64,000 nt of DNA from Pseudomonas cannabina. Its GTDB lineage: Bacteria; Pseudomonadota; Gammaproteobacteria; Pseudomonadales; Pseudomonadaceae. Location: contig NZ_FNKU01000001.1 in assembly GCF_900100365.1 (NCBI RefSeq), positions 4,105,501 through 4,169,500 on the forward strand, read 5' to 3'. Shown in pieces: positions 1 through 64,000 of this stretch. The notes beneath the pieces were generated by a model. It worked only from the letters and a program-made list of their open reading frames with translations, made no database searches and was not told where the DNA came from. Both the position numbers and the translations under genes were made by a program. How positions within the stretch are numbered: position 1 is the first letter of the stretch; every line of letters begins with the position of its first letter.

Positions 1-455
1 CGAATGGCAATCAGAAAGCCACGGCGGCACCCGAAGTCGCGGGGCTGCTCAATACCCTCGGCACGCAGCTCAATGTCACCCCTGAACAGGCTGTCGGCGG
101 AACCGGCGCCTTGCTCGGGCTGGCGAAGAACAAACTGAGCAACGCGGATTTCTCCCAATTGGCCAAATCGGTACCCGGCCTGGAGCAGATGTCTGGCACG
201 TCTGCGCTGGAAAGCCTGGGTTGCGCAAACGGGCTGGGCAGCTTGCTGGGCAAATCGGGCAATAACTCGATGCTCAACAGCGCGCTGGGTAACGTGCAGA
301 ACATGGGTGACGTGAACAACGCCTTCAAGGCGCTGGGCATGGACAGCACGATGGTCAGCCAGTTTGCCCCGCTGATTCTGCAATACCTCGGGCAGCAAGG
401 TGCCAGCGGTTCGGCATTGCAGAGTTTGAGTGGGTTATGGGGTGCGGGTAGCTAA
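1..455 (+). CDS. DUF2780 family protein, 5' end missing
   Basis: The reading frame is open from base 3 to the TAA at 453-455, so the gene begins before the window; the TTG at 111 is probably internal. The visible part is rich in Gly, Ala, Leu, Ser and Asn, with a recurring pattern of small-residue helices (SLLGKSGNNSM, LGNVQNMGDVNNAFKALGM) and the C-terminal LQYLGQQGASG motif that I associate with the DUF2780 family of secreted proteins of unknown function. The signal peptide, if any, lies outside the window. Its stop is 10 bp from the convergent end of the Rhs gene. Family assignment is by pattern recognition only. Confidence 0.7.
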   Translation, partial: NGNQKATAAPEVAGLLNTLGTQLNVTPEQAVGGTGALLGLAKNKLSNADFSQLAKSVPGLEQMSGTSALESLGCANGLGSLLGKSGNNSMLNSALGNVQNMGDVNNAFKALGMDSTMVSQFAPLILQYLGQQGASGSALQSLSGLWGAGS

Positions 456-1074
456 CCTTAAGCGTCAAGGTCGGCGGACGCCCGAGCTGTTCTTACGCAA
501 TATTTCCCCTGTTTTAAACATGTTCTTTTCAATAGGACCTGAGGCCAAACCACCTACTATATTGAAGCCCATTCCAACGACAGGGGCTGACTTTAGCCCC
601 TCTTTAGTCAGTCTCCGATACCACAAAAAAGCTGATTTGAAGTGGGCGCTTGTACTACTTATTTCGCCTGCACTGACTTGCCTTGCAAGTTTCGCATATT
701 GTTTGGCATGGAACATTGATAGATTCTTATCCTTATAGCTGGCCAAGTTTAAGTTGACACCTTTGACATTCTGAACGAAAGGGGCAGAAGGGTCAGCCAG
801 ATTGTTTATAGCTTCATCAAGGTACCGTCTAGGACCCATTATTTTTCCTGAGTAACTCTTATTCCTCGTCACGGTATGACGAACAGTCATTATCAATTCT
901 TTCCTCGTCAATGTCTTGAAGGCATTAAGGTTTTTGGCGCGTATTAGTGTTATTACCAGTAGCCCGGAAAGCGGGGAACGCCCCGTCGGATCACTGTAAT
1001 TAACCGGATCCCCTCCACAATAGGCATAGCCATTCAGCCCACCCTCGCCAAAAGGGCTTAATGCATCTGGACTG

Positions 1075-1078
1075 TTAA
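1075..1078. repeat. Left target-site duplication TTAA of the IS5-family element
   Basis: TTAA immediately precedes the GGAGGCGCTG end of the insertion sequence and is repeated at 2288-2291 after the other end. Deleting the element and one TTAA restores the Rhs reading frame. Confidence 0.9.
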
Positions 1079-2287
1079 GGAGGCGCTGCAAAAATAGCCA
1101 ACTGTCCCCACCCTTGGCACACTAAGTTCCTTCAACAGCCTCCCTCTCCGTGAGCGTTACGCGCGTGCAGAAGACCTTCTCCGAACTCGAATATACCGGC
1201 AAGAAAAAGCAGACTCGCCGAGATCGCTTCCTGGCTGACCTTGAACAGTTGGTGCCCTGGGCCCTGCTGGAGGCGCAAGTGGCGCCGTTTTATAGCAACA
1301 CCGCAGGCAAGCGCGGACGCCCTGCGATAGGGGTGTCGCGCATGTTGCGCATGTACGTCGTGCAGCAGTGTTTCGGTTTCTCCGATGAAGGTTGCGAAGA
1401 TGCCGTCTACGACAGCCAGGCCATCCGCGGTTTTATGGGTATCGACCTGGGTCGCGAGTCTGCACCGGATGCCACCACCTTGCTGCGTTTTCGCCGCTTG
1501 CTGGAAGTCCATCAGCTAACCCGGCTGCTGTTTGAAACGATTAACCAGCATCTGGCCAGCCGGGGGCTGCTGCTCAAGGAAGGCACTATCGTCGACGCTA
1601 CTCTGATCGCCGCGCCGCCCTCGGTCAAGAACCGAGAAGGCAAGCGTGATCCTGAGATGCATCAGGCCAGGAAAGGCAATCAATGGCACTTTGGGATGAA
1701 GGCCCACATTGGTGTAGACGCCACGTCGGGGCTGGTGCACAGCGTAGTAGGGACGGCCGCTAACGTGGCGGATGTCACCCAGGTTGGCCAGTTGCTTCAC
1801 GGTGACGAAACCTATGTTTCGGGTGACGCTGGATACACCGGTGCGGCCAAGCGACCGGAGCATGCTGAACGGGACGTTATCTGGTCGATTGCAGAACGGC
1901 CAAGCAGTTACAAGCAGCACGGCGAAGGCAGCGTGCTGTATCGGGTCAAGCGCAAAATTGAATATGCCAAGGCGCAACTGCGTGCCAAGGTCGAGCACCC
2001 CTTCCAGGTAATCAAGGTGCGCTTCAATCATCGCAAGGTTCGCTACCGTGGGCTGGAAAAGAATACAGCGCAGTTGTTCAGTTTGTTTGGGTTGGCCAAT
2101 CTGATGCTGGCCAAGCGGTATTTACAACAGACGGCAGGATAAATCCGTCTGAAAGGCGGGACTGGCCCGCCTTTCAGCAAAATGAGGGCAGAAATCTGCT
2201 CGAGAAACGTAAAATAAGGCCGGCAGGTTGAAAAAAACCGGCTTGGAAATGGGGACGGTGCGAACGGGTTAATTGTTCAGCGTCTCC
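1079..2287 (+). mobile_element. IS5-family insertion sequence, complete, 1209 bp
   Basis: The ends form imperfect inverted repeats: GGAGGCGCTGCAAAAAT on the left and, on the opposite strand, GGAGACGCTGAACAATT on the right. Further inside, both ends also carry a GTCCCCA stretch. The element is flanked by a 4-bp duplication TTAA (1075-1078 and 2288-2291), which fits the YTAR target preference of the IS5 group. One full-length transposase occupies most of it. Size, ends, duplication and transposase all agree, so the boundaries should be exact. It sits inside the Rhs-core gene. Confidence 0.93.
1150..2142 (+). CDS. IS5-family DDE transposase, 330 aa
   Basis: Cuts and joins the ends of the surrounding insertion sequence. 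The N-terminal region (about residues 30-110) holds the IS5-type domain (RGRPAIGVSRMLRMYVVQQ, then GFSDEGCEDAVYDSQAIRGF). The DDE catalytic residues fall in IVDATLIAAP (first Asp), VSGDAGYTGA (second Asp) and AKVEHPFQVIK (Glu), in the spacing expected of the family. Length is full for the family, with no stop or shift, so it is probably active. The start is a GTG at 1150; no better upstream start fits inside the element. Confidence 0.93.
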   Translation: MSVTRVQKTFSELEYTGKKKQTRRDRFLADLEQLVPWALLEAQVAPFYSNTAGKRGRPAIGVSRMLRMYVVQQCFGFSDEGCEDAVYDSQAIRGFMGIDLGRESAPDATTLLRFRRLLEVHQLTRLLFETINQHLASRGLLLKEGTIVDATLIAAPPSVKNREGKRDPEMHQARKGNQWHFGMKAHIGVDATSGLVHSVVGTAANVADVTQVGQLLHGDETYVSGDAGYTGAAKRPEHAERDVIWSIAERPSSYKQHGEGSVLYRVKRKIEYAKAQLRAKVEHPFQVIKVRFNHRKVRYRGLEKNTAQLFSLFGLANLMLAKRYLQQTAG

Positions 2288-2291
2288 TTAA
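2288..2291. repeat. Right target-site duplication TTAA of the IS5-family element
   Basis: Second copy of the 4-bp duplication, directly after the CAGCGTCTCC end of the element. Confidence 0.9.
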
Positions 2292-2789
2292 AGCGCATCA
2301 GCGTCGGATTGAACGCGCGAACCCCGTTCCCCAGCAAATAATGGCCAGTGAGTGGGTCAATCGCCTGCCCGGTAAAACCAGGGACGCCAGATGAAGCCGT
2401 TTGTGGGGATCGCGCACCATAAGGGCTGTAGACAAACGACTGATTTCGCATGGCCTCAAGGCTGTGCAGCACCGAGTTTGCTTGATCTGTGGCGAGCACA
2501 TCGAAAAGAACCTGACCAGAATCTACCCGGCGCAATGCCAGCAAAAGATCTTTTGCCTGAACGACAGAATGCCGGGAAGCACCCTGTATCGCTGTGGCCA
2601 GACGGTTGTTTAAATAAAATCGCCTGACCACTTCCTGCCCCGCAGGCACTATGCTTGCCAGCCGGTCCAGTGCGTCGTAGTGGTACACGCCAAGCAGCGA
2701 AACATCGGGCGATGACATGAGAATGACCTCTCGCAGAACCAGAGGCCAGTCTCATCCACCCGTTACGTCTCGTCTACCTGTCAGATCTA

Positions 2790-3683
2790 TCAGTGCCCGG
2801 ACAGCTCCAGCCGCAACGCCGCAATACGCGCATCTTTCTCAATCCAGAGCTGATTGACCCAGCCCTGCACTTTCTCGCGAAACATCGGGTCGTTCTCGTA
2901 ATCGCCCTGCCACAGCGCAGGGTCCAGCTCGCGGGTCTGGATGTCGACGATCACCTTGGCAACCCGTCCGCAGAGCATGTCCCAGAACCCGTGAATGCCT
3001 GAGCCCGGATAGACCACCGTGACGTCCAGAATGGCATCCAGTTGCTCACCCATCGCGGCCAGCACGAAGGCGACACCACCCGCTTTGGGCTTGAGCAGGT
3101 GCGTGTAGGGTGAAGCCTGAGCGGCATGTTTGGCCGGCGTGAAGCGCGTGCCTTCCAGGTAATTGACGATGGTCACCGGCTGGCGCTTGAACAACTCGCA
3201 GGCCGCCTTGGTGATTTCCAGATCCTCGCCTTTGCGTTCCGGGTGCTTCGCCAGAAAAGCCTTGCTGTAGCGCTTCATGAACGGGTAATCCAGCCCCCAC
3301 CACGCGAGGCCCAGCAACGGCACCCAGATCAGTTCTTTTTTCAGGAAGAACTTGAAGAACGGCGTGCGGCGGTTGAGTGCCTGGATCAATGCGGGAATGT
3401 CGACCCACGACTGATGGTTGCTGATGACCAGATAAGACGTGTCGCCGCGCAGCCCTTCATCGCCGCGGATGTCCCATCGGGTGGGTATGAAGGTCGCGAA
3501 GATGGCCTTGTCGATCTCGGCCCAAGTCTCGGCTATCCACATGACCGCGCGTGAGCAGCGATCACGCATTGGGCCCCAGAGCATCAACTTGAGCAGGGCG
3601 AGAATCAGCAAGGGTCCGATCAGCACCAAAGTGTTGACCAGCAGCAGAAGTGTGACGAAACAGCCGGTGAGCAGACGGCGCAT
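2790..3683 (-). CDS. Membrane acyltransferase of the PlsC/YihG type
   Basis: A 297-residue acyltransferase expected to act on lysophospholipids at the inner membrane. The N-terminus has a long hydrophobic stretch (about residues 5-35). The HX4D catalytic motif is NHQSWVD, followed by FFKFFLKKELIWVPLLG. An EGTRFTP block matches the substrate-binding motif of the 1-acylglycerol-3-phosphate acyltransferase superfamily. The spacing and long C-terminus resemble the YihG subgroup more than short PlsC. I chose the ATG at 3683 over the TTG at 3713 because an AAGAG stretch lies just upstream. It starts about 190 bp from the divergent retropepsin-like gene. Confidence 0.85.
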   Translation of the reverse strand: MRRLLTGCFVTLLLLVNTLVLIGPLLILALLKLMLWGPMRDRCSRAVMWIAETWAEIDKAIFATFIPTRWDIRGDEGLRGDTSYLVISNHQSWVDIPALIQALNRRTPFFKFFLKKELIWVPLLGLAWWGLDYPFMKRYSKAFLAKHPERKGEDLEITKAACELFKRQPVTIVNYLEGTRFTPAKHAAQASPYTHLLKPKAGGVAFVLAAMGEQLDAILDVTVVYPGSGIHGFWDMLCGRVAKVIVDIQTRELDPALWQGDYENDPMFREKVQGWVNQLWIEKDARIAALRLELSGH

Positions 3684-3876
3684 AGCGGACTCTTGAAGGT
3701 TCAGGGGCGGCAATAATAAAGACCCTCGCGTTTTACGCCAATTACACAGGTGCTTACAAATGTTTCACGCAATCGTCCGTATGCTGGTTCTACATTCATT
3801 CTGCCGAACCAACCTAAGGTTCGCTGTCTAAAAACGGGCGCCGATTCGGCGCTGCCCATTGCGAGGAACCTCTCAC

Positions 3877-4380
3877 GTGAAACCGATTCTGGCGCTGTTG
3901 TCCCTGCTGGCTCTGCCGGTCATGGCTGCTGAACCCACGCTGTATGGCCGCTACGAGAACATCAAGGTGCTGGAAATAGGCCAGACCTTCAAAGCCAAAA
4001 TGGACACCGGCGCGCTGACCGCATCGCTGTCGGCCAAAGACATCGAGCTGTTCAAGCGGGATGGCGATGACTGGGTACGCTTCCGTCTCGCAAGCAAAGG
4101 CGCGGATGGCAAAGTGTACGAGCACAAGGTTTCACGGATCAGCAAGATCAAGGGTCGCGCTGAAGGCGATGACGAGGACGATGATGGCGTGAACGCTGCC
4201 AAGCGGCCGGTAGTGGACCTGGAGCTGTGCCTCGGCAACAAGAAACGCACGGTCGAAGTGAATCTGGTGGATCGCAGCCACTTCAATTTCCCGCTGCTGA
4301 TCGGCGCCAAGGCTTTGCGTGAATTCGACGCAGCAGTCAACCCGGCCCGTCGTTATACGGCTGACGAGCCTGATTGCTGA
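3877..4380 (+). CDS. Retropepsin-like / RimK-associated (DUF, PF05618-type) secreted protein
   Basis: A 167-residue protein with a signal peptide (hydrophobic residues 3-16, predicted cut after VMAA). The mature part has KMDTGALTASLSA, the DTG aspartic-protease-like motif of the family once called putative ATP-dependent zinc proteases and now linked to retropepsin-like proteases. An acidic insert (EGDDEDDDG) lies mid-protein, and FPLLIGAKAL resembles the second conserved block. I chose the GTG at 3877 because GAGGA lies 8-9 bases upstream and the signal peptide begins there; a TTG at 3859 is the alternative. Periplasmic location is inferred and the substrate is unknown. Confidence 0.78.
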   Translation: MKPILALLSLLALPVMAAEPTLYGRYENIKVLEIGQTFKAKMDTGALTASLSAKDIELFKRDGDDWVRFRLASKGADGKVYEHKVSRISKIKGRAEGDDEDDDGVNAAKRPVVDLELCLGNKKRTVEVNLVDRSHFNFPLLIGAKALREFDAAVNPARRYTADEPDC

Positions 4381-4419
4381 GGTTTTTTATTGCCTTGCAC
4401 TATCGTGCGGCGCAGTGCA

Positions 4420-4548
4420 TATCTGTGACGCGGAGCGTCACGCAAGGCATTCCCACGCTGGAGCGTGCGGAACGATAGGTGTCTGAGCTAAAGCGTAACT
4501 ATCGTGCGACGCTCCGCGTCGCATGCCGTTCTGGACGCTCTGCGTCCA
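4420..4548. repeat. Dispersed GC-rich palindromic repeat, convergent-gene junction
   Basis: Two modules are visible. The first contains GTGACGCGGAGCGTCAC, a near-perfect palindrome, plus TTCCCACGCTGGAGCG. The second (4498-4548) begins ACTATCGTGCGACGCTCCG and ends with CTGGACGCTCTGCGTCC. The second module recurs almost unchanged at 48248-48298, and both recur at 54062-54228. It lies between two convergent genes. No ORF is supported in 4381-4614. Confidence 0.8.
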
Positions 4549-4614
4549 ATCCGAACACGCGGCGCGGCTCAGACCTATGACGCGCGCTGATGCGTGAGGA
4601 ACGACAGCCCTGAC

Positions 4615-5244
4615 TCAAACCGGCGGCTGGGTCGTTTGCATCGACGGCCGCTGGCTGACTTCCAGATACCACTTAGCCAGCTCGGGATAGCTGTTGCGCC
4701 AGTTCAGGTCAGGCTGGCGGAAGTCGAGATAACCCAATGTGGCCGCCATGCTGATGGAGGCCACGTCGAATGATGAGCTGAGTTCAGTGATCGCATTGTT
4801 TTCGAAGTAGCTCAAAGAACGTTCGATTTTCTGTTGCTGATTGTCCAGCCACTGGTCCCAGTGTTTTTCCTGCGGGCGCAAAGCGGTTTCATAACGGATC
4901 AGCACAGCGGCGTCCAGCACCGCATCGGCCAGCGAGGCCAAGGTCAGGCGTCTCCAGCGTGTCGAGCCTTCACGGGGGATCAGCGGCAGACCCACGTGCT
5001 GGTGGTCCAGGTAATCAAGAATGACCCGGCTGTCATGAATCACACTACCATCAGCCAGGCGCAATGCCGGGAGCTTGCCTGCCGGGTTGTCTTCATTGAG
5101 TTCGGCAGACGGGCTGACCGGCGTCAACACGGTGGGCTGCAACTGCACGCGCTCGAGCTGAGCGGTTTCGTGAAGCATCACCACTACTTTGCGGGCAAAG
5201 GGCGAAGCAGCGTTGAAATACAACGTCATCGTGGGCGCTGACAT
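4615..5244 (-). CDS. Glutathione S-transferase family protein
   Basis: A 209-residue cytosolic glutathione transferase. The thioredoxin-like N-terminal domain starts MTLYFNAASPFARKVVVML, where the Ser of SPFARK is the likely glutathione-activating residue. It continues with the conserved NPAGKLPAL cis-Pro block and DSRVILDYLD. The C-terminal helical domain ends with the WYLEVSQRPSM type motif. The ATG at 5244 has GAGGAA 7 bases upstream; a longer ORF to 5301 is not needed. The physiological substrate cannot be read from sequence. Confidence 0.88.
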   Translation of the reverse strand: MSAPTMTLYFNAASPFARKVVVMLHETAQLERVQLQPTVLTPVSPSAELNEDNPAGKLPALRLADGSVIHDSRVILDYLDHQHVGLPLIPREGSTRWRRLTLASLADAVLDAAVLIRYETALRPQEKHWDQWLDNQQQKIERSLSYFENNAITELSSSFDVASISMAATLGYLDFRQPDLNWRNSYPELAKWYLEVSQRPSMQTTQPPV

Positions 5245-5301
5245 GGGTGTTCCTCGAATGAGACAGGTCCCTAGACTAGTCAGCGTGTCGCAGGTCCGCA
5301 A

Positions 5302-5496
5302 TCAGTGTGTCGATCCGCTGTGCCGCGTCAGCAACCCCCGGAGACTCAACCCGCCCGAAATCCCCATACCCACCCAGGCCAGCGTGTCCCACCAGCCGTC
5401 ACCCAGCAGCGCCGCGAACAGGCCTGTTGCCGTGAGCAAAGCAATCGCGCCGGGGATCGCAAAGGTCTTCCAGAACCGTGACGGCCTTGAACTCAT
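5302..5496 (-). CDS. Small two-helix membrane protein of the PepSY group
   Basis: A 64-residue protein with two hydrophobic segments (TFAIPGAIALLTATGLFAAL and a Trp/Gly-rich WVGMGISGGLSL). Its ATG at 5496 overlaps the stop of the PepSY gene by four bases (ATGA), so the two are translationally coupled. I do not recognise a named family. Context suggests it works with the PepSY membrane protein, perhaps in iron or siderophore handling; that is inference. Confidence 0.75.
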   Translation of the reverse strand: MSSRPSRFWKTFAIPGAIALLTATGLFAALLGDGWWDTLAWVGMGISGGLSLRGLLTRHSGSTH

Positions 5497-6626
5497 TGCG
5501 CCACCTGCGCCTGGATAGCAGGCACTGAGCGCGCGGCGCGGCGTCTGACCCACCACAGGTAAACCCCGCTGCCGAGCACGATGATGGTCAGTACGTCCAG
5601 CACCGCCCAGAGAATCTTCATCGGCATGCCGCCGTAATCACCGAAGTGCAGCGGTTGCGACATGCCCAGCGCATCCATGTACCAAGGGCGCTCGACCACA
5701 GCGGTGACACGCAGGGTTTGCGCGTCGATCAGCACCGGTGTTGCGAGGTGTGCCGTCAGATGAGTATTGCCCTTGAGGAACACGGCGTAATGGTGCTCGC
5801 TGGAAAAGCGCGTACCGGGGAAGGCGATGAAGTCAGCCTGCATGCCGGGCGCAGCCGATTCGGCGATCTCCAGCAAACGCGTCGCCGGAGCGCGCTGGGT
5901 CAGTGGCGGCGCGCCTTTGTACGGCGCGATCATTGTCGCCAGCGCGTCGTTACGCCACGAGGCAATCAACAGGTCGGCGCAGGCGCTGATCACCCCCGTC
6001 ACGCCGACGACCAGCGCCCAGGTCAGCGTCACCACACCAATCAGGTTATGCAGGTCGAGCCAGCGCGTGCGTCGGGATTTGTTGGCGCGCACCTGCGCGA
6101 ACTCCAGTTTGCGCATGAACGGTGCATACAGCACCGTTCCGGACACGATGGCCACCACAAACAGCAGCCCCATGAAAGCCAGCAAGAGTTTGCCGGGCAG
6201 CTCGGCGTACATGTCGACATGCAGGCGCAGCATGACCATCATGAAACCGCCATTGGCCGACGGTATTTCCAGCGCCTCGCCGTTGCGCGCATCCAGCGCG
6301 AAGGTGTGCGATGAATTGGGCTCAGTGCCTGCCGTGGCGGCTGTGATCGCCATCACGCCGTTGGGGTCTTCGTCGTCCCAGCCGAAATACTGCAGCACTT
6401 CGCCGGGACGATACGCTTCGGCAGCTCGGGTCAGTTGCTCCAGGTCCAGGCGCGGTGTGTCGGCAGGCATCTCCCGGTACTGCGGCGCGTCGCCCAGCAG
6501 GTGATCGATTTCATGATGAAAGATCAACGGCAGGCCCGTTATCGCCAGCATCAGCAGAAACAGGGTGCAGATCAGGCTGCTCCAGGTATGAACGATGGAC
6601 CAGCGACGCACGGTTTGGCTTTTCAT
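5493..6626 (-). CDS. PepSY-associated TM domain protein (PiuB-like iron-linked membrane protein)
   Basis: A 377-residue inner-membrane protein. It begins with a helix (WSSLICTLFLLMLAITGLPLIF) carrying the HxxxD-type IFHHEID sequence. Periplasmic PepSY-like loops and further helices follow (LLLAFMGLLFVVAIVSGTVLY; IGVVTLTWALVVGVTGVISA; IIVLGSGVYLWWVRRR). The WLDLHNLIGV segment matches the heme/quinone-contacting region of PepSY_TM proteins, which include ferrisiderophore reductases. Placement behind a FecR/ECF sigma pair supports an iron role. The gap of about 120 bp from fecR leaves open whether it is in the same transcript. Confidence 0.85.
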   Translation of the reverse strand: MKSQTVRRWSIVHTWSSLICTLFLLMLAITGLPLIFHHEIDHLLGDAPQYREMPADTPRLDLEQLTRAAEAYRPGEVLQYFGWDDEDPNGVMAITAATAGTEPNSSHTFALDARNGEALEIPSANGGFMMVMLRLHVDMYAELPGKLLLAFMGLLFVVAIVSGTVLYAPFMRKLEFAQVRANKSRRTRWLDLHNLIGVVTLTWALVVGVTGVISACADLLIASWRNDALATMIAPYKGAPPLTQRAPATRLLEIAESAAPGMQADFIAFPGTRFSSEHHYAVFLKGNTHLTAHLATPVLIDAQTLRVTAVVERPWYMDALGMSQPLHFGDYGGMPMKILWAVLDVLTIIVLGSGVYLWWVRRRAARSVPAIQAQVAQ

Positions 6627-6744
6627 GAATTATCCACAGGCGAAGAGGACCGCTGAGCGCGCCCTTGAATGACGTGTAAAACCAAGCCGTATGAAAAGCG
6701 GAAAGTGTCAGGGGCAATTCGCTGGCAAACTGAAAAGAGGTGTT

Positions 6745-7728
6745 TCAGCGTTTCGCCGGGCTGGCGTCAAGCTGGGCGTCCCTTGCCTGCACGCTGACCC
6801 ACCACTTGGTGTGCTGCTCGATCTGCACGGGCAGCGTGGGCAGCAGCGCCTTGAGCGCCAGGTCAGTGTCGGCCAGCGGGAACGCGCCGGTGATGCGCAA
6901 ATCAGCGATTTTCGGATCAACCCCAAGATGCCCGGCACGATAGCGGCCCAGTTCTGCAAGCAGGTCGGCCAGTCGGGCGTTGTCCACCACCAGCATGCCG
7001 CGGGTCCAGGCGTCAGTGCCGGAAGGCAGGCTGAGCAGCGGGCCCAGACCGTTGCGAGTCAACAGGATCTGCTGGCCTTCGCGCAGCACTTGCCCATCGA
7101 CCGCATTACGGGGGTTGGCAGCCACCGCCGACTGCAAGACGCTCAACAGCGTCCCGTCCGCTTCACGCCGGACCAAAAACCGCGTGCCCAGTGCGCGCAT
7201 GCGGCCATCCGGCGTTTCAACGATGAACGGCCGTGGATCATCGTGATTGCCAGTCTGCACCAGTATTTCGCCGTCTTGCAGAACGATCCGGCGTTGCTGC
7301 GCATCGAACCGCACGTCGATGGCGCTGTGGGTATTGAGACGAATCAGGGTGTTATCGGCCAGATGCACGTCACGCTGTTCGCCGGTGGCGGTGCGTAGAT
7401 CGGCCAGCCAGTAATTCACCGGCAGGTAGCCATCGCCCATGAACAGGGCCAGACCTAACGCCACACACATCACCGCCAGACCGCCACCCAGCTTGCGCAG
7501 GCTATGTCGCAGCGCGCCAGACGATTGCTGCAACGCCTTGCGCGCCGGACCTGCTGGCAGGGCAAAACGTTGATTCACCATGCCTAATTGACGCCAGGCT
7601 CTGGCATGTTCTTCATCAGCGGCCAGCCATTGGGCGAACTCGGCACTGTTGCCGTGGGCGCCATCCAGATCGAGTTGCCACTGGATGGCGGCATCCAGCA
7701 CACGCGCGGAAACAGGTCGGGCGCTCAT
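6745..7728 (-). CDS. FecR-family anti-sigma / signal-transducing regulator
   Basis: A 327-residue protein. The N-terminal cytoplasmic DUF4880-like region (about residues 5-60) has the WLAADEEHARAWRQL motif. One transmembrane helix follows (GGLAVMCVALGLALFMG), then the periplasmic FecR domain (ATGEQRDVHLADNTLIRLNT, IVLQDGEILVQT, MRALGTRFLVR) and a C-terminal domain of the DUF4974 type. It binds and activates the neighbouring sigma factor when a receptor signals. The ATG at 7728 overlaps the sigma gene stop (ATGA), so I chose it over the upstream in-frame start. Confidence 0.92.
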   Translation of the reverse strand: MSARPVSARVLDAAIQWQLDLDGAHGNSAEFAQWLAADEEHARAWRQLGMVNQRFALPAGPARKALQQSSGALRHSLRKLGGGLAVMCVALGLALFMGDGYLPVNYWLADLRTATGEQRDVHLADNTLIRLNTHSAIDVRFDAQQRRIVLQDGEILVQTGNHDDPRPFIVETPDGRMRALGTRFLVRREADGTLLSVLQSAVAANPRNAVDGQVLREGQQILLTRNGLGPLLSLPSGTDAWTRGMLVVDNARLADLLAELGRYRAGHLGVDPKIADLRITGAFPLADTDLALKALLPTLPVQIEQHTKWWVSVQARDAQLDASPAKR

Positions 7729-8243
7729 GTCGGCTCGCCGTAAAGCGCCACGTAGCACTGACGCATCGCCTGGGCCAGATATTGCCGGACTCGCGAGACC
7801 GAAACGCCCAGCCGCTCGGCAATCTCGCCGTGGCTCAATCCGTCGAGACGGTTATACAGAAACGCAGCCCGTGCCTTGCTCGACAGCTTGTCGAGCAGGC
7901 GGTCGATGGTTTTGAGGTCTTCGAGAATCAGCAATTGCTCTTCAGGTGAAGGCTGTTCGGCTTCCGGAAGTTGCATCAACTCGCCGAGGTAAGCCTGTTC
8001 GAGCGCAGCGCGGCGGAAGTAATCGAACATAAGGCCTTTGGCGATGGTCGCCAGAAAAGCACGCGGCTCGCGGGGCGCAAGCAGCTCATCGCGACCGAGC
8101 AGACGCACGAACGTGTCCTGGCTAAGGTCCTGCGCACGCTGCGGGCAGGCGACATTACGCCGAAGCCAGGCCAGCAGCCACCCGCGATGATCGCGATACA
8201 ACGCACCAACGATTTCGCTATGAGCGCTTGGGACTGACGACAC
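7725..8243 (-). CDS. ECF sigma factor, FecI-like iron-starvation type
   Basis: A 172-residue sigma factor with region 2 (AQDLSQDTFVRLL then ATIAKGLMFDYFRRAALE) and region 4 (LSHGEIAERLGVSVSRVRQYLAQAMRQC). It directs RNA polymerase to a few envelope or iron-transport promoters and pairs with the overlapping FecR protein. The start is a GTG at 8243 with GAGG upstream. A possible Fur site lies 30-50 bases further up. Unusually, no TonB-dependent receptor gene is nearby. Confidence 0.92.
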   Translation of the reverse strand: MSSVPSAHSEIVGALYRDHRGWLLAWLRRNVACPQRAQDLSQDTFVRLLGRDELLAPREPRAFLATIAKGLMFDYFRRAALEQAYLGELMQLPEAEQPSPEEQLLILEDLKTIDRLLDKLSSKARAAFLYNRLDGLSHGEIAERLGVSVSRVRQYLAQAMRQCYVALYGEPT

Positions 8244-8273
8244 GAACGGCCTCGATGAGAAAGATCGAACTAA

Positions 8274-8292
8274 AGAGAATCATTCGCGATTG
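8274..8292 (-). promoter_or_regulatory. Possible Fur box upstream of the ECF sigma gene
   Basis: The + strand reads AGAGAATCATTCGCGATTG. GAGAATCATT matches the GATAATCATT part of the Fur consensus with one change, but the remaining half is poor. Position, 30-50 bp before the sigma start, is right for iron repression. The call rests mostly on context. Confidence 0.35.
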
Positions 8293-8971
8293 TGGCAGAG
8301 CGGAGGGGGAGTGGCAATTGGCGTCTGTCGGGAGGCTGAGGACTGACTCCAGAGTTTCAGGAGGTTACGACGGCTGCGATGGGCTGCGAAGCGGCCCTGA
8401 AACCTGCTGCCTCGGTTGGGGCCGATGCACCGTATTCACCGGTTTTGCTGCCGGTTCCCGGCAGTTCGCGGACAAGTCCGCTCTCACATTAACGTTCGCG
8501 GACAAGCGAAGCGTCGCCCGGCACGCTCCCACACAGGCGAAGCGTGAAATGCGCGCTCGCGCTGGAGAGATCAGCGCTTTGCACAGGCCTGCTTTTGATT
8601 CTGGCCGAAGGCCGTGGGAGCGAACTTGTTCGCGAAGGCGGACGTTTAGACGATATATTTTTGAGAACGTACTGACCCTTTCGCGGACAAGCGAAGCGTC
8701 GCCCGGTCCGCTCCCACACAAGCGAAGCGTGAAATGCGCTTTCGCGCTGGAGAGATCAGCGTTGTGCACAGGCCTGCTTTGGATTCTGGCCGAAGGCCGT
8801 GGGAGCGAACTTGTTCGCGAAGGCGGACGTTTAGACGATATATTTTTGAGAACGTACTGACCCTTTCGCGGACAAGCGAAGCGTCGTCCGGTCCGTTTCT
8901 ACACGCTCATGCGCGCTGTTGGCTGGGGAACGCCAGTCGTCCTCACGGCGTGAAGACGACTGGTCACTGGA
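8293..8971. other. Gene-free stretch of about 680 bp, mostly repeats
   Basis: No coding gene is supported here; long ORFs on both strands run through repeats. It contains a GC-rich part with a GCTGCGAAGCGGCCC-type sequence (about 8370-8400), followed by the 185-bp tandem repeat described separately. Confidence 0.75.
8496..8888. repeat. Tandem repeat, 185-bp unit, two copies plus a partial third, with REP/BIME ends
   Basis: The sequence TCGCGGACAAGCGAAGCGTC begins at 8496, 8681 and 8866, spaced exactly 185 bp each time. Each unit contains GTGGGAGCGAACTTGTTCGCG facing a CGCTCCCAC-type arm in the next unit, the usual arrangement of REP doublets. Copies 1 and 2 differ at scattered bases. 185 is not a multiple of three, which argues against a coding repeat. 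The same family appears at 37945-38080 and 48140-48180. Confidence 0.88.
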
Positions 8972-10678
8972 TCAAGCCTGGTGGCTGATCTCACGCAGCG
9001 GCTTGCCGCGTGCTGGCTTGTCGCCTGCGACGAAGTAGTCGGCGGTGCTGCGGGGCAGTGGCTGGCGGCCGCGGATCTTGTCGGCGATTTTCTCGGCGAT
9101 CATGATCGTCGGGGCGTTCAGGTTGCCGGTGGTGATGATCGGCATGATCGAAGCATCCACCACACGCAAGCTTTGCATGCCGTGCACACGGCCCTGACCA
9201 TCGACCACGGCCATCTCGTCGGTGCCCATTTTGCAGGAGCAGGACGGGTGATACGCCGTTTCGGCATGTTCCCGCACAAACTGGTCCAGCGCCTCATCGG
9301 ACTGCACGTCAATGCCGGGGCTGATTTCACGGCCGCGGTACGGGTCAAGCGCCGGCTGCTGCATGATCTCGCGGGTCAGGCGGATACCGTCACGGAATTC
9401 CTGCCAGTCCTGCTCTGAAGCCATGTAGTTGAACAGGATGCTAGGGTACTCGCGCGGGTCCTTGGACTTGACGTGTACGCGTCCACGGCTTGGCGAACGC
9501 ATCGAGCCAACGTGCGCCTGGAAGCCGTGTTCCTGAACACCCTTGGTGCCGTTGTAGTTAATCGCGACCGGCAGGAAGTGATACTGAATGTTCGGCCATT
9601 CGAACGCTTCGCTGGAGCGAATGAAACCACCCGCTTCAAACTGGTTGCTCGCGCCGATACCTGTGCCGAGGAACATCCACTCTGCGCCGATGGCAGGCTG
9701 GTTCCACCACTTCAGCGAAGGGTAAAGCGACACGGGCTGGGTGCAGGCATATTGCAGGTACATCTCCAGGTGATCCTGAAGGTTCTGGCCAACACCCGGC
9801 AGATCATGAACCACCGGGATGTCGAGCTTGTTCAGCAACGCGGCAGGACCGACACCAGAGCGTTGCAGGATCTGCGGCGAGGCAATGGCGCCGCCACACA
9901 ACAACACTTCCTTGCGGGCACGGGCTTCAATGCGCGTGTCGCTGTCGCCTACCAGATAGGCCACGCCGACGGCACGCTTGCCTTCGAACAGGATGCGGTC
10001 GGTCAGTGCGTGAGTGACAATCGTCAGGGTCGAACGCTTTTTTGCTTCGTCCAGATAGCCACGCGCGGTGCTGGCACGACGGCCTTTCGGCGTCACGGTG
10101 CGGTCCATTGGACCGAAGCCTTCCTGCTGATAACCGTTGAGGTCGTCCGTGCGCGGAAAACCGGCTTGCACGCCCGCTTCAACCATCGCGTGGAACAGCG
10201 GATTGTTACCGGCTTTGGGCGTGGTCACGCTGACCGGACCGTCGCCGCCGTGGTAATCGTTCGGGCCGATGTCACGGGTTTCAGCCTTGCGGAAGTACGG
10301 CAGGCAGTCGAGGTAGCTCCAGTCTTCGAGGCCCGGCTCTTTGGCCCAGCCGTCGTAGTCCATCGCGTTGCCACGGATGTAGCACATGCCGTTGATCAAC
10401 GAAGAGCCGCCCAGGCCCTTGCCGGGACCGCATTCCATACGGCGGTTGTTCATGTGCGGCTCTGGCTCGGTCTCGTAAGCCCAGTTGTAGCGACGGCCTT
10501 GCAGCGGGAACGCCAGCGCGGCAGGCATCTGGGTACGGAAGTCCAGACGGTAGTCCGGGCCACCGGCTTCCAGCAGCAGAACAGTGACGCCTGCGTCTTC
10601 GGTAAGACGGGCTGCCAGGGTATTACCGGCAGAGCCGGCACCAATGATGATGTAGTCGAATTCGGATTGCGTCGTCAT
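8972..10678 (-). CDS. betA: Choline dehydrogenase
   Basis: A 568-residue GMC-family flavoprotein that oxidises choline to betaine aldehyde at the membrane. The FAD-binding motif is [19 protein letters not shown] near the N-terminus, followed by the GMC signature [15 protein letters not shown]. The C-terminal catalytic region has HPSCSCKMG and [13 protein letters not shown]. Length and motifs are full for BetA. The ATG at 10678 has GGGAGCC upstream. It is the last gene of betI-betB-betA, about 150 bp after betB, and no choline transporter is adjacent. Confidence 0.96.
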
Positions 10679-10824
10679 AGAGGCTCCCTCATAGAGCTGC
10701 AAGTCTCAAGCCTTGGCTGCAAGCAGAAGCAGCAAGGCGATACTTGTGAAAATGGGGTGCGGCAAGCCGCTGTTGATTGCGTCTGCTTGCGGTTTGCCAC
10801 GTGCCACCTGGAACTGAACGGTGT

Positions 10825-12297
10825 TTAGAAAACCGAGGTGTAGTCGCCCAGTTCGATCTGCACCGACTTGATGCGCGTGTACTGGGCCAGCGAGCTGATG
10901 CCGTTTTCACGACCCACACCGGACTGCTTGTAACCGCCGACCGGCATTTGCGCCGCCGACTCGCCCCAGGCGTTGATCCAGCAGATACCGGCTTCCAGCA
11001 GATGAATCACGCGGTGGGCGCGGTTCAGGTCGCGGGTAACGATGCCGGCCGCCAGACCGAAATCAGTGTCGTTGGCACGACGTACCACTTCGTCTTCGCT
11101 GTCGTAACCGAGGATGCTCATCACCGGGCCGAAGATTTCTTCGCGCACGATGGTCATCTCGTCGGTGCAGTCGGTGAACACGGTCGGGGCAACGAACGCG
11201 CCCTTGTCGAACACACCACCGGTCAGGCGATCGCCGCCGCACAGCAGGCGTGCGCCCTGCTCTTTGCCTTTGGCGATGTAGCCCAGCACGCTTTCCATGT
11301 GTTCGAAGCTGACCAGCGGGCCAAAGTTGATGTTTTCGTCTTCCGGGTTACCGGCACGAATACGCTTCACACGCTCAAGGATTTTCGCTTCGAATTCGGC
11401 TTTCAGCACGTTCGGCACAAACACACGCGTACCGTTGGTGCAGACCTGGCCGGAACTGTAGAAGTTGGCCATCATCGCAATGTCGGCGGCGCGATCCAGG
11501 TCGGCGTCGTCGAACACGATCAGCGGCGACTTGCCGCCCAGTTCCATGGTCACTTCCTTGAGCGACGAGCTCGACGCGCTGGCCATGACTTTTTTGCCGG
11601 TGTCGGTGCCGCCAGTGAAGGAGACCTTCTCGATGCGCGGGTGCTCAGTGATCCAAGTGCCGACTTCACGGCCGCTGCCGGTCAACACGTTGAACACGCC
11701 GTTCGGCACGCCGGCTTCGGTGTAGATTTCTGCCAGCTTCAAGGTAGTCAGCGAAGTGACTTCGCTTGGCTTGAAGATCATCGCGTTGCCCGCCGCCAGT
11801 GCTGGCGCGGATTTCCACAGCGCGATCTGGATCGGGTAGTTCCACGCGCCAATGCCTGCAACCACACCCAGCGGTTCGCGGCGGGTGTAAACAAAGGAAG
11901 AATCACGCAGCGGGATCTGTTCGCCTTCGATGGCGGGCACCAGGCCTGCGTAGTACTCCAGCACGTCAGCGCCGGTCACGACGTCGACATAACGGGTTTC
12001 GGAGATGGCCTTACCGGTGTCCAGCGTTTCCAGTGCAGCCAGCTCATCGTTGCGCTCACGCAGGATATCAACGGCACGACGCAGGATGCGCGAACGCTCG
12101 ACTGCGGTCATGGCGGCCCAGATTTTCTGGCCTTTTTCAGCAGCGACTACCGCACGCTCGACGTCTTCCTTGCTGGCGCGCTGGATCTGCGCCAGGACTT
12201 CGCCGTTGGCAGGGTTGATCGAGTCGAACGTTTCAGGGTTGCTGGCATCGACATAACCGCCGTCGATGTAGAGTTTCTGCAATTCAAAACGGGCCAT
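10825..12297 (-). CDS. betB: Betaine aldehyde dehydrogenase
   Basis: A 490-residue NAD(P)-dependent aldehyde dehydrogenase making glycine betaine. The catalytic Glu is in [19 protein letters not shown], the catalytic Cys in [15 protein letters not shown], and the cofactor loop is [12 protein letters not shown]. The start [15 protein letters not shown] at 12297 is the usual BetB beginning. It lies between betI and betA on the same strand, so product and substrate are channelled by one transcription unit under BetI control. Confidence 0.96.
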
Positions 12298-12375
12298 AAA
12301 GTCCTCGCACATTCAGTTGGGGAGGCGATGACTGATTTCAGTGTGCCGGGTTCGTTCGGCAACAGGCTTGTGCAG

Positions 12376-12996
12376 TCATTCGGTAAGGGGGCTTCGAAAG
12401 CCTAAGCTCGCCGATTTCGCCAATTGGAAGTCCATGTATTCGTAAGCGATCCGTTGCGCTTGCTCGGTGTCGAATGCATCGCCTGACAGCGCGCCCCGCA
12501 GCCACAGCCCGTCTATCAGGGCTGCCAGCCCGCGGGCGGCGTTGCGTGCCTGTTCCAGGGGCAAGGTGCGACGGAACTGACAGCACAGGTTCGAGTACAG
12601 ACGGTGATCGTTGATGCGCTGCAATCGGTGCAACGCCGGGTGATGCATGCTGGTCGCCCAGAAGGCCAGCCAGGTTTTCATGGCCGGGCCGCTGACCTGG
12701 CTGGCGTCGAAGTTGCCTTCGATGATCACTTGCAGGTGCGCCCTGGGGCTGTCGTCGGTCAAAGCCTGTCGGCGTTCGCAGACGTTCTGGATCAGGGCGT
12801 TCATCAGGTGCCGCATCGTCGCGGCGATCAGGCCGTTCTTGCCCTGAAAATAGTGACTGATGATGCCGTTGGAGACGCCTGCCAGGCGTGCGATCAGCGC
12901 AATGCTGGCATCGCCCATACCCACCTGATCGACCGCTGTGAGCGTGGCCTGAATCAGTTGCTGGCGGCGGATGGGTTGCATACCGACCTTGGGCAT
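12376..12996 (-). CDS. betI: Choline-sensing TetR-type repressor BetI
   Basis: A 206-residue repressor. The N-terminal helix-turn-helix is [19 protein letters not shown], after [19 protein letters not shown], which is typical of BetI. The ligand domain includes the [18 protein letters not shown] block around the choline pocket. The last 12 residues ([12 protein letters not shown]) look like a slightly longer tail than usual. It heads the betIBA operon and should bind the palindrome at 13059-13092 just upstream, releasing it when choline is present. Confidence 0.95.
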
Positions 12997-13058
12997 TGGC
13001 GCGAATCTCCCGGTTGTCTGCAGTGATCGTTGTATCGAATTGACCGGGCTAGTCTAAA

Positions 13059-13092
13059 GATTTTTTATTGAACGATCAATCAATAAAAAATC
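13059..13092. promoter_or_regulatory. BetI operator: perfect 12-bp inverted repeat
   Basis: GATTTTTTATTG and CAATAAAAAATC form a perfect 12-bp inverted repeat around AACGATCAAT, 60-95 bp upstream of betI. It is strikingly AT-rich against its surroundings. Position and symmetry fit the autoregulatory operator of the bet operon. Confidence 0.8.
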
Positions 13093-13158
13093 AGCGGTGA
13101 GTTTATAGCGGCAAGCGGCAAGTTGAAAAACGCTGATAGCACCAGGCTGGCATGACTC

Positions 13159-13250
13159 TGTGGGAGTGAGCTTGCTCACGAAACAAATGGTTCAAACGCC
13201 CCATATCTGGGTACTGTACCGACCCCTTTGTGAGCAAGCTCACTCCCACA
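13159..13250. repeat. REP-type inverted pair upstream of betI
   Basis: TGTGGGAGTGAGCTTGCTCA at 13159 faces TGAGCAAGCTCACTCCCACA ending at 13250. The 24-bp arms differ at one base, with a 44-bp spacer. This is the usual REP doublet (BIME) of Pseudomonas, lying between the GTPase gene end and the betI promoter. Confidence 0.88.
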
Positions 13251-13275
13251 AGTGTGTAACTGGCGCTGACATTCC

Positions 13276-14664
13276 TCAATCCTGCAGCACCACACTCGCC
13301 AGTTCATCAATCGCTTCCTGCCTCTCGCCCTGATTCGGCTTCGGATGCGGGTTGAGCGTCGACCACTGCGGATGGGCGCGGGCTCGGGAAAGGGGGTCGG
13401 GGATTTTGCCTTTGCGCCAGGTCTTGTCCTGCGGCGTGGTCAGTTCGATGCTGTGCATGGCCGCGTGCCCTCTCACACCCAGCGCCAGCAGCAACTGCCG
13501 CTGCCGCAGGGCGAGCAGGCGCAGCACCGCGTCGTCTACCGTCAGTTCTCTGCGCCCTTTGAATTTGCCCAGCAACCGGCCGCCGTAGCTGCGCGCCGTC
13601 GATAACGCCCCCCCCGCAATCGCCCCGACCAGCGCCGCTGCACCGAGGGTCACACCACCGACCATCAAGTCCACCCCTGCCCCGGCCGCCGCACCCGCTG
13701 CCACACTGCCGCCGACGCGCACGCCCATCAATTTGAGGGTTTCCGGATTGAACAGGTCGTCGCCCCAGCGCCCATCCATCAACGGCAGATCGCTGGCAGA
13801 CACATCGTCTTTGCGAAAGGCATGCAGTTTGAGCAGCGCTTCGACACAGCGCTGCTCACGCTGGCGAACAGCCTTGCGCAACGCCTCCACGGCCTGCTGC
13901 TCCTGATCGGCAGTGGTTTCGACGCTGCTCCGACAGGCCGCGCAATCGATCAGCATTTCCGCGATCAGGCGGGCAGCGCTGTGACGTCTGGCAGCACGCT
14001 GTTTTTCCTGATCATCGATCAGGCGCTCCAGCCGGGACCGGGCGCTTTCCAGCAGCAGCGCCAGGCTTTCATACAAGCGACGGCCGCCGTCTTCCGGGGG
14101 CGCCACGCTGTCGAAGCGCACCAGCGCGTGCAGGCCCAGGCGCGAAAGGGCTTCGCGCCATTCCGGCTCGCGATGCTGCGCGGCACTGACAAAGTTCAGC
14201 ACCGGCAGCAACGGTTTGCCGCAACTGGCCAGCACCGCCAGTTCGTCGCGATACTTGGCCAGCACCGGCTCACGCGCATCGATCACGTACAACCCCGCAT
14301 CCGAGTCGAGCAGTTGGCGCAGCACCTTGGCTTCCTGCTCGAAACGCTGTCGCGCTTCGCTGCCGTCAAGAAAGCGCGACAATCGCGCCGGGCCATCCAG
14401 CCGCTCACCGGGGCGATCCAGTCGCTCCAGATAATCGAGCAGCGCAATGGCGTCTTCCAGACCCGGCGTGTCATACAGCTCGACCAGCGCCTGGCCGTCC
14501 ACCGACAGGCGCGCACCTTCTACGTGGCGGGTGGTGCTGGGCCTATGGGAGACCTCACCGAAACTCACATCGCCGGTCAAGGTGCGCAGCAGCGAGGTCT
14601 TGCCGACGTTGGTGTGACCGACCACGGCCAGCTTGATCGCACGGGTGCTGTCTGCTTCAGTCAT
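13276..14664 (-). CDS. GTPase with C-terminal DUF3482 domain
   Basis: A 462-residue protein. The N-terminal TRAFAC-class GTPase has a P loop VGHTNVGKTSLL, switch I threonines (PSTTRHVEG) and Walker B DTPGLED. The C-terminal half, with a Gly/Ala-rich hydrophobic patch (VAAGAAAGAGVDLMVGG), fits DUF3482. Its start overlaps the end of the membrane-protein gene by 8 bp, so the two are coupled and probably form a membrane GTPase complex. Biological role not known to me. Confidence 0.88.
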   Translation of the reverse strand: MTEADSTRAIKLAVVGHTNVGKTSLLRTLTGDVSFGEVSHRPSTTRHVEGARLSVDGQALVELYDTPGLEDAIALLDYLERLDRPGERLDGPARLSRFLDGSEARQRFEQEAKVLRQLLDSDAGLYVIDAREPVLAKYRDELAVLASCGKPLLPVLNFVSAAQHREPEWREALSRLGLHALVRFDSVAPPEDGGRRLYESLALLLESARSRLERLIDDQEKQRAARRHSAARLIAEMLIDCAACRSSVETTADQEQQAVEALRKAVRQREQRCVEALLKLHAFRKDDVSASDLPLMDGRWGDDLFNPETLKLMGVRVGGSVAAGAAAGAGVDLMVGGVTLGAAALVGAIAGGALSTARSYGGRLLGKFKGRRELTVDDAVLRLLALRQRQLLLALGVRGHAAMHSIELTTPQDKTWRKGKIPDPLSRARAHPQWSTLNPHPKPNQGERQEAIDELASVVLQD

Positions 14665-16036
14665 GGCCTGTCTCCAGCCAGTTCAACGGCGCGCTGTCTG
14701 TGCGGTGCAATTGCAGTTGATCCAGCGCGAGGCGCCAGTCGCCCACACGCTCCGGATCGAGCGTCTGCCCGACGGGTGCAGGCAGCAGCCAGATGCGCGC
14801 CGCCCCTGCGCAGCGCACCAGCTCGGCAATCAGCGCCAGGCTGCCACGATCCGGTGAACGGCGCGGATCGCAGGCGATGACCATACGCGCAGGCGGATAG
14901 TGAGCCAGTTGCTCAAGAAGTTTCTGGCGCGACTCGCGGCTGTCAAGCACGCCGGCATTGGCCACACCGGAAGGCAACTGTGGCGGCCAGACCTGCTGAT
15001 CATCCAGCTCGATTGCCACCAGCAGCGCGCCGTTGCTTTCAACAGCGCTCACGCCGGATTGCACCTGATGCAGCGCAGCGGGCTCGGCATCGTTGACGCC
15101 CAATCGCTCGCTGCTGGGCATCAGTCGTTCTCGCAGCTCAAGGTACTCCGGCAGCTCAAGATCAAGACGCAACGCAGCCCGCCCGCGCTTCCAGCGCCAC
15201 AGACAGAACGCCGCCAGCAAAAGACGCGGCAGAATGCCGTACACCAGCAGCACACCCACCAGCCACGCGGCCCAGGCCTGCCGCGCATTCTCGATGCTCA
15301 ACGCGCCGTTGCCGCTGGCGCGGATCATGGTTTCATCCGGCACACTGAAGCCCAGCCAGGCCGGGAGCGTACCGAGGGTCTGGGTCAGGCTGACAAAAGT
15401 GTCGCTGCTCAGAATCGTGGTTTCCCAGACAAAACCGTAGCGCCGGGTTGCCATCAGCATCAGCAGCACCACCAGCGCACTGAGCAATGCCAGCAACCAC
15501 AGGCTGTGAACCACCAGCCCGAGCACCCAGCGATTCAGGCGTTTGCGTTGCAGCAGCAGAACCAGCGCAGGCGCGAGTTGCGCGGCCTGCGCGTCACGGG
15601 CGAGCTTTTCGCTCAGCCACAACCATAACCGTCCCAACCCGGTGTTGCTGCGCCCGGCGAACATCAAACCCAGCGCCCAACTGGCCAGCAGCAGCACATT
15701 TACGCCCAACAGGCTGCCCAGCGCCCAGAACACGTTGACCGGCGTCTGCCCGTCACCCATCGCGGCAAAGGCCAGCCCTGCCCCGCTGATGACGGCCAAC
15801 ACGGCCAGCGCCATCAAGGCCAGGCGCGCGCCTTGCTTCCAGCGATGCAGCGCAGCGAGCATGCCGTCGCGCTCCGCCAGCCCGAGAGCGCGGTGCGTGA
15901 TACGGGCGTTCAGATCGCCTCCGGCGGCGCGGGCTAGGCGGTTGGCTTCCTGATCATCCAGCGCGCCCGCCTGCTGTTCACGCAGGCGCACGGCTTCGGT
16001 CAACCAGAGGGTATCGAGTGGGGTCAGTGCAGTCAC
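14657..16036 (-). CDS. DUF2868 membrane protein, partner of the GTPase
   Basis: A 459-residue protein. Hydrophobic segments include LALMALAVLAVISGAGLAFA, a stretch near residues 105-130, WVLGLVVHSLWLLALLSALV and AAWLVGVLLVYGILPRLLLA. A soluble C-terminus follows with ARMVIACDPRRSPDRGSLAL. The layout matches DUF2868, which is regularly paired with DUF3482 GTPases. The start is a GTG at 16036. Confidence 0.85.
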   Translation of the reverse strand: MTALTPLDTLWLTEAVRLREQQAGALDDQEANRLARAAGGDLNARITHRALGLAERDGMLAALHRWKQGARLALMALAVLAVISGAGLAFAAMGDGQTPVNVFWALGSLLGVNVLLLASWALGLMFAGRSNTGLGRLWLWLSEKLARDAQAAQLAPALVLLLQRKRLNRWVLGLVVHSLWLLALLSALVVLLMLMATRRYGFVWETTILSSDTFVSLTQTLGTLPAWLGFSVPDETMIRASGNGALSIENARQAWAAWLVGVLLVYGILPRLLLAAFCLWRWKRGRAALRLDLELPEYLELRERLMPSSERLGVNDAEPAALHQVQSGVSAVESNGALLVAIELDDQQVWPPQLPSGVANAGVLDSRESRQKLLEQLAHYPPARMVIACDPRRSPDRGSLALIAELVRCAGAARIWLLPAPVGQTLDPERVGDWRLALDQLQLHRTDSAPLNWLETGHD

Positions 16037-16160
16037 ACGGCGTCTCTTGATTTAATACTGCTGATTGAATGCTGCGGTGAGCATAAACGCTGCCATCGGA
16101 CTGAGCACGGCGCGTATCAGTTCATTCGCCCGCTCCGCGACCTCTGATATCCTCGCGCCC

Positions 16161-16673
16161 ATGAAAATTCATCTCTCGCTCAGCCTGATTGCCGCCCTTG
16201 GTGAAAACCGAGTAATCGGCGTCGACAATTCCATGCCCTGGCATCTGCCGGGGGATTTCAAGTATTTCAAGGCCACCACACTCGGCAAACCGATCATCAT
16301 GGGTCGCAAGACCTGGGATTCGCTGGGCCGTCCCCTGCCCGGCCGCCTCAATCTGGTGGTCAGCCGCCAGGCGGACCTGCAACTTGAGGGCGCGGAAGTC
16401 TTCCCGTCGCTGGACGCCGCCGTGGTGCGCGCCGAGCAATGGGCGCAGCAACAGGGCGTCGATGAAGTGATGTTGATTGGCGGCGCTCAGCTTTATGCGC
16501 AGGGCCTTGCGCACGCGGACCGTCTGTATTTGACTCGCGTGGCGCTGAGCCCTGAAGGCGACGCGTGGTTTCCGGAATTTGATACCGCGCAATGGGCGCT
16601 GGTGTCCAACACCGAAAATGCCGCCGTCGATGACAAGCCCGCTTACAACTTTGAGGTCTGGGAACGCCTCTGA
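16161..16673 (+). CDS. folA: Dihydrofolate reductase
   Basis: A 170-residue enzyme that reduces dihydrofolate with NADPH. The start MKIHLSLSLIAALGENRVIG is followed by the substrate loop NSMPWHLPGDFKYFK, the cofactor motifs GRKTWDSLGRPLPGR and MLIGGAQLY, and a normal C-terminus. I chose the ATG at 16161 rather than an upstream extension because the conserved domain starts there. It diverges from the DUF2868 gene. Confidence 0.96.
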   Translation: MKIHLSLSLIAALGENRVIGVDNSMPWHLPGDFKYFKATTLGKPIIMGRKTWDSLGRPLPGRLNLVVSRQADLQLEGAEVFPSLDAAVVRAEQWAQQQGVDEVMLIGGAQLYAQGLAHADRLYLTRVALSPEGDAWFPEFDTAQWALVSNTENAAVDDKPAYNFEVWERL

Positions 16674-16860
16674 GCGTTTTTTAGCGCCGATTCAGACCAC
16701 CGTCCAAAAACCGTAACAAAAGTGTCGTTTTTGGTTTCGGCGTCGCAAATAAAGGGGCAAACGGCGTCTTTTGGCCTTTTTCGGGTCGCTGACGTACTTT
16801 TGCCTTCACAATAATTTGTTACGGTCTGCCCCTTCGTTTTTTGACAAGGGGAAATCGTCT

Positions 16861-17918
16861 ATGAAATTCGCGCCAAAATTGCTGGCCGTTGCACTCTGTG
16901 CCGGGCTTGCCAGCCAGGCTTTTGCTGCCACCGAATTGAAGCATTGGCCTGAGCCTGCCGCCAAGGCACTCGACGCGATGATCGCCGCGAATGCCAACAA
17001 GGGCAATTACGCGGTCTTCGACATGGACAACACCAGCTACCGCTTCGACCTTGAAGAATCGCTGCTGCCGTACATGGAAAACAAAGGTCTGATCACCCGC
17101 GAAACGCTAGACCCTTCGTTGAAACTGATCCCCTTCAAAGACACCGCCGAACACAAGGAAAGCCTGTTCAGTTACTACTATCGCCTGTGCGAAATAGACG
17201 ACATGGTCTGCTATCCGTGGGTCGCCCAAGTATTTTCCGGCTTTACGCTGCAGGAGCTCAAAGGCTACGTCGATGAACTGATGGCCCTGAAAAAGCCGAT
17301 CCCTGCGACCTATTACGACGGCGATACCGTCAAGCAGCTCAATGTCGAGCCGCCACGCGTGTTCACCGGGCAGACCGAGCTGTACAACAAGCTGATGGAG
17401 AACGGCATCGAGGTCTACGTGATGACCGCTGCGTCCGAAGAGCTGGTGCGCATGGTCGCCGCCGATCCCAAGTACGGTTACAACGTCAAACCGCAGAACG
17501 TGATCGGCGTCACCACGCTGCTCAAGGACCGCAAGACCGGCGAATTGACCACCGCACGCAAGCAGATCACTGCGGGCAAATATGATGCGAAAAGCAACAT
17601 GGGCCTGGAGCTGACGTCGTACCTGTGGACCCCGGCAACCTGGATGGCCGGCAAGCAGGCAGCGATTCTGACTTACATCGATCAGTGGAAAAACCGGTGC
17701 TGGTGGGCGGCGACACCCCGACCAGCGACGGCTACATGCTGTTTCACAGCGTGGATGTGAGCAAGGGCGGCGTGCACTTGTGGGTCAACCGCAAGGACAA
17801 ATACATGACCCAGCTCAACGGCATGATCAAGGCCAATGCCGAAGCACAGGCCAAGGAGAAATTGCCGGTCACGGCGGACAAGAACTGGGTAATCGTCAAG
17901 CCGGACGAGATTCAGTAA
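16861..17918 (+). pseudogene. pchP: Phosphorylcholine phosphatase (PchP-type HAD hydrolase), frameshifted
   Basis: A periplasmic HAD phosphatase releasing choline from phosphorylcholine, feeding the Bet pathway. The signal peptide (LLAVALCAGLASQAFA) is followed by motif I FDMDNTSYRF (nucleophile Asp54) and motif II YVMTAASEEL. In the starting frame translation runs to TYIDQWKNRC and stops at 17760. The frame carrying the rest, KPVLVGGDTPTSDGYMLFH (motif III/IV), continues to 17918. The break is at the A run 17689-17693; a sixth A would give WKKPVLVGG, as expected of the family. One base is therefore missing, by mutation or base-calling error. The product as written loses the acidic metal-binding motif. 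Confidence 0.88.
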
Positions 17919-17944
17919 GCGGCGGGATACGCTTCATTCAGCAA

Positions 17945-17972
17945 GACCGTGCCCAATTGATTGGGCACGGTC
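17945..17972. terminator. Perfect hairpin between convergent pchP and trmB
   Basis: GACCGTGCCCAA and TTGGGCACGGTC form a 12-bp perfect stem around TTGA, midway between the pchP stop and the trmB stop. There is no clear U tract on either side, so termination strength is uncertain. Confidence 0.6.
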
Positions 17973-17979
17973 AGCGCAT

Positions 17980-18714
17980 TCAGTCGACTTTCTCGAACTT
18001 CAGATCCCAGACACCGTGGCCGAGTTTTTCGCCCCGGCGTTCGAACTTGGTGATCGGCCTTTCCGCCGGGCGCGGCACGTATTGGTTGTCTTCGGCCTGA
18101 TTGCGATAGCCAGGCGCTACGCTCATCACTTCCAGCATGTATTCCGCGTACGGGCCCCAATCGGTGGCCATATGGAATACGCCGCCAACTTTCAGCTTGC
18201 TGCGCACCAAGGCGGCAAACTCAGGCTGCACGATACGGCGCTTGTGGTGACGGCTCTTGTGCCACGGGTCCGGGAAGAACAGCATCAGCCGGTCAAGGCT
18301 GTTATCGGCGATGCAGCGGTTCAGCACTTCAATGGCGTCGCAATCGTAGACGCGCACATTGGTCAGCCCTTGGGTCAGCACGCCATTGAGCAGCGCGCCT
18401 ACGCCCGGGTAATGCACTTCAACGCCGATGAAATCCTGCTCGGGGGCCGCTGCGGCCATTTCCAGTAGCGAGTGACCCATGCCGAAGCCGATCTCCAGCG
18501 TGCGCGGCGCAGAGCGGCCGAACACCTGATCGAAATCCGCCGGCGTGTCGGTCAGCGACAGGCCAAACAGCGGACGGCCTTGATCCAGACCGCGCTGCTG
18601 GCCTTCGGTCATGCGACCAGCACGCATCACGAAGCTTTTGATGCGGCGGTGCGGGCGCTCTTCGCCTTCTTCGGTAGCAGGCGACTCTGGGTGCGGAACG
18701 TGCGAATCAGTCAT
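17980..18714 (-). CDS. trmB: tRNA (guanine-N7-)-methyltransferase
   Basis: A 244-residue enzyme making m7G46 in tRNA. The SAM-binding motif is [17 protein letters not shown], and the family motif [15 protein letters not shown] is present, followed by [15 protein letters not shown] chose the ATG at 18714 over the TTG one codon upstream. It lies directly after thiG on the same strand with a 10-bp gap. Confidence 0.96.
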
Positions 18715-18724
18715 CAACGGGCTC

Positions 18725-19519
18725 TTACTTGATCAGGCCATCCAGCGGCGAAGATGCGCTGGCATAGAGTTTTCGTGGCATGCGCCCGGCGAGGTACGCC
18801 AGACGACCGGCAATTACAGCGTGCCTCATGGCTTCGGCCATCATGACCGGCTGTTGCGCATGGGCGATGGCCGAGTTCATCAACACCGCCTCGCAGCCCA
18901 GCTCCATCGCGATGGTGGCGTCGGAGGCAGTGCCGACGCCGGCATCGACCAGCACCGGGACTTTGGTTTCTTCAAGGATGATCTGCAGGTTGTACGGGTT
19001 GCAGATCCCCAGACCGCTGCCGATCAGACCGGCCAGCGGCATGATTGCAATGCAGCCGATTTCGGCCAGCTGGCGGGCGATGATCGGGTCATCGCTGGTG
19101 TAGACCATGACGTCGAAGCCGTCCTTGACCAGTATTTCGGCGGCTTTGAGGGTTTCGATGACATTGGGGAACAGGGTTTTCTGATCGGCCAGCACTTCCA
19201 GCTTGACCAGGTTGCGCCCGTCGAGCAGCTCGCGGGACAGGCGGCAGGTGCGCACCGCCTCAACCGCGTCGAAGCAGCCAGCGGTGTTCGGCAGGATGGT
19301 GTAACGGTCTGGCGGCAACACGTCGAGCAGGTTCGGCTCGCCCGGGTTCTGGCCCAGGTTGGTGCGGCGCACGGCGACGGTAACAATTTCGGCACCGGAG
19401 GCTTCGATGGCCAGACGAGTCTGTTCCATGTCGATGTACTTGCCGGTGCCCACCAGCAGGCGCGACTCGAAAGTCCGACCAGCCAGAACGAAGGGCTTGT
19501 CGCTGCGAACATTGCTCAT
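18725..19519 (-). CDS. thiG: Thiazole synthase
   Basis: A 264-residue TIM-barrel enzyme that builds the thiazole of thiamine from DXP, ThiS-thiocarboxylate and dehydroglycine. Visible motifs are [23 protein letters not shown], the Schiff-base Lys in [10 protein letters not shown], and the phosphate loops [11 protein letters not shown] and [11 protein letters not shown]. It follows thiS by about 50 bp, the standard arrangement in Pseudomonas. Confidence 0.97.
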
Positions 19520-19570
19520 CGGTAATCCTCTTTGGAGTGCAGATTGGGGGCGGCGCAGGGCAAGTGCCGA

Positions 19571-19771
19571 CTAGCCACCGCCGATGGCATGAACCACTTC
19601 GACCTGATCGCCTTCGCGCAGGACCGTCGCGTCATGCTGGCTACGCGACACGATCTCCAGGTTCAGTTCCACCGCGACCCGACGTCCGGCAAGGTCCAGG
19701 CGAGTCAATAACGCCGCGACGGTCTCGCCATCGGGCAGTTCAAAGGGTTCACCGTTCAACTGAATGTGCAT
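19571..19771 (-). CDS. thiS: Sulfur carrier protein ThiS
   Basis: A 66-residue ubiquitin-fold protein starting MHIQLNGEPFELPDG and ending in Gly-Gly-Gly; the terminal Gly is adenylated and thiocarboxylated to donate sulfur to ThiG. First gene of thiS-thiG-trmB. Length and ending are standard. Confidence 0.95.
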   Translation of the reverse strand: MHIQLNGEPFELPDGETVAALLTRLDLAGRRVAVELNLEIVSRSQHDATVLREGDQVEVVHAIGGG

Positions 19772-19870
19772 GCGACAGCAGCCATCATTTTAGGGGGCCA
19801 GCATTCTAGCCCGATCAGCCGGTATGACCAAGGCAAAGCCACGCCATTCGTCTCAAGCGTGGCGTGCCGT

Positions 19871-20251
19871 TCAGGGCGCGGAACCCAGTCGCCACGCCGC
19901 CAGCCCCAGCATCGACCAGCCAAACAGAAACGCCAGACCACCGAACGGGGTGATGATGCCCAGCTTGCTGATGCCGGTCAGGGTCAATGCGTACAGGCTG
20001 CCGGAAAACAGCAGAATACCGATGGCGAATGAGAACCCGGCCAGATTGATCAGACGCCCCGGGACCTGCGTCGCCAATACCGCCACGCCAAGCAAGGCCA
20101 GCGCGTGGACCAGCTGATAAAGCACACCGGTATGAAAAACCGCCAGGTACTCGGCACTCAGGCGTTCTTTCAGGCCATGCGCCGCGAAGGCGCCCAAGGC
20201 CACGCCGGTAAAGCCGAAGACGGCAGCCAGCATCAAAAAGCTACGAAGCAT
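19871..20251 (-). CDS. DUF423 membrane protein
   Basis: A 126-residue inner-membrane protein with four hydrophobic helices: FLMLAAVFGFTGVALGAFAA, LVHALALLGVAVLA, FSFAIGILLFSGSLYALTL and FGGLAFLFGWSMLGLAAW. The GAFAAHGLK and SLYALTLTG motifs are typical of DUF423 (YgdD/YwdK family). Function unknown. It diverges from mtgA with about 80 bp between starts. Confidence 0.92.
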   Translation of the reverse strand: MLRSFLMLAAVFGFTGVALGAFAAHGLKERLSAEYLAVFHTGVLYQLVHALALLGVAVLATQVPGRLINLAGFSFAIGILLFSGSLYALTLTGISKLGIITPFGGLAFLFGWSMLGLAAWRLGSAP

Positions 20252-20290
20252 CAGGAACTCCAGGGAAAAATCGTCGGAAGGCGCACGGTC

Positions 20291-20296
20291 TGTATA
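20291..20296 (+). promoter_or_regulatory. -10 box of the mtgA promoter
   Basis: TATAAT lies about 36 bp before the mtgA ATG. No good -35 box is visible 17 bp upstream. Confidence 0.5.
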
Positions 20297-20331
20297 ATGG
20301 CCCGCTCAACGGGTTCGGCCAAGCCATCTCT

Positions 20332-21042
20332 ATGCTGCAAATTATTCTTCGTCGCATCGTCAAAGCCCTGCTGTGGTTCGCCGCAGGCAGCTTTCTAGTG
20401 GTTTTGGTCATGCGCTGGATACCGCCACCGGGCACCGCGCTGATGGTCGAACGCAAGGTCGAATCGTGGTTCGACGGCGAGCCCATCGACCTGCAACGTG
20501 ACCGGGAACCGTGGGACAAGATCTCCGACAACCTGAAAATTGCCGTGATTGCCGGCGAAGACCAGAAGTTTGCCGAGCATTGGGGCTTCGATGTTGAAGC
20601 GATTCAGGCCGCCATTCTGCACAACGAACTAGGCGGCTCGATCCGTGGCGCCAGCACCTTGAGCCAGCAGGTGTCGAAAAACCTGTTCCTGTGGTCGGGT
20701 CGCAGCTACCTGCGCAAAGGTCTGGAAGCCTGGTTTACCATGCTCATCGAACTGCTGTGGTCCAAGGAGCGCATCCTTGAGGTGTACCTCAACAGCGTCG
20801 AATGGGACGAAGGCGTGTTCGGCGCCCAGGCTGCTGCGCAACACCACTTCCGCACCAACGCCAGCACCCTCTCCGCGCAACAGGCCAGTTACCTCGCCGC
20901 CGTCCTGCCCAACCCACGACAGTGGAGCGCCAGCCACCCCAGCAGCTACGTCTCCCGCCGCGCCGGCTGGATTCGCCAGCAGATGCGTCAGCTGGGCGGG
21001 GATGAGTATTTGCAGGGGTTGAACAACAGTCGTCGGTGGTGA
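20332..21042 (+). CDS. mtgA: Monofunctional peptidoglycan transglycosylase
   Basis: A 236-residue enzyme that polymerises lipid II glycan strands. One N-terminal membrane anchor (ALLWFAAGSFLVVLVMRWI) precedes the GT51 domain with EDQKFAEHWGFD (catalytic Glu), GASTLSQQVSKNLFLW, RKGLEAWFTMLIE, KERILEVYLN and NPRQWS. All glycosyltransferase motifs are intact. Confidence 0.95.
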   Translation: MLQIILRRIVKALLWFAAGSFLVVLVMRWIPPPGTALMVERKVESWFDGEPIDLQRDREPWDKISDNLKIAVIAGEDQKFAEHWGFDVEAIQAAILHNELGGSIRGASTLSQQVSKNLFLWSGRSYLRKGLEAWFTMLIELLWSKERILEVYLNSVEWDEGVFGAQAAAQHHFRTNASTLSAQQASYLAAVLPNPRQWSASHPSSYVSRRAGWIRQQMRQLGGDEYLQGLNNSRRW

Positions 21043-21087
21043 TGGGGTCGCAAAGGGGACGCAGAGCGTCGCACGATAGCCACAAAC

Positions 21088-21118
21088 AAAAACGCCCCGA
21101 TCATCTCGGGGCGTTTTT
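21088..21118. terminator. Bidirectional intrinsic terminator between mtgA and rpoH
   Basis: AAAAACGCCCCGA and TCGGGGCGTTTTT pair perfectly around TCATC. The T run on one strand and the A run on the other make it work for both convergent genes. Confidence 0.93.
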
Positions 21119-21133
21119 CGTTGTCAGACAGCC

Positions 21134-21988
<855 letters not shown>

Positions 21989-22107
21989 ACGAAAAAACCT
22001 CCAGCGCACATAGGATGTGCAGTTCAGCACTAGCCAGATTGACTCGGAACCGCTAACCAAGTTCCTTGATTGTCAAAAGCCGATCTGGTGAAACATTATT
22101 TTACGCC

Positions 22108-23142
22108 TTATCGGGGCGCCAGCTCACGCAAGTGACGGGCGACCGCAATCCAGGCACCGATATACCCTAACAGAACCGCTCCAAGCAAGAGCGAAAAACC
22201 ATCGGCCAGCGGTACGCCAGCCAGCGCAAAGTCGCTACCGTACAAACCTGCCAGCCCGACGACTGCGCCATTCAGCCAGTCCAGGCCATACGCCAGAACG
22301 CCCCAGGAGAGGATTCCCGCCCCGAAACCATACAGCGCGCCCATATAGAGAAAGGGTCTGCGCACGTAGCTGTCCGTACCGCCCACCAGCTTGATTACTT
22401 CGATTTCGGTGCGACGGTTTTCGATGTGCAGACGTATCGTGTTACCAATGACCAACAGCAAAGCCGAGACCAGCAGAACCGTCAAGCCGAAAACGAAACG
22501 ATCACCCAGTTTGAGGATAGCCGCCAGTCTTTCGACCCAGACCAGATCCAGTTGCGCCTGCTCGACTTTCGGCAGCCCGGCAAGCCGGGTACGCAAGGCT
22601 TCGAGGGCAGGCTTGTCCACTTCATCCGGCGTGACCAGCACTACACCTGGCAGCGGATTCTCTGGCAATTCTTTAAGTGCCTCGCCCAGACCGGACTGTT
22701 GCTTGAACTCGCTCAACGCCTGATCGCTGCTGATGTACTCGGCATCTGCTACGCCGGGCATCGCTTTGATCTCGTCGCGCATCCGCGTGCCGTCGGCAGC
22801 GCTGGCGTCCAGATTCAGGTAAATGGATATCTGCGCCGCTCGCTGCCATGAACCGCCAAGACGCTCGACGTTGCTCAGCAGCAACGACAGCCCCATGGGC
22901 AAGCTCAGGGCAATCGCCATGACCAGACAGGTGAAGAAGCTGCCGATTGGCTGCTTGCCCAGACGACGCAAGCTGTCCACCAGACTGGAACGATGGCTTT
23001 CCAGCCAGGCCGACAGCAGCATGCTGAAGTTCGGGCCGTCATCGTCGTGATCATGACGCTGCTTGTTCTTTTTCGGCGGCAACGGATCGGCTGCTTTGGG
23101 CGCGACGCGTTCCGAAACCTTGGGGCTACGTGTAGCACTCAT
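22108..23142 (-). CDS. ftsX: Cell-division ABC transporter permease FtsX
   Basis: A 344-residue inner-membrane protein of the divisome. It has a charged cytoplasmic N-terminus, a first helix FTCLVMAIALSLPMGLSLLL, and a long periplasmic loop (about residues 95-215) that regulates murein hydrolase activators. Three C-terminal helices follow (FGLTVLLVSALLLVIGNTI; LYGFGAGILSWGVLAYGL; FSLLLGAVLLGYIGAWIAV). Its start overlaps the end of ftsE by 4 bp. Confidence 0.95.
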   Translation of the reverse strand: MSATRSPKVSERVAPKAADPLPPKKNKQRHDHDDDGPNFSMLLSAWLESHRSSLVDSLRRLGKQPIGSFFTCLVMAIALSLPMGLSLLLSNVERLGGSWQRAAQISIYLNLDASAADGTRMRDEIKAMPGVADAEYISSDQALSEFKQQSGLGEALKELPENPLPGVVLVTPDEVDKPALEALRTRLAGLPKVEQAQLDLVWVERLAAILKLGDRFVFGLTVLLVSALLLVIGNTIRLHIENRRTEIEVIKLVGGTDSYVRRPFLYMGALYGFGAGILSWGVLAYGLDWLNGAVVGLAGLYGSDFALAGVPLADGFSLLLGAVLLGYIGAWIAVARHLRELAPR

Positions 23143-23810
23143 ACACCGGCCTCCCCGTCACCGATCAGGCGACCGCGTTGCAGAGTCAGCATGCGATGGC
23201 GCATGCGGGCGATCAACGCCAGATCGTGACTGGCGATCAGCACGCTGGTCCCCAGTCGATTGATGTCTTCGAACACGCCCATGATTTCCGCTGCCAGACG
23301 TGGATCGAGGTTACCGGTCGGCTCATCCGCCAGCAGCAAGGCCGGGCGATGGACGATGGCGCGGGCAATACCGATCCGCTGTTGCTGGCCGGTGGACAGG
23401 TCGCCGGGGTACAGCTCGGCCTTGTCGGACAAGGCCACGCGATCCAGCGCCGAATCGACCCGTTTGGCGATCTCTGGCTTGGAAAGGCCCAGGATCTGCA
23501 ACGGCAAGGCGATGTTATTGAACACCGTGCGATCGAACAGCAACTGGTGATTCTGAAACACCACACCGATCTGGCGGCGCAAAAAGGGGATCTGCGCATT
23601 GCTGATCTGCCCAAGGTCCTGACCGGCCAGCATCAGTTTGCCGGTTGTCGGGCGCTCCATGGCCAGCAACAGGCGCAACAGCGTGCTTTTGCCCGCACCG
23701 GAGTGACCGGTGACAAACAGAAACTCGCCGCGACGTACTCGAAAGCTCAGTTCATGCAACCCGACGTGTCCATTCGGATAGCGCTTACCGACCTGCTCGA
23801 ATCGAATCAT
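23139..23810 (-). CDS. ftsE: Cell-division ATP-binding protein FtsE
   Basis: A 223-residue ABC ATPase with Walker A VTGHSGAGKSTLLRL, the signature LSTGQQQRIGIARA and Walker B LLADEPTGNLD. It partners FtsX to control septal wall hydrolysis. Both its start and its end overlap the neighbouring genes by 4 bp, so ftsY, ftsE and ftsX are translationally coupled. Confidence 0.97.
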   Translation of the reverse strand: MIRFEQVGKRYPNGHVGLHELSFRVRRGEFLFVTGHSGAGKSTLLRLLLAMERPTTGKLMLAGQDLGQISNAQIPFLRRQIGVVFQNHQLLFDRTVFNNIALPLQILGLSKPEIAKRVDSALDRVALSDKAELYPGDLSTGQQQRIGIARAIVHRPALLLADEPTGNLDPRLAAEIMGVFEDINRLGTSVLIASHDLALIARMRHRMLTLQRGRLIGDGEAGV

Positions 23811-25327
23811 GGACGCTCCCGCTCCGCAAACAGAGCCTGAACAAAGGGTTCGGCTTCGAAGGTGCGCAGATCGTCGATCCCTTCACCCACACCGATGTAG
23901 CGAATTGGCAAGCCAAACTGTTTGGCCAGGGCGAAAATAACGCCGCCTTTGGCTGTGCCATCCAGTTTAGTGAGCGCCAGCCCGGTCAGGGTGACCGTCT
24001 GGTTGAATTGTTTGGCCTGATTGATAGCGTTTTGACCAGTGCCAGCGTCAAGCACCAGCAAGACTTCATGAGGCGCGTCGGCGTCCAGCTTGCCGATCAC
24101 GCGGCGCACCTTCTTCAATTCCTCCATCAGGTTGTCCTTGGTGTGCAGGCGACCGGCCGTGTCGGCGATCAACACGTCGATACCACGCGCCTTGGCAGCC
24201 TGCACGGCATCGAAGATGACCGAAGCGGAATCGGCACCGGTGTGCTGGGCAATGACCGGGATATGGTTACGTTCGCCCCACACTTGAAGTTGCTCGACAG
24301 CAGCAGCACGGAACGTGTCGCCCGCTGCCAGCATGACCTTCTTGCCTTCCAGTTGCAGCTTCTTGGCCAGCTTGCCGATGGTCGTGGTCTTGCCTGCGCC
24401 ATTGACGCCCACCACCAGAATCACGAACGGTTTGTGCTCGGCCTTGATCACCAGCGGCTGCTCGACCGGCTTGAGCATCGCAGCCAGCTCGCCCTGCAAC
24501 GAGGTGTACAACGCCTGCGCGTCGGTCAGTTGCTTGCGGGCGACTTTCTGAGTCAGGCTCTGAATGATGACCGAGGTGGCCTCAACGCCCACGTCTGCGG
24601 TCAGCAGACGGGTTTCGATTTCCTCCAGCAGGTCATCATCGATGGCTTTTTTGCCGAGAAACAGGCTGGCCATGCCTTCGCCGATGCTGGCGCTGGTTTT
24701 CGACAAGCCTTGTTTGAGGCGGGCAAAGAAGCCGACCTTGGCATTTTCGGGCTCCTGAACCGGGGCCGGGGCAGGAACAAGCGCCGGAATGGCATCCTGA
24801 ACGGATGGCACGACTACAGGAGCAGGTTCTGGCTGGCGAGGTGCTGGCGGAACGGACTCTGGCTGAACCGGTTCGAGCGCGGACATACTGACCGGCACGC
24901 TCTCGACTACAGGCTCGGAGACAACCGGTGCGATCTCGACCGGTTCAGCCACGTCGGGCTCAGCGCCTTTATAAAAGTGGCTCTGCTCCGGGATTACCGG
25001 GGTGACATGCGGTGCACGGTCATCACTGAGTGCGACCGGTTCTTCCGCAACCGGCAAGGTCAGCCACGGCTGTGGTGACGGCTCACCTGGCTCGACCGGC
25101 GCTTGCGGTGCAGCAGCGGCGCCTTCAGCTACCGTTTCCGGCACAGACGGCGAGGCGACAGAAGGCTCTGCCTGCGGCGTCGTTTCGACAGCCGGTTCAG
25201 GCTGCGTCGGGGTCGATTCGGGTGGCGTTGGCTCGGCTTCCTGCGGCTTCTTGCGCAGCCATCCGAACAGGCCTTTCTTCTCTCCAGCCGCGGCTGGGGT
25301 CTTCTTGTCGTCGTTGGAACCAAACAT
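23807..25327 (-). CDS. ftsY: Signal recognition particle receptor FtsY
   Basis: A 506-residue GTPase that docks SRP-ribosome complexes at the membrane. The N-terminal 190 residues are an acidic, Pro/Glu/Val-rich A domain, longer than the core needs. The NG domain follows with VGVNGAGKTTTIGKLA, AAGDTFRAAAVEQL, IADTAGRL, TKLDGTAKGG and IGVGEGIDDLRTF. First gene of the fts cluster and divergent from the M16 pair. The 256 bp between them hold no other gene. Confidence 0.96.
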   Translation of the reverse strand: MFGSNDDKKTPAAAGEKKGLFGWLRKKPQEAEPTPPESTPTQPEPAVETTPQAEPSVASPSVPETVAEGAAAAPQAPVEPGEPSPQPWLTLPVAEEPVALSDDRAPHVTPVIPEQSHFYKGAEPDVAEPVEIAPVVSEPVVESVPVSMSALEPVQPESVPPAPRQPEPAPVVVPSVQDAIPALVPAPAPVQEPENAKVGFFARLKQGLSKTSASIGEGMASLFLGKKAIDDDLLEEIETRLLTADVGVEATSVIIQSLTQKVARKQLTDAQALYTSLQGELAAMLKPVEQPLVIKAEHKPFVILVVGVNGAGKTTTIGKLAKKLQLEGKKVMLAAGDTFRAAAVEQLQVWGERNHIPVIAQHTGADSASVIFDAVQAAKARGIDVLIADTAGRLHTKDNLMEELKKVRRVIGKLDADAPHEVLLVLDAGTGQNAINQAKQFNQTVTLTGLALTKLDGTAKGGVIFALAKQFGLPIRYIGVGEGIDDLRTFEAEPFVQALFAERERP

Positions 25328-25583
25328 GGAGGACGGCTATCTCAAGGTTGCGGAACGCCAGAGGGCGGCCCGGAAAAATTTTGACATGCAAAACAGACTG
25401 CGTTCAGGACGTCTTGTTCACTCAGCGGCCGCTTGTGCAGCTACCTTTACCTGCGTTTCAGACAGGTTTCACTCGCAATCGGCCAGTGAAGGCTGTCTCT
25501 GAAGCAAACGGATCGGTATCCTAACACCCCCGCGCCCGCCGACGCTAAGTTCACGCGGGCCGTCTTACAGGTTCGAACTACGA

Positions 25584-26936
25584 ATGAATGCTCTAGCCCA
25601 CCGCGCCGCAGGCCTGCTGCTCAGCACAGTTTGTCTGCCATTGACAGCACTGGCTGCTGATCCGCAACCGACCCGTGAATTCACCCTCGACAACGGCCTG
25701 AAAGTCGTTGTCCGCGAAGATCACCGCGCACCGGTGGTCGTTTCCCAGATCTGGTACAAGGTCGGCTCCAGCTACGAAACGCCGGGCCAGACCGGTCTGT
25801 CCCATGCGCTTGAACACATGATGTTCAAAGGCAGCAGCAAGACCGGACCGGGAGAATCCTCGCTGATTCTGCGCGATCTGGGTGCCGAAGAGAACGCTTT
25901 CACCAGCGATGACTACACCGCCTACTATCAAGTGCTGGCTCGTGACCGCCTGAGCGTGGCGCTGGAGCTGGAAGCCGATCGCATGGCGACGCTGAAACTG
26001 CCGCCCGACGAGTTCAGTCGCGAAATTGAAGTCATCAAGGAAGAGCGTCGTATGCGCACCGATGACAAGCCGATGGGCAAGGCCTTCGAACGTTTCAAGG
26101 CGATGGCCTACCCGGCCAGCGGCTATCACACGCCGACCATCGGCTGGATGGCGGACCTGGAACGCATGAAGGTTGAAGAACTGCGCCACTGGTACGAATC
26201 CTGGTACACCCCGAACAACGCCACGCTGGTGGTGGTCGGTGATGTGCAGGCGGATGAAGTCAAGGCGCTGGCAGAACGCTTCTTCGGGCCGATCCCGCGC
26301 CGCGATGTGCCGCCCTCGAAAAAACCGATCGAGCTGGCCGAACCCGGCGAGCGCAAGATCACCCTGCACGTCAAAACCCAGCTGCCGAGCCTGATTTACG
26401 GCTTCAACGTGCCGAGCGTCGCGACCGCTGAAGATCCCCGCTCGGCCAACGCCCTCCGTCTGATCGCCGCCCTGCTGGACGGTGGCTACAGCGCCCGCAT
26501 TCCGGCACGACTGGAACGTGGCGAAGAACTGGTCTCCGGCGCCTCGTCGCGCTATGACGCCTTTGCCCGTGGCGACAGCCTGTTCATGATCAGCGCCACG
26601 CCGAACATGCAAAAGAAGAAGACCCTGGTCGATGTCGAAGCCGGGATCTGGCGCCTGCTCGATGATTTGAAAACCAAGGCACCGTCCGCTGAAGAACTTG
26701 AGCGCGTCCGGGCCCAGGTGATTGCCGGCGTGGTGTACGAGCGCGATTCGATCACCAGCCAGGCGACCATGATCGGCGAACTGGAAACCGTCGGCCTGTC
26801 CTGGAAACTGATGGACAAGGAACTGGAAGACCTGCAGAGCGTGACCCCGCAGGACATTCAGAAAGCCGCCAATACCTACTTCACCCGTGAGCGCCTAAGC
26901 GTTGCACACGTTTTGCCTGAGGAGAAAGCCAAATGA
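25584..26936 (+). CDS. M16 zinc protease, catalytic subunit
   Basis: A 450-residue periplasmic peptidase. The signal peptide ends near LTALA. The inverted zinc motif HxxEH is seen in SHALEHMMFKG, with the third ligand in the EIEVIKEERRMRTDD helix. It overlaps the next gene, a second M16-fold subunit, by 4 bp. The two probably form an active/inactive heterodimer, as in other bacterial M16B pairs. Confidence 0.92.
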   Translation: MNALAHRAAGLLLSTVCLPLTALAADPQPTREFTLDNGLKVVVREDHRAPVVVSQIWYKVGSSYETPGQTGLSHALEHMMFKGSSKTGPGESSLILRDLGAEENAFTSDDYTAYYQVLARDRLSVALELEADRMATLKLPPDEFSREIEVIKEERRMRTDDKPMGKAFERFKAMAYPASGYHTPTIGWMADLERMKVEELRHWYESWYTPNNATLVVVGDVQADEVKALAERFFGPIPRRDVPPSKKPIELAEPGERKITLHVKTQLPSLIYGFNVPSVATAEDPRSANALRLIAALLDGGYSARIPARLERGEELVSGASSRYDAFARGDSLFMISATPNMQKKKTLVDVEAGIWRLLDDLKTKAPSAEELERVRAQVIAGVVYERDSITSQATMIGELETVGLSWKLMDKELEDLQSVTPQDIQKAANTYFTRERLSVAHVLPEEKAK

Positions 26937-28426
26937 TCAAGCGCAATGCTTCACGTCATGCGCTGCTCGGCCTGATCCTGGCTGGCTCGCTCGGAGCCTT
27001 TGTTGCCCAGCCGGTGCTGGCCGATAACGCCGCTGTTGCCGAACCAGCCCAGGCCACGCCGACACTGGGCAGCAACCTGCAAACCCTGAAAGAACTGGAC
27101 GGCAAGGCGCCTGCCCGCCGCGCGCTGAACATCCAGACCTGGAACACCGTCGAAGGCACCAAGGTGCTGTTCGTCGAGTCCCGCGAGCTGCCGATGTTCG
27201 ACATGCGCCTGATCTTTGCCGCTGGCAGCAGCCAGGACCAGAAATCACCCGGCATCGCCCTGCTCACCAACGCCATGCTCAACGAAGGCGTGAAAGGCAA
27301 GGACGTCAGCGCCATCGCTCAGGGCTTCGAAGGCTTGGGCGCAGACTTCGGCAACGGTTCCTATCGCGACATGGCCGTTGCCTCGCTGCGCAGCCTGAGT
27401 GCGGTCGACAAGCGTGATCCGGCCTTGAAGCTGTTCGGCGAAGTGGTCGGCAAACCGACCTTCCCTGCCGACTCGCTGGCGCGTATCAAAAACCAGTTGA
27501 TCGACAGCCTCAAAAGCCAGAAACAGAGCCCCGCCGCTATCGGCAACAAGGCACTGTTCGAGCGTTTGTATGGCGATCATCCTTATGCTCACCCGAGCGA
27601 AGGTGATGTCAAAAGCATCAATGCCATTACGCTTGCCCAGCTCAAGGCTTTCCACAGCAAGGCTTATGCGGCGGGCAATGCGGTCATTGCGCTGGTCGGC
27701 GACCTGTCACGGGATGAAGCGCAAGCCATCGCCGCACAGGTTTCCGCTTCGCTGCCAAAAGGTCCGGCGCTGGCCAAGGTCGCCAATCCGGTCGAGCCCA
27801 AGGCGGGGCCGACACACATCGAGTTCGCTTCCAATCAGACCCACCTGATGCTCGCGCAACTGGGCATCGACCGTAACGACCCGGATTACGCAGCGCTGAC
27901 TGTCGGTAACTCGGTACTCGGCGGCGGTGGCTTCGGCAGCCGCCTGATGACCGAAGTGCGTGAGAAACGCGGGCTGACCTATGGCGTATCGTCCGGTTTC
28001 ACGGCCATGCAGGTTGCCGGGCCGTTCATGATCGGTCTGCAGACCCGTGCGGAGATGAGCGAAAACACCCTCAAGCTGGTGCAGGACATCGTCCGCGATT
28101 TCCTCGCCAATGGTCCGACCCAGAAAGAACTCGATGACGTGAAACGTGAGCTGACCGGCAGCTTCCCGCTGACCGCCGCCAGTAACTCGGCCATCGTCGG
28201 CCAACTGGGCGCTATCGGCTTTTATGACTTGCCGCTGACTTACCTGGAAGACTACATGACCGCCGCCCAGAGCGTGACCGTCGAACAGGTCAAAGCCGCG
28301 ATGAGCAAGCATCTGAGCGCCGACAAGATGGTCATCGTCAGCGTTGGCCCGACGGTGGAGCAAAAGCCGCTGCCCGCGCCGACTGACACACCTGCTCGCC
28401 AACCTGTAGGGGTCCCGGAACACTGA
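26933..28426 (+). CDS. M16-family protein, non-catalytic partner subunit
   Basis: A 497-residue secreted protein with signal peptide GLILAGSLGAFVAQPVLA. At the place of the zinc motif it reads LTNAMLNEGVKG, so HxxEH is absent. The substrate-binding C-terminal half keeps VREKRGLTYGVSSGF (the family Arg/Tyr pair) and GGGGFGSRLM. This pattern marks the regulatory half of an M16 heterodimer. Its stop overlaps the rsmD start by one base. Confidence 0.9.
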   Translation: MIKRNASRHALLGLILAGSLGAFVAQPVLADNAAVAEPAQATPTLGSNLQTLKELDGKAPARRALNIQTWNTVEGTKVLFVESRELPMFDMRLIFAAGSSQDQKSPGIALLTNAMLNEGVKGKDVSAIAQGFEGLGADFGNGSYRDMAVASLRSLSAVDKRDPALKLFGEVVGKPTFPADSLARIKNQLIDSLKSQKQSPAAIGNKALFERLYGDHPYAHPSEGDVKSINAITLAQLKAFHSKAYAAGNAVIALVGDLSRDEAQAIAAQVSASLPKGPALAKVANPVEPKAGPTHIEFASNQTHLMLAQLGIDRNDPDYAALTVGNSVLGGGGFGSRLMTEVREKRGLTYGVSSGFTAMQVAGPFMIGLQTRAEMSENTLKLVQDIVRDFLANGPTQKELDDVKRELTGSFPLTAASNSAIVGQLGAIGFYDLPLTYLEDYMTAAQSVTVEQVKAAMSKHLSADKMVIVSVGPTVEQKPLPAPTDTPARQPVGVPEH

Positions 28427-29010
28427 TGGCCAATCCACGTCCGAAGGGCCATAACGGCCTGGGTCAGCTTCGTATCATCGGGGGGGAATGGGGCAGCCGC
28501 CGCCTGACCTTCCCGGACGCCCCCGGCCTGCGCCCGACGCCGGATCGCGTGCGCGAAACGCTGTTCAACTGGCTCGCGCCGCACATTGCCGGCGCCAAAG
28601 TGCTGGATGTCTTCACCGGCAGCGGCGCGCTGTTTTTCGAGGCCCTGTCGCGCGGCGCCAGCATGGGCCTGGCGCTGGACAGCAACGCAGCGGCCATCGC
28701 CAGCCTGCGCCAGAACCTCAACGCCCTGAACTGCTCCAGCGGCCAGGTTTCCCAGACCGACGCCTTGCGCTATCTGGAAACCGCTGTTGCAACGCCTTTC
28801 GATCTGGTCTTCCTCGACCCGCCCTTCCACCAGGGCTTGCTGGCCTCCGCCTGCAACCTGCTGGAAACCCGAGGCTGGCTGGCCGACACGGCCAGGATCT
28901 ACACCGAAAGCGAAACCCCGCCATCGACCACCGGCCTGCCCGGCAGTTGGCGGCTGCATCGCGAGAAAAAGGCCGGACAGGTTTATTACGCGTTGTGGCA
29001 GCGGGGATAG
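28426..29010 (+). CDS. rsmD: 16S rRNA (guanine966-N2)-methyltransferase
   Basis: A 194-residue SAM methyltransferase. The N-terminus has LRIIGGEWGSRRL and RPTPDRVRETLFNWL. The SAM motif is VLDVFTGSGALFFEALSRGA and the catalytic motif LDPPFHQG. Translationally coupled to the M16 pair (ATG overlaps the TGA). All family motifs are present. Confidence 0.95.
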   Translation: MANPRPKGHNGLGQLRIIGGEWGSRRLTFPDAPGLRPTPDRVRETLFNWLAPHIAGAKVLDVFTGSGALFFEALSRGASMGLALDSNAAAIASLRQNLNALNCSSGQVSQTDALRYLETAVATPFDLVFLDPPFHQGLLASACNLLETRGWLADTARIYTESETPPSTTGLPGSWRLHREKKAGQVYYALWQRG

Positions 29011-29248
29011 CGAAAAACTTGTTTAGACGGGGCGCACCAACATTGCGTCCCGCAGATTCGGCAATCGCCTCCATTTGTTAACAAGCTTACCGAAATTCCA
29101 GACTGATCCTACGTCGCCCTCGTTGACTCAAGTTTGCAGCCATAGTCCCATTGCTCAAGACCCGTAGACGTGATCGTGGCTCGTCGCCACGCCCGAAAAG
29201 GAAGGTTATGAGCAAGGTAAACCGGACAGCGACGCGACAATTGCGGAG

Positions 29249-29267
29249 TGTGATGTATCGCATCACA
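29249..29267. promoter_or_regulatory. Possible operator of the HigB/HigA-type pair
   Basis: TGTGATG and CATCACA form a perfect 7-bp inverted repeat around TATCG, ending 8 bp before the toxin TTG start. Antitoxins of this family bind such palindromes over their own promoter. Confidence 0.55.
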
Positions 29268-29275
29268 ATGGGCCG

Positions 29276-29554
29276 TTGATTGTCAGCTGGAGGCACAAAG
29301 GACTGAGGGGTTTTTTCGAAACCGGTTCCACCAGCGGAGTCAGAGTTGATCATTCGAAACACCTGGCGCACGCTCTCGCGATACTGAATAGAGCGAGAAC
29401 GCCAGATAACGTCAATATACCCGGTTGGAGACTTCATCCCCTTAAAAGGCGAGCTGGCAGGTTCTGGTCAATAACCATTAATGCTAATTGGCGCATTATT
29501 TTTCGCTTTCTGGATACAGATGTCGAATTGGTCGACTACCTGGATTACCACTGA
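29276..29554 (+). CDS. HigB/GraT-type RelE-fold mRNA-interferase toxin
   Basis: A 92-residue toxin. The pattern MIVSWRHKGLRGFFETGS, then LRxxxx-type HLAHALAILNRA, IPGWRLHPLKRR, GRFWSITINANWRIIFRF and a final VDYLDYH, is characteristic of HigB toxins that cut mRNA on the ribosome. The start is a TTG with no good ribosome site, consistent with low toxin synthesis. The antitoxin gene follows 12 bp later, in the toxin-first order typical of higBA/graTA. Confidence 0.9.
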   Translation: MIVSWRHKGLRGFFETGSTSGVRVDHSKHLAHALAILNRARTPDNVNIPGWRLHPLKRRAGRFWSITINANWRIIFRFLDTDVELVDYLDYH

Positions 29555-29566
29555 ACGGAGGTCCCC

Positions 29567-29860
29567 ATGGAAATGTTCAACCCTCCCCATCCGGGTGAGA
29601 TCCTGCTTGAAGAGGTGATTCCGGGCTTGCAGACCACTGTTACGGAATTCGCCAGTCATTTGGGTTTTGCACGCGAAACGCTGTCTAGAATTCTGCACGG
29701 GCACGCACCGGTGAGTCCTGATCTGGCGGTCAGGCTTGAGCGGGCGGGTATCAGCAGCGCGCGCCTGTGGCTGAGTATCCAGGCGGACTACGATCTGTGG
29801 CAGGCAGAGCATCGCGAGCAGCCGCCTATCGAGCCTTATGTGAGGGCAAACTCGGGCTAA
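29567..29860 (+). CDS. HigA/GraA-type antitoxin
   Basis: A 97-residue XRE-family DNA-binding antitoxin. The opening NPPHPGEILLEEVIPGL is the HigA signature. The helix-turn-helix covers TEFASHLGFARETLSRILHG, followed by SPDLAVRLERAG and LWLSIQADYDLWQAEH. It neutralises the upstream toxin and should repress the pair through the palindrome at 29249-29267. ATG with GGAGG upstream. Confidence 0.92.
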   Translation: MEMFNPPHPGEILLEEVIPGLQTTVTEFASHLGFARETLSRILHGHAPVSPDLAVRLERAGISSARLWLSIQADYDLWQAEHREQPPIEPYVRANSG

Positions 29861-29974
29861 TGCCGATAATGCTCAAATAGATTGTCACGCCACTCGCACA
29901 CTCCCCTCTTACATCCCGCCCCACTTGATGGCACCGTACAGCATCAGCCCTTGAATAGATCGTCGAGCAATACC

Positions 29975-31003
29975 GTGCCTACACGCGCCACTTTTCTGTC
30001 CCATGCACACCCGTTCACTCCGGCTATCGGGATGAGCAACCCGCATCTGCAAACCCTGTGGGGGCCACTGTTACGCAAGCCGACGCTGCTGGCGCGAACG
30101 CGCGAACGGTTGTGGTTGAAGGACGGGGATTTTCTGGACATGGACTGGCACGGGCCGGATGCGGTCGATGCGCCGCTGGTGCTGGTGCTGCATGGCCTGA
30201 CCGGGTCGTCCAATTCGCCGTATGTCGCAGGGCTGCAAAAGGCGATGGCGGCGCGGGGCTGGGCCAGCGTAGCGCTGAACTGGCGGGGCTGCTCGGGCGA
30301 GCCGAATCTGCTGTCACGCAGCTATCACTCCGGGGCCAGTGAGGACCTGGCTGAAGTGATCGCTCACTTGAAAACAAAGCGCCCACTCGCGCCGCTGTAC
30401 GCCGCCGGCTATTCGCTGGGCGGCAATGTTTTGCTCAAATACCTGGGCGAAGCCGGCAGGCACAGCGACTTGCTGGGTGCGGTTGCGGTATCAGTTCCAT
30501 TTCGCCTGGATGAATGCGCCAACCGTATCGGCCAAGGCTTTTCCAAGGTCTATCAGCGGCATTTCATGCGCGCAATGCTCGCCTACGTTCGCGAAAAACA
30601 GCAGCGCTTTCAGCATGAAGGGCTGACCGAGGGGCTCGCCGAGCTGGCAGCCCTCGGCTCGCTGGAGAACATGCGCACGTTCTGGGACTTCGATGGCCGA
30701 GTGACCGCGCCACTGCACGGTTTCGCGGATGCGACGGATTATTACCGCAGAGCGTCCAGCCGCTACTACCTGGGGCAGATCGAGACGCCGACGCTGATTA
30801 TCCAGGCCAGTGACGACCCGTTCGTCTTCCCTCACAGCCTGCCTGAACCGAGCGAGCTGTCGTCCTGCACCGAATTCGAACTGCATGCCAAAGGCGGACA
30901 TGTCGGTTTCGTCGAGGGCTCGCTGCGCAATCCGGGCTATTACCTCGAACGGCGCATTCCCCTGTGGCTAAGCGCTGCCCACGAGCGCAACGCCCACGCT
31001 TAA
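29975..31003 (+). CDS. YheT-family alpha/beta hydrolase
   Basis: A 342-residue hydrolase. The opening block has MSNPHLQTLWGPLLRK. The oxyanion region is LVLHGLTGSSNSPYV, the nucleophile elbow AAGYSLGGNVLLKYLGE (Ser), the acid region IIQASDDPFV and the catalytic His KGGHVGFVEG. I chose the GTG at 29975; the open frame extends to a TTG at 29882 without family sequence, and there is no strong ribosome site, so the start is uncertain. It converges on the broken sulfurtransferase with a 4-bp overlap. Confidence 0.88.
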   Translation: MPTRATFLSHAHPFTPAIGMSNPHLQTLWGPLLRKPTLLARTRERLWLKDGDFLDMDWHGPDAVDAPLVLVLHGLTGSSNSPYVAGLQKAMAARGWASVALNWRGCSGEPNLLSRSYHSGASEDLAEVIAHLKTKRPLAPLYAAGYSLGGNVLLKYLGEAGRHSDLLGAVAVSVPFRLDECANRIGQGFSKVYQRHFMRAMLAYVREKQQRFQHEGLTEGLAELAALGSLENMRTFWDFDGRVTAPLHGFADATDYYRRASSRYYLGQIETPTLIIQASDDPFVFPHSLPEPSELSSCTEFELHAKGGHVGFVEGSLRNPGYYLERRIPLWLSAAHERNAHA

Positions 31004-31857
31004 TCGGCGCCAGTGGCGACTTCTCGGGACGGGTCGGTGATCCACTCGCTCCATGAGCCCGCATACAGCGTCCCCAATGGATAACCGGCCAGGCACAGCG
31101 CGAACAGGTTGAGGCACGCCGTCACGCCAGAGCCGCAATAGGACACCAGGCTTTCCGGCGGGCGACCTTGCAGCTTTTCGGCGAACCGCTGCCTGAGCTG
31201 TTCGGGTGGCAGAAAAAGCCCGTCCGGCCCGAGATTGTCGCTGCACGGCACACACTGCGCGCCAGGAATATGCCCGGCCACGGGGTCGAGAGGTTCTACG
31301 TCGCCGCGAAAACGGGCTTCGGCACGGGCGTCGATCAGGGTCATTTCCGGACGCCCGAGACGCCCCTGCAATCGGCTGGCGCTCAGCAACAGCGACATGT
31401 CCGGCTCACCGCGGAACTGTCCGGAAGCATGGCTGGGCGCATCGAGACTGAGCGGCAACCCCGCCGCATGCCAGGCTTTCAGGCCACCATCGAGCAAGTA
31501 GACGCCCTCGCGCTTGCCCAGCTAGGCCAGCAACCACCAGGCACGGGCGGCAAACATGGCGGGGCCGTCGTCATACAGCACCACATCGCTGTCAGCGTTG
31601 ATGCCCCACGCCTGAAAGCTGTGCAGCAAGGCGTCCGGGTCCGGCAACGGATGGCGTCCGGTCTTGCCCTTGACCGCCGGCCCGCTGAGGTCACGCTTCA
31701 GGTCGGCAAATGATGCACCTTCGATATGCCCCTGCGCATAGCTGCGCTGCCCGTAATCGGAGTCTTCAAGGGCAAAACGGCAATCCAGAATCACCAGCCC
31801 GGGATGTTTCTGGCGGGCGACCAGCTGCTGCGGGCTGATCAGTTGCGCGATAGATAT
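31000..31857 (-). pseudogene. sseA: 3-mercaptopyruvate/thiosulfate sulfurtransferase, inactivated
   Basis: A two-domain rhodanese of about 285 codons. The N-terminal domain (ISPQQLVARQ, VILDCRFALED, ARAWWLLA) runs into TAG where the family has Trp (WWLLAWLGKRE), then continues in the same frame LGKREGVYLLDGGLKAW to the active-site loop SYCGSGVTACLN, still intact. The expected start codon, 6 bases after AGGAG, reads ATA instead of ATG (31857-31855), and no other start in frame is well placed. Two independent lesions argue for true decay rather than one sequencing error. A C-terminal fragment could only be made from an internal start. Confidence 0.88.
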
Positions 31858-31912
31858 GACACACTCCTGCGACAGAAAACCTGCTAATCAGGCCGCTGAA
31901 CGACCCGTAAAT

Positions 31913-32575
31913 TCACTCCAGAATCTTTGGCAGCGACGCATGAAACGTTGCGCACAAGGCGTCGAACGCTTCACGGGCCTGCGGGGCGACAAAGGAGGAT
32001 TCGAGCATAAGCACCTGATAGACACCGCGTCGAATCGCTTCGTCGTTCACGTGCGTGGAATTTTCACGATTCGTGCACAGGAAACGCACCCACGACGTCA
32101 ACACGATCCAGGTGTTAAGGCTGGTCCACTCGATTTGCGACTCATCCATTTTCAGAATGCCCGCCTTGATGAACCCACGGTAGAGGGTCATCGCCTGCAT
32201 CAGACAGCGATACGAGAAGCGCCGATAGCGCGCTGCCAGCTCGGCGTCCGAGGTCAGCAGGTGCTCGAGATCGCGATGCAGAAAACGATAGCGCCACATG
32301 GCATCGATAATCGCCAGAAAATAATCGCGCTTGTCTTCCATGGTCGGCGGACGGTCGGCGGGCAAGGTCAGAAAGCTGCCCACCAATAGCTCATATTCCC
32401 GGAATAGCTCGGCAATGATTACCTGCTTGTTGGCGAAGTGGTAATAGAGATTGCCGGGCGAGATGTCCATGTGTGCAGCGATATGATTGGTGGTCACGCT
32501 GCGTTCACCCTGCTGGTTGAACAGCTCCAGGCTGGTTTGCACGATTCGTTCACGGGTTTTGGTACGGGGTGCCAT
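31913..32575 (-). CDS. TetR-family transcriptional regulator
   Basis: A 220-residue repressor. Its DNA-binding domain runs MAPRTKTRERIVQTSLELFNQQ to TTNHIAAHMDISPGNLYYHF. The ligand domain is helical with an aromatic pocket (YFLAIIDAMWRYRFLHRDLE). I chose the ATG at 32575; the frame extends to 32665 without homologous sequence. It lies divergent from coaD; the 290 bp between them hold no other gene that I can see. Target genes unknown. Confidence 0.88.
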   Translation of the reverse strand: MAPRTKTRERIVQTSLELFNQQGERSVTTNHIAAHMDISPGNLYYHFANKQVIIAELFREYELLVGSFLTLPADRPPTMEDKRDYFLAIIDAMWRYRFLHRDLEHLLTSDAELAARYRRFSYRCLMQAMTLYRGFIKAGILKMDESQIEWTSLNTWIVLTSWVRFLCTNRENSTHVNDEAIRRGVYQVLMLESSFVAPQAREAFDALCATFHASLPKILE

Positions 32576-32706
32576 GCTGGGCCGGGCCGCTCTGCTGAGG
32601 AGATGGTGGCGATAGTAGCGCAAGCGTTTGAGCAACGGGATAGGCCGACAGTGGCAAATCGACATAACGCCTGACCTGCAAACTATTACGGTATTTCACA
32701 GATTAA

Positions 32707-33345
<639 letters not shown>

Positions 33346-33384
33346 GCCCTGACGCTGCAAGTCAAGGTGCATCCCGAAGCCTAA

Positions 33385-33699
<315 letters not shown>

Positions 33700-33703
33700 T
33701 CCT

Positions 33704-34042
33704 TTACCGCTGCTTTGCGTATCCGTCACCGGTGCAGCCCAGGCAGCGCACAAAGGCTGCCTTGCCCGGATCGACCACCAGCGCCTTGCCCGTCGCCCCG
33801 AGATTGCCGCCCGCTGCCGCAAAGGGCGAAGCGATCACGAACAGACCGGTGCCGATAACCGTCGCCACGATCAGCAATGGCCTGGCAATGAGCAGGTCAC
33901 CGATCATGGCGTAGGCCGGCGGATTCTGGATGGCATAGACCGGGTCACCACTGCCTTCGTTGACGTCGCCTGCGATGGCGGGCATCGCCTGCAAGCCTAT
34001 GAACAACGCCAGCGTGGCAGCGAGAATACGAAACAGGCTCAT
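33704..34042 (-). CDS. Conserved Pseudomonas envelope protein, unknown function
   Basis: A 112-residue protein with a signal peptide ([19 protein letters not shown]) and one later hydrophobic segment ([21 protein letters not shown]). The block [16 protein letters not shown] is recognisable from pseudomonad proteins, sometimes labelled multidrug transporter. Two Cys occur in RCLGCTGDG near the end. One transmembrane segment is too few for a transporter, so I would not use that label. Confidence 0.8.
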
Positions 34043-34136
34043 GGCGTGGTCCTTCAGGCGTAGCGAATTGAGGTGCCATCACTATAAACAGGGATGGGGG
34101 TAACGCAAGTGGCCCAAGGTCTACGGTCCGGGAATT

Positions 34137-34949
34137 TCAGCGCTGGCACTTCGGGCAGTAGACGCTGGCACGCTGGCCCAGCTTGATCTCGCGCAACGTC
34201 GTTCCGCACACCTTGCAGGGCTGCCCGCCACGGCCATAGACGAACAGTTCCTGCTGAAAGTACCCCGGCTTGCCGTCGCCGCCGATAAAATCCCGCAGCG
34301 TCGTGCCGCCGCGCTCGATGGCGTAGGCCAGAATGCGTTTGATCTCGATCGCCAGTTTCAGATAGCGCGCTCTGGAAATGGTTTTGGCCTCTCGACGCGG
34401 GTCAATGCCCGCCGCGAACAGTGCTTCGCTGGCGTAGATATTGCCCACGCCCACAACCACAGCGTTGTCCATGATGAACGGCTTGACGGCAATCGACTTG
34501 CCACGCGAGCGCTCGTAAAGCCGCTCGCCGTCGAACAGATCGGTCAGTGGCTCCGGCCCGAGCCGAATCAGCAGTTCATGGTTGTGCGGGTCATGACTCC
34601 AGAGCATCGCGCCGAAACGACGCGGATCGGTGTAGCGCAGGGCCAGACCCGACTCCAGCTCGATGTCGACATGCTCATGCTTGAGGGCCGGCAAGCCGGC
34701 TTCGACCAGACGCAGGTTGCCGGACATGCCCAGATGACTGATCAGGGTACCCACCTCGGCCTGGATCAACAGGTACTTGGCGCGCCGCTCAACCTGCACA
34801 ATGCGCTGCCCGGACAAGCGCACATCCAGATCTTCGGGGATCGGCCAGCGCAGACGACCATCACGGACAATGACGCGGCTGACACGCTGACCTTCGAGAT
34901 GCGGCGCAATGCCCCGGCGGGTGGTTTCGACTTCTGGTAATTCAGGCAT
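34137..34949 (-). CDS. mutM: Formamidopyrimidine-DNA glycosylase
   Basis: A 270-residue repair enzyme removing 8-oxoguanine. The catalytic N-terminus after Met removal is [12 protein letters not shown]. It has GRRGKYLL-type [32 protein letters not shown] and the C-terminal zinc finger CKVCGTT ... CPKCQR. Complete. Confidence 0.97.
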
Positions 34950-34994
34950 GGATAACTCGGTCGTGCGAAAAAGAAAGCCCGGCGGCGCGCTGGA

Positions 34995-35861
34995 TCAACG
35001 CGCACCCAGTTCGCGAATGCTTTCCCTCAGGTATTCAAAGTCGTACTCGGACAACGCAACGTAATCGAGCACCAACGGCCCGACACTCTCCCAATCGTGA
35101 TCGACATCCTGACTGCCCAGAACGCGATAGGACTGGCAGATATGTTCGGCCATTTTCAGCGGCGCCAGCAGGTTTTTGAGCGTGGGATCGCGGCTGGAGT
35201 CGTCCTGGAAAATCGCCAATGCGTTGTGATGATTGGCGATGGCGTTGGTGACATGCTCCGGCAGACGCCAGGATTTGGCGGTGTAATAACCCACCACCGA
35301 ATGGTTGGTGTCGTACGCACGGTTTTCGGTGTCGACAACACGGCAGTCAGGCCCGGCATTGGCGTAGGCGTCTTCCAGCACCGTCATGTAATTGGGGAAG
35401 CGCTTGAGCATCAGCGGGATGCCGCAGTCATGAAACAGGCCCAGTGCGTAGGATTCATCGACAGTCTGTGAGCCAATGCGCTTGGCCAGCGTCAGACTGG
35501 TCATTGCGACGTCCTGCGCCGTATCCCAGAAACGGTTCAGGGCGACGATGGTCTCGTCCGTCATCTCGCCCCGAATCGACTGCGCGTTGATCAGGTTGAT
35601 CACGGTCCGACTGCCCAGCAGATTCACGGCCTTCTCGATCGAGGCGATCTTGCTGGACAGCCCGTAGTGCGCCGAATTGACGATCTTCAGCAGCGCTCCA
35701 GACAGCCCCGGGTCTTGCGCAATCAAGCGCGCAATGACGCCCAGGTCCGGATCAGGCATGTACTGTTCCATCTGCAGATCCACCATGATCTGCGGCTGGG
35801 GCGGCACGCTGATGCCCTGCAATGCCAGCTGTATCTGCTCGGAGGTAAGCTCTTCGGACAT
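34995..35861 (-). CDS. HDOD-domain signalling protein
   Basis: A 288-residue protein made mainly of one HDOD domain: ISVPPQPQIMVDLQ, LIAQDPGLSGALLKIVNSAHYG, IEKAVNLLGSRTVINLI, LGLFHDCGIPLMLKRF and AIANHHNA. It lacks an attached EAL or receiver domain. HDOD proteins act in signal output or RNA control in gamma-proteobacteria; the specific role here is unknown. Starts 45 bp upstream of mutM on the same strand. Confidence 0.88.
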   Translation of the reverse strand: MSEELTSEQIQLALQGISVPPQPQIMVDLQMEQYMPDPDLGVIARLIAQDPGLSGALLKIVNSAHYGLSSKIASIEKAVNLLGSRTVINLINAQSIRGEMTDETIVALNRFWDTAQDVAMTSLTLAKRIGSQTVDESYALGLFHDCGIPLMLKRFPNYMTVLEDAYANAGPDCRVVDTENRAYDTNHSVVGYYTAKSWRLPEHVTNAIANHHNALAIFQDDSSRDPTLKNLLAPLKMAEHICQSYRVLGSQDVDHDWESVGPLVLDYVALSEYDFEYLRESIRELGAR

Positions 35862-36046
35862 AGGTATTCACTCGCGATAATGGCTGGATTCTCCGCTCTT
35901 GAACGTGAACGGTCCATCTCCACCGACGAAGATTTTCTCGGAACTTTGGCGTGTGTACAGCTTCGGACCCTGTGTACGTGGCGTAGACGGCAGCCTCAAA
36001 AAGGCTCGCCGTGCGCTATTCATGAAGCCTGACACTGGAGGATCAC

Positions 36047-36586
36047 ATGTCCAAATCACTGACTGGCAAGCGCATCGCAATTCTTGTAACCGACGGTTTC
36101 GAGCAGGTCGAATTGACCGGCCCCAAAGAAGCCTTGGAGCAGGCAGGTGCCACCGTGGAAATTCTTTCTGCAGAAGAAGGCCAGGTCAAAGGCTGGAATC
36201 ACGACAAACCGGCTGACGACTTCAACGTCGACCGGACCTTCAAGGCGGCCAATGCCAGCGACTAACACGGCGTGGTACTGCCAGGCGGCGTGCAAAACTC
36301 CGACACCATCCGCACCGACGTCGACGCGCAGCAGTTGGTCAAGGACATCGACGCGTCCGGCAAACCACTGGCGGTCATCTGTAATGGCGGCTGGTTGTTG
36401 ATTTCTGCAGGTCTGGTCAAAGGCAAGACACTGACCAGCTTCAGCTCTCTAAAAGACGATCTGGTCAACGCCGGTGCCAAATGGGTTGATCAGGCCGTTG
36501 TAACGGATGGCACGCTGATCAGCAGCCGCCAGCCTGACGACATCCCGGCCTTCAACAGCACGCTGATTGAAGCGCTGTCCGCATAA
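36047..36586 (+). pseudogene. PfpI/DJ-1-family protease-like protein with an in-frame stop
   Basis: The frame starts MSKSLTGKRIAILVTDGFEQ and runs through the LTGPKEALEQAGATVEIL block to ANASD. A TAA at 36263-36265 then replaces what is usually Tyr (SDYHxVVLPGG). Translation resumes in the same frame as HGVVLPGGVQNSD and continues to a normal end (SRQPDDIPAFNSTLIEALSA). At the nucleophile elbow the sequence is VICNGGWLLISAG, Cys kept but the usual following His replaced by Asn. The stop cuts the protein before the active site, so it is inactive unless read through. Confidence 0.87.
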
Positions 36587-36603
36587 TACATCGCGTTAAT
36601 CGT

Positions 36604-36632
36604 CGTCATCCCGGTGCACAACCGGGATGACG
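36604..36632. terminator. Hairpin after the PfpI-like gene
   Basis: CGTCATCCCGGT and ACCGGGATGACG form a perfect 12-bp stem around GCACA, 18 bp after the stop. There is no T run; a TATAAT (36636-36641) follows at once and may serve the methyltransferase gene. Confidence 0.6.
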
Positions 36633-36667
36633 CGCTATAATCCCGCTCTTTTTTCAGGAGCGACGTC

Positions 36668-37864
36668 ATGTCCCTGCCTAGCTTGCGCCTCAAAGCCAAC
36701 GCCGACCGCCGCCTGCGCGCCGGTCATCTGTGGGTCTACAGCAACGAGATCGACGTAGCCGCCACGCCGCTGAATGGTTTTGCGGCCGGCGATCAGGCAC
36801 TGCTGGAAGCCGCGGGCGGCAAACCGCTGGGCATCGTCGCCATGAGCCCCAACAACCTGATCTGCGCTCGCCTGCTGTCGCGCGACATCAAGCTGCCGCT
36901 CGACAAGTCGCTGCTCGTTCACCGCATCAACGTCGCGCTGTCACTGCGCGAGCGCCTGTTCGACAAGCCGTTCTATCGCCTGGTGTTCGGCGATTCCGAC
37001 CTGCTGCCGGGTCTGGTGGTCGATCGTTTCGGTGACATCCTGGTGGTCCAGTTGGCGTCGGCCACCATGGAAAACCACAAGGAAGACATCGTCGCGGCGC
37101 TGGTTCAGGTCATCAAGCCCAGCGGCATCCTGTTCAAGAACGACTCGGCGGCCCGCGATGCGGAAGGCCTGAATCGTTATGTCGAGACTGTATTCGGCCT
37201 GGTGCCGGAATGGGTCGCGCTGGAAGAGAACGGCGTGAAGTTCGAAGCGCCGGTCATGGCCGGGCAGAAGACTGGCTGGTTCTATGACCACCGCATGAAC
37301 CGCGCGCGCCTGGCGCCATATGTCAAAGGCAAGCGCGTGCTGGACCTCTACAGCTACATCGGCGGCTGGGGCATTCAGGCAGCTGCATTTGGTGCCGCCG
37401 ACGTGACCTGCATCGATGCTTCGTCTTTCGCCCTCGATGGCGTGGAGCGCAATGCGGCGCTGAACGGTTTTGCCGAAAAAATGACCTGCATCGAAGGCGA
37501 CGTGTTCGAAGCCCTGAAGGAGCTGAAGGCTGGCGAAGAGCGTTTCGACGTGATCGTGGCCGACCCGCCTGCGTTCATCAAGCGCAAGAAAGACATGAAG
37601 AACGGCGAAGGCGCCTACCGTCGCCTGAACGAACAGGCCATGCGCCTGCTGTCCAAGGATGGCATTCTGGTCAGCGCTTCGTGCTCGATGCACCTGCCGG
37701 AAGACGACCTGCAGAACATCCTCCTGACCAGCGCCCGCCACCTGGACCGCAATATCCAGCTGCTGGAACGCGGCAGCCAGGGCCCGGACCATCCCGTCCA
37801 CCCGGCAATTGCCGAAACGCGCTACATCAAGAGCATCACCTGCCGTTTGCTGCCCAATAGCTGA
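36668..37864 (+). CDS. rlmI: rRNA (cytosine-C5)-methyltransferase of the RlmI family
   Basis: A 398-residue protein. The N-terminal PUA domain (LRLKANADRRLRAGHLWVYSNEI) is followed by an EEHEE-like linker and the SAM domain with GQKTGWFYDHRMNR, VLDLYSYIGGWGIQAAAFGA, VIVADPPAFIKRKKDM and the catalytic Cys in LVSASCSMHLPE. The family modifies C1962 of 23S rRNA; assignment to RlmI versus a close paralogue is not certain. Confidence 0.88.
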   Translation: MSLPSLRLKANADRRLRAGHLWVYSNEIDVAATPLNGFAAGDQALLEAAGGKPLGIVAMSPNNLICARLLSRDIKLPLDKSLLVHRINVALSLRERLFDKPFYRLVFGDSDLLPGLVVDRFGDILVVQLASATMENHKEDIVAALVQVIKPSGILFKNDSAARDAEGLNRYVETVFGLVPEWVALEENGVKFEAPVMAGQKTGWFYDHRMNRARLAPYVKGKRVLDLYSYIGGWGIQAAAFGAADVTCIDASSFALDGVERNAALNGFAEKMTCIEGDVFEALKELKAGEERFDVIVADPPAFIKRKKDMKNGEGAYRRLNEQAMRLLSKDGILVSASCSMHLPEDDLQNILLTSARHLDRNIQLLERGSQGPDHPVHPAIAETRYIKSITCRLLPNS

Positions 37865-38132
37865 TCCTCGAAGGGCTACTCTGTGTCGAGCGATAGCTGA
37901 GGTTATCGTTCCGCACGCCCCAGCGCTCATTGTAATACACAAGCATGCTTTTGATTCTGGCCGAAGGCCGTGGGAGTGGACCGGGCGACGCTTCGCTTGC
38001 CCACGAAGGGCCGATACATTCTCCGAATGTGCATCGTTTGAACCAGCGTCTTCGCGGACAAGTCCGCTCCCACAAAAGCGCCCCAGTGGAATACCGTTCG
38101 CGACGCTCTGCGTCGCACGACAGTTGCTGTTC
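37865..38132. repeat. Repeat-filled junction between convergent genes
   Basis: It contains CTGGCCGAAGGCCGTGGGAG and CTTCGCGGACAAGTCCGCTC, members of the same REP-type family as the 185-bp tandem repeat, and a GCGACGCTCTGCGTCGC palindrome related to the 4498-4548 repeat. No gene is supported here. Confidence 0.75.
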
Positions 38133-38879
38133 TCAGACCCGCCCCACCACCGCCCGCACTCCCAGCAACAACAGAAAATGCAGCGGGTAGATCGCGTAGG
38201 CCCAGCGCCGCATCGGGATCACTGCGAAACCCGGCTTACTGCGCAGCAATGTCATGCCAAGCGCGGGCGCCAACACGCACGCAACTATCGACCCCACGGA
38301 AATCGGATCGCCCCAGCTCGCGCCGGCAAACATCTGCGACCAGGCGTTGCCTGCCAGACAGAAAATGGCCGGAAAAACCGAATACCAAACGCGCTTTTGC
38401 AGCACCAGCACAAAGACCAGCGGCAACAGCACGCCGGAAAATCCGAACATCAGGTATTTCTGAAACATCGCCGTCAACAACAGTGCAACGATGGCCATGA
38501 CTCGAGTGGTCGGGTTGCGCTGCTGCCAGCCCTGCGCAATCACCAGCCCCAGCAACAAGGTCGGCATCACGTTTAGCACCGTCGCATCGGCCATGAACAG
38601 CCGATACGGAATCTCCGCCAGCCCGGCAAACACCAGCAACCAGCCCAGATAACGCCACTGCACGCGCGGGGTGACAATCGCTGCACTGCGCCGCGACAGA
38701 TTCACCGCAATCGCCAGGCAGAACCAGGGAAAGGCAAAACGCCCCGGCACGTAGAGAAAATCAACCGACCAGCCCACATAACGCAGATGATCGAGCACCA
38801 TGCTCAGCATCGCCAGCCATTTGAGCAGGTCCAGCGCCTTGTTGCGTCCCGGCAGAAAAGGCGGGTTGGAAAGATCCAT
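38133..38879 (-). CDS. TraX-family membrane protein
   Basis: A 248-residue protein with about seven or eight hydrophobic helices. The start RNKALDLLKWLAMLSMVLDH, then PGRFAFPWFCLAIAVN and the end WAYAIYPLHFLLLLGVRAV, match the TraX family, originally the F-pilin acetylase but mostly chromosomal with unknown substrates. No conjugation genes are nearby, so a pilin role is unlikely here. Confidence 0.88.
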   Translation of the reverse strand: MDLSNPPFLPGRNKALDLLKWLAMLSMVLDHLRYVGWSVDFLYVPGRFAFPWFCLAIAVNLSRRSAAIVTPRVQWRYLGWLLVFAGLAEIPYRLFMADATVLNVMPTLLLGLVIAQGWQQRNPTTRVMAIVALLLTAMFQKYLMFGFSGVLLPLVFVLVLQKRVWYSVFPAIFCLAGNAWSQMFAGASWGDPISVGSIVACVLAPALGMTLLRSKPGFAVIPMRRWAYAIYPLHFLLLLGVRAVVGRV

Positions 38880-38979
38880 ATCACTCCTGATCGGTTCAGT
38901 CAGTCATGCAGTCAACACATGACCGCACCCCGTATTGTCGCTAAAGTGCGCAGCCTAATAGGTCCACAAGGAATCGGCC

Positions 38980-40020
38980 ATGACAGACCAAAGCCAACAG
39001 TTCGCCAGTGACAACTATTCCGGTATCTGCCCCGAAGCCTGGGCCGCCATGGAACAGGCGAACAAGGGCCATCAGCGTGCATACGGCGACGATCAGTGGA
39101 CTGCGCGTGCGTCAGATGATTTCCGCCGTTTGTTCGAAACCGATTGCGAAGTGTTTTTTGCCTTCAACGGTACGGCAGCCAACTCGCTCGCTCTGTCTTC
39201 GTTGTGCCAGAGTTACCACAGTGTCATCTGTTCGGAAACGGCCCACGTCGAAACCGATGAGTGCGGCGCGCCGGAGTTTTTCTCCAACGGCTCGAAACTG
39301 CTGACGGCCCGCAGCGCTGGCGGCAAGCTGACCCCGGAATCGATCCGGGAAGTGGCGCTCAAGCGTCAGGACATCCACTACCCCAAACCTCGCGTCGTGA
39401 CCCTGACCCAGGCCACCGAGGTGGGCGGCGTTTATCAGCCGGAAGAACTCAAGGCGATCAGCGCCACCTGCAAGGAACTGGGACTGCATTTGCACATGGA
39501 TGGCGCGCGATTCTCCAATGCCTGCGCGTTCCTGGACGCTTCCCCGGCCGAGCTGACCTGGAAGTCGGGTGTCGATGTGCTATGTTTCGGCGGCACCAAA
39601 AACGGCATGGCGGTGGGTGAGGCGATCCTGTTTTTCGACCATGACCTGGCCGTGGATTTCGACTACCGCTGCAAGCAGGCCGGGCAACTGGCGTCGAAAA
39701 TGCGCTTCCTGTCTGCGCCGTGGGTCGGGCTGCTGGAAAACGACGCGTGGCTCAAGCACGCACGCCATGCCAACCGCTGCGCGCAATTGCTGGCTGAGCT
39801 GGTCAAGGACATTCCGGGCGTGGAACTGATGTTCCCGGTGCAGGCCAACGGTGTATTTCTGCAACTGTCGGAACCGGCCATCGCGGCGTTGACGGGCAGA
39901 GGCTGGCGCTTCTACACCTTCATCGGCAATGGCGGCGCACGCTTCATGTGTTCGTGGGACACCGAAGAAGAGCGCGTGCGTGAACTCGCCGCGGATATCC
40001 GCCTGGTGATGCAGGGCTGA
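38980..40020 (+). CDS. ltaE: Low-specificity L-threonine aldolase
   Basis: A 346-residue PLP enzyme cleaving threonine to glycine and acetaldehyde. It has the FAFNGTAANSLAL cofactor loop, LHMDGARFSNAC (Asp and Arg contacts) and the PLP lysine in CFGGTKNGMAVGEAI. Length is normal. Confidence 0.93.
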   Translation: MTDQSQQFASDNYSGICPEAWAAMEQANKGHQRAYGDDQWTARASDDFRRLFETDCEVFFAFNGTAANSLALSSLCQSYHSVICSETAHVETDECGAPEFFSNGSKLLTARSAGGKLTPESIREVALKRQDIHYPKPRVVTLTQATEVGGVYQPEELKAISATCKELGLHLHMDGARFSNACAFLDASPAELTWKSGVDVLCFGGTKNGMAVGEAILFFDHDLAVDFDYRCKQAGQLASKMRFLSAPWVGLLENDAWLKHARHANRCAQLLAELVKDIPGVELMFPVQANGVFLQLSEPAIAALTGRGWRFYTFIGNGGARFMCSWDTEEERVRELAADIRLVMQG

Positions 40021-40147
40021 AGCGTCTGGCTCAAAGCTTGCAGATGAAGTCTGGCAATCCTGGGGGGTTATCTCCCTCTCAAAGGCAATCGGCTCAAAAG
40101 GCCGTCCGGACTTTACCGACCACCCCCTCAAGAAGGAGCTTGTCTGC

Positions 40148-41590
40148 ATGTTCGATTTCTCCGCCCAACTCAAGCAGCACTTCGCGGCCCTGCACAGTGA
40201 GGCGCAATTTTTTTCCGTGCGTTACGTGCGTCGCACCGGCCAACGGCTGTGCGTGCGCAAGAACGTGGCCGAACCACCGTCGCTGAGCAGCGATGAAGGC
40301 GCAATGCTGACCGTGCGCCTGAACGGCGTCGAAGCCTACGCTGCCACTAACGATATTTCCCGCCAGGGTTTGCAAGCGGCCCTTCAACAGGCCGAGGCAC
40401 TGGCCAGGCGTCTGGCGCCGCATGCCTTGCTGGACCTGAGCACGCAAGCCGTGTCGACCGCCAGAGCGGACTATCTGTCGCCGAACATCGACCAGGCCTT
40501 CCCACCGCTGAGCGACTGCATCGGCCTGCTGATGGGCGAGTCGAATGCGGTGCCGAAAGACGAGCGCCTGGTCAACTGGCAAGCCACGCTGGGGCTGGAA
40601 ACCGTCGAACAGATCTACTTCAACAGCGCAGGCGCCGAGCTTCGTCAGGCGCAGCGTTTTGTCTTTCCCGGCATGAGCGTGACCGCTTACGACGGGCGCG
40701 ACAGCCAGACGCGCAACCTCGGCGGCGACAACTTCGGCCAACAGGGCGGCCTCGAAGTGCTGAGCAATTGCGGGCTGATCGGCTCTGCCGCACGCGTGGC
40801 CGATGAGGCCTTGCAGTTGATCCTCGCACCTAACACGCCGTCCGGCCCACGCGATCTGTTGTTGATGCCGGACCAGATGGTGTTACAGATTCACGAATCC
40901 ATCGGCCACCCGCTGGAGCTGGACCGGATTCTCGGTGACGAGCGTAATTACGCCGGCACCAGCTTCGTCAAGACATCGGATTTCGGCAGCCTGCAATACG
41001 GTTCCAGCCTGTTGAACGTGACCTTCGACCCGGAGATTCCCGAACAATTGGCCAGTTACGCGCACGATGACGACGGCACCCCGGCGCACAAGCAGTTTCT
41101 GATTCGCGAAGGCCTGCTGCTGCGTCCGCTCGGCGGCGCGCTGTCGCAATACCGCAGCGGCCTGGACGGCGTGGCCAACAGCCGCGCCTGTAGCTGGAAC
41201 CGCGCGCCCATCGATCGCATGGCCAACCTGAATATCGAGCCCGGCGATCAGTCGATGGACAGCCTGATCGGCACGATCGAGCACGGTATTCTGATGTCGA
41301 GCAATCGCTCGTGGTCCATCGACGATGCGCGCAACAAATTTCAGTTTGGCTGTGAATGGGGCCAGTTGATCGAAAACGGCGAGCTCAAGGGCGTGGTGAA
41401 GAACCCCAACTATCGGGCGATTTCTGCGCAATTCTGGAAAAACCTCAGCGCCGTTGGCGATGCGAGCACCTTCAAAGTGCTGGGCACCCCCAACTGCGGC
41501 AAGGGTGAGCCAAACCAGGTGATCCGGGTCGGCCACGCCTCCCCGGCGTGTGTGTTTGCCAATGTCGATGTATTCGGAGGGGACGCCTGA
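40148..41590 (+). CDS. TldD-like metallopeptidase subunit
   Basis: A 480-residue member of the TldD/PmbA family. The zinc motif is HESIGHPLELDRILG (HExxxH), with GTSFVKTSDFGS downstream. It overlaps by one base the gene for a TldE-like partner without the motif, so they should form a TldD/TldE-type heterodimeric protease. Sequence details differ from housekeeping TldD, suggesting a paralogous pair. Its substrate is not evident; no modified-peptide gene is seen nearby. Confidence 0.88.
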   Translation: MFDFSAQLKQHFAALHSEAQFFSVRYVRRTGQRLCVRKNVAEPPSLSSDEGAMLTVRLNGVEAYAATNDISRQGLQAALQQAEALARRLAPHALLDLSTQAVSTARADYLSPNIDQAFPPLSDCIGLLMGESNAVPKDERLVNWQATLGLETVEQIYFNSAGAELRQAQRFVFPGMSVTAYDGRDSQTRNLGGDNFGQQGGLEVLSNCGLIGSAARVADEALQLILAPNTPSGPRDLLLMPDQMVLQIHESIGHPLELDRILGDERNYAGTSFVKTSDFGSLQYGSSLLNVTFDPEIPEQLASYAHDDDGTPAHKQFLIREGLLLRPLGGALSQYRSGLDGVANSRACSWNRAPIDRMANLNIEPGDQSMDSLIGTIEHGILMSSNRSWSIDDARNKFQFGCEWGQLIENGELKGVVKNPNYRAISAQFWKNLSAVGDASTFKVLGTPNCGKGEPNQVIRVGHASPACVFANVDVFGGDA

Positions 41591-42915
41591 TGTCGCACCA
41601 ACAGCAATTCGAGGCGCTGGTCGCCGTGCTCAAGGCGGCGCTCAGCCCGAGCGAACAGTTCACCCTGGCCTACGACGCCGAAGCGTCGGATTTCATCCGT
41701 TTCAACCACGGGCAGGTCCGGCAGGCCGGGTGCGTGCAGCAGGTGATCCTGACCTTCAAGCTGATTGACGACGGGCGTCACGCCAATCTGGAAGTGACGC
41801 TGTCCGGCGATACCGAAACCGACACCCGGCGTCTGACTGAGGCCTTGCAGCAGTTGCGCGACACGCTGCCATCGCTGTCGGAAGACCCGTATCTGCTGCC
41901 CAACACGCAGGCCTGGCAGAGCAGCAACGTGCAAAACCTGCCGCTGCCGGACAGCGCACAGGTCGTGGAGCAGATCAGCGCACTGGCTCAAGGTCTCGAC
42001 CTGGTGGGCTTTTATGCGGCAGGCCCGTTGTATCGCGGTTTTGCCAGTTCCTGGGGTGCACTGGGCTGGCATCAGGGCAACAGCTTCAATTTCGACTGGA
42101 GCCTGTTTCATGAAAACGGCCAGGCGGTGAAAGCCAATTACGCCGGTCACGACTGGAACAACGAGGCCTTCGTACGTCGCTTCGAACAGGCACGCGAGCA
42201 ACTGGAGTTTCTCGGACGCCCGCTGCATGTGCTCGAACCAGGGCAATACCTTGCGTATCTGGCACCGGCGGCAATGGATGAAGTGATCAGCATGCTCACC
42301 TGGGGCGGGTTTTCCGCTCAGGCGCTGGCCAGCAAACGCAGCCCGCTGCAACGGCTGTATGACGGCGACACGCCGTTCAGTGCCATGGTCAGCATCGACG
42401 AGCAGGTCACCGGCTCGCTCTCGCCTGCGTTCTCGCGCGAAGGCTACCCGCGCAAGGATCTGGCGCTGATCGCCAACGGGCAAGCCCGCGAGCGCCTAGT
42501 GGATTCGAGCAGTGCCGCCGAATATAACTTACCCGCCAACGGCGCGGATTATGGCGAAGGGCCCAGCGCCCTGAGCATGGCCGGGGGTTCGCTGGAGCTG
42601 GATCAGATCCTTGAAAAGCTCGGCACCGGCCTTTACATCAGCAACCTGTGGTACTTGAACTTCTCGGACCGCGCCGCCGCACGTCTGACCGGCATGACAC
42701 GCTTTGCAACTTTCTGGGTCGAAAATGGCCAGATCGTCGCCCCGGTCAGCACCATGCGCTTCGATGACAGCGCCTACAGCCTGCTGGGCAGTGCGCTGGA
42801 AGACCTGACCCGCAAGCGGGAGCTGATCCTGCAATCAAGCACCTACAGCCAGCGTCAGACCGGCTCTACCCACTTGCCCGGCGCGCTGATCAGTCGAATC
42901 ACCTTCACGTTATAG
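41590..42915 (+). CDS. TldE/PmbA-like partner subunit
   Basis: A 441-residue protein of the same family without the HExxxH motif. It has FIRFNHGQVRQAG near the N-terminus and GTGLYISNLWYLNFSDRAAARLTG near the C-terminus, both family signatures. It starts at the ATG overlapping the upstream stop. It presumably shapes the protease chamber. Confidence 0.88.
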   Translation: MSHQQQFEALVAVLKAALSPSEQFTLAYDAEASDFIRFNHGQVRQAGCVQQVILTFKLIDDGRHANLEVTLSGDTETDTRRLTEALQQLRDTLPSLSEDPYLLPNTQAWQSSNVQNLPLPDSAQVVEQISALAQGLDLVGFYAAGPLYRGFASSWGALGWHQGNSFNFDWSLFHENGQAVKANYAGHDWNNEAFVRRFEQAREQLEFLGRPLHVLEPGQYLAYLAPAAMDEVISMLTWGGFSAQALASKRSPLQRLYDGDTPFSAMVSIDEQVTGSLSPAFSREGYPRKDLALIANGQARERLVDSSSAAEYNLPANGADYGEGPSALSMAGGSLELDQILEKLGTGLYISNLWYLNFSDRAAARLTGMTRFATFWVENGQIVAPVSTMRFDDSAYSLLGSALEDLTRKRELILQSSTYSQRQTGSTHLPGALISRITFTL

Positions 42916-42924
42916 CAGGAGCCT

Positions 42925-44337
42925 ATGTCGAACTCAGCGGCGCCCATCACGGACGATAAAACCCTGCGCTGGATGCCCTGGGTTATCGCCATCGCGTTCT
43001 TCATGCAAAGCCTGGACGGCACGATCCTCAACACCGCCCTGCCGTCCATGGCCCTTTCGCTGGCAGAAGACCCGCTGCGCATGCAGTCGGTGGTCATCGC
43101 CTACATGCTGACCATCGCGCTGCTGATTCCGGCGTCGGGCTGGATTGCCGACCGTTTCGGAATCAAACGGATTTTCTTCAGCGCGATTCTGCTGTTCAGT
43201 TTCGGCTCGCTGCTGTGCGCGCTGTCTCATTCACTGAGCGTACTGGTCGCGGCACGGATTGTTCAGGGGCTTGGCGGCGCGCTGATGGTGCCGATCGGGC
43301 GCCTGATTGTGCTGCGCGCCTACCCGCGATCGGAGCTGGTGCGGATCATGGGCTTCATCACCATACCCGGTTTGCTCGGCCCGCTGCTGGGTCCGACGCT
43401 GGGCGGCTGGATGGTCGAGTACCTGAGCTGGCACTGGATTTTTCTGATCAACATTCCGGTCGGCCTGCTAGGTTGTTACGCGGTCAAGCATTTCATTCCT
43501 GATCTGCCTGGTGGCGGCCGAACACATTTCGACGGCGTCGGTTTCATCCTGTTTGGCGCCGCAATGGTACTGATCACTATCGCGCTGGAAGGTCTGGGCG
43601 AGCTGCACCTGCCGCACATGCGCGTGGTGCTGCTGCTATTTGCCGGAATGGGTTGCCTGGCGGCCTACTGGCTACGCGCCGGTCATATCGAATCCCCGCT
43701 GTTTGCCCCTTCACTGTTCCGCACCCGCACGTTCGCGGTGGGCATCATGGGCAACCTGTTCGCACGCCTGGGCAGCGGCGCACTGCCGTTTCTGGTGCCT
43801 TTGCTGCTGCAAGTGGCGCTGGGTTACTCGCCGTCCCAGGCGGGGATGAGCATGCTGCCACTGGCGGCAGCCGGCATGTTCGCCAAGACCGTGGCACGCT
43901 GGCTGATCGAACATCTGGGGTATCGCCTGATTCTCACCGGCAACACGCTATTGCTGGGTATCCTGCTGGCCAGTCTGGCGCTGGTTGATACGCAGACCCC
44001 TTACTGGGTCTTGCTGGTGCAACTGGGTCTGCTCGGCGCTGTGAATTCGTTGCAGTTCACGGCCATGAATACCGTCACCCTGATTGATCTCGATGACGCC
44101 AGCGCCGCCAGCGGCAACAGCCTGCTGTCGGTGGTCGCCCAACTGTCCCTGAGTCTTGGGGTGGCGAGCGCGGCCGCCTTGTTGGGCGGTTTCAGCGAAG
44201 ACGTTGCCGCAGGCGAGGTCAGCAGCGTGCTGGGGGCATTCCAGCTGACATTCCTGAGCGTCGGCGTGCTCGCGATGTTCGCCGCCGGTATTTTCCTGCA
44301 GTTGCCTGAAAAGGAGGCCAGAACAGCAAAAATCTAA
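42925..44337 (+). CDS. MFS drug-type exporter, DHA2 (EmrB/MdtD) family
   Basis: A 470-residue inner-membrane transporter. Helix 1 has AIAFFMQSLDGTILNTALPS, the DHA2 start. The A motif is WIADRFGIKRIFF, and motif C-like GLLGPLLGPTLGGWMVE follows. Hydrophobic segments are consistent with about 14 helices. It starts 9 bp after the TldE-like gene, so the three genes may be one operon; an exporter beside a peptide-processing pair is suggestive but common function is unproven. Confidence 0.88.
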   Translation: MSNSAAPITDDKTLRWMPWVIAIAFFMQSLDGTILNTALPSMALSLAEDPLRMQSVVIAYMLTIALLIPASGWIADRFGIKRIFFSAILLFSFGSLLCALSHSLSVLVAARIVQGLGGALMVPIGRLIVLRAYPRSELVRIMGFITIPGLLGPLLGPTLGGWMVEYLSWHWIFLINIPVGLLGCYAVKHFIPDLPGGGRTHFDGVGFILFGAAMVLITIALEGLGELHLPHMRVVLLLFAGMGCLAAYWLRAGHIESPLFAPSLFRTRTFAVGIMGNLFARLGSGALPFLVPLLLQVALGYSPSQAGMSMLPLAAAGMFAKTVARWLIEHLGYRLILTGNTLLLGILLASLALVDTQTPYWVLLVQLGLLGAVNSLQFTAMNTVTLIDLDDASAASGNSLLSVVAQLSLSLGVASAAALLGGFSEDVAAGEVSSVLGAFQLTFLSVGVLAMFAAGIFLQLPEKEARTAKI

Positions 44338-44589
44338 AGCCTGAGGCCAGGCTCCGGTCGCCAGAAGGTGTTCATCATCAGCGCATGAAAAAAGCGCTTT
44401 TGCCCCCGAAAACACTGCGCTTTAGGTAACCGACCAGATACATTGAAGAAGAACGATAACTGGCCGACACATTTATAGCACTAAGCCATCGTGGTCTCTT
44501 GTAAGCACGGGCTGCATGATGCAACCTTGCCATACGCGAAAAGAGGGTTCACGCCCGTCGCGACTAGTATTCCGGAAGCGAGTTTGTTC

Positions 44590-47283
44590 ATGAAAAGCCA
44601 AACCGATGCTGCCGGTAGAACCGCAGCCGAGGTAGTGACGCAATTGCCAGTGCCCTCGCGCTTGGGAATGCTGCGTTTCGAGAGGCTGAATGAAGCCAAT
44701 TGGGCGCTATTGTTCCTCGATCCAAATTGCGAAAAGCAGTTTGGGCTGCCCGCCGTCGACCTTTGCGCCCTGATTGGATCCCCTTATGCCAGTCTCATGG
44801 AGCCGGAAGTACGCTATCAATTACACGACGACGTTCAACTGCAACTGTCCTCATCGCCGAATTACCTGATTCGCTACACCCTGCATACGCCCAAAGGTCC
44901 GCTGGGCCTGCTGGAAATAGGCGAAGCCTACAAGCAGCACAACCGTCATTTGCTGCGCGGCTATTTCATGATCGTCGACGAGCAAGTCATCGAAAGCGAG
45001 CAACCTGTCGATTCCGATCTTGAAACCCGCAACTCCCGATTGCAGATTGCCCTGGAGCTCAATCAGCGAGCCCAGCGTGACCAGTTCGCACACCTTGAGC
45101 GGGTGCGCGCCCAGCAGGATCTGATCCTGCGCCTGACCCGCCATCGCTACACCACCGCCAACACCCTGTTGGAGGCGGCACAGCTGATCACCCGAAGCGC
45201 CTGTGACATCTACGATGTCGACCATGTCAGTATCTGGAACCTGAACGACAAGCGCCTGGAACCGATTACTGACTACGACCGGGAGAGCGGTGATTATCGG
45301 ACGCGCACGCCGATCGATATCAGCCCCTATCCGTCGTATCTCCAGGCTTTGCACACCAGCAGAGCCATCGACGCCGGCAATATCCAGACTGACCCGCGCA
45401 CCCGGGAAATGGCCGAAAACCTGACCCCCCTGGAAAACCGTGCCGTGCTGGACGCCAGCATTCGTATCGACGGGCAGGTGGTGGGCGTGCTGTGCCTGGA
45501 ACAGACCGGCTCGACACGTGAATGGCAGTCTGACGAGATCGCCTTCGCTGGCGAGCTGGCTGACCAGTTCGCGCAGGTGATCAACAACCACAACCGTCGT
45601 GCCGCGACCAACGCGCTGCATCTGTTCCAGCGTGCGGTTGAACAAAGTGCCAACGCGTTTCTGCTGGTCAACTGCGATGGCGTGGTCGAGTACGTGAACC
45701 CCAGCTTCACGGCCATCACTCAATACAGTTCCGAGGAGGTTTCCGGGCGCAAGCTCTCGGCATTGCCGGCACTGGAAAATCTCAATCAGTTGCTTCTGGA
45801 AGCCAATTCCAGCCTGACCACCAGCAACAGCTGGCAGGGCGAATTCAAAAGCCGCCGCAAGAACCTCGAACCCTACTGGGGTCAGTTGTCGATATCCAAG
45901 GTCTACAGCGACACGCGCGAGCTGACGCACTACATCGGTATTTACGAAGACATTACCGAGAGCAAGCTGGCCCAGCAGCGCATCGAGCGTCTGGCTTATA
46001 CCGACAACCTGACCAACCTTGGCAATCGGCCAGCGTTCATCCGCAATCTGGACGAACGCTTTGCCCGTGACACCGACACACCGATGAGCCTGCTGCTGGT
46101 CGACATCGACAATTTCAAGCGCATCAACGACAGCCTGGGTCACCAGACCGGCGACAAACTGCTGATCAGCCTGGCTCGCCGCCTGCGCAACACGCTGAGC
46201 CCGACCGATGTACTGGCGCGCTTTGCCAGTAACGAATTTGCCGTGCTGCTGGACAATACCGGTCAGGAAGCCGGACAGACGATTGCTGCCGAGGTTCTGG
46301 CGACGCTGGACAAGCCCATGTTCGTCGATAACCAGTTGATCAGCGTTACGGGCTCGGTGGGCCTGGCGTGCGCTCCACTGCATGGCCGCGACCCGCAGAC
46401 CTTGATGAAAAACGCCGGGCTGGCGCTGCACAAGGCCAAAGCCAACGGCAAGCATCAGGTACAAGTGTTCACCGAAGCACTGAATGCCGAAGCCAGCTAC
46501 AAGCTGTTCGTTGAGAACAACCTGCGCCGCGCCCTGACCCAGAACGAGCTGGAAGTGTTCTACCAGCCGAAACTGTGCCTGCTGACCGGACGCCTGCTGG
46601 GCATGGAGGCGCTGCTGCGCTGGAATCATCCTGAAAAAGGCATGATCCGACCGGATCAGTTCATCAGCGTGGCGGAAGAAACCGGGCTGATCATTCCTAT
46701 CGGCAAATGGGTCGCCCGCCAGTCGTGCCGCATGAGCAAGGATTTGACCGCTGCGGGCTTCGGTCATCTGCAAGTGGCGATCAACGTCTCGCCCAAGCAG
46801 TTTTCCGACCCGGAGCTGGTGTCGTCGATTGCCGCAATTCTCAGAGAAGAAGCGCTCGATCCCTCGCTGCTGGAGCTGGAACTGACCGAAGGCCTGCTGC
46901 TGGAAGCGACCGAAGACACCCGCCAGCAGCTCGACTCACTGAAGAAACTGGGCCTGTCTCTGGCCATGGATGACTTCGGCACCGGCTATTCGTCGTTCAG
47001 TTACCTGAAGAAATTCCCCATCGATGTGATCAAGATCGATCGCAGCTTTATCCGTGATATTCCGGATGATGAAGACGATATGGAAATCACCTCTGCGGTT
47101 ATCGCCATGGCTCACAACCTCAAGCTCAAAGTGGTTGCCGAAGGCATCGAAACCGCCGCTCAGCTGGCGTTTCTGCGTCGCCATCGTTGCGATGTCGGCC
47201 AGGGTTACCTGTTCGACAAGCCGATCCCCGGCGAAGAGCTGATCGAAAAATTGCAACGTTACCCTCGTCGGCCGTCGGCCTGA
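44590..47283 (+). CDS. dipA: Cyclic-di-GMP phosphodiesterase DipA
   Basis: An 897-residue protein: N-terminal PAS-like region (about 20-130), GAF domain (about 180-330), PAS domain (about 345-460), GGDEF-like domain (about 470-630) and EAL domain (about 640-890). The GGDEF site reads ARFASNEFAVLL, so it cannot make c-di-GMP. The EAL site is intact: GMEALLRWNHP, LELTEGLLLE, AMDDFGTGYSSFSYL and DVIKIDRSFI. Domain order, the ASNEF site and the neighbouring msrA match DipA of P. aeruginosa, which controls biofilm dispersal. I chose the ATG at 44590, which has GGAAGCGAG upstream. Confidence 0.92.
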   Translation: MKSQTDAAGRTAAEVVTQLPVPSRLGMLRFERLNEANWALLFLDPNCEKQFGLPAVDLCALIGSPYASLMEPEVRYQLHDDVQLQLSSSPNYLIRYTLHTPKGPLGLLEIGEAYKQHNRHLLRGYFMIVDEQVIESEQPVDSDLETRNSRLQIALELNQRAQRDQFAHLERVRAQQDLILRLTRHRYTTANTLLEAAQLITRSACDIYDVDHVSIWNLNDKRLEPITDYDRESGDYRTRTPIDISPYPSYLQALHTSRAIDAGNIQTDPRTREMAENLTPLENRAVLDASIRIDGQVVGVLCLEQTGSTREWQSDEIAFAGELADQFAQVINNHNRRAATNALHLFQRAVEQSANAFLLVNCDGVVEYVNPSFTAITQYSSEEVSGRKLSALPALENLNQLLLEANSSLTTSNSWQGEFKSRRKNLEPYWGQLSISKVYSDTRELTHYIGIYEDITESKLAQQRIERLAYTDNLTNLGNRPAFIRNLDERFARDTDTPMSLLLVDIDNFKRINDSLGHQTGDKLLISLARRLRNTLSPTDVLARFASNEFAVLLDNTGQEAGQTIAAEVLATLDKPMFVDNQLISVTGSVGLACAPLHGRDPQTLMKNAGLALHKAKANGKHQVQVFTEALNAEASYKLFVENNLRRALTQNELEVFYQPKLCLLTGRLLGMEALLRWNHPEKGMIRPDQFISVAEETGLIIPIGKWVARQSCRMSKDLTAAGFGHLQVAINVSPKQFSDPELVSSIAAILREEALDPSLLELELTEGLLLEATEDTRQQLDSLKKLGLSLAMDDFGTGYSSFSYLKKFPIDVIKIDRSFIRDIPDDEDDMEITSAVIAMAHNLKLKVVAEGIETAAQLAFLRRHRCDVGQGYLFDKPIPGEELIEKLQRYPRRPSA

Positions 47284-47430
47284 CCACCTTCCCTGCACCT
47301 CGCCTGTTCGGGCACACTGCTGGTCTGTTTTTACACGGCAGCACTTGTTTCTACGTGTAACGGGACCTATGTAACTCTATTCATCCGTCCCGGCCTTGCT
47401 GCCTGTCTCTAAATAGAGAGGATACGGTTC

Positions 47431-48078
47431 ATGACTCTGCGCTCGGAAATTCTAGTGAACAAAAACGTACTGCCTACCGCCGAACAAGCTCTGCCGGGTC
47501 GTGAAACACCTATGGCGCTGCCGGAAACTCACTTCGTCAACGGCAATCCGCTGCTGGGTCCGTTCTCGAGTAACGTCGAATTTGCCATCTTCGGAATGGG
47601 TTGCTTCTGGGGCGCAGAACGTCGCCTGTGGCAACAGGAAGGTGTTGTAAGCACCGTAGCGGGTTACGCGGGCGGGTTTACGCCGAACCCAACCTATGAG
47701 GAAGTCTGCTCAGGCCTGACCGGGCACACCGAAGTGGTGCTGGTCGTCTACGAGCCTGAGAAAATCAGTTACGAATCACTTCTCAAAGTGTTCTGGGAAG
47801 CGCACAACCCGACCCAAGGCATGCGTCAGGGCAACGACATCGGCACTCAATACCGCTCGGTGATCTATTGCACGACACCTGAACAGCTCGCCATCGCCAA
47901 GGCCAGTGCCGAGGCATTCCAGGCTGAACTGAGCAAGGCGGGCCTGGGCAAAATCACCACTGAAGTCGAAGAAGCGCCGACGGTGTACTTCGCTGAGGCA
48001 TACCACCAGCAATACCTGGCCAAGAACCCGCAGGGCTACTGCGGCCTGAAAGGCACCGGGGTTTGCGTGCCAGCGTGA
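47431..48078 (+). CDS. msrA: Peptide methionine-S-sulfoxide reductase MsrA
   Basis: A 215-residue repair enzyme. The catalytic motif is [15 protein letters not shown], and the C-terminal [10 protein letters not shown] carries the resolving cysteines. AGAGG-type ribosome site upstream of the ATG. It sits beside dipA as in other pseudomonads. Confidence 0.95.
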
Positions 48079-48351
48079 GGTGACGGGTTGGCATACCGTT
48101 CTGAACGCTCTGCGTCCGGCCTTGACTTCGGAATGCGTCGTTTGAACGACCGTCTTCGCGGACAAGTCCGCTCCCACTGGAGCGGGAGGTCGCTCATGAG
48201 GCTTGTGTATAGCTTTGAGGGCTGGAGCGGGAGGAACGATCACCTCAACTATCGTGCGACGCTCCGCGTCGCATGCCGTTCTGGACGCTCTGCGTCCGGT
48301 CTTGAATAACGGCCCCGCATCGAGACATAGGGCCGCTCTTCAATCCAGTCA
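48079..48351. repeat. Repeat-filled junction between convergent msrA and the MetQ-like gene
   Basis: It holds CTTCGCGGACAAGTCCGCTC (about 48148) and a near-identical copy of the 4498-4548 repeat at 48248-48298. No gene is supported in the stretch. Confidence 0.78.
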
Positions 48352-49134
48352 TCAGAACGCGGGCAATACCGCGCCTTCGTACTTCTTGTTGATGAAGTCT
48401 TTGACTTGCTGGCTGGTCAGCGCTTTCGAAAGTTTCTCGATGGCGTCGGTGTGGGCGTTGTCTTCGCGGGTGACGAGGAAGTTCACGTAGGGCGAATCCG
48501 GGCCTTCGATGATCAGCGCGTCTTTCTTCGGATTGAGCTTGGCTTCCAGCGCGTAGTTGGTGTTGATCAGAGCGAGGTCAACCTGGCTCAAAGCACGTGG
48601 CAATACAGCCGATTCCAGTTCGCGGAATTTGAAGTTATGCGGGTTGGCAGCAATGTCTTTTGGCGTGGACAAGGCATTGCTCTTGTCCTTGAGCGTGATC
48701 AGACCGTTCTTGTCCAGCAGGATCAGCGCACGACCTGCGTTGCTGCCTTCGTTTGGAATGGCGATGGTTGCGCCTTCAGGCAGATCTTTCACGCTCTTGT
48801 ACTTCTTGGAATAGCCGCCAAACGGTTCGACGTGGACACCAACGCCAGTCACCAGGTTGGTACCCTTGCCCTTGTTGAAGCCATCCAGATACGGCCTGGT
48901 CTGGAAGTAGTTAGCGTCCAGACGCTTCTCGCTCAACTGGACGTTAGGCTGCACGTAGTCCGTGAAGACCTTGATTTCCAGGTCGACACCTTCTTTGGCC
49001 AGGGTTGGCTTGATCAGCTCAAGGATTTCCGCATGGGGCACTGGCGTCGCGCCGACCACCAGCTTTTCGCCTGCGTGTGCCAGGCCAATCGAGAAGGCAG
49101 CCGCCAGAGCGGTCATCAGAAACGTCTTTTTCAT
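48352..49134 (-). CDS. MetQ/NlpA-family substrate-binding protein
   Basis: A 260-residue periplasmic binding protein of the methionine-uptake family: VVGATPVPHAEILELIKP, VQLSEKRLDANYFQT, AIPNEGSNAGRALILLDKNGLI and LALINTNYALEA. The signal peptide ends in GLAHA with no Cys after it, so it is secreted rather than a lipoprotein, unlike typical MetQ. No metN/metI genes adjoin it. The next gene upstream is a sigma-54 activator-like gene on the same strand, 170 bp away. Ligand may be methionine or another sulfur compound. Confidence 0.88.
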   Translation of the reverse strand: MKKTFLMTALAAAFSIGLAHAGEKLVVGATPVPHAEILELIKPTLAKEGVDLEIKVFTDYVQPNVQLSEKRLDANYFQTRPYLDGFNKGKGTNLVTGVGVHVEPFGGYSKKYKSVKDLPEGATIAIPNEGSNAGRALILLDKNGLITLKDKSNALSTPKDIAANPHNFKFRELESAVLPRALSQVDLALINTNYALEAKLNPKKDALIIEGPDSPYVNFLVTREDNAHTDAIEKLSKALTSQQVKDFINKKYEGAVLPAF

Positions 49135-49304
49135 GCGGTGTCCTTAGGAAAAATCCGACTGCGTCATCCTGAAATGACGCCTTATTATTCAATGATTTGC
49201 TGCAGACTGATCGACTACGGCAACATCAGGCTGACATTACCTAGTTTTTATATTCCGAGAAAATACTTTTTAATCGAGTAGTTATATCTTTTTGTCTCAA
49301 ACCG

Positions 49305-50255
49305 TCACGCAGGGCTTTGCTCCAGTTGCGACGTCACGCTCTCCAGCAATTGCCGTAGCGCAGACAGTTGCTCGCGATCTCCGCGGCTGATCAACACCTT
49401 TGCCTGACGCTCGATCAGGGTCAACGGGTTGGCGATGTCCGGCAGGTTGATGTGTTCGGCCTGGATCTCGTCGCCACTGCTGACCAGCAGCGCAAAATGA
49501 ATGACGTTTTCCAGCTCGCGGGTATTGCCCGGCCAGCTGTGGGCTTCAAGTACGCGCTGCGCAGACTCGCTGATCAGCTGCACCGGCAGGTTCAAACGCT
49601 GGCTGTAGATGCCGACAAAATACTCGGCCAGCGGCAGGATGTTACCCGGTTGTTCGCGCAGCGCGGGCAGATCGAGGCGTCCTTCGCTCAGGTAGTGATA
49701 AAGCCGCTCGTGGAATTTGCCGGCGGCCACTGCCTGCGCCAGATCGATGCTGGTGGCAGCGACCAGGCGCACGTCGACCGGGCTGGGTTGGTGCGCACCA
49801 ACCCGGGTGACTTCGTGATTTTCCAGCGCGGCGAGCAGCTTGACCTGAATCGGCAGCGGCAAATCACCGATCTCATCCAGGTACAGCGTGCCGCCATTCG
49901 CTGAGCCAAACCAGCCTGCCCGGCTGCTGACTGTGCCGCTGTGGGCGCCAGCCGCGTAGCCGAACAACTCGGCATCCGCGTAAGTCGGGCTGATCGCCCC
50001 GCAGTTCACCGACACGAACAAACCCGCGCGATCGCTGCCGCGATGGATGTGCCGCGCCAGCAATTCCTTGCCGGTCCCGGACTCTCCACGGATAAGAACC
50101 GGCAATGAACGCGGCGCCAGCAGCTCCATTTCCTCGCGCAACCGACGTGAGCGTGGATCAATGAACACCAGTGCCTTGGCGCGAATGCTGAGGGGGCTTT
50201 TTTCCGCATCGGGAAAGGTCAGCAGCGGCTGACCGAAGGTTTCTTGAAGGCTCAT
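49305..50255 (-). CDS. Sigma-54 activator-like AAA+ protein with altered loop and no visible Fis domain
   Basis: A 316-residue protein. The AAA+ module has Walker A IRGESGTGKELLARH, SVNCGAISPTYADAELFGY, Walker B GGTLYLDEIGDLP and SWPGNTRELENVI. Where activators carry the sigma-54-contacting GAFTGA loop it reads GAHSGT. There is no N-terminal sensory domain. The last 50 residues (IERQAKVLISRGDREQLSAL) do not show a clear helix-turn-helix. SfnR-type regulators of sulfur assimilation are the nearest match I recall, and the MetQ-like neighbour fits a sulfur role. Confidence 0.8.
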   Translation of the reverse strand: MSLQETFGQPLLTFPDAEKSPLSIRAKALVFIDPRSRRLREEMELLAPRSLPVLIRGESGTGKELLARHIHRGSDRAGLFVSVNCGAISPTYADAELFGYAAGAHSGTVSSRAGWFGSANGGTLYLDEIGDLPLPIQVKLLAALENHEVTRVGAHQPSPVDVRLVAATSIDLAQAVAAGKFHERLYHYLSEGRLDLPALREQPGNILPLAEYFVGIYSQRLNLPVQLISESAQRVLEAHSWPGNTRELENVIHFALLVSSGDEIQAEHINLPDIANPLTLIERQAKVLISRGDREQLSALRQLLESVTSQLEQSPA

Positions 50256-50336
50256 GACACACTCCCGCCTGAGCCCTTGCGACGGCTCAAGCGTTAAAAA
50301 GACAGGACCCGACGGGCCTTGTAAACAATAGCCCGG

Positions 50337-50918
50337 TCATGCGCGACGACGTGCGTGCTGCTCCAGACGGCTTTGCAGCCGATACAGGTAGGCGAAGCCC
50401 TGCTCCCAGCGTTGATGACCGGATTTGACGTTGATATGCCCGGCCTGACTGAGAAACCCCAGTTCGGCGCCCCAGTGCCGCGCCATCTCCATGGCCCGCT
50501 GGGAGCTGACCGCAGGATCGTTGTCCGAGCAGACAATCTGCGTCGGAAACGGCAGCAGGTCGGTCGGGACAGGTGCGAAATTGCGCAACGCAGGCGGGCA
50601 GTTCGGACGTTCGACGTCGGCAGGCGCAACCAGCAATGCGCCCTGCACCTGACGCAGGGTTTCCAGTGGCGCCAACTGAGCCCAATGCGCGACCGTCACG
50701 CACCCCAGGCTGTGAGCGATCAGGATCACGGGCGTGTCATGCTCGGCAATCGTGCGTTGCAACTCGCCCACCCAGTCTTCACGGCGGGGCTTGAGCCAGT
50801 CGGCCTGCTCCACGCGGGTGCTGTTGGGCAGGCTGTTTTGCCAGTGGGTCTGCCAATGATCATCAGGAGACCCTTGCCAGCCTGGCACGATCAGATACCG
50901 GATCGACTCGTTATGCAT
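50337..50918 (-). CDS. Small alpha/beta hydrolase, RBBP9/YdeN type
   Basis: A 193-residue protein. It opens RYLIVPGWQGSPDDHWQTHW, has nucleophile elbow LIAHSLGCVTVAHWA (Ser), the acid in IVCSDNDPAVS and the His in SQAGHINVKSG. This is the full catalytic triad of the RBBP9 family. It precedes the sigma-54 activator-like gene on the same strand by 80 bp. Substrate unknown. Confidence 0.9.
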   Translation of the reverse strand: MHNESIRYLIVPGWQGSPDDHWQTHWQNSLPNSTRVEQADWLKPRREDWVGELQRTIAEHDTPVILIAHSLGCVTVAHWAQLAPLETLRQVQGALLVAPADVERPNCPPALRNFAPVPTDLLPFPTQIVCSDNDPAVSSQRAMEMARHWGAELGFLSQAGHINVKSGHQRWEQGFAYLYRLQSRLEQHARRRA

Positions 50919-51033
50919 GGATTCGCCTCCTGCATGTATGCGTTCATGAGGTGAGTATAGGGAGTGAAGTTATATTCGCCAAGGAATAAGAAGCTATTTA
51001 TTAATTCCCAAAACGAATATGAAGCCACAGGCG

Positions 51034-51070
51034 AAAAAAAGGACCGCTCCCTGCCTTCGAGGAGCGGCCC
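51034..51070 (-). terminator. Intrinsic terminator of the MFS transporter gene
   Basis: On the minus strand GGGCCGCTCC and GGAGCGGTCC pair (one G-T) around a 10-base loop, followed by seven T. It lies 60 bp after the transporter stop. Confidence 0.88.
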
Positions 51071-51131
51071 TCAACAAAATCACTTTCAGGGCAAAGATTA
51101 ACCGCATTTCATGACAGGAATACGACGTGCC

Positions 51132-52442
51132 TCATGTCGCTGGAACCGGGCGGATGCCGGGCTCGGCAGTGGTCAGCATCACCGGCTCTTCGGTCTGCGG
51201 GACTTCGCGGGCGACGTTCCACACGACAATCGCCGCGATCAGATCGAAGATCGCCAACACCACGAACAGTGGGCTGTAGCCGATTTTGGTGACCAGCACG
51301 CCGAATACCATTGTGAACGCTGCGGCACCAAAAAAGCCGAACATCCCGCCCATGCCGGTGGCTGTCGCGACTTCGTTTTTACCGAATGAGTCCGAGGTAA
51401 TCGAGTACAGCGCACCCGACAGGGTCTGATGAGCGAAGCCGCCCACACACAACAATGCGATGGCGGTGTAGGGGCTTTCGACCAGACCGATGCAGGCCGG
51501 CCCGATCATGCACGAGCAACCGAACAGCATGACCATCTTGCGCGAGGTGAACAGCGAAACCTTGCAGTATTTGTGGAACAGCGGGCTGAGATAACCGCCC
51601 AGTACACAGCCGATATCCGCTGCCAGGAACGGCAGCCAGGCGAACATCGCCACTTCCTTGATGTTCATGTGACGCTCGGTCATCAGGTACAGCGGAATCC
51701 ACGCGTTGAAGGTCTGCCAGGCGGGCTCGGAGAGGATGCGTGCCGAGGCAATCGCGTAAAAATTGCGGTTTTTGAACAACCGTTTCCAGCTGCCTTTTTG
51801 AGTGGGGGCATCCTTGAGGCGTGATTCCTGGCCGCTGAGGATGTAATCGCGCTCGGCATCGCCCAGACGCTTCTGGTCACGCGGGTGCTTGTACAGCAAC
51901 AGCCACAGCCCACTCCACACAATGCCCAGACCGCCGACAATCAGAAACGCCAGCTCCCAGCCGCTTTGCAGAATCGCCCAGACCACCAGCGGCGGCGCAA
52001 GCAAGGCGCCGAACGACGAGCCGATGTTGAACCAGCCAATGGCGACCGAGCGCTCTTTGGCGGGAAACCATTCGGTAGTCGCCTTGACGCCCGCTGGCAG
52101 GCCCGCCGCTTCGGTCAGGCCGAGCATGCCACGGAAGATCGCCAGGCTCTGCCAGCCGGTGGCGAACGCTGCCGCAGCGCAGGCCGCCGACCAGGCCACC
52201 GCAAAAATCGCAAAGCCCATCTTGGTGCCGATGGCATCGATGATGTAACCCGCCACCGGTTGCATGATCGCGTAGCACACCTGCCAGGCGACGACGATAT
52301 GCGCGTACTGCTCGGTAGAAATGCTCAACTCACTCATGAGCGTGGGCGCTGCAACGGACAGCGTGTTACGTGCGAGGTAGTTGACGACCAGACCGGCCGT
52401 GACCAGACCGACCATCCACCACCGTATGCCTTTTACTTTCAT
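51132..52442 (-). CDS. MFS anion:cation symporter, sugar-acid (hexuronate/galactonate) type
   Basis: A 436-residue inner-membrane transporter of the ACS family. Helix 1 has VGLVTAGLVVNYLARNTLSVAAP, then QPVAGYIIDAIGTKMGF (motif A), FRGMLGLTEAAGLPAGVKATTEWFP and GWFNIGSSFGALLAPPLVVW, all typical of ExuT/GudP/DgoT-like symporters. Substrate within the group cannot be fixed. Expression appears to come from a strong promoter about 260 bp upstream that is covered by a GntR-type site. No catabolic genes follow; the terminator at 51034-51070 ends the unit. Confidence 0.88.
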   Translation of the reverse strand: MKVKGIRWWMVGLVTAGLVVNYLARNTLSVAAPTLMSELSISTEQYAHIVVAWQVCYAIMQPVAGYIIDAIGTKMGFAIFAVAWSAACAAAAFATGWQSLAIFRGMLGLTEAAGLPAGVKATTEWFPAKERSVAIGWFNIGSSFGALLAPPLVVWAILQSGWELAFLIVGGLGIVWSGLWLLLYKHPRDQKRLGDAERDYILSGQESRLKDAPTQKGSWKRLFKNRNFYAIASARILSEPAWQTFNAWIPLYLMTERHMNIKEVAMFAWLPFLAADIGCVLGGYLSPLFHKYCKVSLFTSRKMVMLFGCSCMIGPACIGLVESPYTAIALLCVGGFAHQTLSGALYSITSDSFGKNEVATATGMGGMFGFFGAAAFTMVFGVLVTKIGYSPLFVVLAIFDLIAAIVVWNVAREVPQTEEPVMLTTAEPGIRPVPAT

Positions 52443-52688
52443 CTCTTCACCCTGTTTGTTTTTAGATTGGCGATGAGCGTCCCGCGGCCAGGACCGTGAG
52501 GCGGCTGATTTTATGTAACTTTAGATTTCTATTGCTCGACAGGTGCCTATCGACGGATTTCGTTGCTTTTCGCGGGTTAAAGCCGATTTAGAAAGCGGTT
52601 CTTGCTTCAGCAATGCATGGATGAGGAGATTGGCCATGAGCTTGTCACTCTTTGAATTATTTTTATGGTTGTAATTTTTAAAAGCCAT

Positions 52689-52705
52689 ATGTCGTCGTAC
52701 AACAT
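52689..52705. promoter_or_regulatory. GntR (FadR-subfamily) operator candidate at the transcription start
   Basis: ATGTCGTCGTACAACAT has near-matching 7-bp arms, and its core TCGTCGTACAA fits the TNGTNNNACNA pattern of FadR-type GntR regulators. It lies just after the -10 box, covering the predicted start site, an ideal position for repression. Confidence 0.7.
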
Positions 52706-52711
52706 AGCGCA

Positions 52712-52740
52712 TTTATAGTCACTTGGGACGGCAGTGTCAA
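52712..52740 (-). promoter_or_regulatory. Sigma-70 promoter for the MFS transporter
   Basis: On the minus strand TTGACA (52740-52735) and TATAAA (52717-52712) are separated by exactly 17 bp, one base from consensus. Predicted transcription starts near 52705, leaving a leader of about 260 bases. Confidence 0.82.
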
Positions 52741-52809
52741 TTAGCAGAAAAGCTGATAGCGCCTGCAGGAAGGCTTTAGCGACGAGATGCCGCTTGACCG
52801 CGAAATGCT

Positions 52810-52820
52810 TCGTTATACGA
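52810..52820. promoter_or_regulatory. Second GntR-type operator candidate
   Basis: TCGTTATACGA has perfect TCGT/ACGA arms and fits TNGTNNNACNA. It is about 70 bp upstream of the -35 box, so it could support looping with the site at 52689-52705. Confidence 0.5.
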
Positions 52821-53066
52821 CGACCCGACAAAATTCAGCTTTTTGCAACGCCACTTCCTGAAGGCAACGTCATACGGGATGGCCACCGACCGAGGTGGCC
52901 AAACGAGCACGACCTGTAAAGATTCAGGAATTGCATCAGGGGGCTTGCACAACTGTCACAAAAGCTTTCATTCTCTGAGGGCGCATCGGGCAAGGGAATG
53001 TCTCTTGATGCTCTGTCGGCAGTGCGCCGACGTTGAACGACAACCCAATCCAGGAAGGGCGCTCAC

Positions 53067-54059
53067 ATGCCTGAGCCAAGCAGTCTCGCCAGCTGGACAC
53101 GCGCTCTGCGCAAGCAACTCGATGCGCTCGGCGCCGATAGCAACGCGCTGTGCCTGAGCGCAGGTATCGACCCGCGCAAGCTTGATGATCCGGACGCGCA
53201 GTTTCCGGCAGCCACCACTGCCCTGCTCTGGGAACTCGCGGTGCAAACCAGCCTCGATCCGACCCTCGGGTTGCGCGTGTCACGGTTCGTCAGCCCGACC
53301 ACCTTTCATGCGCTGGGCTATACGCTGGTTGCCAGTGGCTCATTGCGCGAGGTATTCGAGCGCATCGTGCGTTACCACTCGGTGGCCGACGACTCGCTGG
53401 AGCTGGATTTCAGGGCAGCCGGCGAGCGTTATGAGTTTCGTTTCAGCGCGCCGAAATCCTGCCCGTCGCCCATCCATGAGCTGCTGGATGCCTTCGCCGC
53501 AATTTACCTGCGGACCTGTCGCAATCGGCTCGGCAGAGGTTACGCCCCCCTCGCCGTGCACCTGCAACGGCCAGCGCCCGACAACCCGCAGCCCTGGCAT
53601 GATCTGTTTCGCTCAGCGCTGAATTTCTCGGCAGAAGAGAACATGCTGGAATTTGGCGCTGATGATTTCGATGGACATCTGCACGACGGCCCGATTCAGC
53701 TGACCGAGCACAACACCAATGGCGACCCGCTGCCGTCGCTGATCTGGGAGCAGCGAGTGCGCTCCGCCATCGAAACCCTGCTGCCGGATGGTGAGCCTAC
53801 TGCGCAGAGCATCGCCGAGGCGCTGCACCTGAGCGAGCGCAGTCTGGAGCGGCACTTGGCGGATGAAGGATGTTGTTACGACCTGCTGCTCAATCAATGC
53901 CGCCAGAACCTGGCACTGCTGCACATGAGCGAGCCACAGACTTCATTGAGCGAAGTCGCGTATTTGCTGGGCTTTGGCGACACCGACAGCCTGAGCCGCG
54001 CATTCAAACGCTGGACCGGGCTGACGCCGGAGCAGTACCGGAACGGGTTGGTGCGGTAA
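53067..54059 (+). CDS. AraC-family regulator with Arabinose_bd-type N-terminal domain
   Basis: A 330-residue regulator. The N-terminal domain (about 15-205) has the LWELAVQTSLDPTLGLRVS and TFHALGYTLVASGSLREVFE blocks of the PF12625 type. The C-terminal double helix-turn-helix has SIAEALHLSERSLERHLAD and VAYLLGFGDTDSLSRAFKRW, ending TGLTPEQYR. It is divergent from the MFS gene, but the GntR-type sites there suggest the transporter has a different regulator. Confidence 0.9.
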   Translation: MPEPSSLASWTRALRKQLDALGADSNALCLSAGIDPRKLDDPDAQFPAATTALLWELAVQTSLDPTLGLRVSRFVSPTTFHALGYTLVASGSLREVFERIVRYHSVADDSLELDFRAAGERYEFRFSAPKSCPSPIHELLDAFAAIYLRTCRNRLGRGYAPLAVHLQRPAPDNPQPWHDLFRSALNFSAEENMLEFGADDFDGHLHDGPIQLTEHNTNGDPLPSLIWEQRVRSAIETLLPDGEPTAQSIAEALHLSERSLERHLADEGCCYDLLLNQCRQNLALLHMSEPQTSLSEVAYLLGFGDTDSLSRAFKRWTGLTPEQYRNGLVR

Positions 54060-54061
54060 GA

Positions 54062-54228
54062 CGACTATCGTGCGACGCTCCGCGTCGACATGCCGTTCTG
54101 GACGCTCCGCGTCCGATCTCGGGTATGCGGCGCGGCGAAGATCTGTGACGCGGAGCGTCACGCAAAGCATTCCCACGCTGGAGCGGAGGGAAAGATACCT
54201 CAACTATCGTGCGACGCTCCGCGTCCGC
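54062..54228. repeat. Dispersed GC-rich palindromic repeats, third locus
   Basis: Both modules seen at 4420-4548 recur: ACTATCGTGCGACGCTCCG twice (54064 and about 54202) and the GTGACGCGGAGCGTCAC palindrome with TTCCCACGCTGGAGCG between. It again lies between two convergent genes. Confidence 0.82.
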
Positions 54229-54269
54229 TTTTGAACAGGCGTAACGCCATTAGACTGGAGAGTAATGCC

Positions 54270-55499
54270 CTAACAGGCATCAATCCGCGCCAGTTCCGGC
54301 AGATCCCCGGACAGCCCTAAAGCCTCGCGCACAAACAGTGCCTTGGCTTCGGGCATCTGGTTGACCATTTTCAAACCGGCGTTGCGCAGCCAGCGCAGGG
54401 GCAGCGCGTCGGCCTGGAACAGGCGTTCGATACCTTCCATCGCCGCCATCAGCGTCAGGTTGTGCGGCATGCGACGGCGCTCATAGCGGCCCAACACGCG
54501 CGCATCCGACCAGCGCTCGCCGCGCTGGGCAGCGTGAGTCAGCACCTCGGCCAGCACCGCAGCATCGAGAAAACCGAGGTTCACGCCCTGCCCGGCCAGC
54601 GGATGGATGGTGTGTGCGGCGTCGCCAATCAGGGCCAGCCCCTTGGCGACGTAGCGCTTGGCATGACGCTGACGCAGCGGCACGCTCAGGCGGGCATCGG
54701 CTGTGAGAACCTGACCGAGTCGCCCCTCGAACGCGCTTTCCAGCTCGCGACAGAACAGATCGTCGTCCAGCACCATCAGACGCTCGGCCTCAGCCGGCGT
54801 GACCGACCAGACGATGGAGCACCAGTGCTCACCCTCACGGTCCAGCGGCAGAAACGCCAGCGGGCCGTCATCGGTGAAACGCTGCCAGGCGGTTTTCCTG
54901 TGCGAATCCGCTGTGCGCACGCTGGTAATGATCGCGTGGTGCTGATAATCCCACTCTCGCGTCGGAGTTTCTGTCAGGCGGCGCACCGCGGAGTTCGCGC
55001 CGTCGGCGGCAATCACCAGTGGCGCGCGCAACAAGCGGCCGCCTGCCAGCGTCAGCAGCCAGTCATCGCCTGAATGGCGCATCTGCTCAAGTCGCGAATT
55101 GGCCAGCAAACCGATATCGCTGTCATGCAGGCGATCAAGCAGCGCGTCCTGCACCACGCGATTTTCGACGATATGCCCCAGTACATTGGCGTGCACGCTG
55201 GAGGCTGAAAAATGAATCTGGCCGGTGCCGCTGCCGTCCCAGACATGCATGTGCGCATACGGGCTGATGCGCCGCGCAGCGATGCCTTCCCACACGTCCA
55301 AGCGTTGCAGAATACGCTGGCTGGCAGCCGACAGAGCGCTAACCCGCGGCTCGAAGTTCGATTGCGGGTCGAAGGGTTTGACGCTTAGCGGCCCGCCATC
55401 GACCACCAGCACGTCCAGGCCACTGCCCTGCAAGGCCAGTGCAAGGGCGCTGCCGACCATGCCGGCTCCGATAATCAGCACATCCGCACGTGTTTCCAT
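54270..55499 (-). CDS. Ubiquinone-biosynthesis FAD monooxygenase (UbiI/VisC-type)
   Basis: A 409-residue flavoprotein hydroxylase. The FAD motif is DVLIIGAGMVGSALALALQ, followed by the DG-type LVIAADGANSAVR and the second FAD motif LIGDAAHTIHPLAGQGVNLGFLD, the signature of the UbiH/UbiF/UbiI family. It lies next to ubiH, as visC does in other proteobacteria; exact ring position not decidable here. I chose the ATG at 55499; a TTG two codons upstream is possible. Confidence 0.88.
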   Translation of the reverse strand: METRADVLIIGAGMVGSALALALQGSGLDVLVVDGGPLSVKPFDPQSNFEPRVSALSAASQRILQRLDVWEGIAARRISPYAHMHVWDGSGTGQIHFSASSVHANVLGHIVENRVVQDALLDRLHDSDIGLLANSRLEQMRHSGDDWLLTLAGGRLLRAPLVIAADGANSAVRRLTETPTREWDYQHHAIITSVRTADSHRKTAWQRFTDDGPLAFLPLDREGEHWCSIVWSVTPAEAERLMVLDDDLFCRELESAFEGRLGQVLTADARLSVPLRQRHAKRYVAKGLALIGDAAHTIHPLAGQGVNLGFLDAAVLAEVLTHAAQRGERWSDARVLGRYERRRMPHNLTLMAAMEGIERLFQADALPLRWLRNAGLKMVNQMPEAKALFVREALGLSGDLPELARIDAC

Positions 55500-55550
55500 G
55501 CTCAAACCGTTCTCGCTTGCGGCCGAAGCCAGGTATTTAAAGGGCGTGCG

Positions 55551-56738
55551 TTACACATCGGTTCGAGTCCCCAATCCCATCGCCTGACGGGCGAACCAGC
55601 GTTTGGCGACCGGCAGCAGATCAAGGCCCAGCAAGCCCAGGTTACGTCCCGTGGCCACTGCCGACTGGGTGCTGCCGAACAGGCGCGTCACCTTGTCGGA
55701 GAAACCGACGGTCAACTGCTGGTCCATGAACTGACGCTCGCGGTAGCGCTGCAACGTCGGCAGATCCCCCAGCGGGGCATCACTGTCGAGCAGCGTCTCG
55801 GCCAGTGCATCGGCATCCCGCAGCGACAGATTGAAACCCTGCCCCGCAATCGGATGCAGACTGTGCGCCGCGTTGCCCAGGATCACCAGATGCGAGCGCA
55901 CCTGCTCTTCGGCTTCGACCAGCGCCAACGGGTAGACATAGCGCGCCCCGACCTGACGCAGCGTGCCCAGGCGGTAGCCAAACACGCCCTGCAGCTCTTC
56001 GAGAAAACGCCGGTCATCGAGATCGGCGAGACGCTGGGTGTCATTACCCGGACGGGTCCACACCAACGCGCAACGGTTGTCCGGCAATGGCAACAAGGCC
56101 ATCGGGCCATCGTCGGTAAAACGCTCGAAAGCCTGCCCGCAATGAGCTTCGCTCGGCGTGATGTTGGCGATCAGAGCGCTCTGGTCGTAAGGCCGCTGAC
56201 GCACACCGACGCCCAGTTGTTCACGCAGGCTGGAACGACCGCCGTCGGCGAGCACGGCCAGATCACACTCCAGCTCGGTTTCATCATTCAGCGTCAGGCG
56301 ATAGCCGTCAGGCAGCGGGTGCATCTGCTTGACCTCTGCCGGCACGCGCCAACTGACGACGTCTCGATCCAGAGCGGCCCAGAGCGCCTGACCCAGCCAG
56401 GCGTTTTCCACGACATAGCCGAGCGCCGGCACGCCCTCTTCAATCGCCGCAAGACGGGTCGCGCCAAAGCGCCCGCGGTCCGAAACCTGGATTTGCAGAA
56501 TCGGCTCGGCACGCCGCGCAATCTGCTGCCAGACGCCGAGCCTCTCGTAGATACGCCGAGCGCCAAACGACAATGCAGACGAGCGTGCGTCATAACTGGG
56601 TTGCCAGCTTTCGCCCGGAGCAAACGGCTCGACCAGCACGATGCTCCAGCCGCGCGCCTTGGCACCCGCCTGTAGCGCAAGGGCGAGGCTTGCGCCTACC
56701 AGCCCTCCGCCAACGATTGCGATATTGAACCGGCTCAT
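55551..56738 (-). CDS. ubiH: 2-octaprenyl-6-methoxyphenol hydroxylase
   Basis: A 395-residue FAD monooxygenase of ubiquinone synthesis. It has NIAIVGGGLVGASLALALQ, LAVLADGGRSSLREQLGV and LGNAAHSLHPIAGQGFNLSLRD. Its ATG overlaps the pepP stop by 4 bp, giving the classic pepP-ubiH order. Confidence 0.94.
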   Translation of the reverse strand: MSRFNIAIVGGGLVGASLALALQAGAKARGWSIVLVEPFAPGESWQPSYDARSSALSFGARRIYERLGVWQQIARRAEPILQIQVSDRGRFGATRLAAIEEGVPALGYVVENAWLGQALWAALDRDVVSWRVPAEVKQMHPLPDGYRLTLNDETELECDLAVLADGGRSSLREQLGVGVRQRPYDQSALIANITPSEAHCGQAFERFTDDGPMALLPLPDNRCALVWTRPGNDTQRLADLDDRRFLEELQGVFGYRLGTLRQVGARYVYPLALVEAEEQVRSHLVILGNAAHSLHPIAGQGFNLSLRDADALAETLLDSDAPLGDLPTLQRYRERQFMDQQLTVGFSDKVTRLFGSTQSAVATGRNLGLLGLDLLPVAKRWFARQAMGLGTRTDV

Positions 56739-58069
56739 ACGATGGGTACCTGTGCGCCAGCCATCAGCGCCTCGATCTCGGCGACGGTCTTGGGCACGCC
56801 GCCGGACAGGATTTCACAGCCCCGCCGGGTTACCACCACGTCATCCTCGATTCGCACACCAATACCTCGCCATTTCTTCGCGACATCCAGATTGTCGGGG
56901 GATATGTAAATCCCGGGTTCGACGGTCAGCGTCATTCCGACCTCCAATACTCGCCACTCGCCGCCGACCTTGTATTCGCCGACATCGTGCACGTCCATGC
57001 CCAGCCAGTGCCCGGCGCGGTGCATGTAAAAAGCCTTGTAGGCCTCGCTTTCGATCAACTGCGCAACATCGCCTTGCAGCAGGCCAAGCTCGACCAGCCC
57101 GGCGGTAATAACCTGGACCGTCGCTTCGTGCGCCTGGTTCCAGTGTTTGTCCGGGCCGATGGCGTCAAAGGCGGCGTACTGCGATTTCAGCACCAGTTCA
57201 TAAATGGCTTTCTGCTCGGGTGAAAACCTGCCACTCACTGGAAAAGTTCGGGTGATGTCGCTGGCATAACAGTCGATTTCGCAGCCCGCGTCGATCAGCA
57301 CCAGATCGCCGTCCTTGAGCACGGCGTCGTTCTGCTGGTAATGCAGGATGCAGCCATTGCACCCCGAAGCGACGATGGAGCCGTAGGCCGGCATCTTCGA
57401 CCCGCCCCTGCGGAATTCATAATCCAGCTCGGCCTCCAGACTGAACTCATGCAGACCGGCGCGACAGGCCTGCATCGCACGCACATGGGCACGCGCGGAG
57501 ATTTCCGCCGCATGGCGCATGACTTTGATTTCCGCCGCCGACTTGTACAGACGCATGTCGTGCAGCAGGTGATCCAGCGCCACGAACTCTTTGGGCGGCT
57601 GCGCGCCGAGGTGCGCTTTGGAGCGGATCACGTTGATCCAGTCCATGACATGCCGGTCAAATTCGGGGTTGCTGCCCATCGCCGAATACACCCGGTCGCG
57701 GCCTTCGATCAAACCCGGCAAAATATCGTCGATGTCGCTGATCGGGAACGCATCGTCCGCGCCAAAATCGCGAATCGCACCTTCCTGCCCGGCACGCAGA
57801 CCATCCCACAGCTCGCGCTCGGGGTTGCGCTCGCGGCAGAACAGGACGTACTCGCCGTACTCGCGTCCGGGAATCAGCACAACCACTGCTTCGGGCTCGG
57901 GAAAGCCGCTCAGGTACTGAAAGTCACTGTCCTGCCGGTACACGTGCTCGACATCCCGATTACGAATGGCCACCGCAGCGGCGGGCAGAATCGCGATGCT
58001 GTTCGGCTCCATCTGAGCCATCAGCGCCTTGCGGCGGCGGGCGTATTCGGACTTCGGGATCTGAATCAT
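56735..58069 (-). CDS. pepP: Xaa-Pro aminopeptidase
   Basis: A 444-residue dinuclear metallopeptidase. The start is IPKSEYARRRKALMAQMEPN. Metal ligands are seen in LVLIDAGCEIDCYASDITRTFP (two Asp), HRAGHWLGMDVHDVG (His), LTVEPGIYI (Glu) and GVRIEDDVVVT (Glu). Full length. Confidence 0.96.
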   Translation of the reverse strand: MIQIPKSEYARRRKALMAQMEPNSIAILPAAAVAIRNRDVEHVYRQDSDFQYLSGFPEPEAVVVLIPGREYGEYVLFCRERNPERELWDGLRAGQEGAIRDFGADDAFPISDIDDILPGLIEGRDRVYSAMGSNPEFDRHVMDWINVIRSKAHLGAQPPKEFVALDHLLHDMRLYKSAAEIKVMRHAAEISARAHVRAMQACRAGLHEFSLEAELDYEFRRGGSKMPAYGSIVASGCNGCILHYQQNDAVLKDGDLVLIDAGCEIDCYASDITRTFPVSGRFSPEQKAIYELVLKSQYAAFDAIGPDKHWNQAHEATVQVITAGLVELGLLQGDVAQLIESEAYKAFYMHRAGHWLGMDVHDVGEYKVGGEWRVLEVGMTLTVEPGIYISPDNLDVAKKWRGIGVRIEDDVVVTRRGCEILSGGVPKTVAEIEALMAGAQVPIV

Positions 58070-58146
58070 TGGCAGCTTGAGTCCTGATGGAGTCTGCCGG
58101 CCAGGGCGATATCAGCCCGGACCGGTGTCGCAGTGATTGCTGTCGG

Positions 58147-58701
58147 TCAGTGCAGGGAAGGCTTGGGTTCCGGCGCGGACGGCTCGTTGAACTCGGTGAA
58201 GAGCAGCAACGGCGCTACGCGCATGTACTCCATGACTTCCATGTAGTCGGTCTCGCCGTCTTCGGACTCTTCCAGCGCATCCTGAACCTGAGCGATGGCC
58301 GCCAGATCCTCAAGAACGGCTTTGGCTTCAGTGCCAAGTGTCTTGTCACCGATGGCCAGACCGAAGCCTGACAGGAAGCCCTGACACCACTGGCCCAATG
58401 CGGCAGCGCGCTCGGTCAGCGGTTCGTCGTCGCCCGGCAGCAACAGCACAACGGTCATGTCGTCGCCTGTGAGTTCGCTTTTGACCATCTCTTGCAAGCC
58501 GACAAGCGCTGCGCGGATGTTATCCTGCGGCTCGGTTTCGAGCAGCACCGAGGCGTCGGCGAACCAGCCTTCGTTGTCGAAACCGGCACCGGCGCAACTG
58601 CGGCCCAGCAACAGACCGTGCAGCTCGGCGGGGGATACTTGATGGCCGCCGCTGTTGAGCAGAGTGGCGAATGCTTTGTACGGAGAATTCTGAATGGGCA
58701 T
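58147..58701 (-). CDS. ygfB: UPF0149 family protein YgfB
   Basis: A 184-residue helical protein: [16 protein letters not shown] near the start, [20 protein letters not shown] in the middle, and the acidic [20 protein letters not shown] near the end. It is the first gene before pepP. YgfB has been linked in P. aeruginosa to control of beta-lactamase genes; here assignment is by family and position. Confidence 0.92.
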
Positions 58702-58848
58702 GTGCTGGTCGCCAAACGGCGCAATGTCTAGAATGAAGGCCTTGTATCCTAGACTATCCGCGCGACAAGATCACCCGGACGGCGGTTCGAGCTTGAGCAT
58801 GAGCATCGCCTCCCCTGCCATTCATCAGAAAGTACTCAGTGGAAAACA

Positions 58849-59058
58849 ATGGAAGACACCGACCTGCAAGCGCTGATGAAACGTGTAGAGCTGCTCCTGA
58901 AGTTCGCCGAGCAACTTAAAGGCGAAAACGCACTCCTATTAGCTCAGGAAAAATCCTGGCGCGAGGAACGCGCCCAACTCATTGAAAAGAACGAAATCGC
59001 CCGGCAGAAGGTCGAGTCAATGATTTCGCGCCTCAAAGCCCTGGAGCAAGACTCATGA
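58849..59058 (+). CDS. TIGR02449-type small coiled-coil protein (ZapB-like)
   Basis: A 69-residue, nearly all-helical protein with heptad leucines (LMKRVELLLKFAEQLKGENA and onwards) and a charged C-terminus. Its stop overlaps the zapA start by 4 bp, and this gene regularly precedes zapA. A ZapB-like role at the division ring is inference. Confidence 0.88.
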   Translation: MEDTDLQALMKRVELLLKFAEQLKGENALLLAQEKSWREERAQLIEKNEIARQKVESMISRLKALEQDS

Positions 59059-59384
59059 GCAATGGCAACAGCGTTACCGTTCAGATCCTCGACAAGGAAT
59101 ATTCGATCATTTGCCCTCAGGAAGAGCGCACCAACCTGGTCAGCGCCGCGCGCTACCTGGATGGCAAGATGCGTGAAATCCGCAGCAGCGGCAAAGTTAT
59201 CGGGGCTGATCGCATCGCCGTGATGGCCGCCCTGAACATCACTCACGACCTGCTGCACAAGGAGCATGTGCCTGACGTGCAGACCAGCGGCTCGACCCGC
59301 GAACAGGTCCGCGAGCTACTCGACAAGGTCGATCTGGCGCTGGCGACAGACACGCCCGGCACACCGGGTTCAACTCGGGGCTGA
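59055..59384 (+). CDS. zapA: Cell-division protein ZapA
   Basis: A 109-residue FtsZ-ring stabiliser. It starts VTVQILDKEYSIICPQEERT, then AARYLDGKMREIRSSGKV and DRIAVMAALNITHDLL, the three ZapA blocks. The predicted C-terminal coiled coil is short. It is translationally coupled to the coiled-coil gene, and 6S RNA follows. Confidence 0.95.
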   Translation: MSNGNSVTVQILDKEYSIICPQEERTNLVSAARYLDGKMREIRSSGKVIGADRIAVMAALNITHDLLHKEHVPDVQTSGSTREQVRELLDKVDLALATDTPGTPGSTRG

Positions 59385-59403
59385 TTATTGCGGGGCATTT
59401 CTG

Positions 59404-59409
59404 TATACT
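59404..59409 (+). promoter_or_regulatory. -10 box of the 6S RNA promoter
   Basis: TATACT lies about 8 bp before the predicted 5' end of 6S RNA, just after the zapA stop. Confidence 0.65.
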
Positions 59410-59415
59410 TGCGCC

Positions 59416-59593
59416 GCTCCCTGGAGTGCTTGCCAGTCGGTCATGTCCCTGAGCCGATACGCACAACCACGGGGGTTGCACGTTGGGGTTGGTGTGCATG
59501 TCCGCTCGACGGAAAGCCTTAAAACCTCCTGCAATCTCCACCTTGAACTTTCGGGTTCAAGGGCTACACCGACAGCGGTTCGTCGGGGAGTCC
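59416..59593 (+). ncRNA. ssrS: 6S RNA
   Basis: About 178 nucleotides between zapA and ygfA, the conserved position. Recognisable stretches are TGTCCCTGAGCCGATACGCA, GGGGGTTGCACGTTGG, TGTGCATGTCCGCT and the strong hairpin CCTTGAACTTTCGGGTTCAAGG. The 5' GCTCCCTGG can pair with the 3' region GGGGAGTCC, closing the rod-like structure that mimics an open promoter and sequesters sigma-70 RNA polymerase. Ends are estimated from the -10 box and the closing helix. Confidence 0.94.
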
Positions 59594-59683
59594 TTATTCA
59601 ATGCATTGCCAGACGACCTGTCTGGCAATGACGATCCAGCTCTGGTTTCGGCCTCTCGGATCAGCCTGCATGAACTCTCTCTC

Positions 59684-60295
59684 ATGATCAGCGCCCAATC
59701 GCTTACACGCCCGCAACTGCGTCGCCAACTGCGCCATGCACGCAGGTCGCTGAGTCAGAGTCAGCAGCGTCAGGCCGCGCGTGATATCTACCGCCAGTTG
59801 GCCCAACACCCGCTGTTTCGACGCGCCCGACATGTTTCGCTGTATCTGCCGATGGATGGCGAGATCGACCCGCGCCTGCTGTTGCGCGAAGCCCAGCGTC
59901 GCGGCAAGGCCACTTACCTGCCCGTCCTCAATGCATGGCCGCGCACACGCATGGTGTTCCAGCGCGTGCGCCCCGGCGAGCGATTCATGCCCAATCGCTT
60001 TCGCATCCCCGAGCCGCGCATCGACCGGGCGAAGCAACGTAAAATCTGGGCACTCGATCTGGTACTGATGCCGCTGGTCGGGTTTGACGATCAGGGCGGG
60101 CGTCTGGGCATGGGCGGTGGTTTCTATGACCGGAGCCTGGCTTATCTGGCGCGCAGAAAAGCCTGGCGCAAACCCGTTTTACTGGGGCTGGCGCATGAGT
60201 GTCAGAAGGTGGATCGACTGGCGCAGGCCAGCTGGGATGTACCGCTGCAGGGCACGCTGTCGGATAAAGACTGGTACTTGAGTGATGGCGTCTGA
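59684..60295 (+). CDS. ygfA: 5-formyltetrahydrofolate cyclo-ligase
   Basis: A 203-residue enzyme converting 5-formyl-THF to methenyl-THF. It has RRQLRHARRSLS, SLYLPMDGEIDPRLL, MVFQRVRPGERF and the ATP loop GFDDQGGRLGMGGGFYDRSL. It lies directly downstream of 6S RNA, from which it is often co-transcribed. I chose the ATG at 59684 at the beginning of the conserved domain. Confidence 0.93.
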   Translation: MISAQSLTRPQLRRQLRHARRSLSQSQQRQAARDIYRQLAQHPLFRRARHVSLYLPMDGEIDPRLLLREAQRRGKATYLPVLNAWPRTRMVFQRVRPGERFMPNRFRIPEPRIDRAKQRKIWALDLVLMPLVGFDDQGGRLGMGGGFYDRSLAYLARRKAWRKPVLLGLAHECQKVDRLAQASWDVPLQGTLSDKDWYLSDGV

Positions 60296-60316
60296 CTGAT
60301 GGCACTTGAAGAGCGC

Positions 60317-60350
60317 GCTCTGATCGTTTGAAGTGTTCAACGACCAGAGC
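60317..60350. terminator. Hairpin between ygfA and the small membrane protein gene
   Basis: GCTCTGATCGTT and AACGACCAGAGC form a 12-bp stem with one mismatch around a 10-base loop, between two convergent stops. No clear T run. Confidence 0.5.
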
Positions 60351-60361
60351 AGAGGCGGGGT

Positions 60362-60514
60362 TTAATGCCTGCCGGGGACTTTCTGTTGCTGCTGGGTAAT
60401 TTCGACAGGAGCATCTTCCTTGGTGGTCCATAAACTCTGCGCATAACCGGTTGTCACGACACCCAAGCCAAACAGAATAACCAGAATCCAGAGTAAATCA
60501 GGCTTGCGTTTCAA
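60362..60514 (-). CDS. Small single-helix membrane protein, 50 aa
   Basis: The ORF starts at a TTG (60514) with GGAGGG six bases upstream. It has basic residues KRKPD, then one transmembrane helix (LLWILVILFGLGVVTTGYA), then a polar tail rich in Gln and ending RH. The start codon, ribosome site and membrane-protein pattern support it although it is short. I do not know a function. Confidence 0.72.
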   Translation of the reverse strand: MKRKPDLLWILVILFGLGVVTTGYAQSLWTTKEDAPVEITQQQQKVPGRH

Positions 60515-60707
60515 CGACTGCCCTCCATAGGCAAATCAATACGCTGTCCACAGCGGTCTTTCGAGAACCGTGCAGCAACGTGGAACTTTGAAGGGCGGCA
60601 TTTTGCGGTAACGTGAACCAGTACGCAAATACTGGCACAAGCCGACTGTCGGTTTGTCATACAACTTTTCGCCCTACGGCAAACTACATGTCTCTGGAGC
60701 ACGCGCA

Positions 60708-61157
60708 ATGGCCTACTGGCTGATGAAGTCCGAGCCTGACGAATTCTCGATCAGCGACCTGAAAAAACTGGGTAAAGCCCGCTGGGACGGCGTGCGCAAT
60801 TACCAGGCGCGGAACTTCCTGAGGGCCATGGCGGTGGGCGATGAGTTTTTTTTCTATCACTCCAGCTGTCCTGAGCCAGGCATCGCCGGTATCGGCAAAA
60901 TTGCCAGGGCGGCTTATCCGGACCCCACGGCGCTAGACCCTGACAGTCACTATCACGATGCCAAGGCCACCACCGAGAAAAACCCGTGGAGCGCCATCGA
61001 CGTCGAGTTCGCGGATATTTTCAAGAAAGTGCTGGGGCTGGGTTATCTGAAACAGCAAAGCCAACTGGAACAACTGCCACTGGTGCAGAAAGGCAGTCGG
61101 CTTTCGGTCATGCCGGTGACCGCCGAACAGTGGTCGGCGATCCTGGCACTGCGCTGA
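60708..61157 (+). CDS. EVE-domain (PUA-like) protein
   Basis: A 149-residue protein starting MAYWLMKSEPDEFSISDL, then WDGVRNYQARNFLRAM, FFYHSSCPEPGIAGIGKI and a C-terminal LSVMPVTAEQW. This is the EVE domain of the thymocyte nuclear protein 1 family, thought to bind modified bases. The ATG at 60708 is the family start. Confidence 0.93.
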   Translation: MAYWLMKSEPDEFSISDLKKLGKARWDGVRNYQARNFLRAMAVGDEFFFYHSSCPEPGIAGIGKIARAAYPDPTALDPDSHYHDAKATTEKNPWSAIDVEFADIFKKVLGLGYLKQQSQLEQLPLVQKGSRLSVMPVTAEQWSAILALR

Positions 61158-61163
61158 TCCGCG

Positions 61164-61571
61164 TTATTGAACGATGAAGTTGTTGAACAGCAAGTCTTCG
61201 ACAACCGGCTTGCCTTCTTCGTCGTTCATGACGCGCTGAACCTGTTTGAGTGCTTCCTGACGAATATTTTCCTTCGCCTCGGCGCTGCTCATCGAATCGA
61301 CCGTCTGCTGAGTAAACAGCGCCACCAGTTGATTGCGGATCAATGCGTCATGGCGTTTGACCGCAGCTTCAGCGTCGGCACCGGTAACGCGCAACGCGAT
61401 ATCGGCTTTATAAACGCGCAGTTTCGGGCCGCCGTCCAGTGCGTAATTACCCACGAACGGAGGCGTCAGCGAAACATACGATGCTTTAGGAGGACCGCCC
61501 TCTTCCTTGGCTTCTTCCTGCGCCATGGCGGGCAACGACAAGGCCAGCAATATCAGAATCCACGCTTTCAC
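61164..61571 (-). CDS. FliL-like secreted protein
   Basis: A 135-residue protein. I chose the GTG at 61571, with AAGGAG six bases upstream. The N-terminal hydrophobic segment WILILLALSLPAMAQ looks like a cleavable signal peptide. The rest matches the FliL fold: YVSLTPPFVGNY, LRVYKADIALRV, RHDALIRNQLVALFTQQT and EEGKPVVEDLLFNNFIVQ. No flagellar genes are nearby, so a stator role is doubtful. Confidence 0.85.
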   Translation of the reverse strand: MKAWILILLALSLPAMAQEEAKEEGGPPKASYVSLTPPFVGNYALDGGPKLRVYKADIALRVTGADAEAAVKRHDALIRNQLVALFTQQTVDSMSSAEAKENIRQEALKQVQRVMNDEEGKPVVEDLLFNNFIVQ

Positions 61572-61702
61572 AGTCCACTCCTTAATACGGTTTGCCACAC
61601 AGCTTACAGCTTATGTGTGCTTATCAGGCAGGGCCATGCCTATTGACCTGTGCGCCCGGTTAACTGACTTTATCGGCCACTACCGGAAAAGGAATAGCCC
61701 CG

Positions 61703-62686
61703 ATGAAAGCCCTGCTCTGCAAAGCCTTTGGTCCCGCCAACACATTGGTGCTTGAAGACGTCCCCGGCCCGGAGATCAAGAAGAACGAAATTCTGCTCGA
61801 CGTCCACGCGGCCGGGGTCAATTTCCCCGACACACTGATCATCGAAGGCAAATACCAGTTCAAACCGCCCTTTCCGTTTTCCCCGGGCGGCGAAGCGGCG
61901 GGCGTGGTATCGGCCGTCGGTGAAAAAGTCACCCACCTCAAACCCGGCGACCGGGTCATGGCCCTTACCGGGTGGGGCAGCTTTGCCGAGCAGGTCGCCG
62001 TGCCGCACTACAACGTGCTGCCCATTCCGGAGGGCATGGACTTCACCACCGCCGCCGCGTTCAGCATGACCTACGGCACCTCCATGCATGCGCTCAAACA
62101 GCGCGCCAACCTGCAACCCGGCGAAACCCTGTTGGTGCTTGGCGCATCCGGCGGCGTCGGCCTGGCCGCCGTGGAAATCGGCAAAGCCCTCGGCGCACGC
62201 GTCATCGCCGCCGCCAGCAGCGCGGAGAAACTGGAAGTCGCCAGAACCGCAGGCGCCGACGAACTCATCAACTACAGCGAAACCAGCCTAAAGGACGAAA
62301 TCAAACGCCTCACCAACGGCAACGGCGCCGACGTGATCTACGACCCAGTCGGCGGCGACCTCTTCGACCAGGCCATCCGCACCATCGCCTGGAACGGCCG
62401 CATGCTGGTCGTCGGCTTCGCCAGCGGCCGCATCCCGGATCTGCCCGTCAACCTGACGCTGCTCAAAGGCGCCTCGGTGGTGGGCGTGTTCTGGGGCTCG
62501 TTTGCCCAGAGACAGCCACAGGACAACGCCGCGAACTTCAAGCAGTTGTTTACGTGGTTTGGCGAGGGGAAATTGAAGCCGCTGGTGTCGACGGTTTATC
62601 CGCTGGAGCGGGCTGGAGAGGCGATTGATTTGTTGGGTGGGCGTAGGGCGGTGGGGAAGGTGGTGATCATTGTGAAGCAGACCTGA
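61703..62686 (+). CDS. NADPH:quinone oxidoreductase family protein
   Basis: A 327-residue medium-chain reductase without the structural zinc loop. It has the N-terminal catalytic fold (VHAAGVNFPDTLIIEG, FPFSPGGEAAGVV) and the NADPH site LVLGASGGVGLAAVEIGKAL. It belongs to the QorB/crotonyl-type zeta-crystallin group; the substrate is not defined. Confidence 0.9.
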   Translation: MKALLCKAFGPANTLVLEDVPGPEIKKNEILLDVHAAGVNFPDTLIIEGKYQFKPPFPFSPGGEAAGVVSAVGEKVTHLKPGDRVMALTGWGSFAEQVAVPHYNVLPIPEGMDFTTAAAFSMTYGTSMHALKQRANLQPGETLLVLGASGGVGLAAVEIGKALGARVIAAASSAEKLEVARTAGADELINYSETSLKDEIKRLTNGNGADVIYDPVGGDLFDQAIRTIAWNGRMLVVGFASGRIPDLPVNLTLLKGASVVGVFWGSFAQRQPQDNAANFKQLFTWFGEGKLKPLVSTVYPLERAGEAIDLLGGRRAVGKVVIIVKQT

Positions 62687-62812
62687 GGAACCAGCCTATT
62701 TCCCAAAAAATCAAGCACCTCAATACATAGGGAGGCGCTGATTTATTCGATTTTTCGTCCCTGCAACGCTCTGGAGGCCTTGATTTATCTGGGGGCAACA
62801 GCTGGGTTTTAG

Positions 62813-62912
62813 GGAAGGTCTGAAAAAGCCTTTTCTTCAAAAGTCGAAGCCAGTAAATACAGGCGCTCCAGCCCGGTTCCTCTCCAAAAAAATGGGCTTT
62901 TTCAGAGGATAC
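62813..62912. mobile_element. 100-bp MITE (Y), copy 1
   Basis: Ends are GGAAGGTCTGAAAAAGCC and, inverted, GTATCCTCTGAAAAAGCCC, sharing a 12-bp core TCTGAAAAAGCC. TTAG precedes it (62809-62812) and follows it (62913-62916). It is identical over all 100 bases to the inverted copy at 63664-63763. Confidence 0.9.
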
Positions 62913-62916
62913 TTAG

Positions 62917-63015
62917 GGAGACGCTGATTTATTCTAAAACCCAGCTGTTGCCCCCAGATAAATCAAGGCCTCCAGAGCGTTGCAGGGACGAAAAATCGAA
63001 TAAATCAGCGCCTCC
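62917..63015. mobile_element. 99-bp MITE (X), inner copy
   Basis: It runs from GGAGACGCTGATTTATTC to GAATAAATCAGCGCCTCC with 17 of 18 terminal bases inverted-repeated. TTAG flanks both sides (62913-62916 and 63016-63019), fitting YTAR. Same sequence as the outer copy in the opposite orientation. Confidence 0.9.
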
Positions 63016-63098
63016 TTAGAATAAATCAGCGTCTCCATAGGTATGTCATCAATGCTTAAAGACTCAAACAACATAGCCATACAGACAAGGAGAACTGT

Positions 63099-64000
63099 AT
63101 GGCCACACGAAAAAAGCGACAAACAAATATATTGCATGACCGGACAAGCGGGACCGTTAACATAAGTCACGGCAGCTCGCCCAAGCCACAAAATACTGGC
63201 TTCTTTGGAAGTGGCTTTACCAACACTGGGGCGTCTAGTCGTAAACGCAGACGCAGACGCCTGCATGCTCGTGCACAACAGCAAGCAGCAGCGAAAGCAC
63301 ATGCAGAGGCCCAGGCACTGGCAGAACGTCAGGCCGCAAAACATGCAGCTCCTCACGCTAGAATTCAAGCAGAAGCCGCTGAAAGAGCCCGAGCGGAAGC
63401 AGAGGCATATGCTCGAGCCGAGAGAAGTAAGCCACATCGTAATTTTATTGAGAAACTGTCCGATGCTTATCCGATAGTTCAATCGGAACTGGCATCGACT
63501 CATGCAATATCCACTGAATTACTTAAAAGCTCCATTCAGAAAGAAGTCGATTCTGGTTTGACTCCAGACTTCAAGGGCGTGAGCGAACAACAGCTCTCGG
63601 ATTTAATACTTAATGAAAAAGCCACTATAAATTATTTGCTTTCAGGTAAGCGAGAACAACTAGGTATCCTCTGAAAAAGCCCATTTTTTTGGAGAGGAAC
63701 CGGGCTGGAGCGCCTGTATTTACTGGCTTCGACTTTTGAAGAAAAGGCTTTTTCAGACCTTCCCTAGACAGGCAAATTGCTGCTGAACAGCTGAATCCAA
63801 GCAGACTCCATTCCACACAGCAGGATTATCGAAACTATCTCGAGCACCATAGCCAAGGTGATCCCGCTCGCGTACAGCAGGCCCATGAAGCGTGGACACG
63901 CTCGTTATCCAAAATCTACGAAGCTAAACTTCTTGCTGAGTCGATCACACTGCTCAATGAGCAGTCGGCAGCGCTGTCCATTCGTCATGCCGAGCTGTCG
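63099..64000 (+). pseudogene. Bacteriocin-like (S-type pyocin/colicin-like) gene interrupted by a MITE, 3' end missing
   Basis: The ATG at 63099 has AAGGAG upstream. Residues 1-55 are polar and Gly/Ser-rich (GTVNISHGSSPKPQNTGFFG) followed by RKRRRRRLHARAQQQ. A long Ala/Glu/Arg helix of coiled-coil type comes next. The open frame ends in a TGA at 63672-63674 supplied by the inserted MITE. Skipping the MITE and one CTAG, the frame continues REQLDRQIAAEQLNPSRL and stays open to the window end, with QQDYRNYLEHHSQGDPARVQ and LLNEQSAALSIRH. This architecture resembles S-type pyocins and colicins; killing domain and immunity gene lie outside. Family call is moderate. Confidence 0.6.
63664..63763. 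mobile_element. 100-bp MITE (Y), copy 2, inside the bacteriocin-like gene
   Basis: The exact reverse complement of 62813-62912. CTAG flanks it on both sides (63660-63663 and 63764-63767), fitting the YTAR duplication of IS5-type elements. The 104-bp net insertion shifts the frame by two and brings in a TGA after eight bases of the element. Confidence 0.93.

What the first reader, a model, noticed from the sequence alone, without database searches (positions are those of the whole stretch)
63099..64000. Bacteriocin-like gene knocked out by a 100-bp MITE with a perfect CTAG duplication
The frame is closed by a stop inside the element. Removing 63664-63763 and one CTAG restores an open frame to the end of the window with matching composition. 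Together with the three elements just upstream in its promoter region, the locus appears to be a repeated landing site and the bacteriocin is probably lost in this strain, possibly leaving an orphan immunity gene downstream.
Basis: partly seen in the sequence, partly recalled or inferred. Interest (0 to 1): 0.72.

Follow-up and report, generated by a model that had tools for sequence, protein, structure and literature searches.

The report
MITE-broken bacteriocin gene with spared immunity
A gene for an antibacterial DNA-cutting protein in a Pseudomonas syringae-type bacterium is interrupted in two places by tiny jumping DNA elements, one of a kind already known to move, while the neighbouring self-protection gene is still whole; the case is well supported but of a familiar sort.

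Summary
Confirmed and extended. The 100-bp element at 63664-63763, flanked by CTAG, matches the published MITEPsy1 of P. syringae in length, both 18-nt ends and target site. The interrupted gene is an S-type pyocin / colicin-like DNase (PF06958, PF21431). Past the window, two more MITEs ("MITE-B", 99 bp, no name found) sit back to back inside the DNase domain and a third splits the cassette's third gene. The three upstream elements are one nested stack. Homologues run across both toxin insertion sites: 94 of 120 listed database proteins and 8 of 15 loci compared. The immunity gene is open here and in 14 of 15 loci, but gene length alone predicts that, so selection for an orphan immunity gene is not supported. 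The genome holds 66 MITEPsy1 and 257 MITE-B cores, so landing here is part of a genome-wide burst. Another DNase bacteriocin with its immunity gene is open elsewhere in the genome. In passing: a conserved hairpin over the start codon, and an unannotated third cassette gene. Ordinary in kind, clean in detail.

The parts
63099..63663 (+). 5' part of the S-type bacteriocin gene (188 codons up to the element; frame stops at 63672-63674 inside it)
   Evidence: homologous to the N-terminal part of intact bacteriocins; no Pfam match of its own
63664..63763 (+). MITEPsy1 copy that interrupts the gene, 100 nt
   Evidence: ends GTATCCTCTGAAAAAGCC / GGAAGGTCTGAAAAAGCC as published; identical to many copies in the genome
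63660..63663 (.). left CTAG target duplication
63764..63767 (.). right CTAG target duplication
63770..64000 (+). start of the second piece of the bacteriocin gene; it goes on past the window to G000:C1:4170404 or so, with Pyocin_S and the first half of the DNase domain
62731..63036 (-). MITE-B copy B1 (99 nt in two parts, 62731-62812 and 63020-63036), split by the two elements nested in it; duplication ATAG at 62727-62730 and 63037-63040
62813..62912 (-). second MITEPsy1 copy, nested in B1, duplication TTAG
62917..63015 (+). MITE-B copy B2, nested in B1 next to MITEPsy1, duplication TTAG
63076..63103 (+). hairpin over the start region: ribosome-binding AAGGAG in the loop, ATG in the 3' arm; untouched by the elements
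61703..62686 (+). quinone oxidoreductase-like (qor) gene, the conserved left neighbour of the bacteriocin slot

Best explanation
This is a chromosomal S-type pyocin cassette (bacteriocin, immunity gene, third gene of unknown role) in a P. syringae-group genome, lying between qor and a glpT-like transporter gene, that has been disabled by recent insertions of non-autonomous IS5-type MITEs. MITEPsy1 landed on a CTAG in the 5' third of the toxin gene: it shifts the frame and brings a stop, so only a 191-residue N-terminal fragment can be made. Two MITE-B copies landed back to back on one TTAG inside the DNase domain and break the protein a second time. A further MITE-B splits the third gene. The immunity gene has no hit. 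Shown: the elements, their duplications, the pieces and their domains, the intact homologues. Inferred: that the ISPsy2-like element (1194 bp, near-identical ends) moved MITEPsy1, that the 1209-bp IS5-type element (same 10 terminal bases) moved MITE-B, and that the strain makes no active toxin from this locus.
For: Frame and element. Identity as MITEPsy1: ends, length and target as in PMC3189936. Domains of the separate pieces: PF06958 4.6e-33 and first half of PF21431 4.1e-22 in the middle piece, second half of PF21431 6.3e-24 in the last piece. Homologues without inserts: 94 of 120 listed proteins; Pseudomonas sp. KUIN-1 has a 636-aa open toxin gene at the same place after qor, with 93% identical immunity protein. 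Recent event: the inserted copy is 100% identical to other copies and the three pieces have no other stop in frame. Partner elements.
Against: No expression or activity data. Seven of the 15 loci compared have a broken toxin gene by other means, so the gene could have been dispensable before the MITEs came. The order of the insertions is not known. In the published trap assay MITEPsy1 moved but ISPsy2 itself did not (PMC3189936, passages).
Confidence: 0.95

Rival explanations
1. The immunity gene is kept by selection as an orphan shield against neighbours that still make this bacteriocin.
For: It is intact here although the toxin and the third gene are not; open in 14 of 15 loci, and in 6 of the 7 loci whose toxin is broken. 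A second place in the genome has a tandem pair of PF01320 genes (one with a TAG inside) and no DNase domain beside it. KUIN-1, with an open toxin, has a 93% identical immunity protein, so a matching attacker may exist.
Against: Length alone explains it: at the toxin's rate of breakage 1.26 broken immunity genes of 15 are expected and 1 is seen; for the third gene 3.4 are expected and 3 seen. With 6 of the 22 YTAR sites counted in the cassette's genes, the immunity gene would escape three coding insertions with probability 0.39.
Confidence: 0.2
2. The gene was already dead or unused, and the MITEs are passengers.
For: Four relatives carry a single in-frame stop in the toxin gene and two more have frame breaks; the promoter-side spacer also holds three elements.
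Against: In this genome the three toxin pieces have no other lesion in frame, and the start region with its hairpin is intact.
Confidence: 0.15
3. The pieces are used: the 191-residue fragment or an internally started DNase-less piece has a function of its own.
For: A 191-aa open frame remains, and an identical protein stands for 2 member sequences on 4 contigs in the protein collection, the window's genome included.
Against: Its last three residues come from the element; the fragment lacks the Pyocin_S and DNase domains; the middle piece stops inside MITE-B.
Confidence: 0.03
4. Assembly artefact.
For: Repeats this numerous do cause misassembly.
Against: Each insertion has a clean target duplication and unique flanks; the chromosome contig is 5.8 Mb and unbroken here; the truncated 191-aa protein is listed on 4 contigs.
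Confidence: 0.02

Closest known systems
MITEPsy1 (Bardaji et al. 2011, PMC3189936; passages and abstract read)
   Same: 100 nt, no gene, both 18-nt ends identical, 4-nt duplication at CTAG; known to interrupt a gene (avrPphE/hopX1) with a 104-nt insertion and a frame change
   Different: 66 copies here against 6 in strain 1448A; TTAG (6 of 25 perfect duplications) besides the published CTAG and YTAA; target is a bacteriocin gene
S-type pyocins with colicin-type HNH DNase (pyocin S2, AP41, S8; colicin E2/E7/E9)
   Same: Pyocin_S translocation domain, Col-Pyo DNase domain, PF01320 immunity gene directly downstream; sequence matches to solved pyocin S2, S8, AP41 and colicin E9 chains
   Different: gene interrupted in two places; cassette has a third gene
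102-bp MITE of P. syringae pv. actinidiae Psa3 (PMC6053426, passages read)
   Same: numerous (78 copies) and inactivates accessory genes such as hopAV1 and restriction-modification genes
   Different: attributed there to ISPsy25, another IS family; sequence not compared here

Membership tests
MITEPsy1 | 100 nt long without a gene | tested here: met
MITEPsy1 | ends GGAAGGTCTGAAAAAGCC and GTATCCTCTGAAAAAGCC | tested here: met
   identical letters
MITEPsy1 | 4-nt target duplication at CTAG or YTAA | tested here: met
   CTAG at this site; 25 of 30 copies with a perfect duplication: 15 CTAG, 6 TTAG, 4 CTAA
MITEPsy1 | related to ISPsy2 (1194 nt, IS5 family) | tested here: met
   1194-bp elements with near-identical ends and DUF772 transposase in the genome, five measured; mobilisation itself not testable
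S-type pyocin with DNase domain | Pyocin_S and Col-Pyo_DNase domains | tested here: met
   on separate pieces; on four intact relatives
S-type pyocin with DNase domain | linked PF01320 immunity gene | tested here: met
   3.3e-36
S-type pyocin with DNase domain | one open reading frame for the toxin | tested here: not met
   three pieces: it is a broken member, not a working one
S-type pyocin with DNase domain | kills related strains | not testable with these tools
   none

The most novel reading that the evidence does not exclude
The slot between qor and glpT in the P. syringae group holds a three-gene bacteriocin operon with two undescribed parts: a start-codon hairpin, kept with paired changes, that puts the ribosome-binding site in its loop and would place toxin translation under an RsmA/CsrA-type switch; and a conserved third gene (helical bundle plus long coiled coil) needed for toxin handling or release. 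The operon erodes at one rate per base across its genes, by MITE bursts or by stops, which makes surviving immunity genes by-products rather than shields.
Probability: 0.3. Interest if true: 0.5.

Novelty: new member of a known kind. Interest (0 to 1): 0.32.

Why it matters
It gives a clean natural example of a MITE burst disarming an interbacterial weapon while sparing the immunity gene, and it offers a simple null model (breakage in proportion to gene length) against which claims of selected orphan immunity can be tested. The unnamed MITE-B (257 cores) and the conserved start hairpin are leads for P. syringae genome evolution and bacteriocin control.

Tried and rejected
Rejected: that the P5 and P6 frames are a second bacteriocin and a stray gene; in relatives they are one ~245-279-aa gene split here by MITE-B. 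Rejected: that toxin loss is the rule in the P. syringae group; the species sample suggested it (7 of 10 loci with qor at least 93% identical broken, 0 of 5 others, one-sided Fisher 0.019), but the protein collection lists many intact ones. The loci were chosen by similarity to this locus, so that contrast is weak. Rejected: a special landing hotspot.

Dropped before counts: B copies and A copies at locus edges or with incomplete ends; one search used the 120 listed of 125 proteins found, themselves from the 7996 candidates scored. The shuffle control for the hairpin is mixed: pairs with a change on both sides reached by 191 of 500 shuffles, cells with such a change by 2 of 500, and the structure was taken from these same sequences. 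Of 12 folds, 10 have the stem as best structure, G026 an irregular form, G115 a different hairpin.

Full report
Observation. The frame from 63099 ends at 63672-63674 within the element at 63664-63763. The element is 100 nt with CTAG on both sides. Only the frame from 63770 is open after it, 2 nt out of phase with the upstream frame. The window is G000:C1:4105501-4169500 of a 6.39-Mb genome in 9 contigs, so the sequence past 64000 could be read.

The element. Passages of PMC3189936 give MITEPsy1 as 100 nt with ends GGAAGGTCTGAAAAAGCC and GTATCCTCTGAAAAAGCC and a duplication at CTAG or YTAA, 6 copies in P. syringae pv. phaseolicola 1448A, probable origin from ISPsy2 (1194 nt), shown to transpose, and earlier found in avrPphE as a 104-nt insertion. 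The element here has exactly these ends. The genome has 66 cores with up to 3 mismatches, 65 of them exact, control 0. Of 30 distinct copies with flanks, 25 have a perfect duplication: CTAG 15, TTAG 6, CTAA 4. In 398 Pseudomonas genomes, one per species, a match occurs in 3: this one, G347 (95%) and a 29-nt match in G409. Among 72,556 plasmid records 8 have it, all Pseudomonas.

MITE-B. The other upstream elements are a 99-nt element with ends GGAGACGCTGATTTATTC and GGAGGCGCTGATTTATTC. The genome has 257 cores with up to 3 mismatches, control 0. Of 42 distinct copies, 41 have a perfect 4-nt duplication: CTAG 16, TTAG 11, CTAA 8, TTAA 6. Matches occur in 5 of 398 genus genomes, three of them weak, and in 48 plasmid records, all Pseudomonas. 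I found no name for it in the searches made. The genome has 141 DUF772 (IS5-type transposase) matches. Ten of the 30 loci fetched carry an element with MITEPsy1-like ends, 1194 bp in the five measured. Sixteen aligned copies of the largest class give a 1209-bp element whose ends share the first 10 bases with MITE-B and which also has YTAR flanks.

Anatomy. Upstream, B1 (62731-63036) contains MITEPsy1 (62813-62912) and B2 (62917-63015); the stack ends 59 nt before the start codon. In the gene, MITEPsy1 lies at 63664-63763. Past the window, two MITE-B copies lie back to back at G000:C1:4170405-4170503 and 4170508-4170606, each with TTAG, and a fifth at 4171480-4171578 with CTAA (converted from L031). 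Counting all seven elements the cluster is far denser than uniform placement; counting the four primary landings it is expected 0.06 times per genome.

The gene. The middle piece has Pyocin_S (4.6e-33) and the first half of Col-Pyo_DNase (4.1e-22), the last piece the second half (6.3e-24). The break by MITE-B lies between the halves. The next gene is a PF01320 immunity gene of 90 codons (3.3e-36), close in sequence to Im7 and pyocin S2 immunity structures. P0005 and P0006 are the halves of a third gene, one open frame in 12 of 15 loci.

Relatives. In 28 of 298 genus genomes the 191-aa piece has a match. Of 20 relatives' stretches downstream of qor, 3 hold proteins of this kind and 17 none. I compared 15 distinct cassette loci; 13 have qor just upstream, G115 and G026 do not in the stretch fetched. 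The toxin is one open frame in 8 of 15 (G018, G295, G115, G026, G391, P. caricapapayae, KUIN-1, P. congelans) and broken in 7 (this genome, G094, G334, pv. cilantro, P. cerasi, P. tremae, P. avellanae), in four of these by a single in-frame stop. Immunity is open in 14 of 15, broken in P. tremae. The third gene is open in 12 of 15. Breakage in proportion to length predicts 1.26 and 3.4 broken immunity and third genes; 1 and 3 are seen. In the protein collection, 94 of the 120 proteins listed for the middle piece contain the 5' piece up to residue 180 or beyond, the middle and the last piece in one chain; the nearest, from pv. maculicola by its source's name, is 91% identical in the middle and 99% in the last piece.

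The rest of the genome. PF21431 has two further half-matches here and one full match on C2 in a 677-aa frame followed by an 87-aa immunity gene, 40% and 46% identical to the pieces here. PF01320 also matches a tandem pair at C1:3999086-3999726, one with a stop, with MITE-B just upstream and MITEPsy1 copies within 5 kb; no DNase domain lies there, other toxin types were not sought.

Start hairpin. The start region folds as GCCAUACAG-ACAAGGAGAA-CUGUAUGGC. The stem is the best structure in 10 of 12 loci folded, z -3.4 to -7.0 in those ten. Two pairs change on both sides among 6 distinct sequences; slid controls have none, but shuffles reach that count in 191 of 500. The likeness to RsmA/CsrA sites (GGA in a loop) is recalled, not tested. 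One paper search on this found no relevant title (listing only).

Verdict. A real, multiply interrupted S-type bacteriocin gene; MITEPsy1 is known, gene interruption by it is known, and the immunity gene's survival needs no special cause. Papers: PMC3189936 abstract and passages; PMC6053426, PMC10969869 and PMC3390384 passages; all others seen only in search listings.

Noticed in passing
window 63076-63103; homologous places in 12 loci: Hairpin over the start codon of the bacteriocin gene with the ribosome-binding AAGGAG in its loop, kept across loci with a few paired changes; looks like an RsmA/CsrA-type site (recalled likeness).
   Followed up: partly
L031:3138-4050 (G000:C1:4171137-4172049): Third gene of the cassette, split here by MITE-B; one open frame in 12 of 15 loci, no Pfam family, 60 homologues with Pseudomonas as the only genus named; predicted helical bundle plus a long helix.
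   Followed up: partly
whole genome: MITE-B, a 99-bp element with 257 cores in this genome and YTAR duplications; shares 10 terminal bases with a 1209-bp IS5-type element; no name found.
   Followed up: partly
G000:C1:3999086-3999726 (L184): Tandem PF01320 immunity genes, one with a stop, without a DNase domain beside them, MITE-B just upstream and three MITEPsy1 copies within about 5 kb.
   Followed up: partly
G000:C2:107915-110211 (L179): Second DNase-type S bacteriocin gene and its immunity gene, both open, with an IS5-type element and MITE-B next to them.
   Followed up: no
L191:5615-6207 (P. congelans DSM 14939): Behind an open toxin and immunity gene lies a second, C-terminal DNase piece with its own immunity gene, like a spare toxin-tip module.
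   Followed up: no
L092, L098, L172, L173: Four relatives carry a single in-frame stop in the toxin gene, with different stop codons at different places.
   Followed up: no
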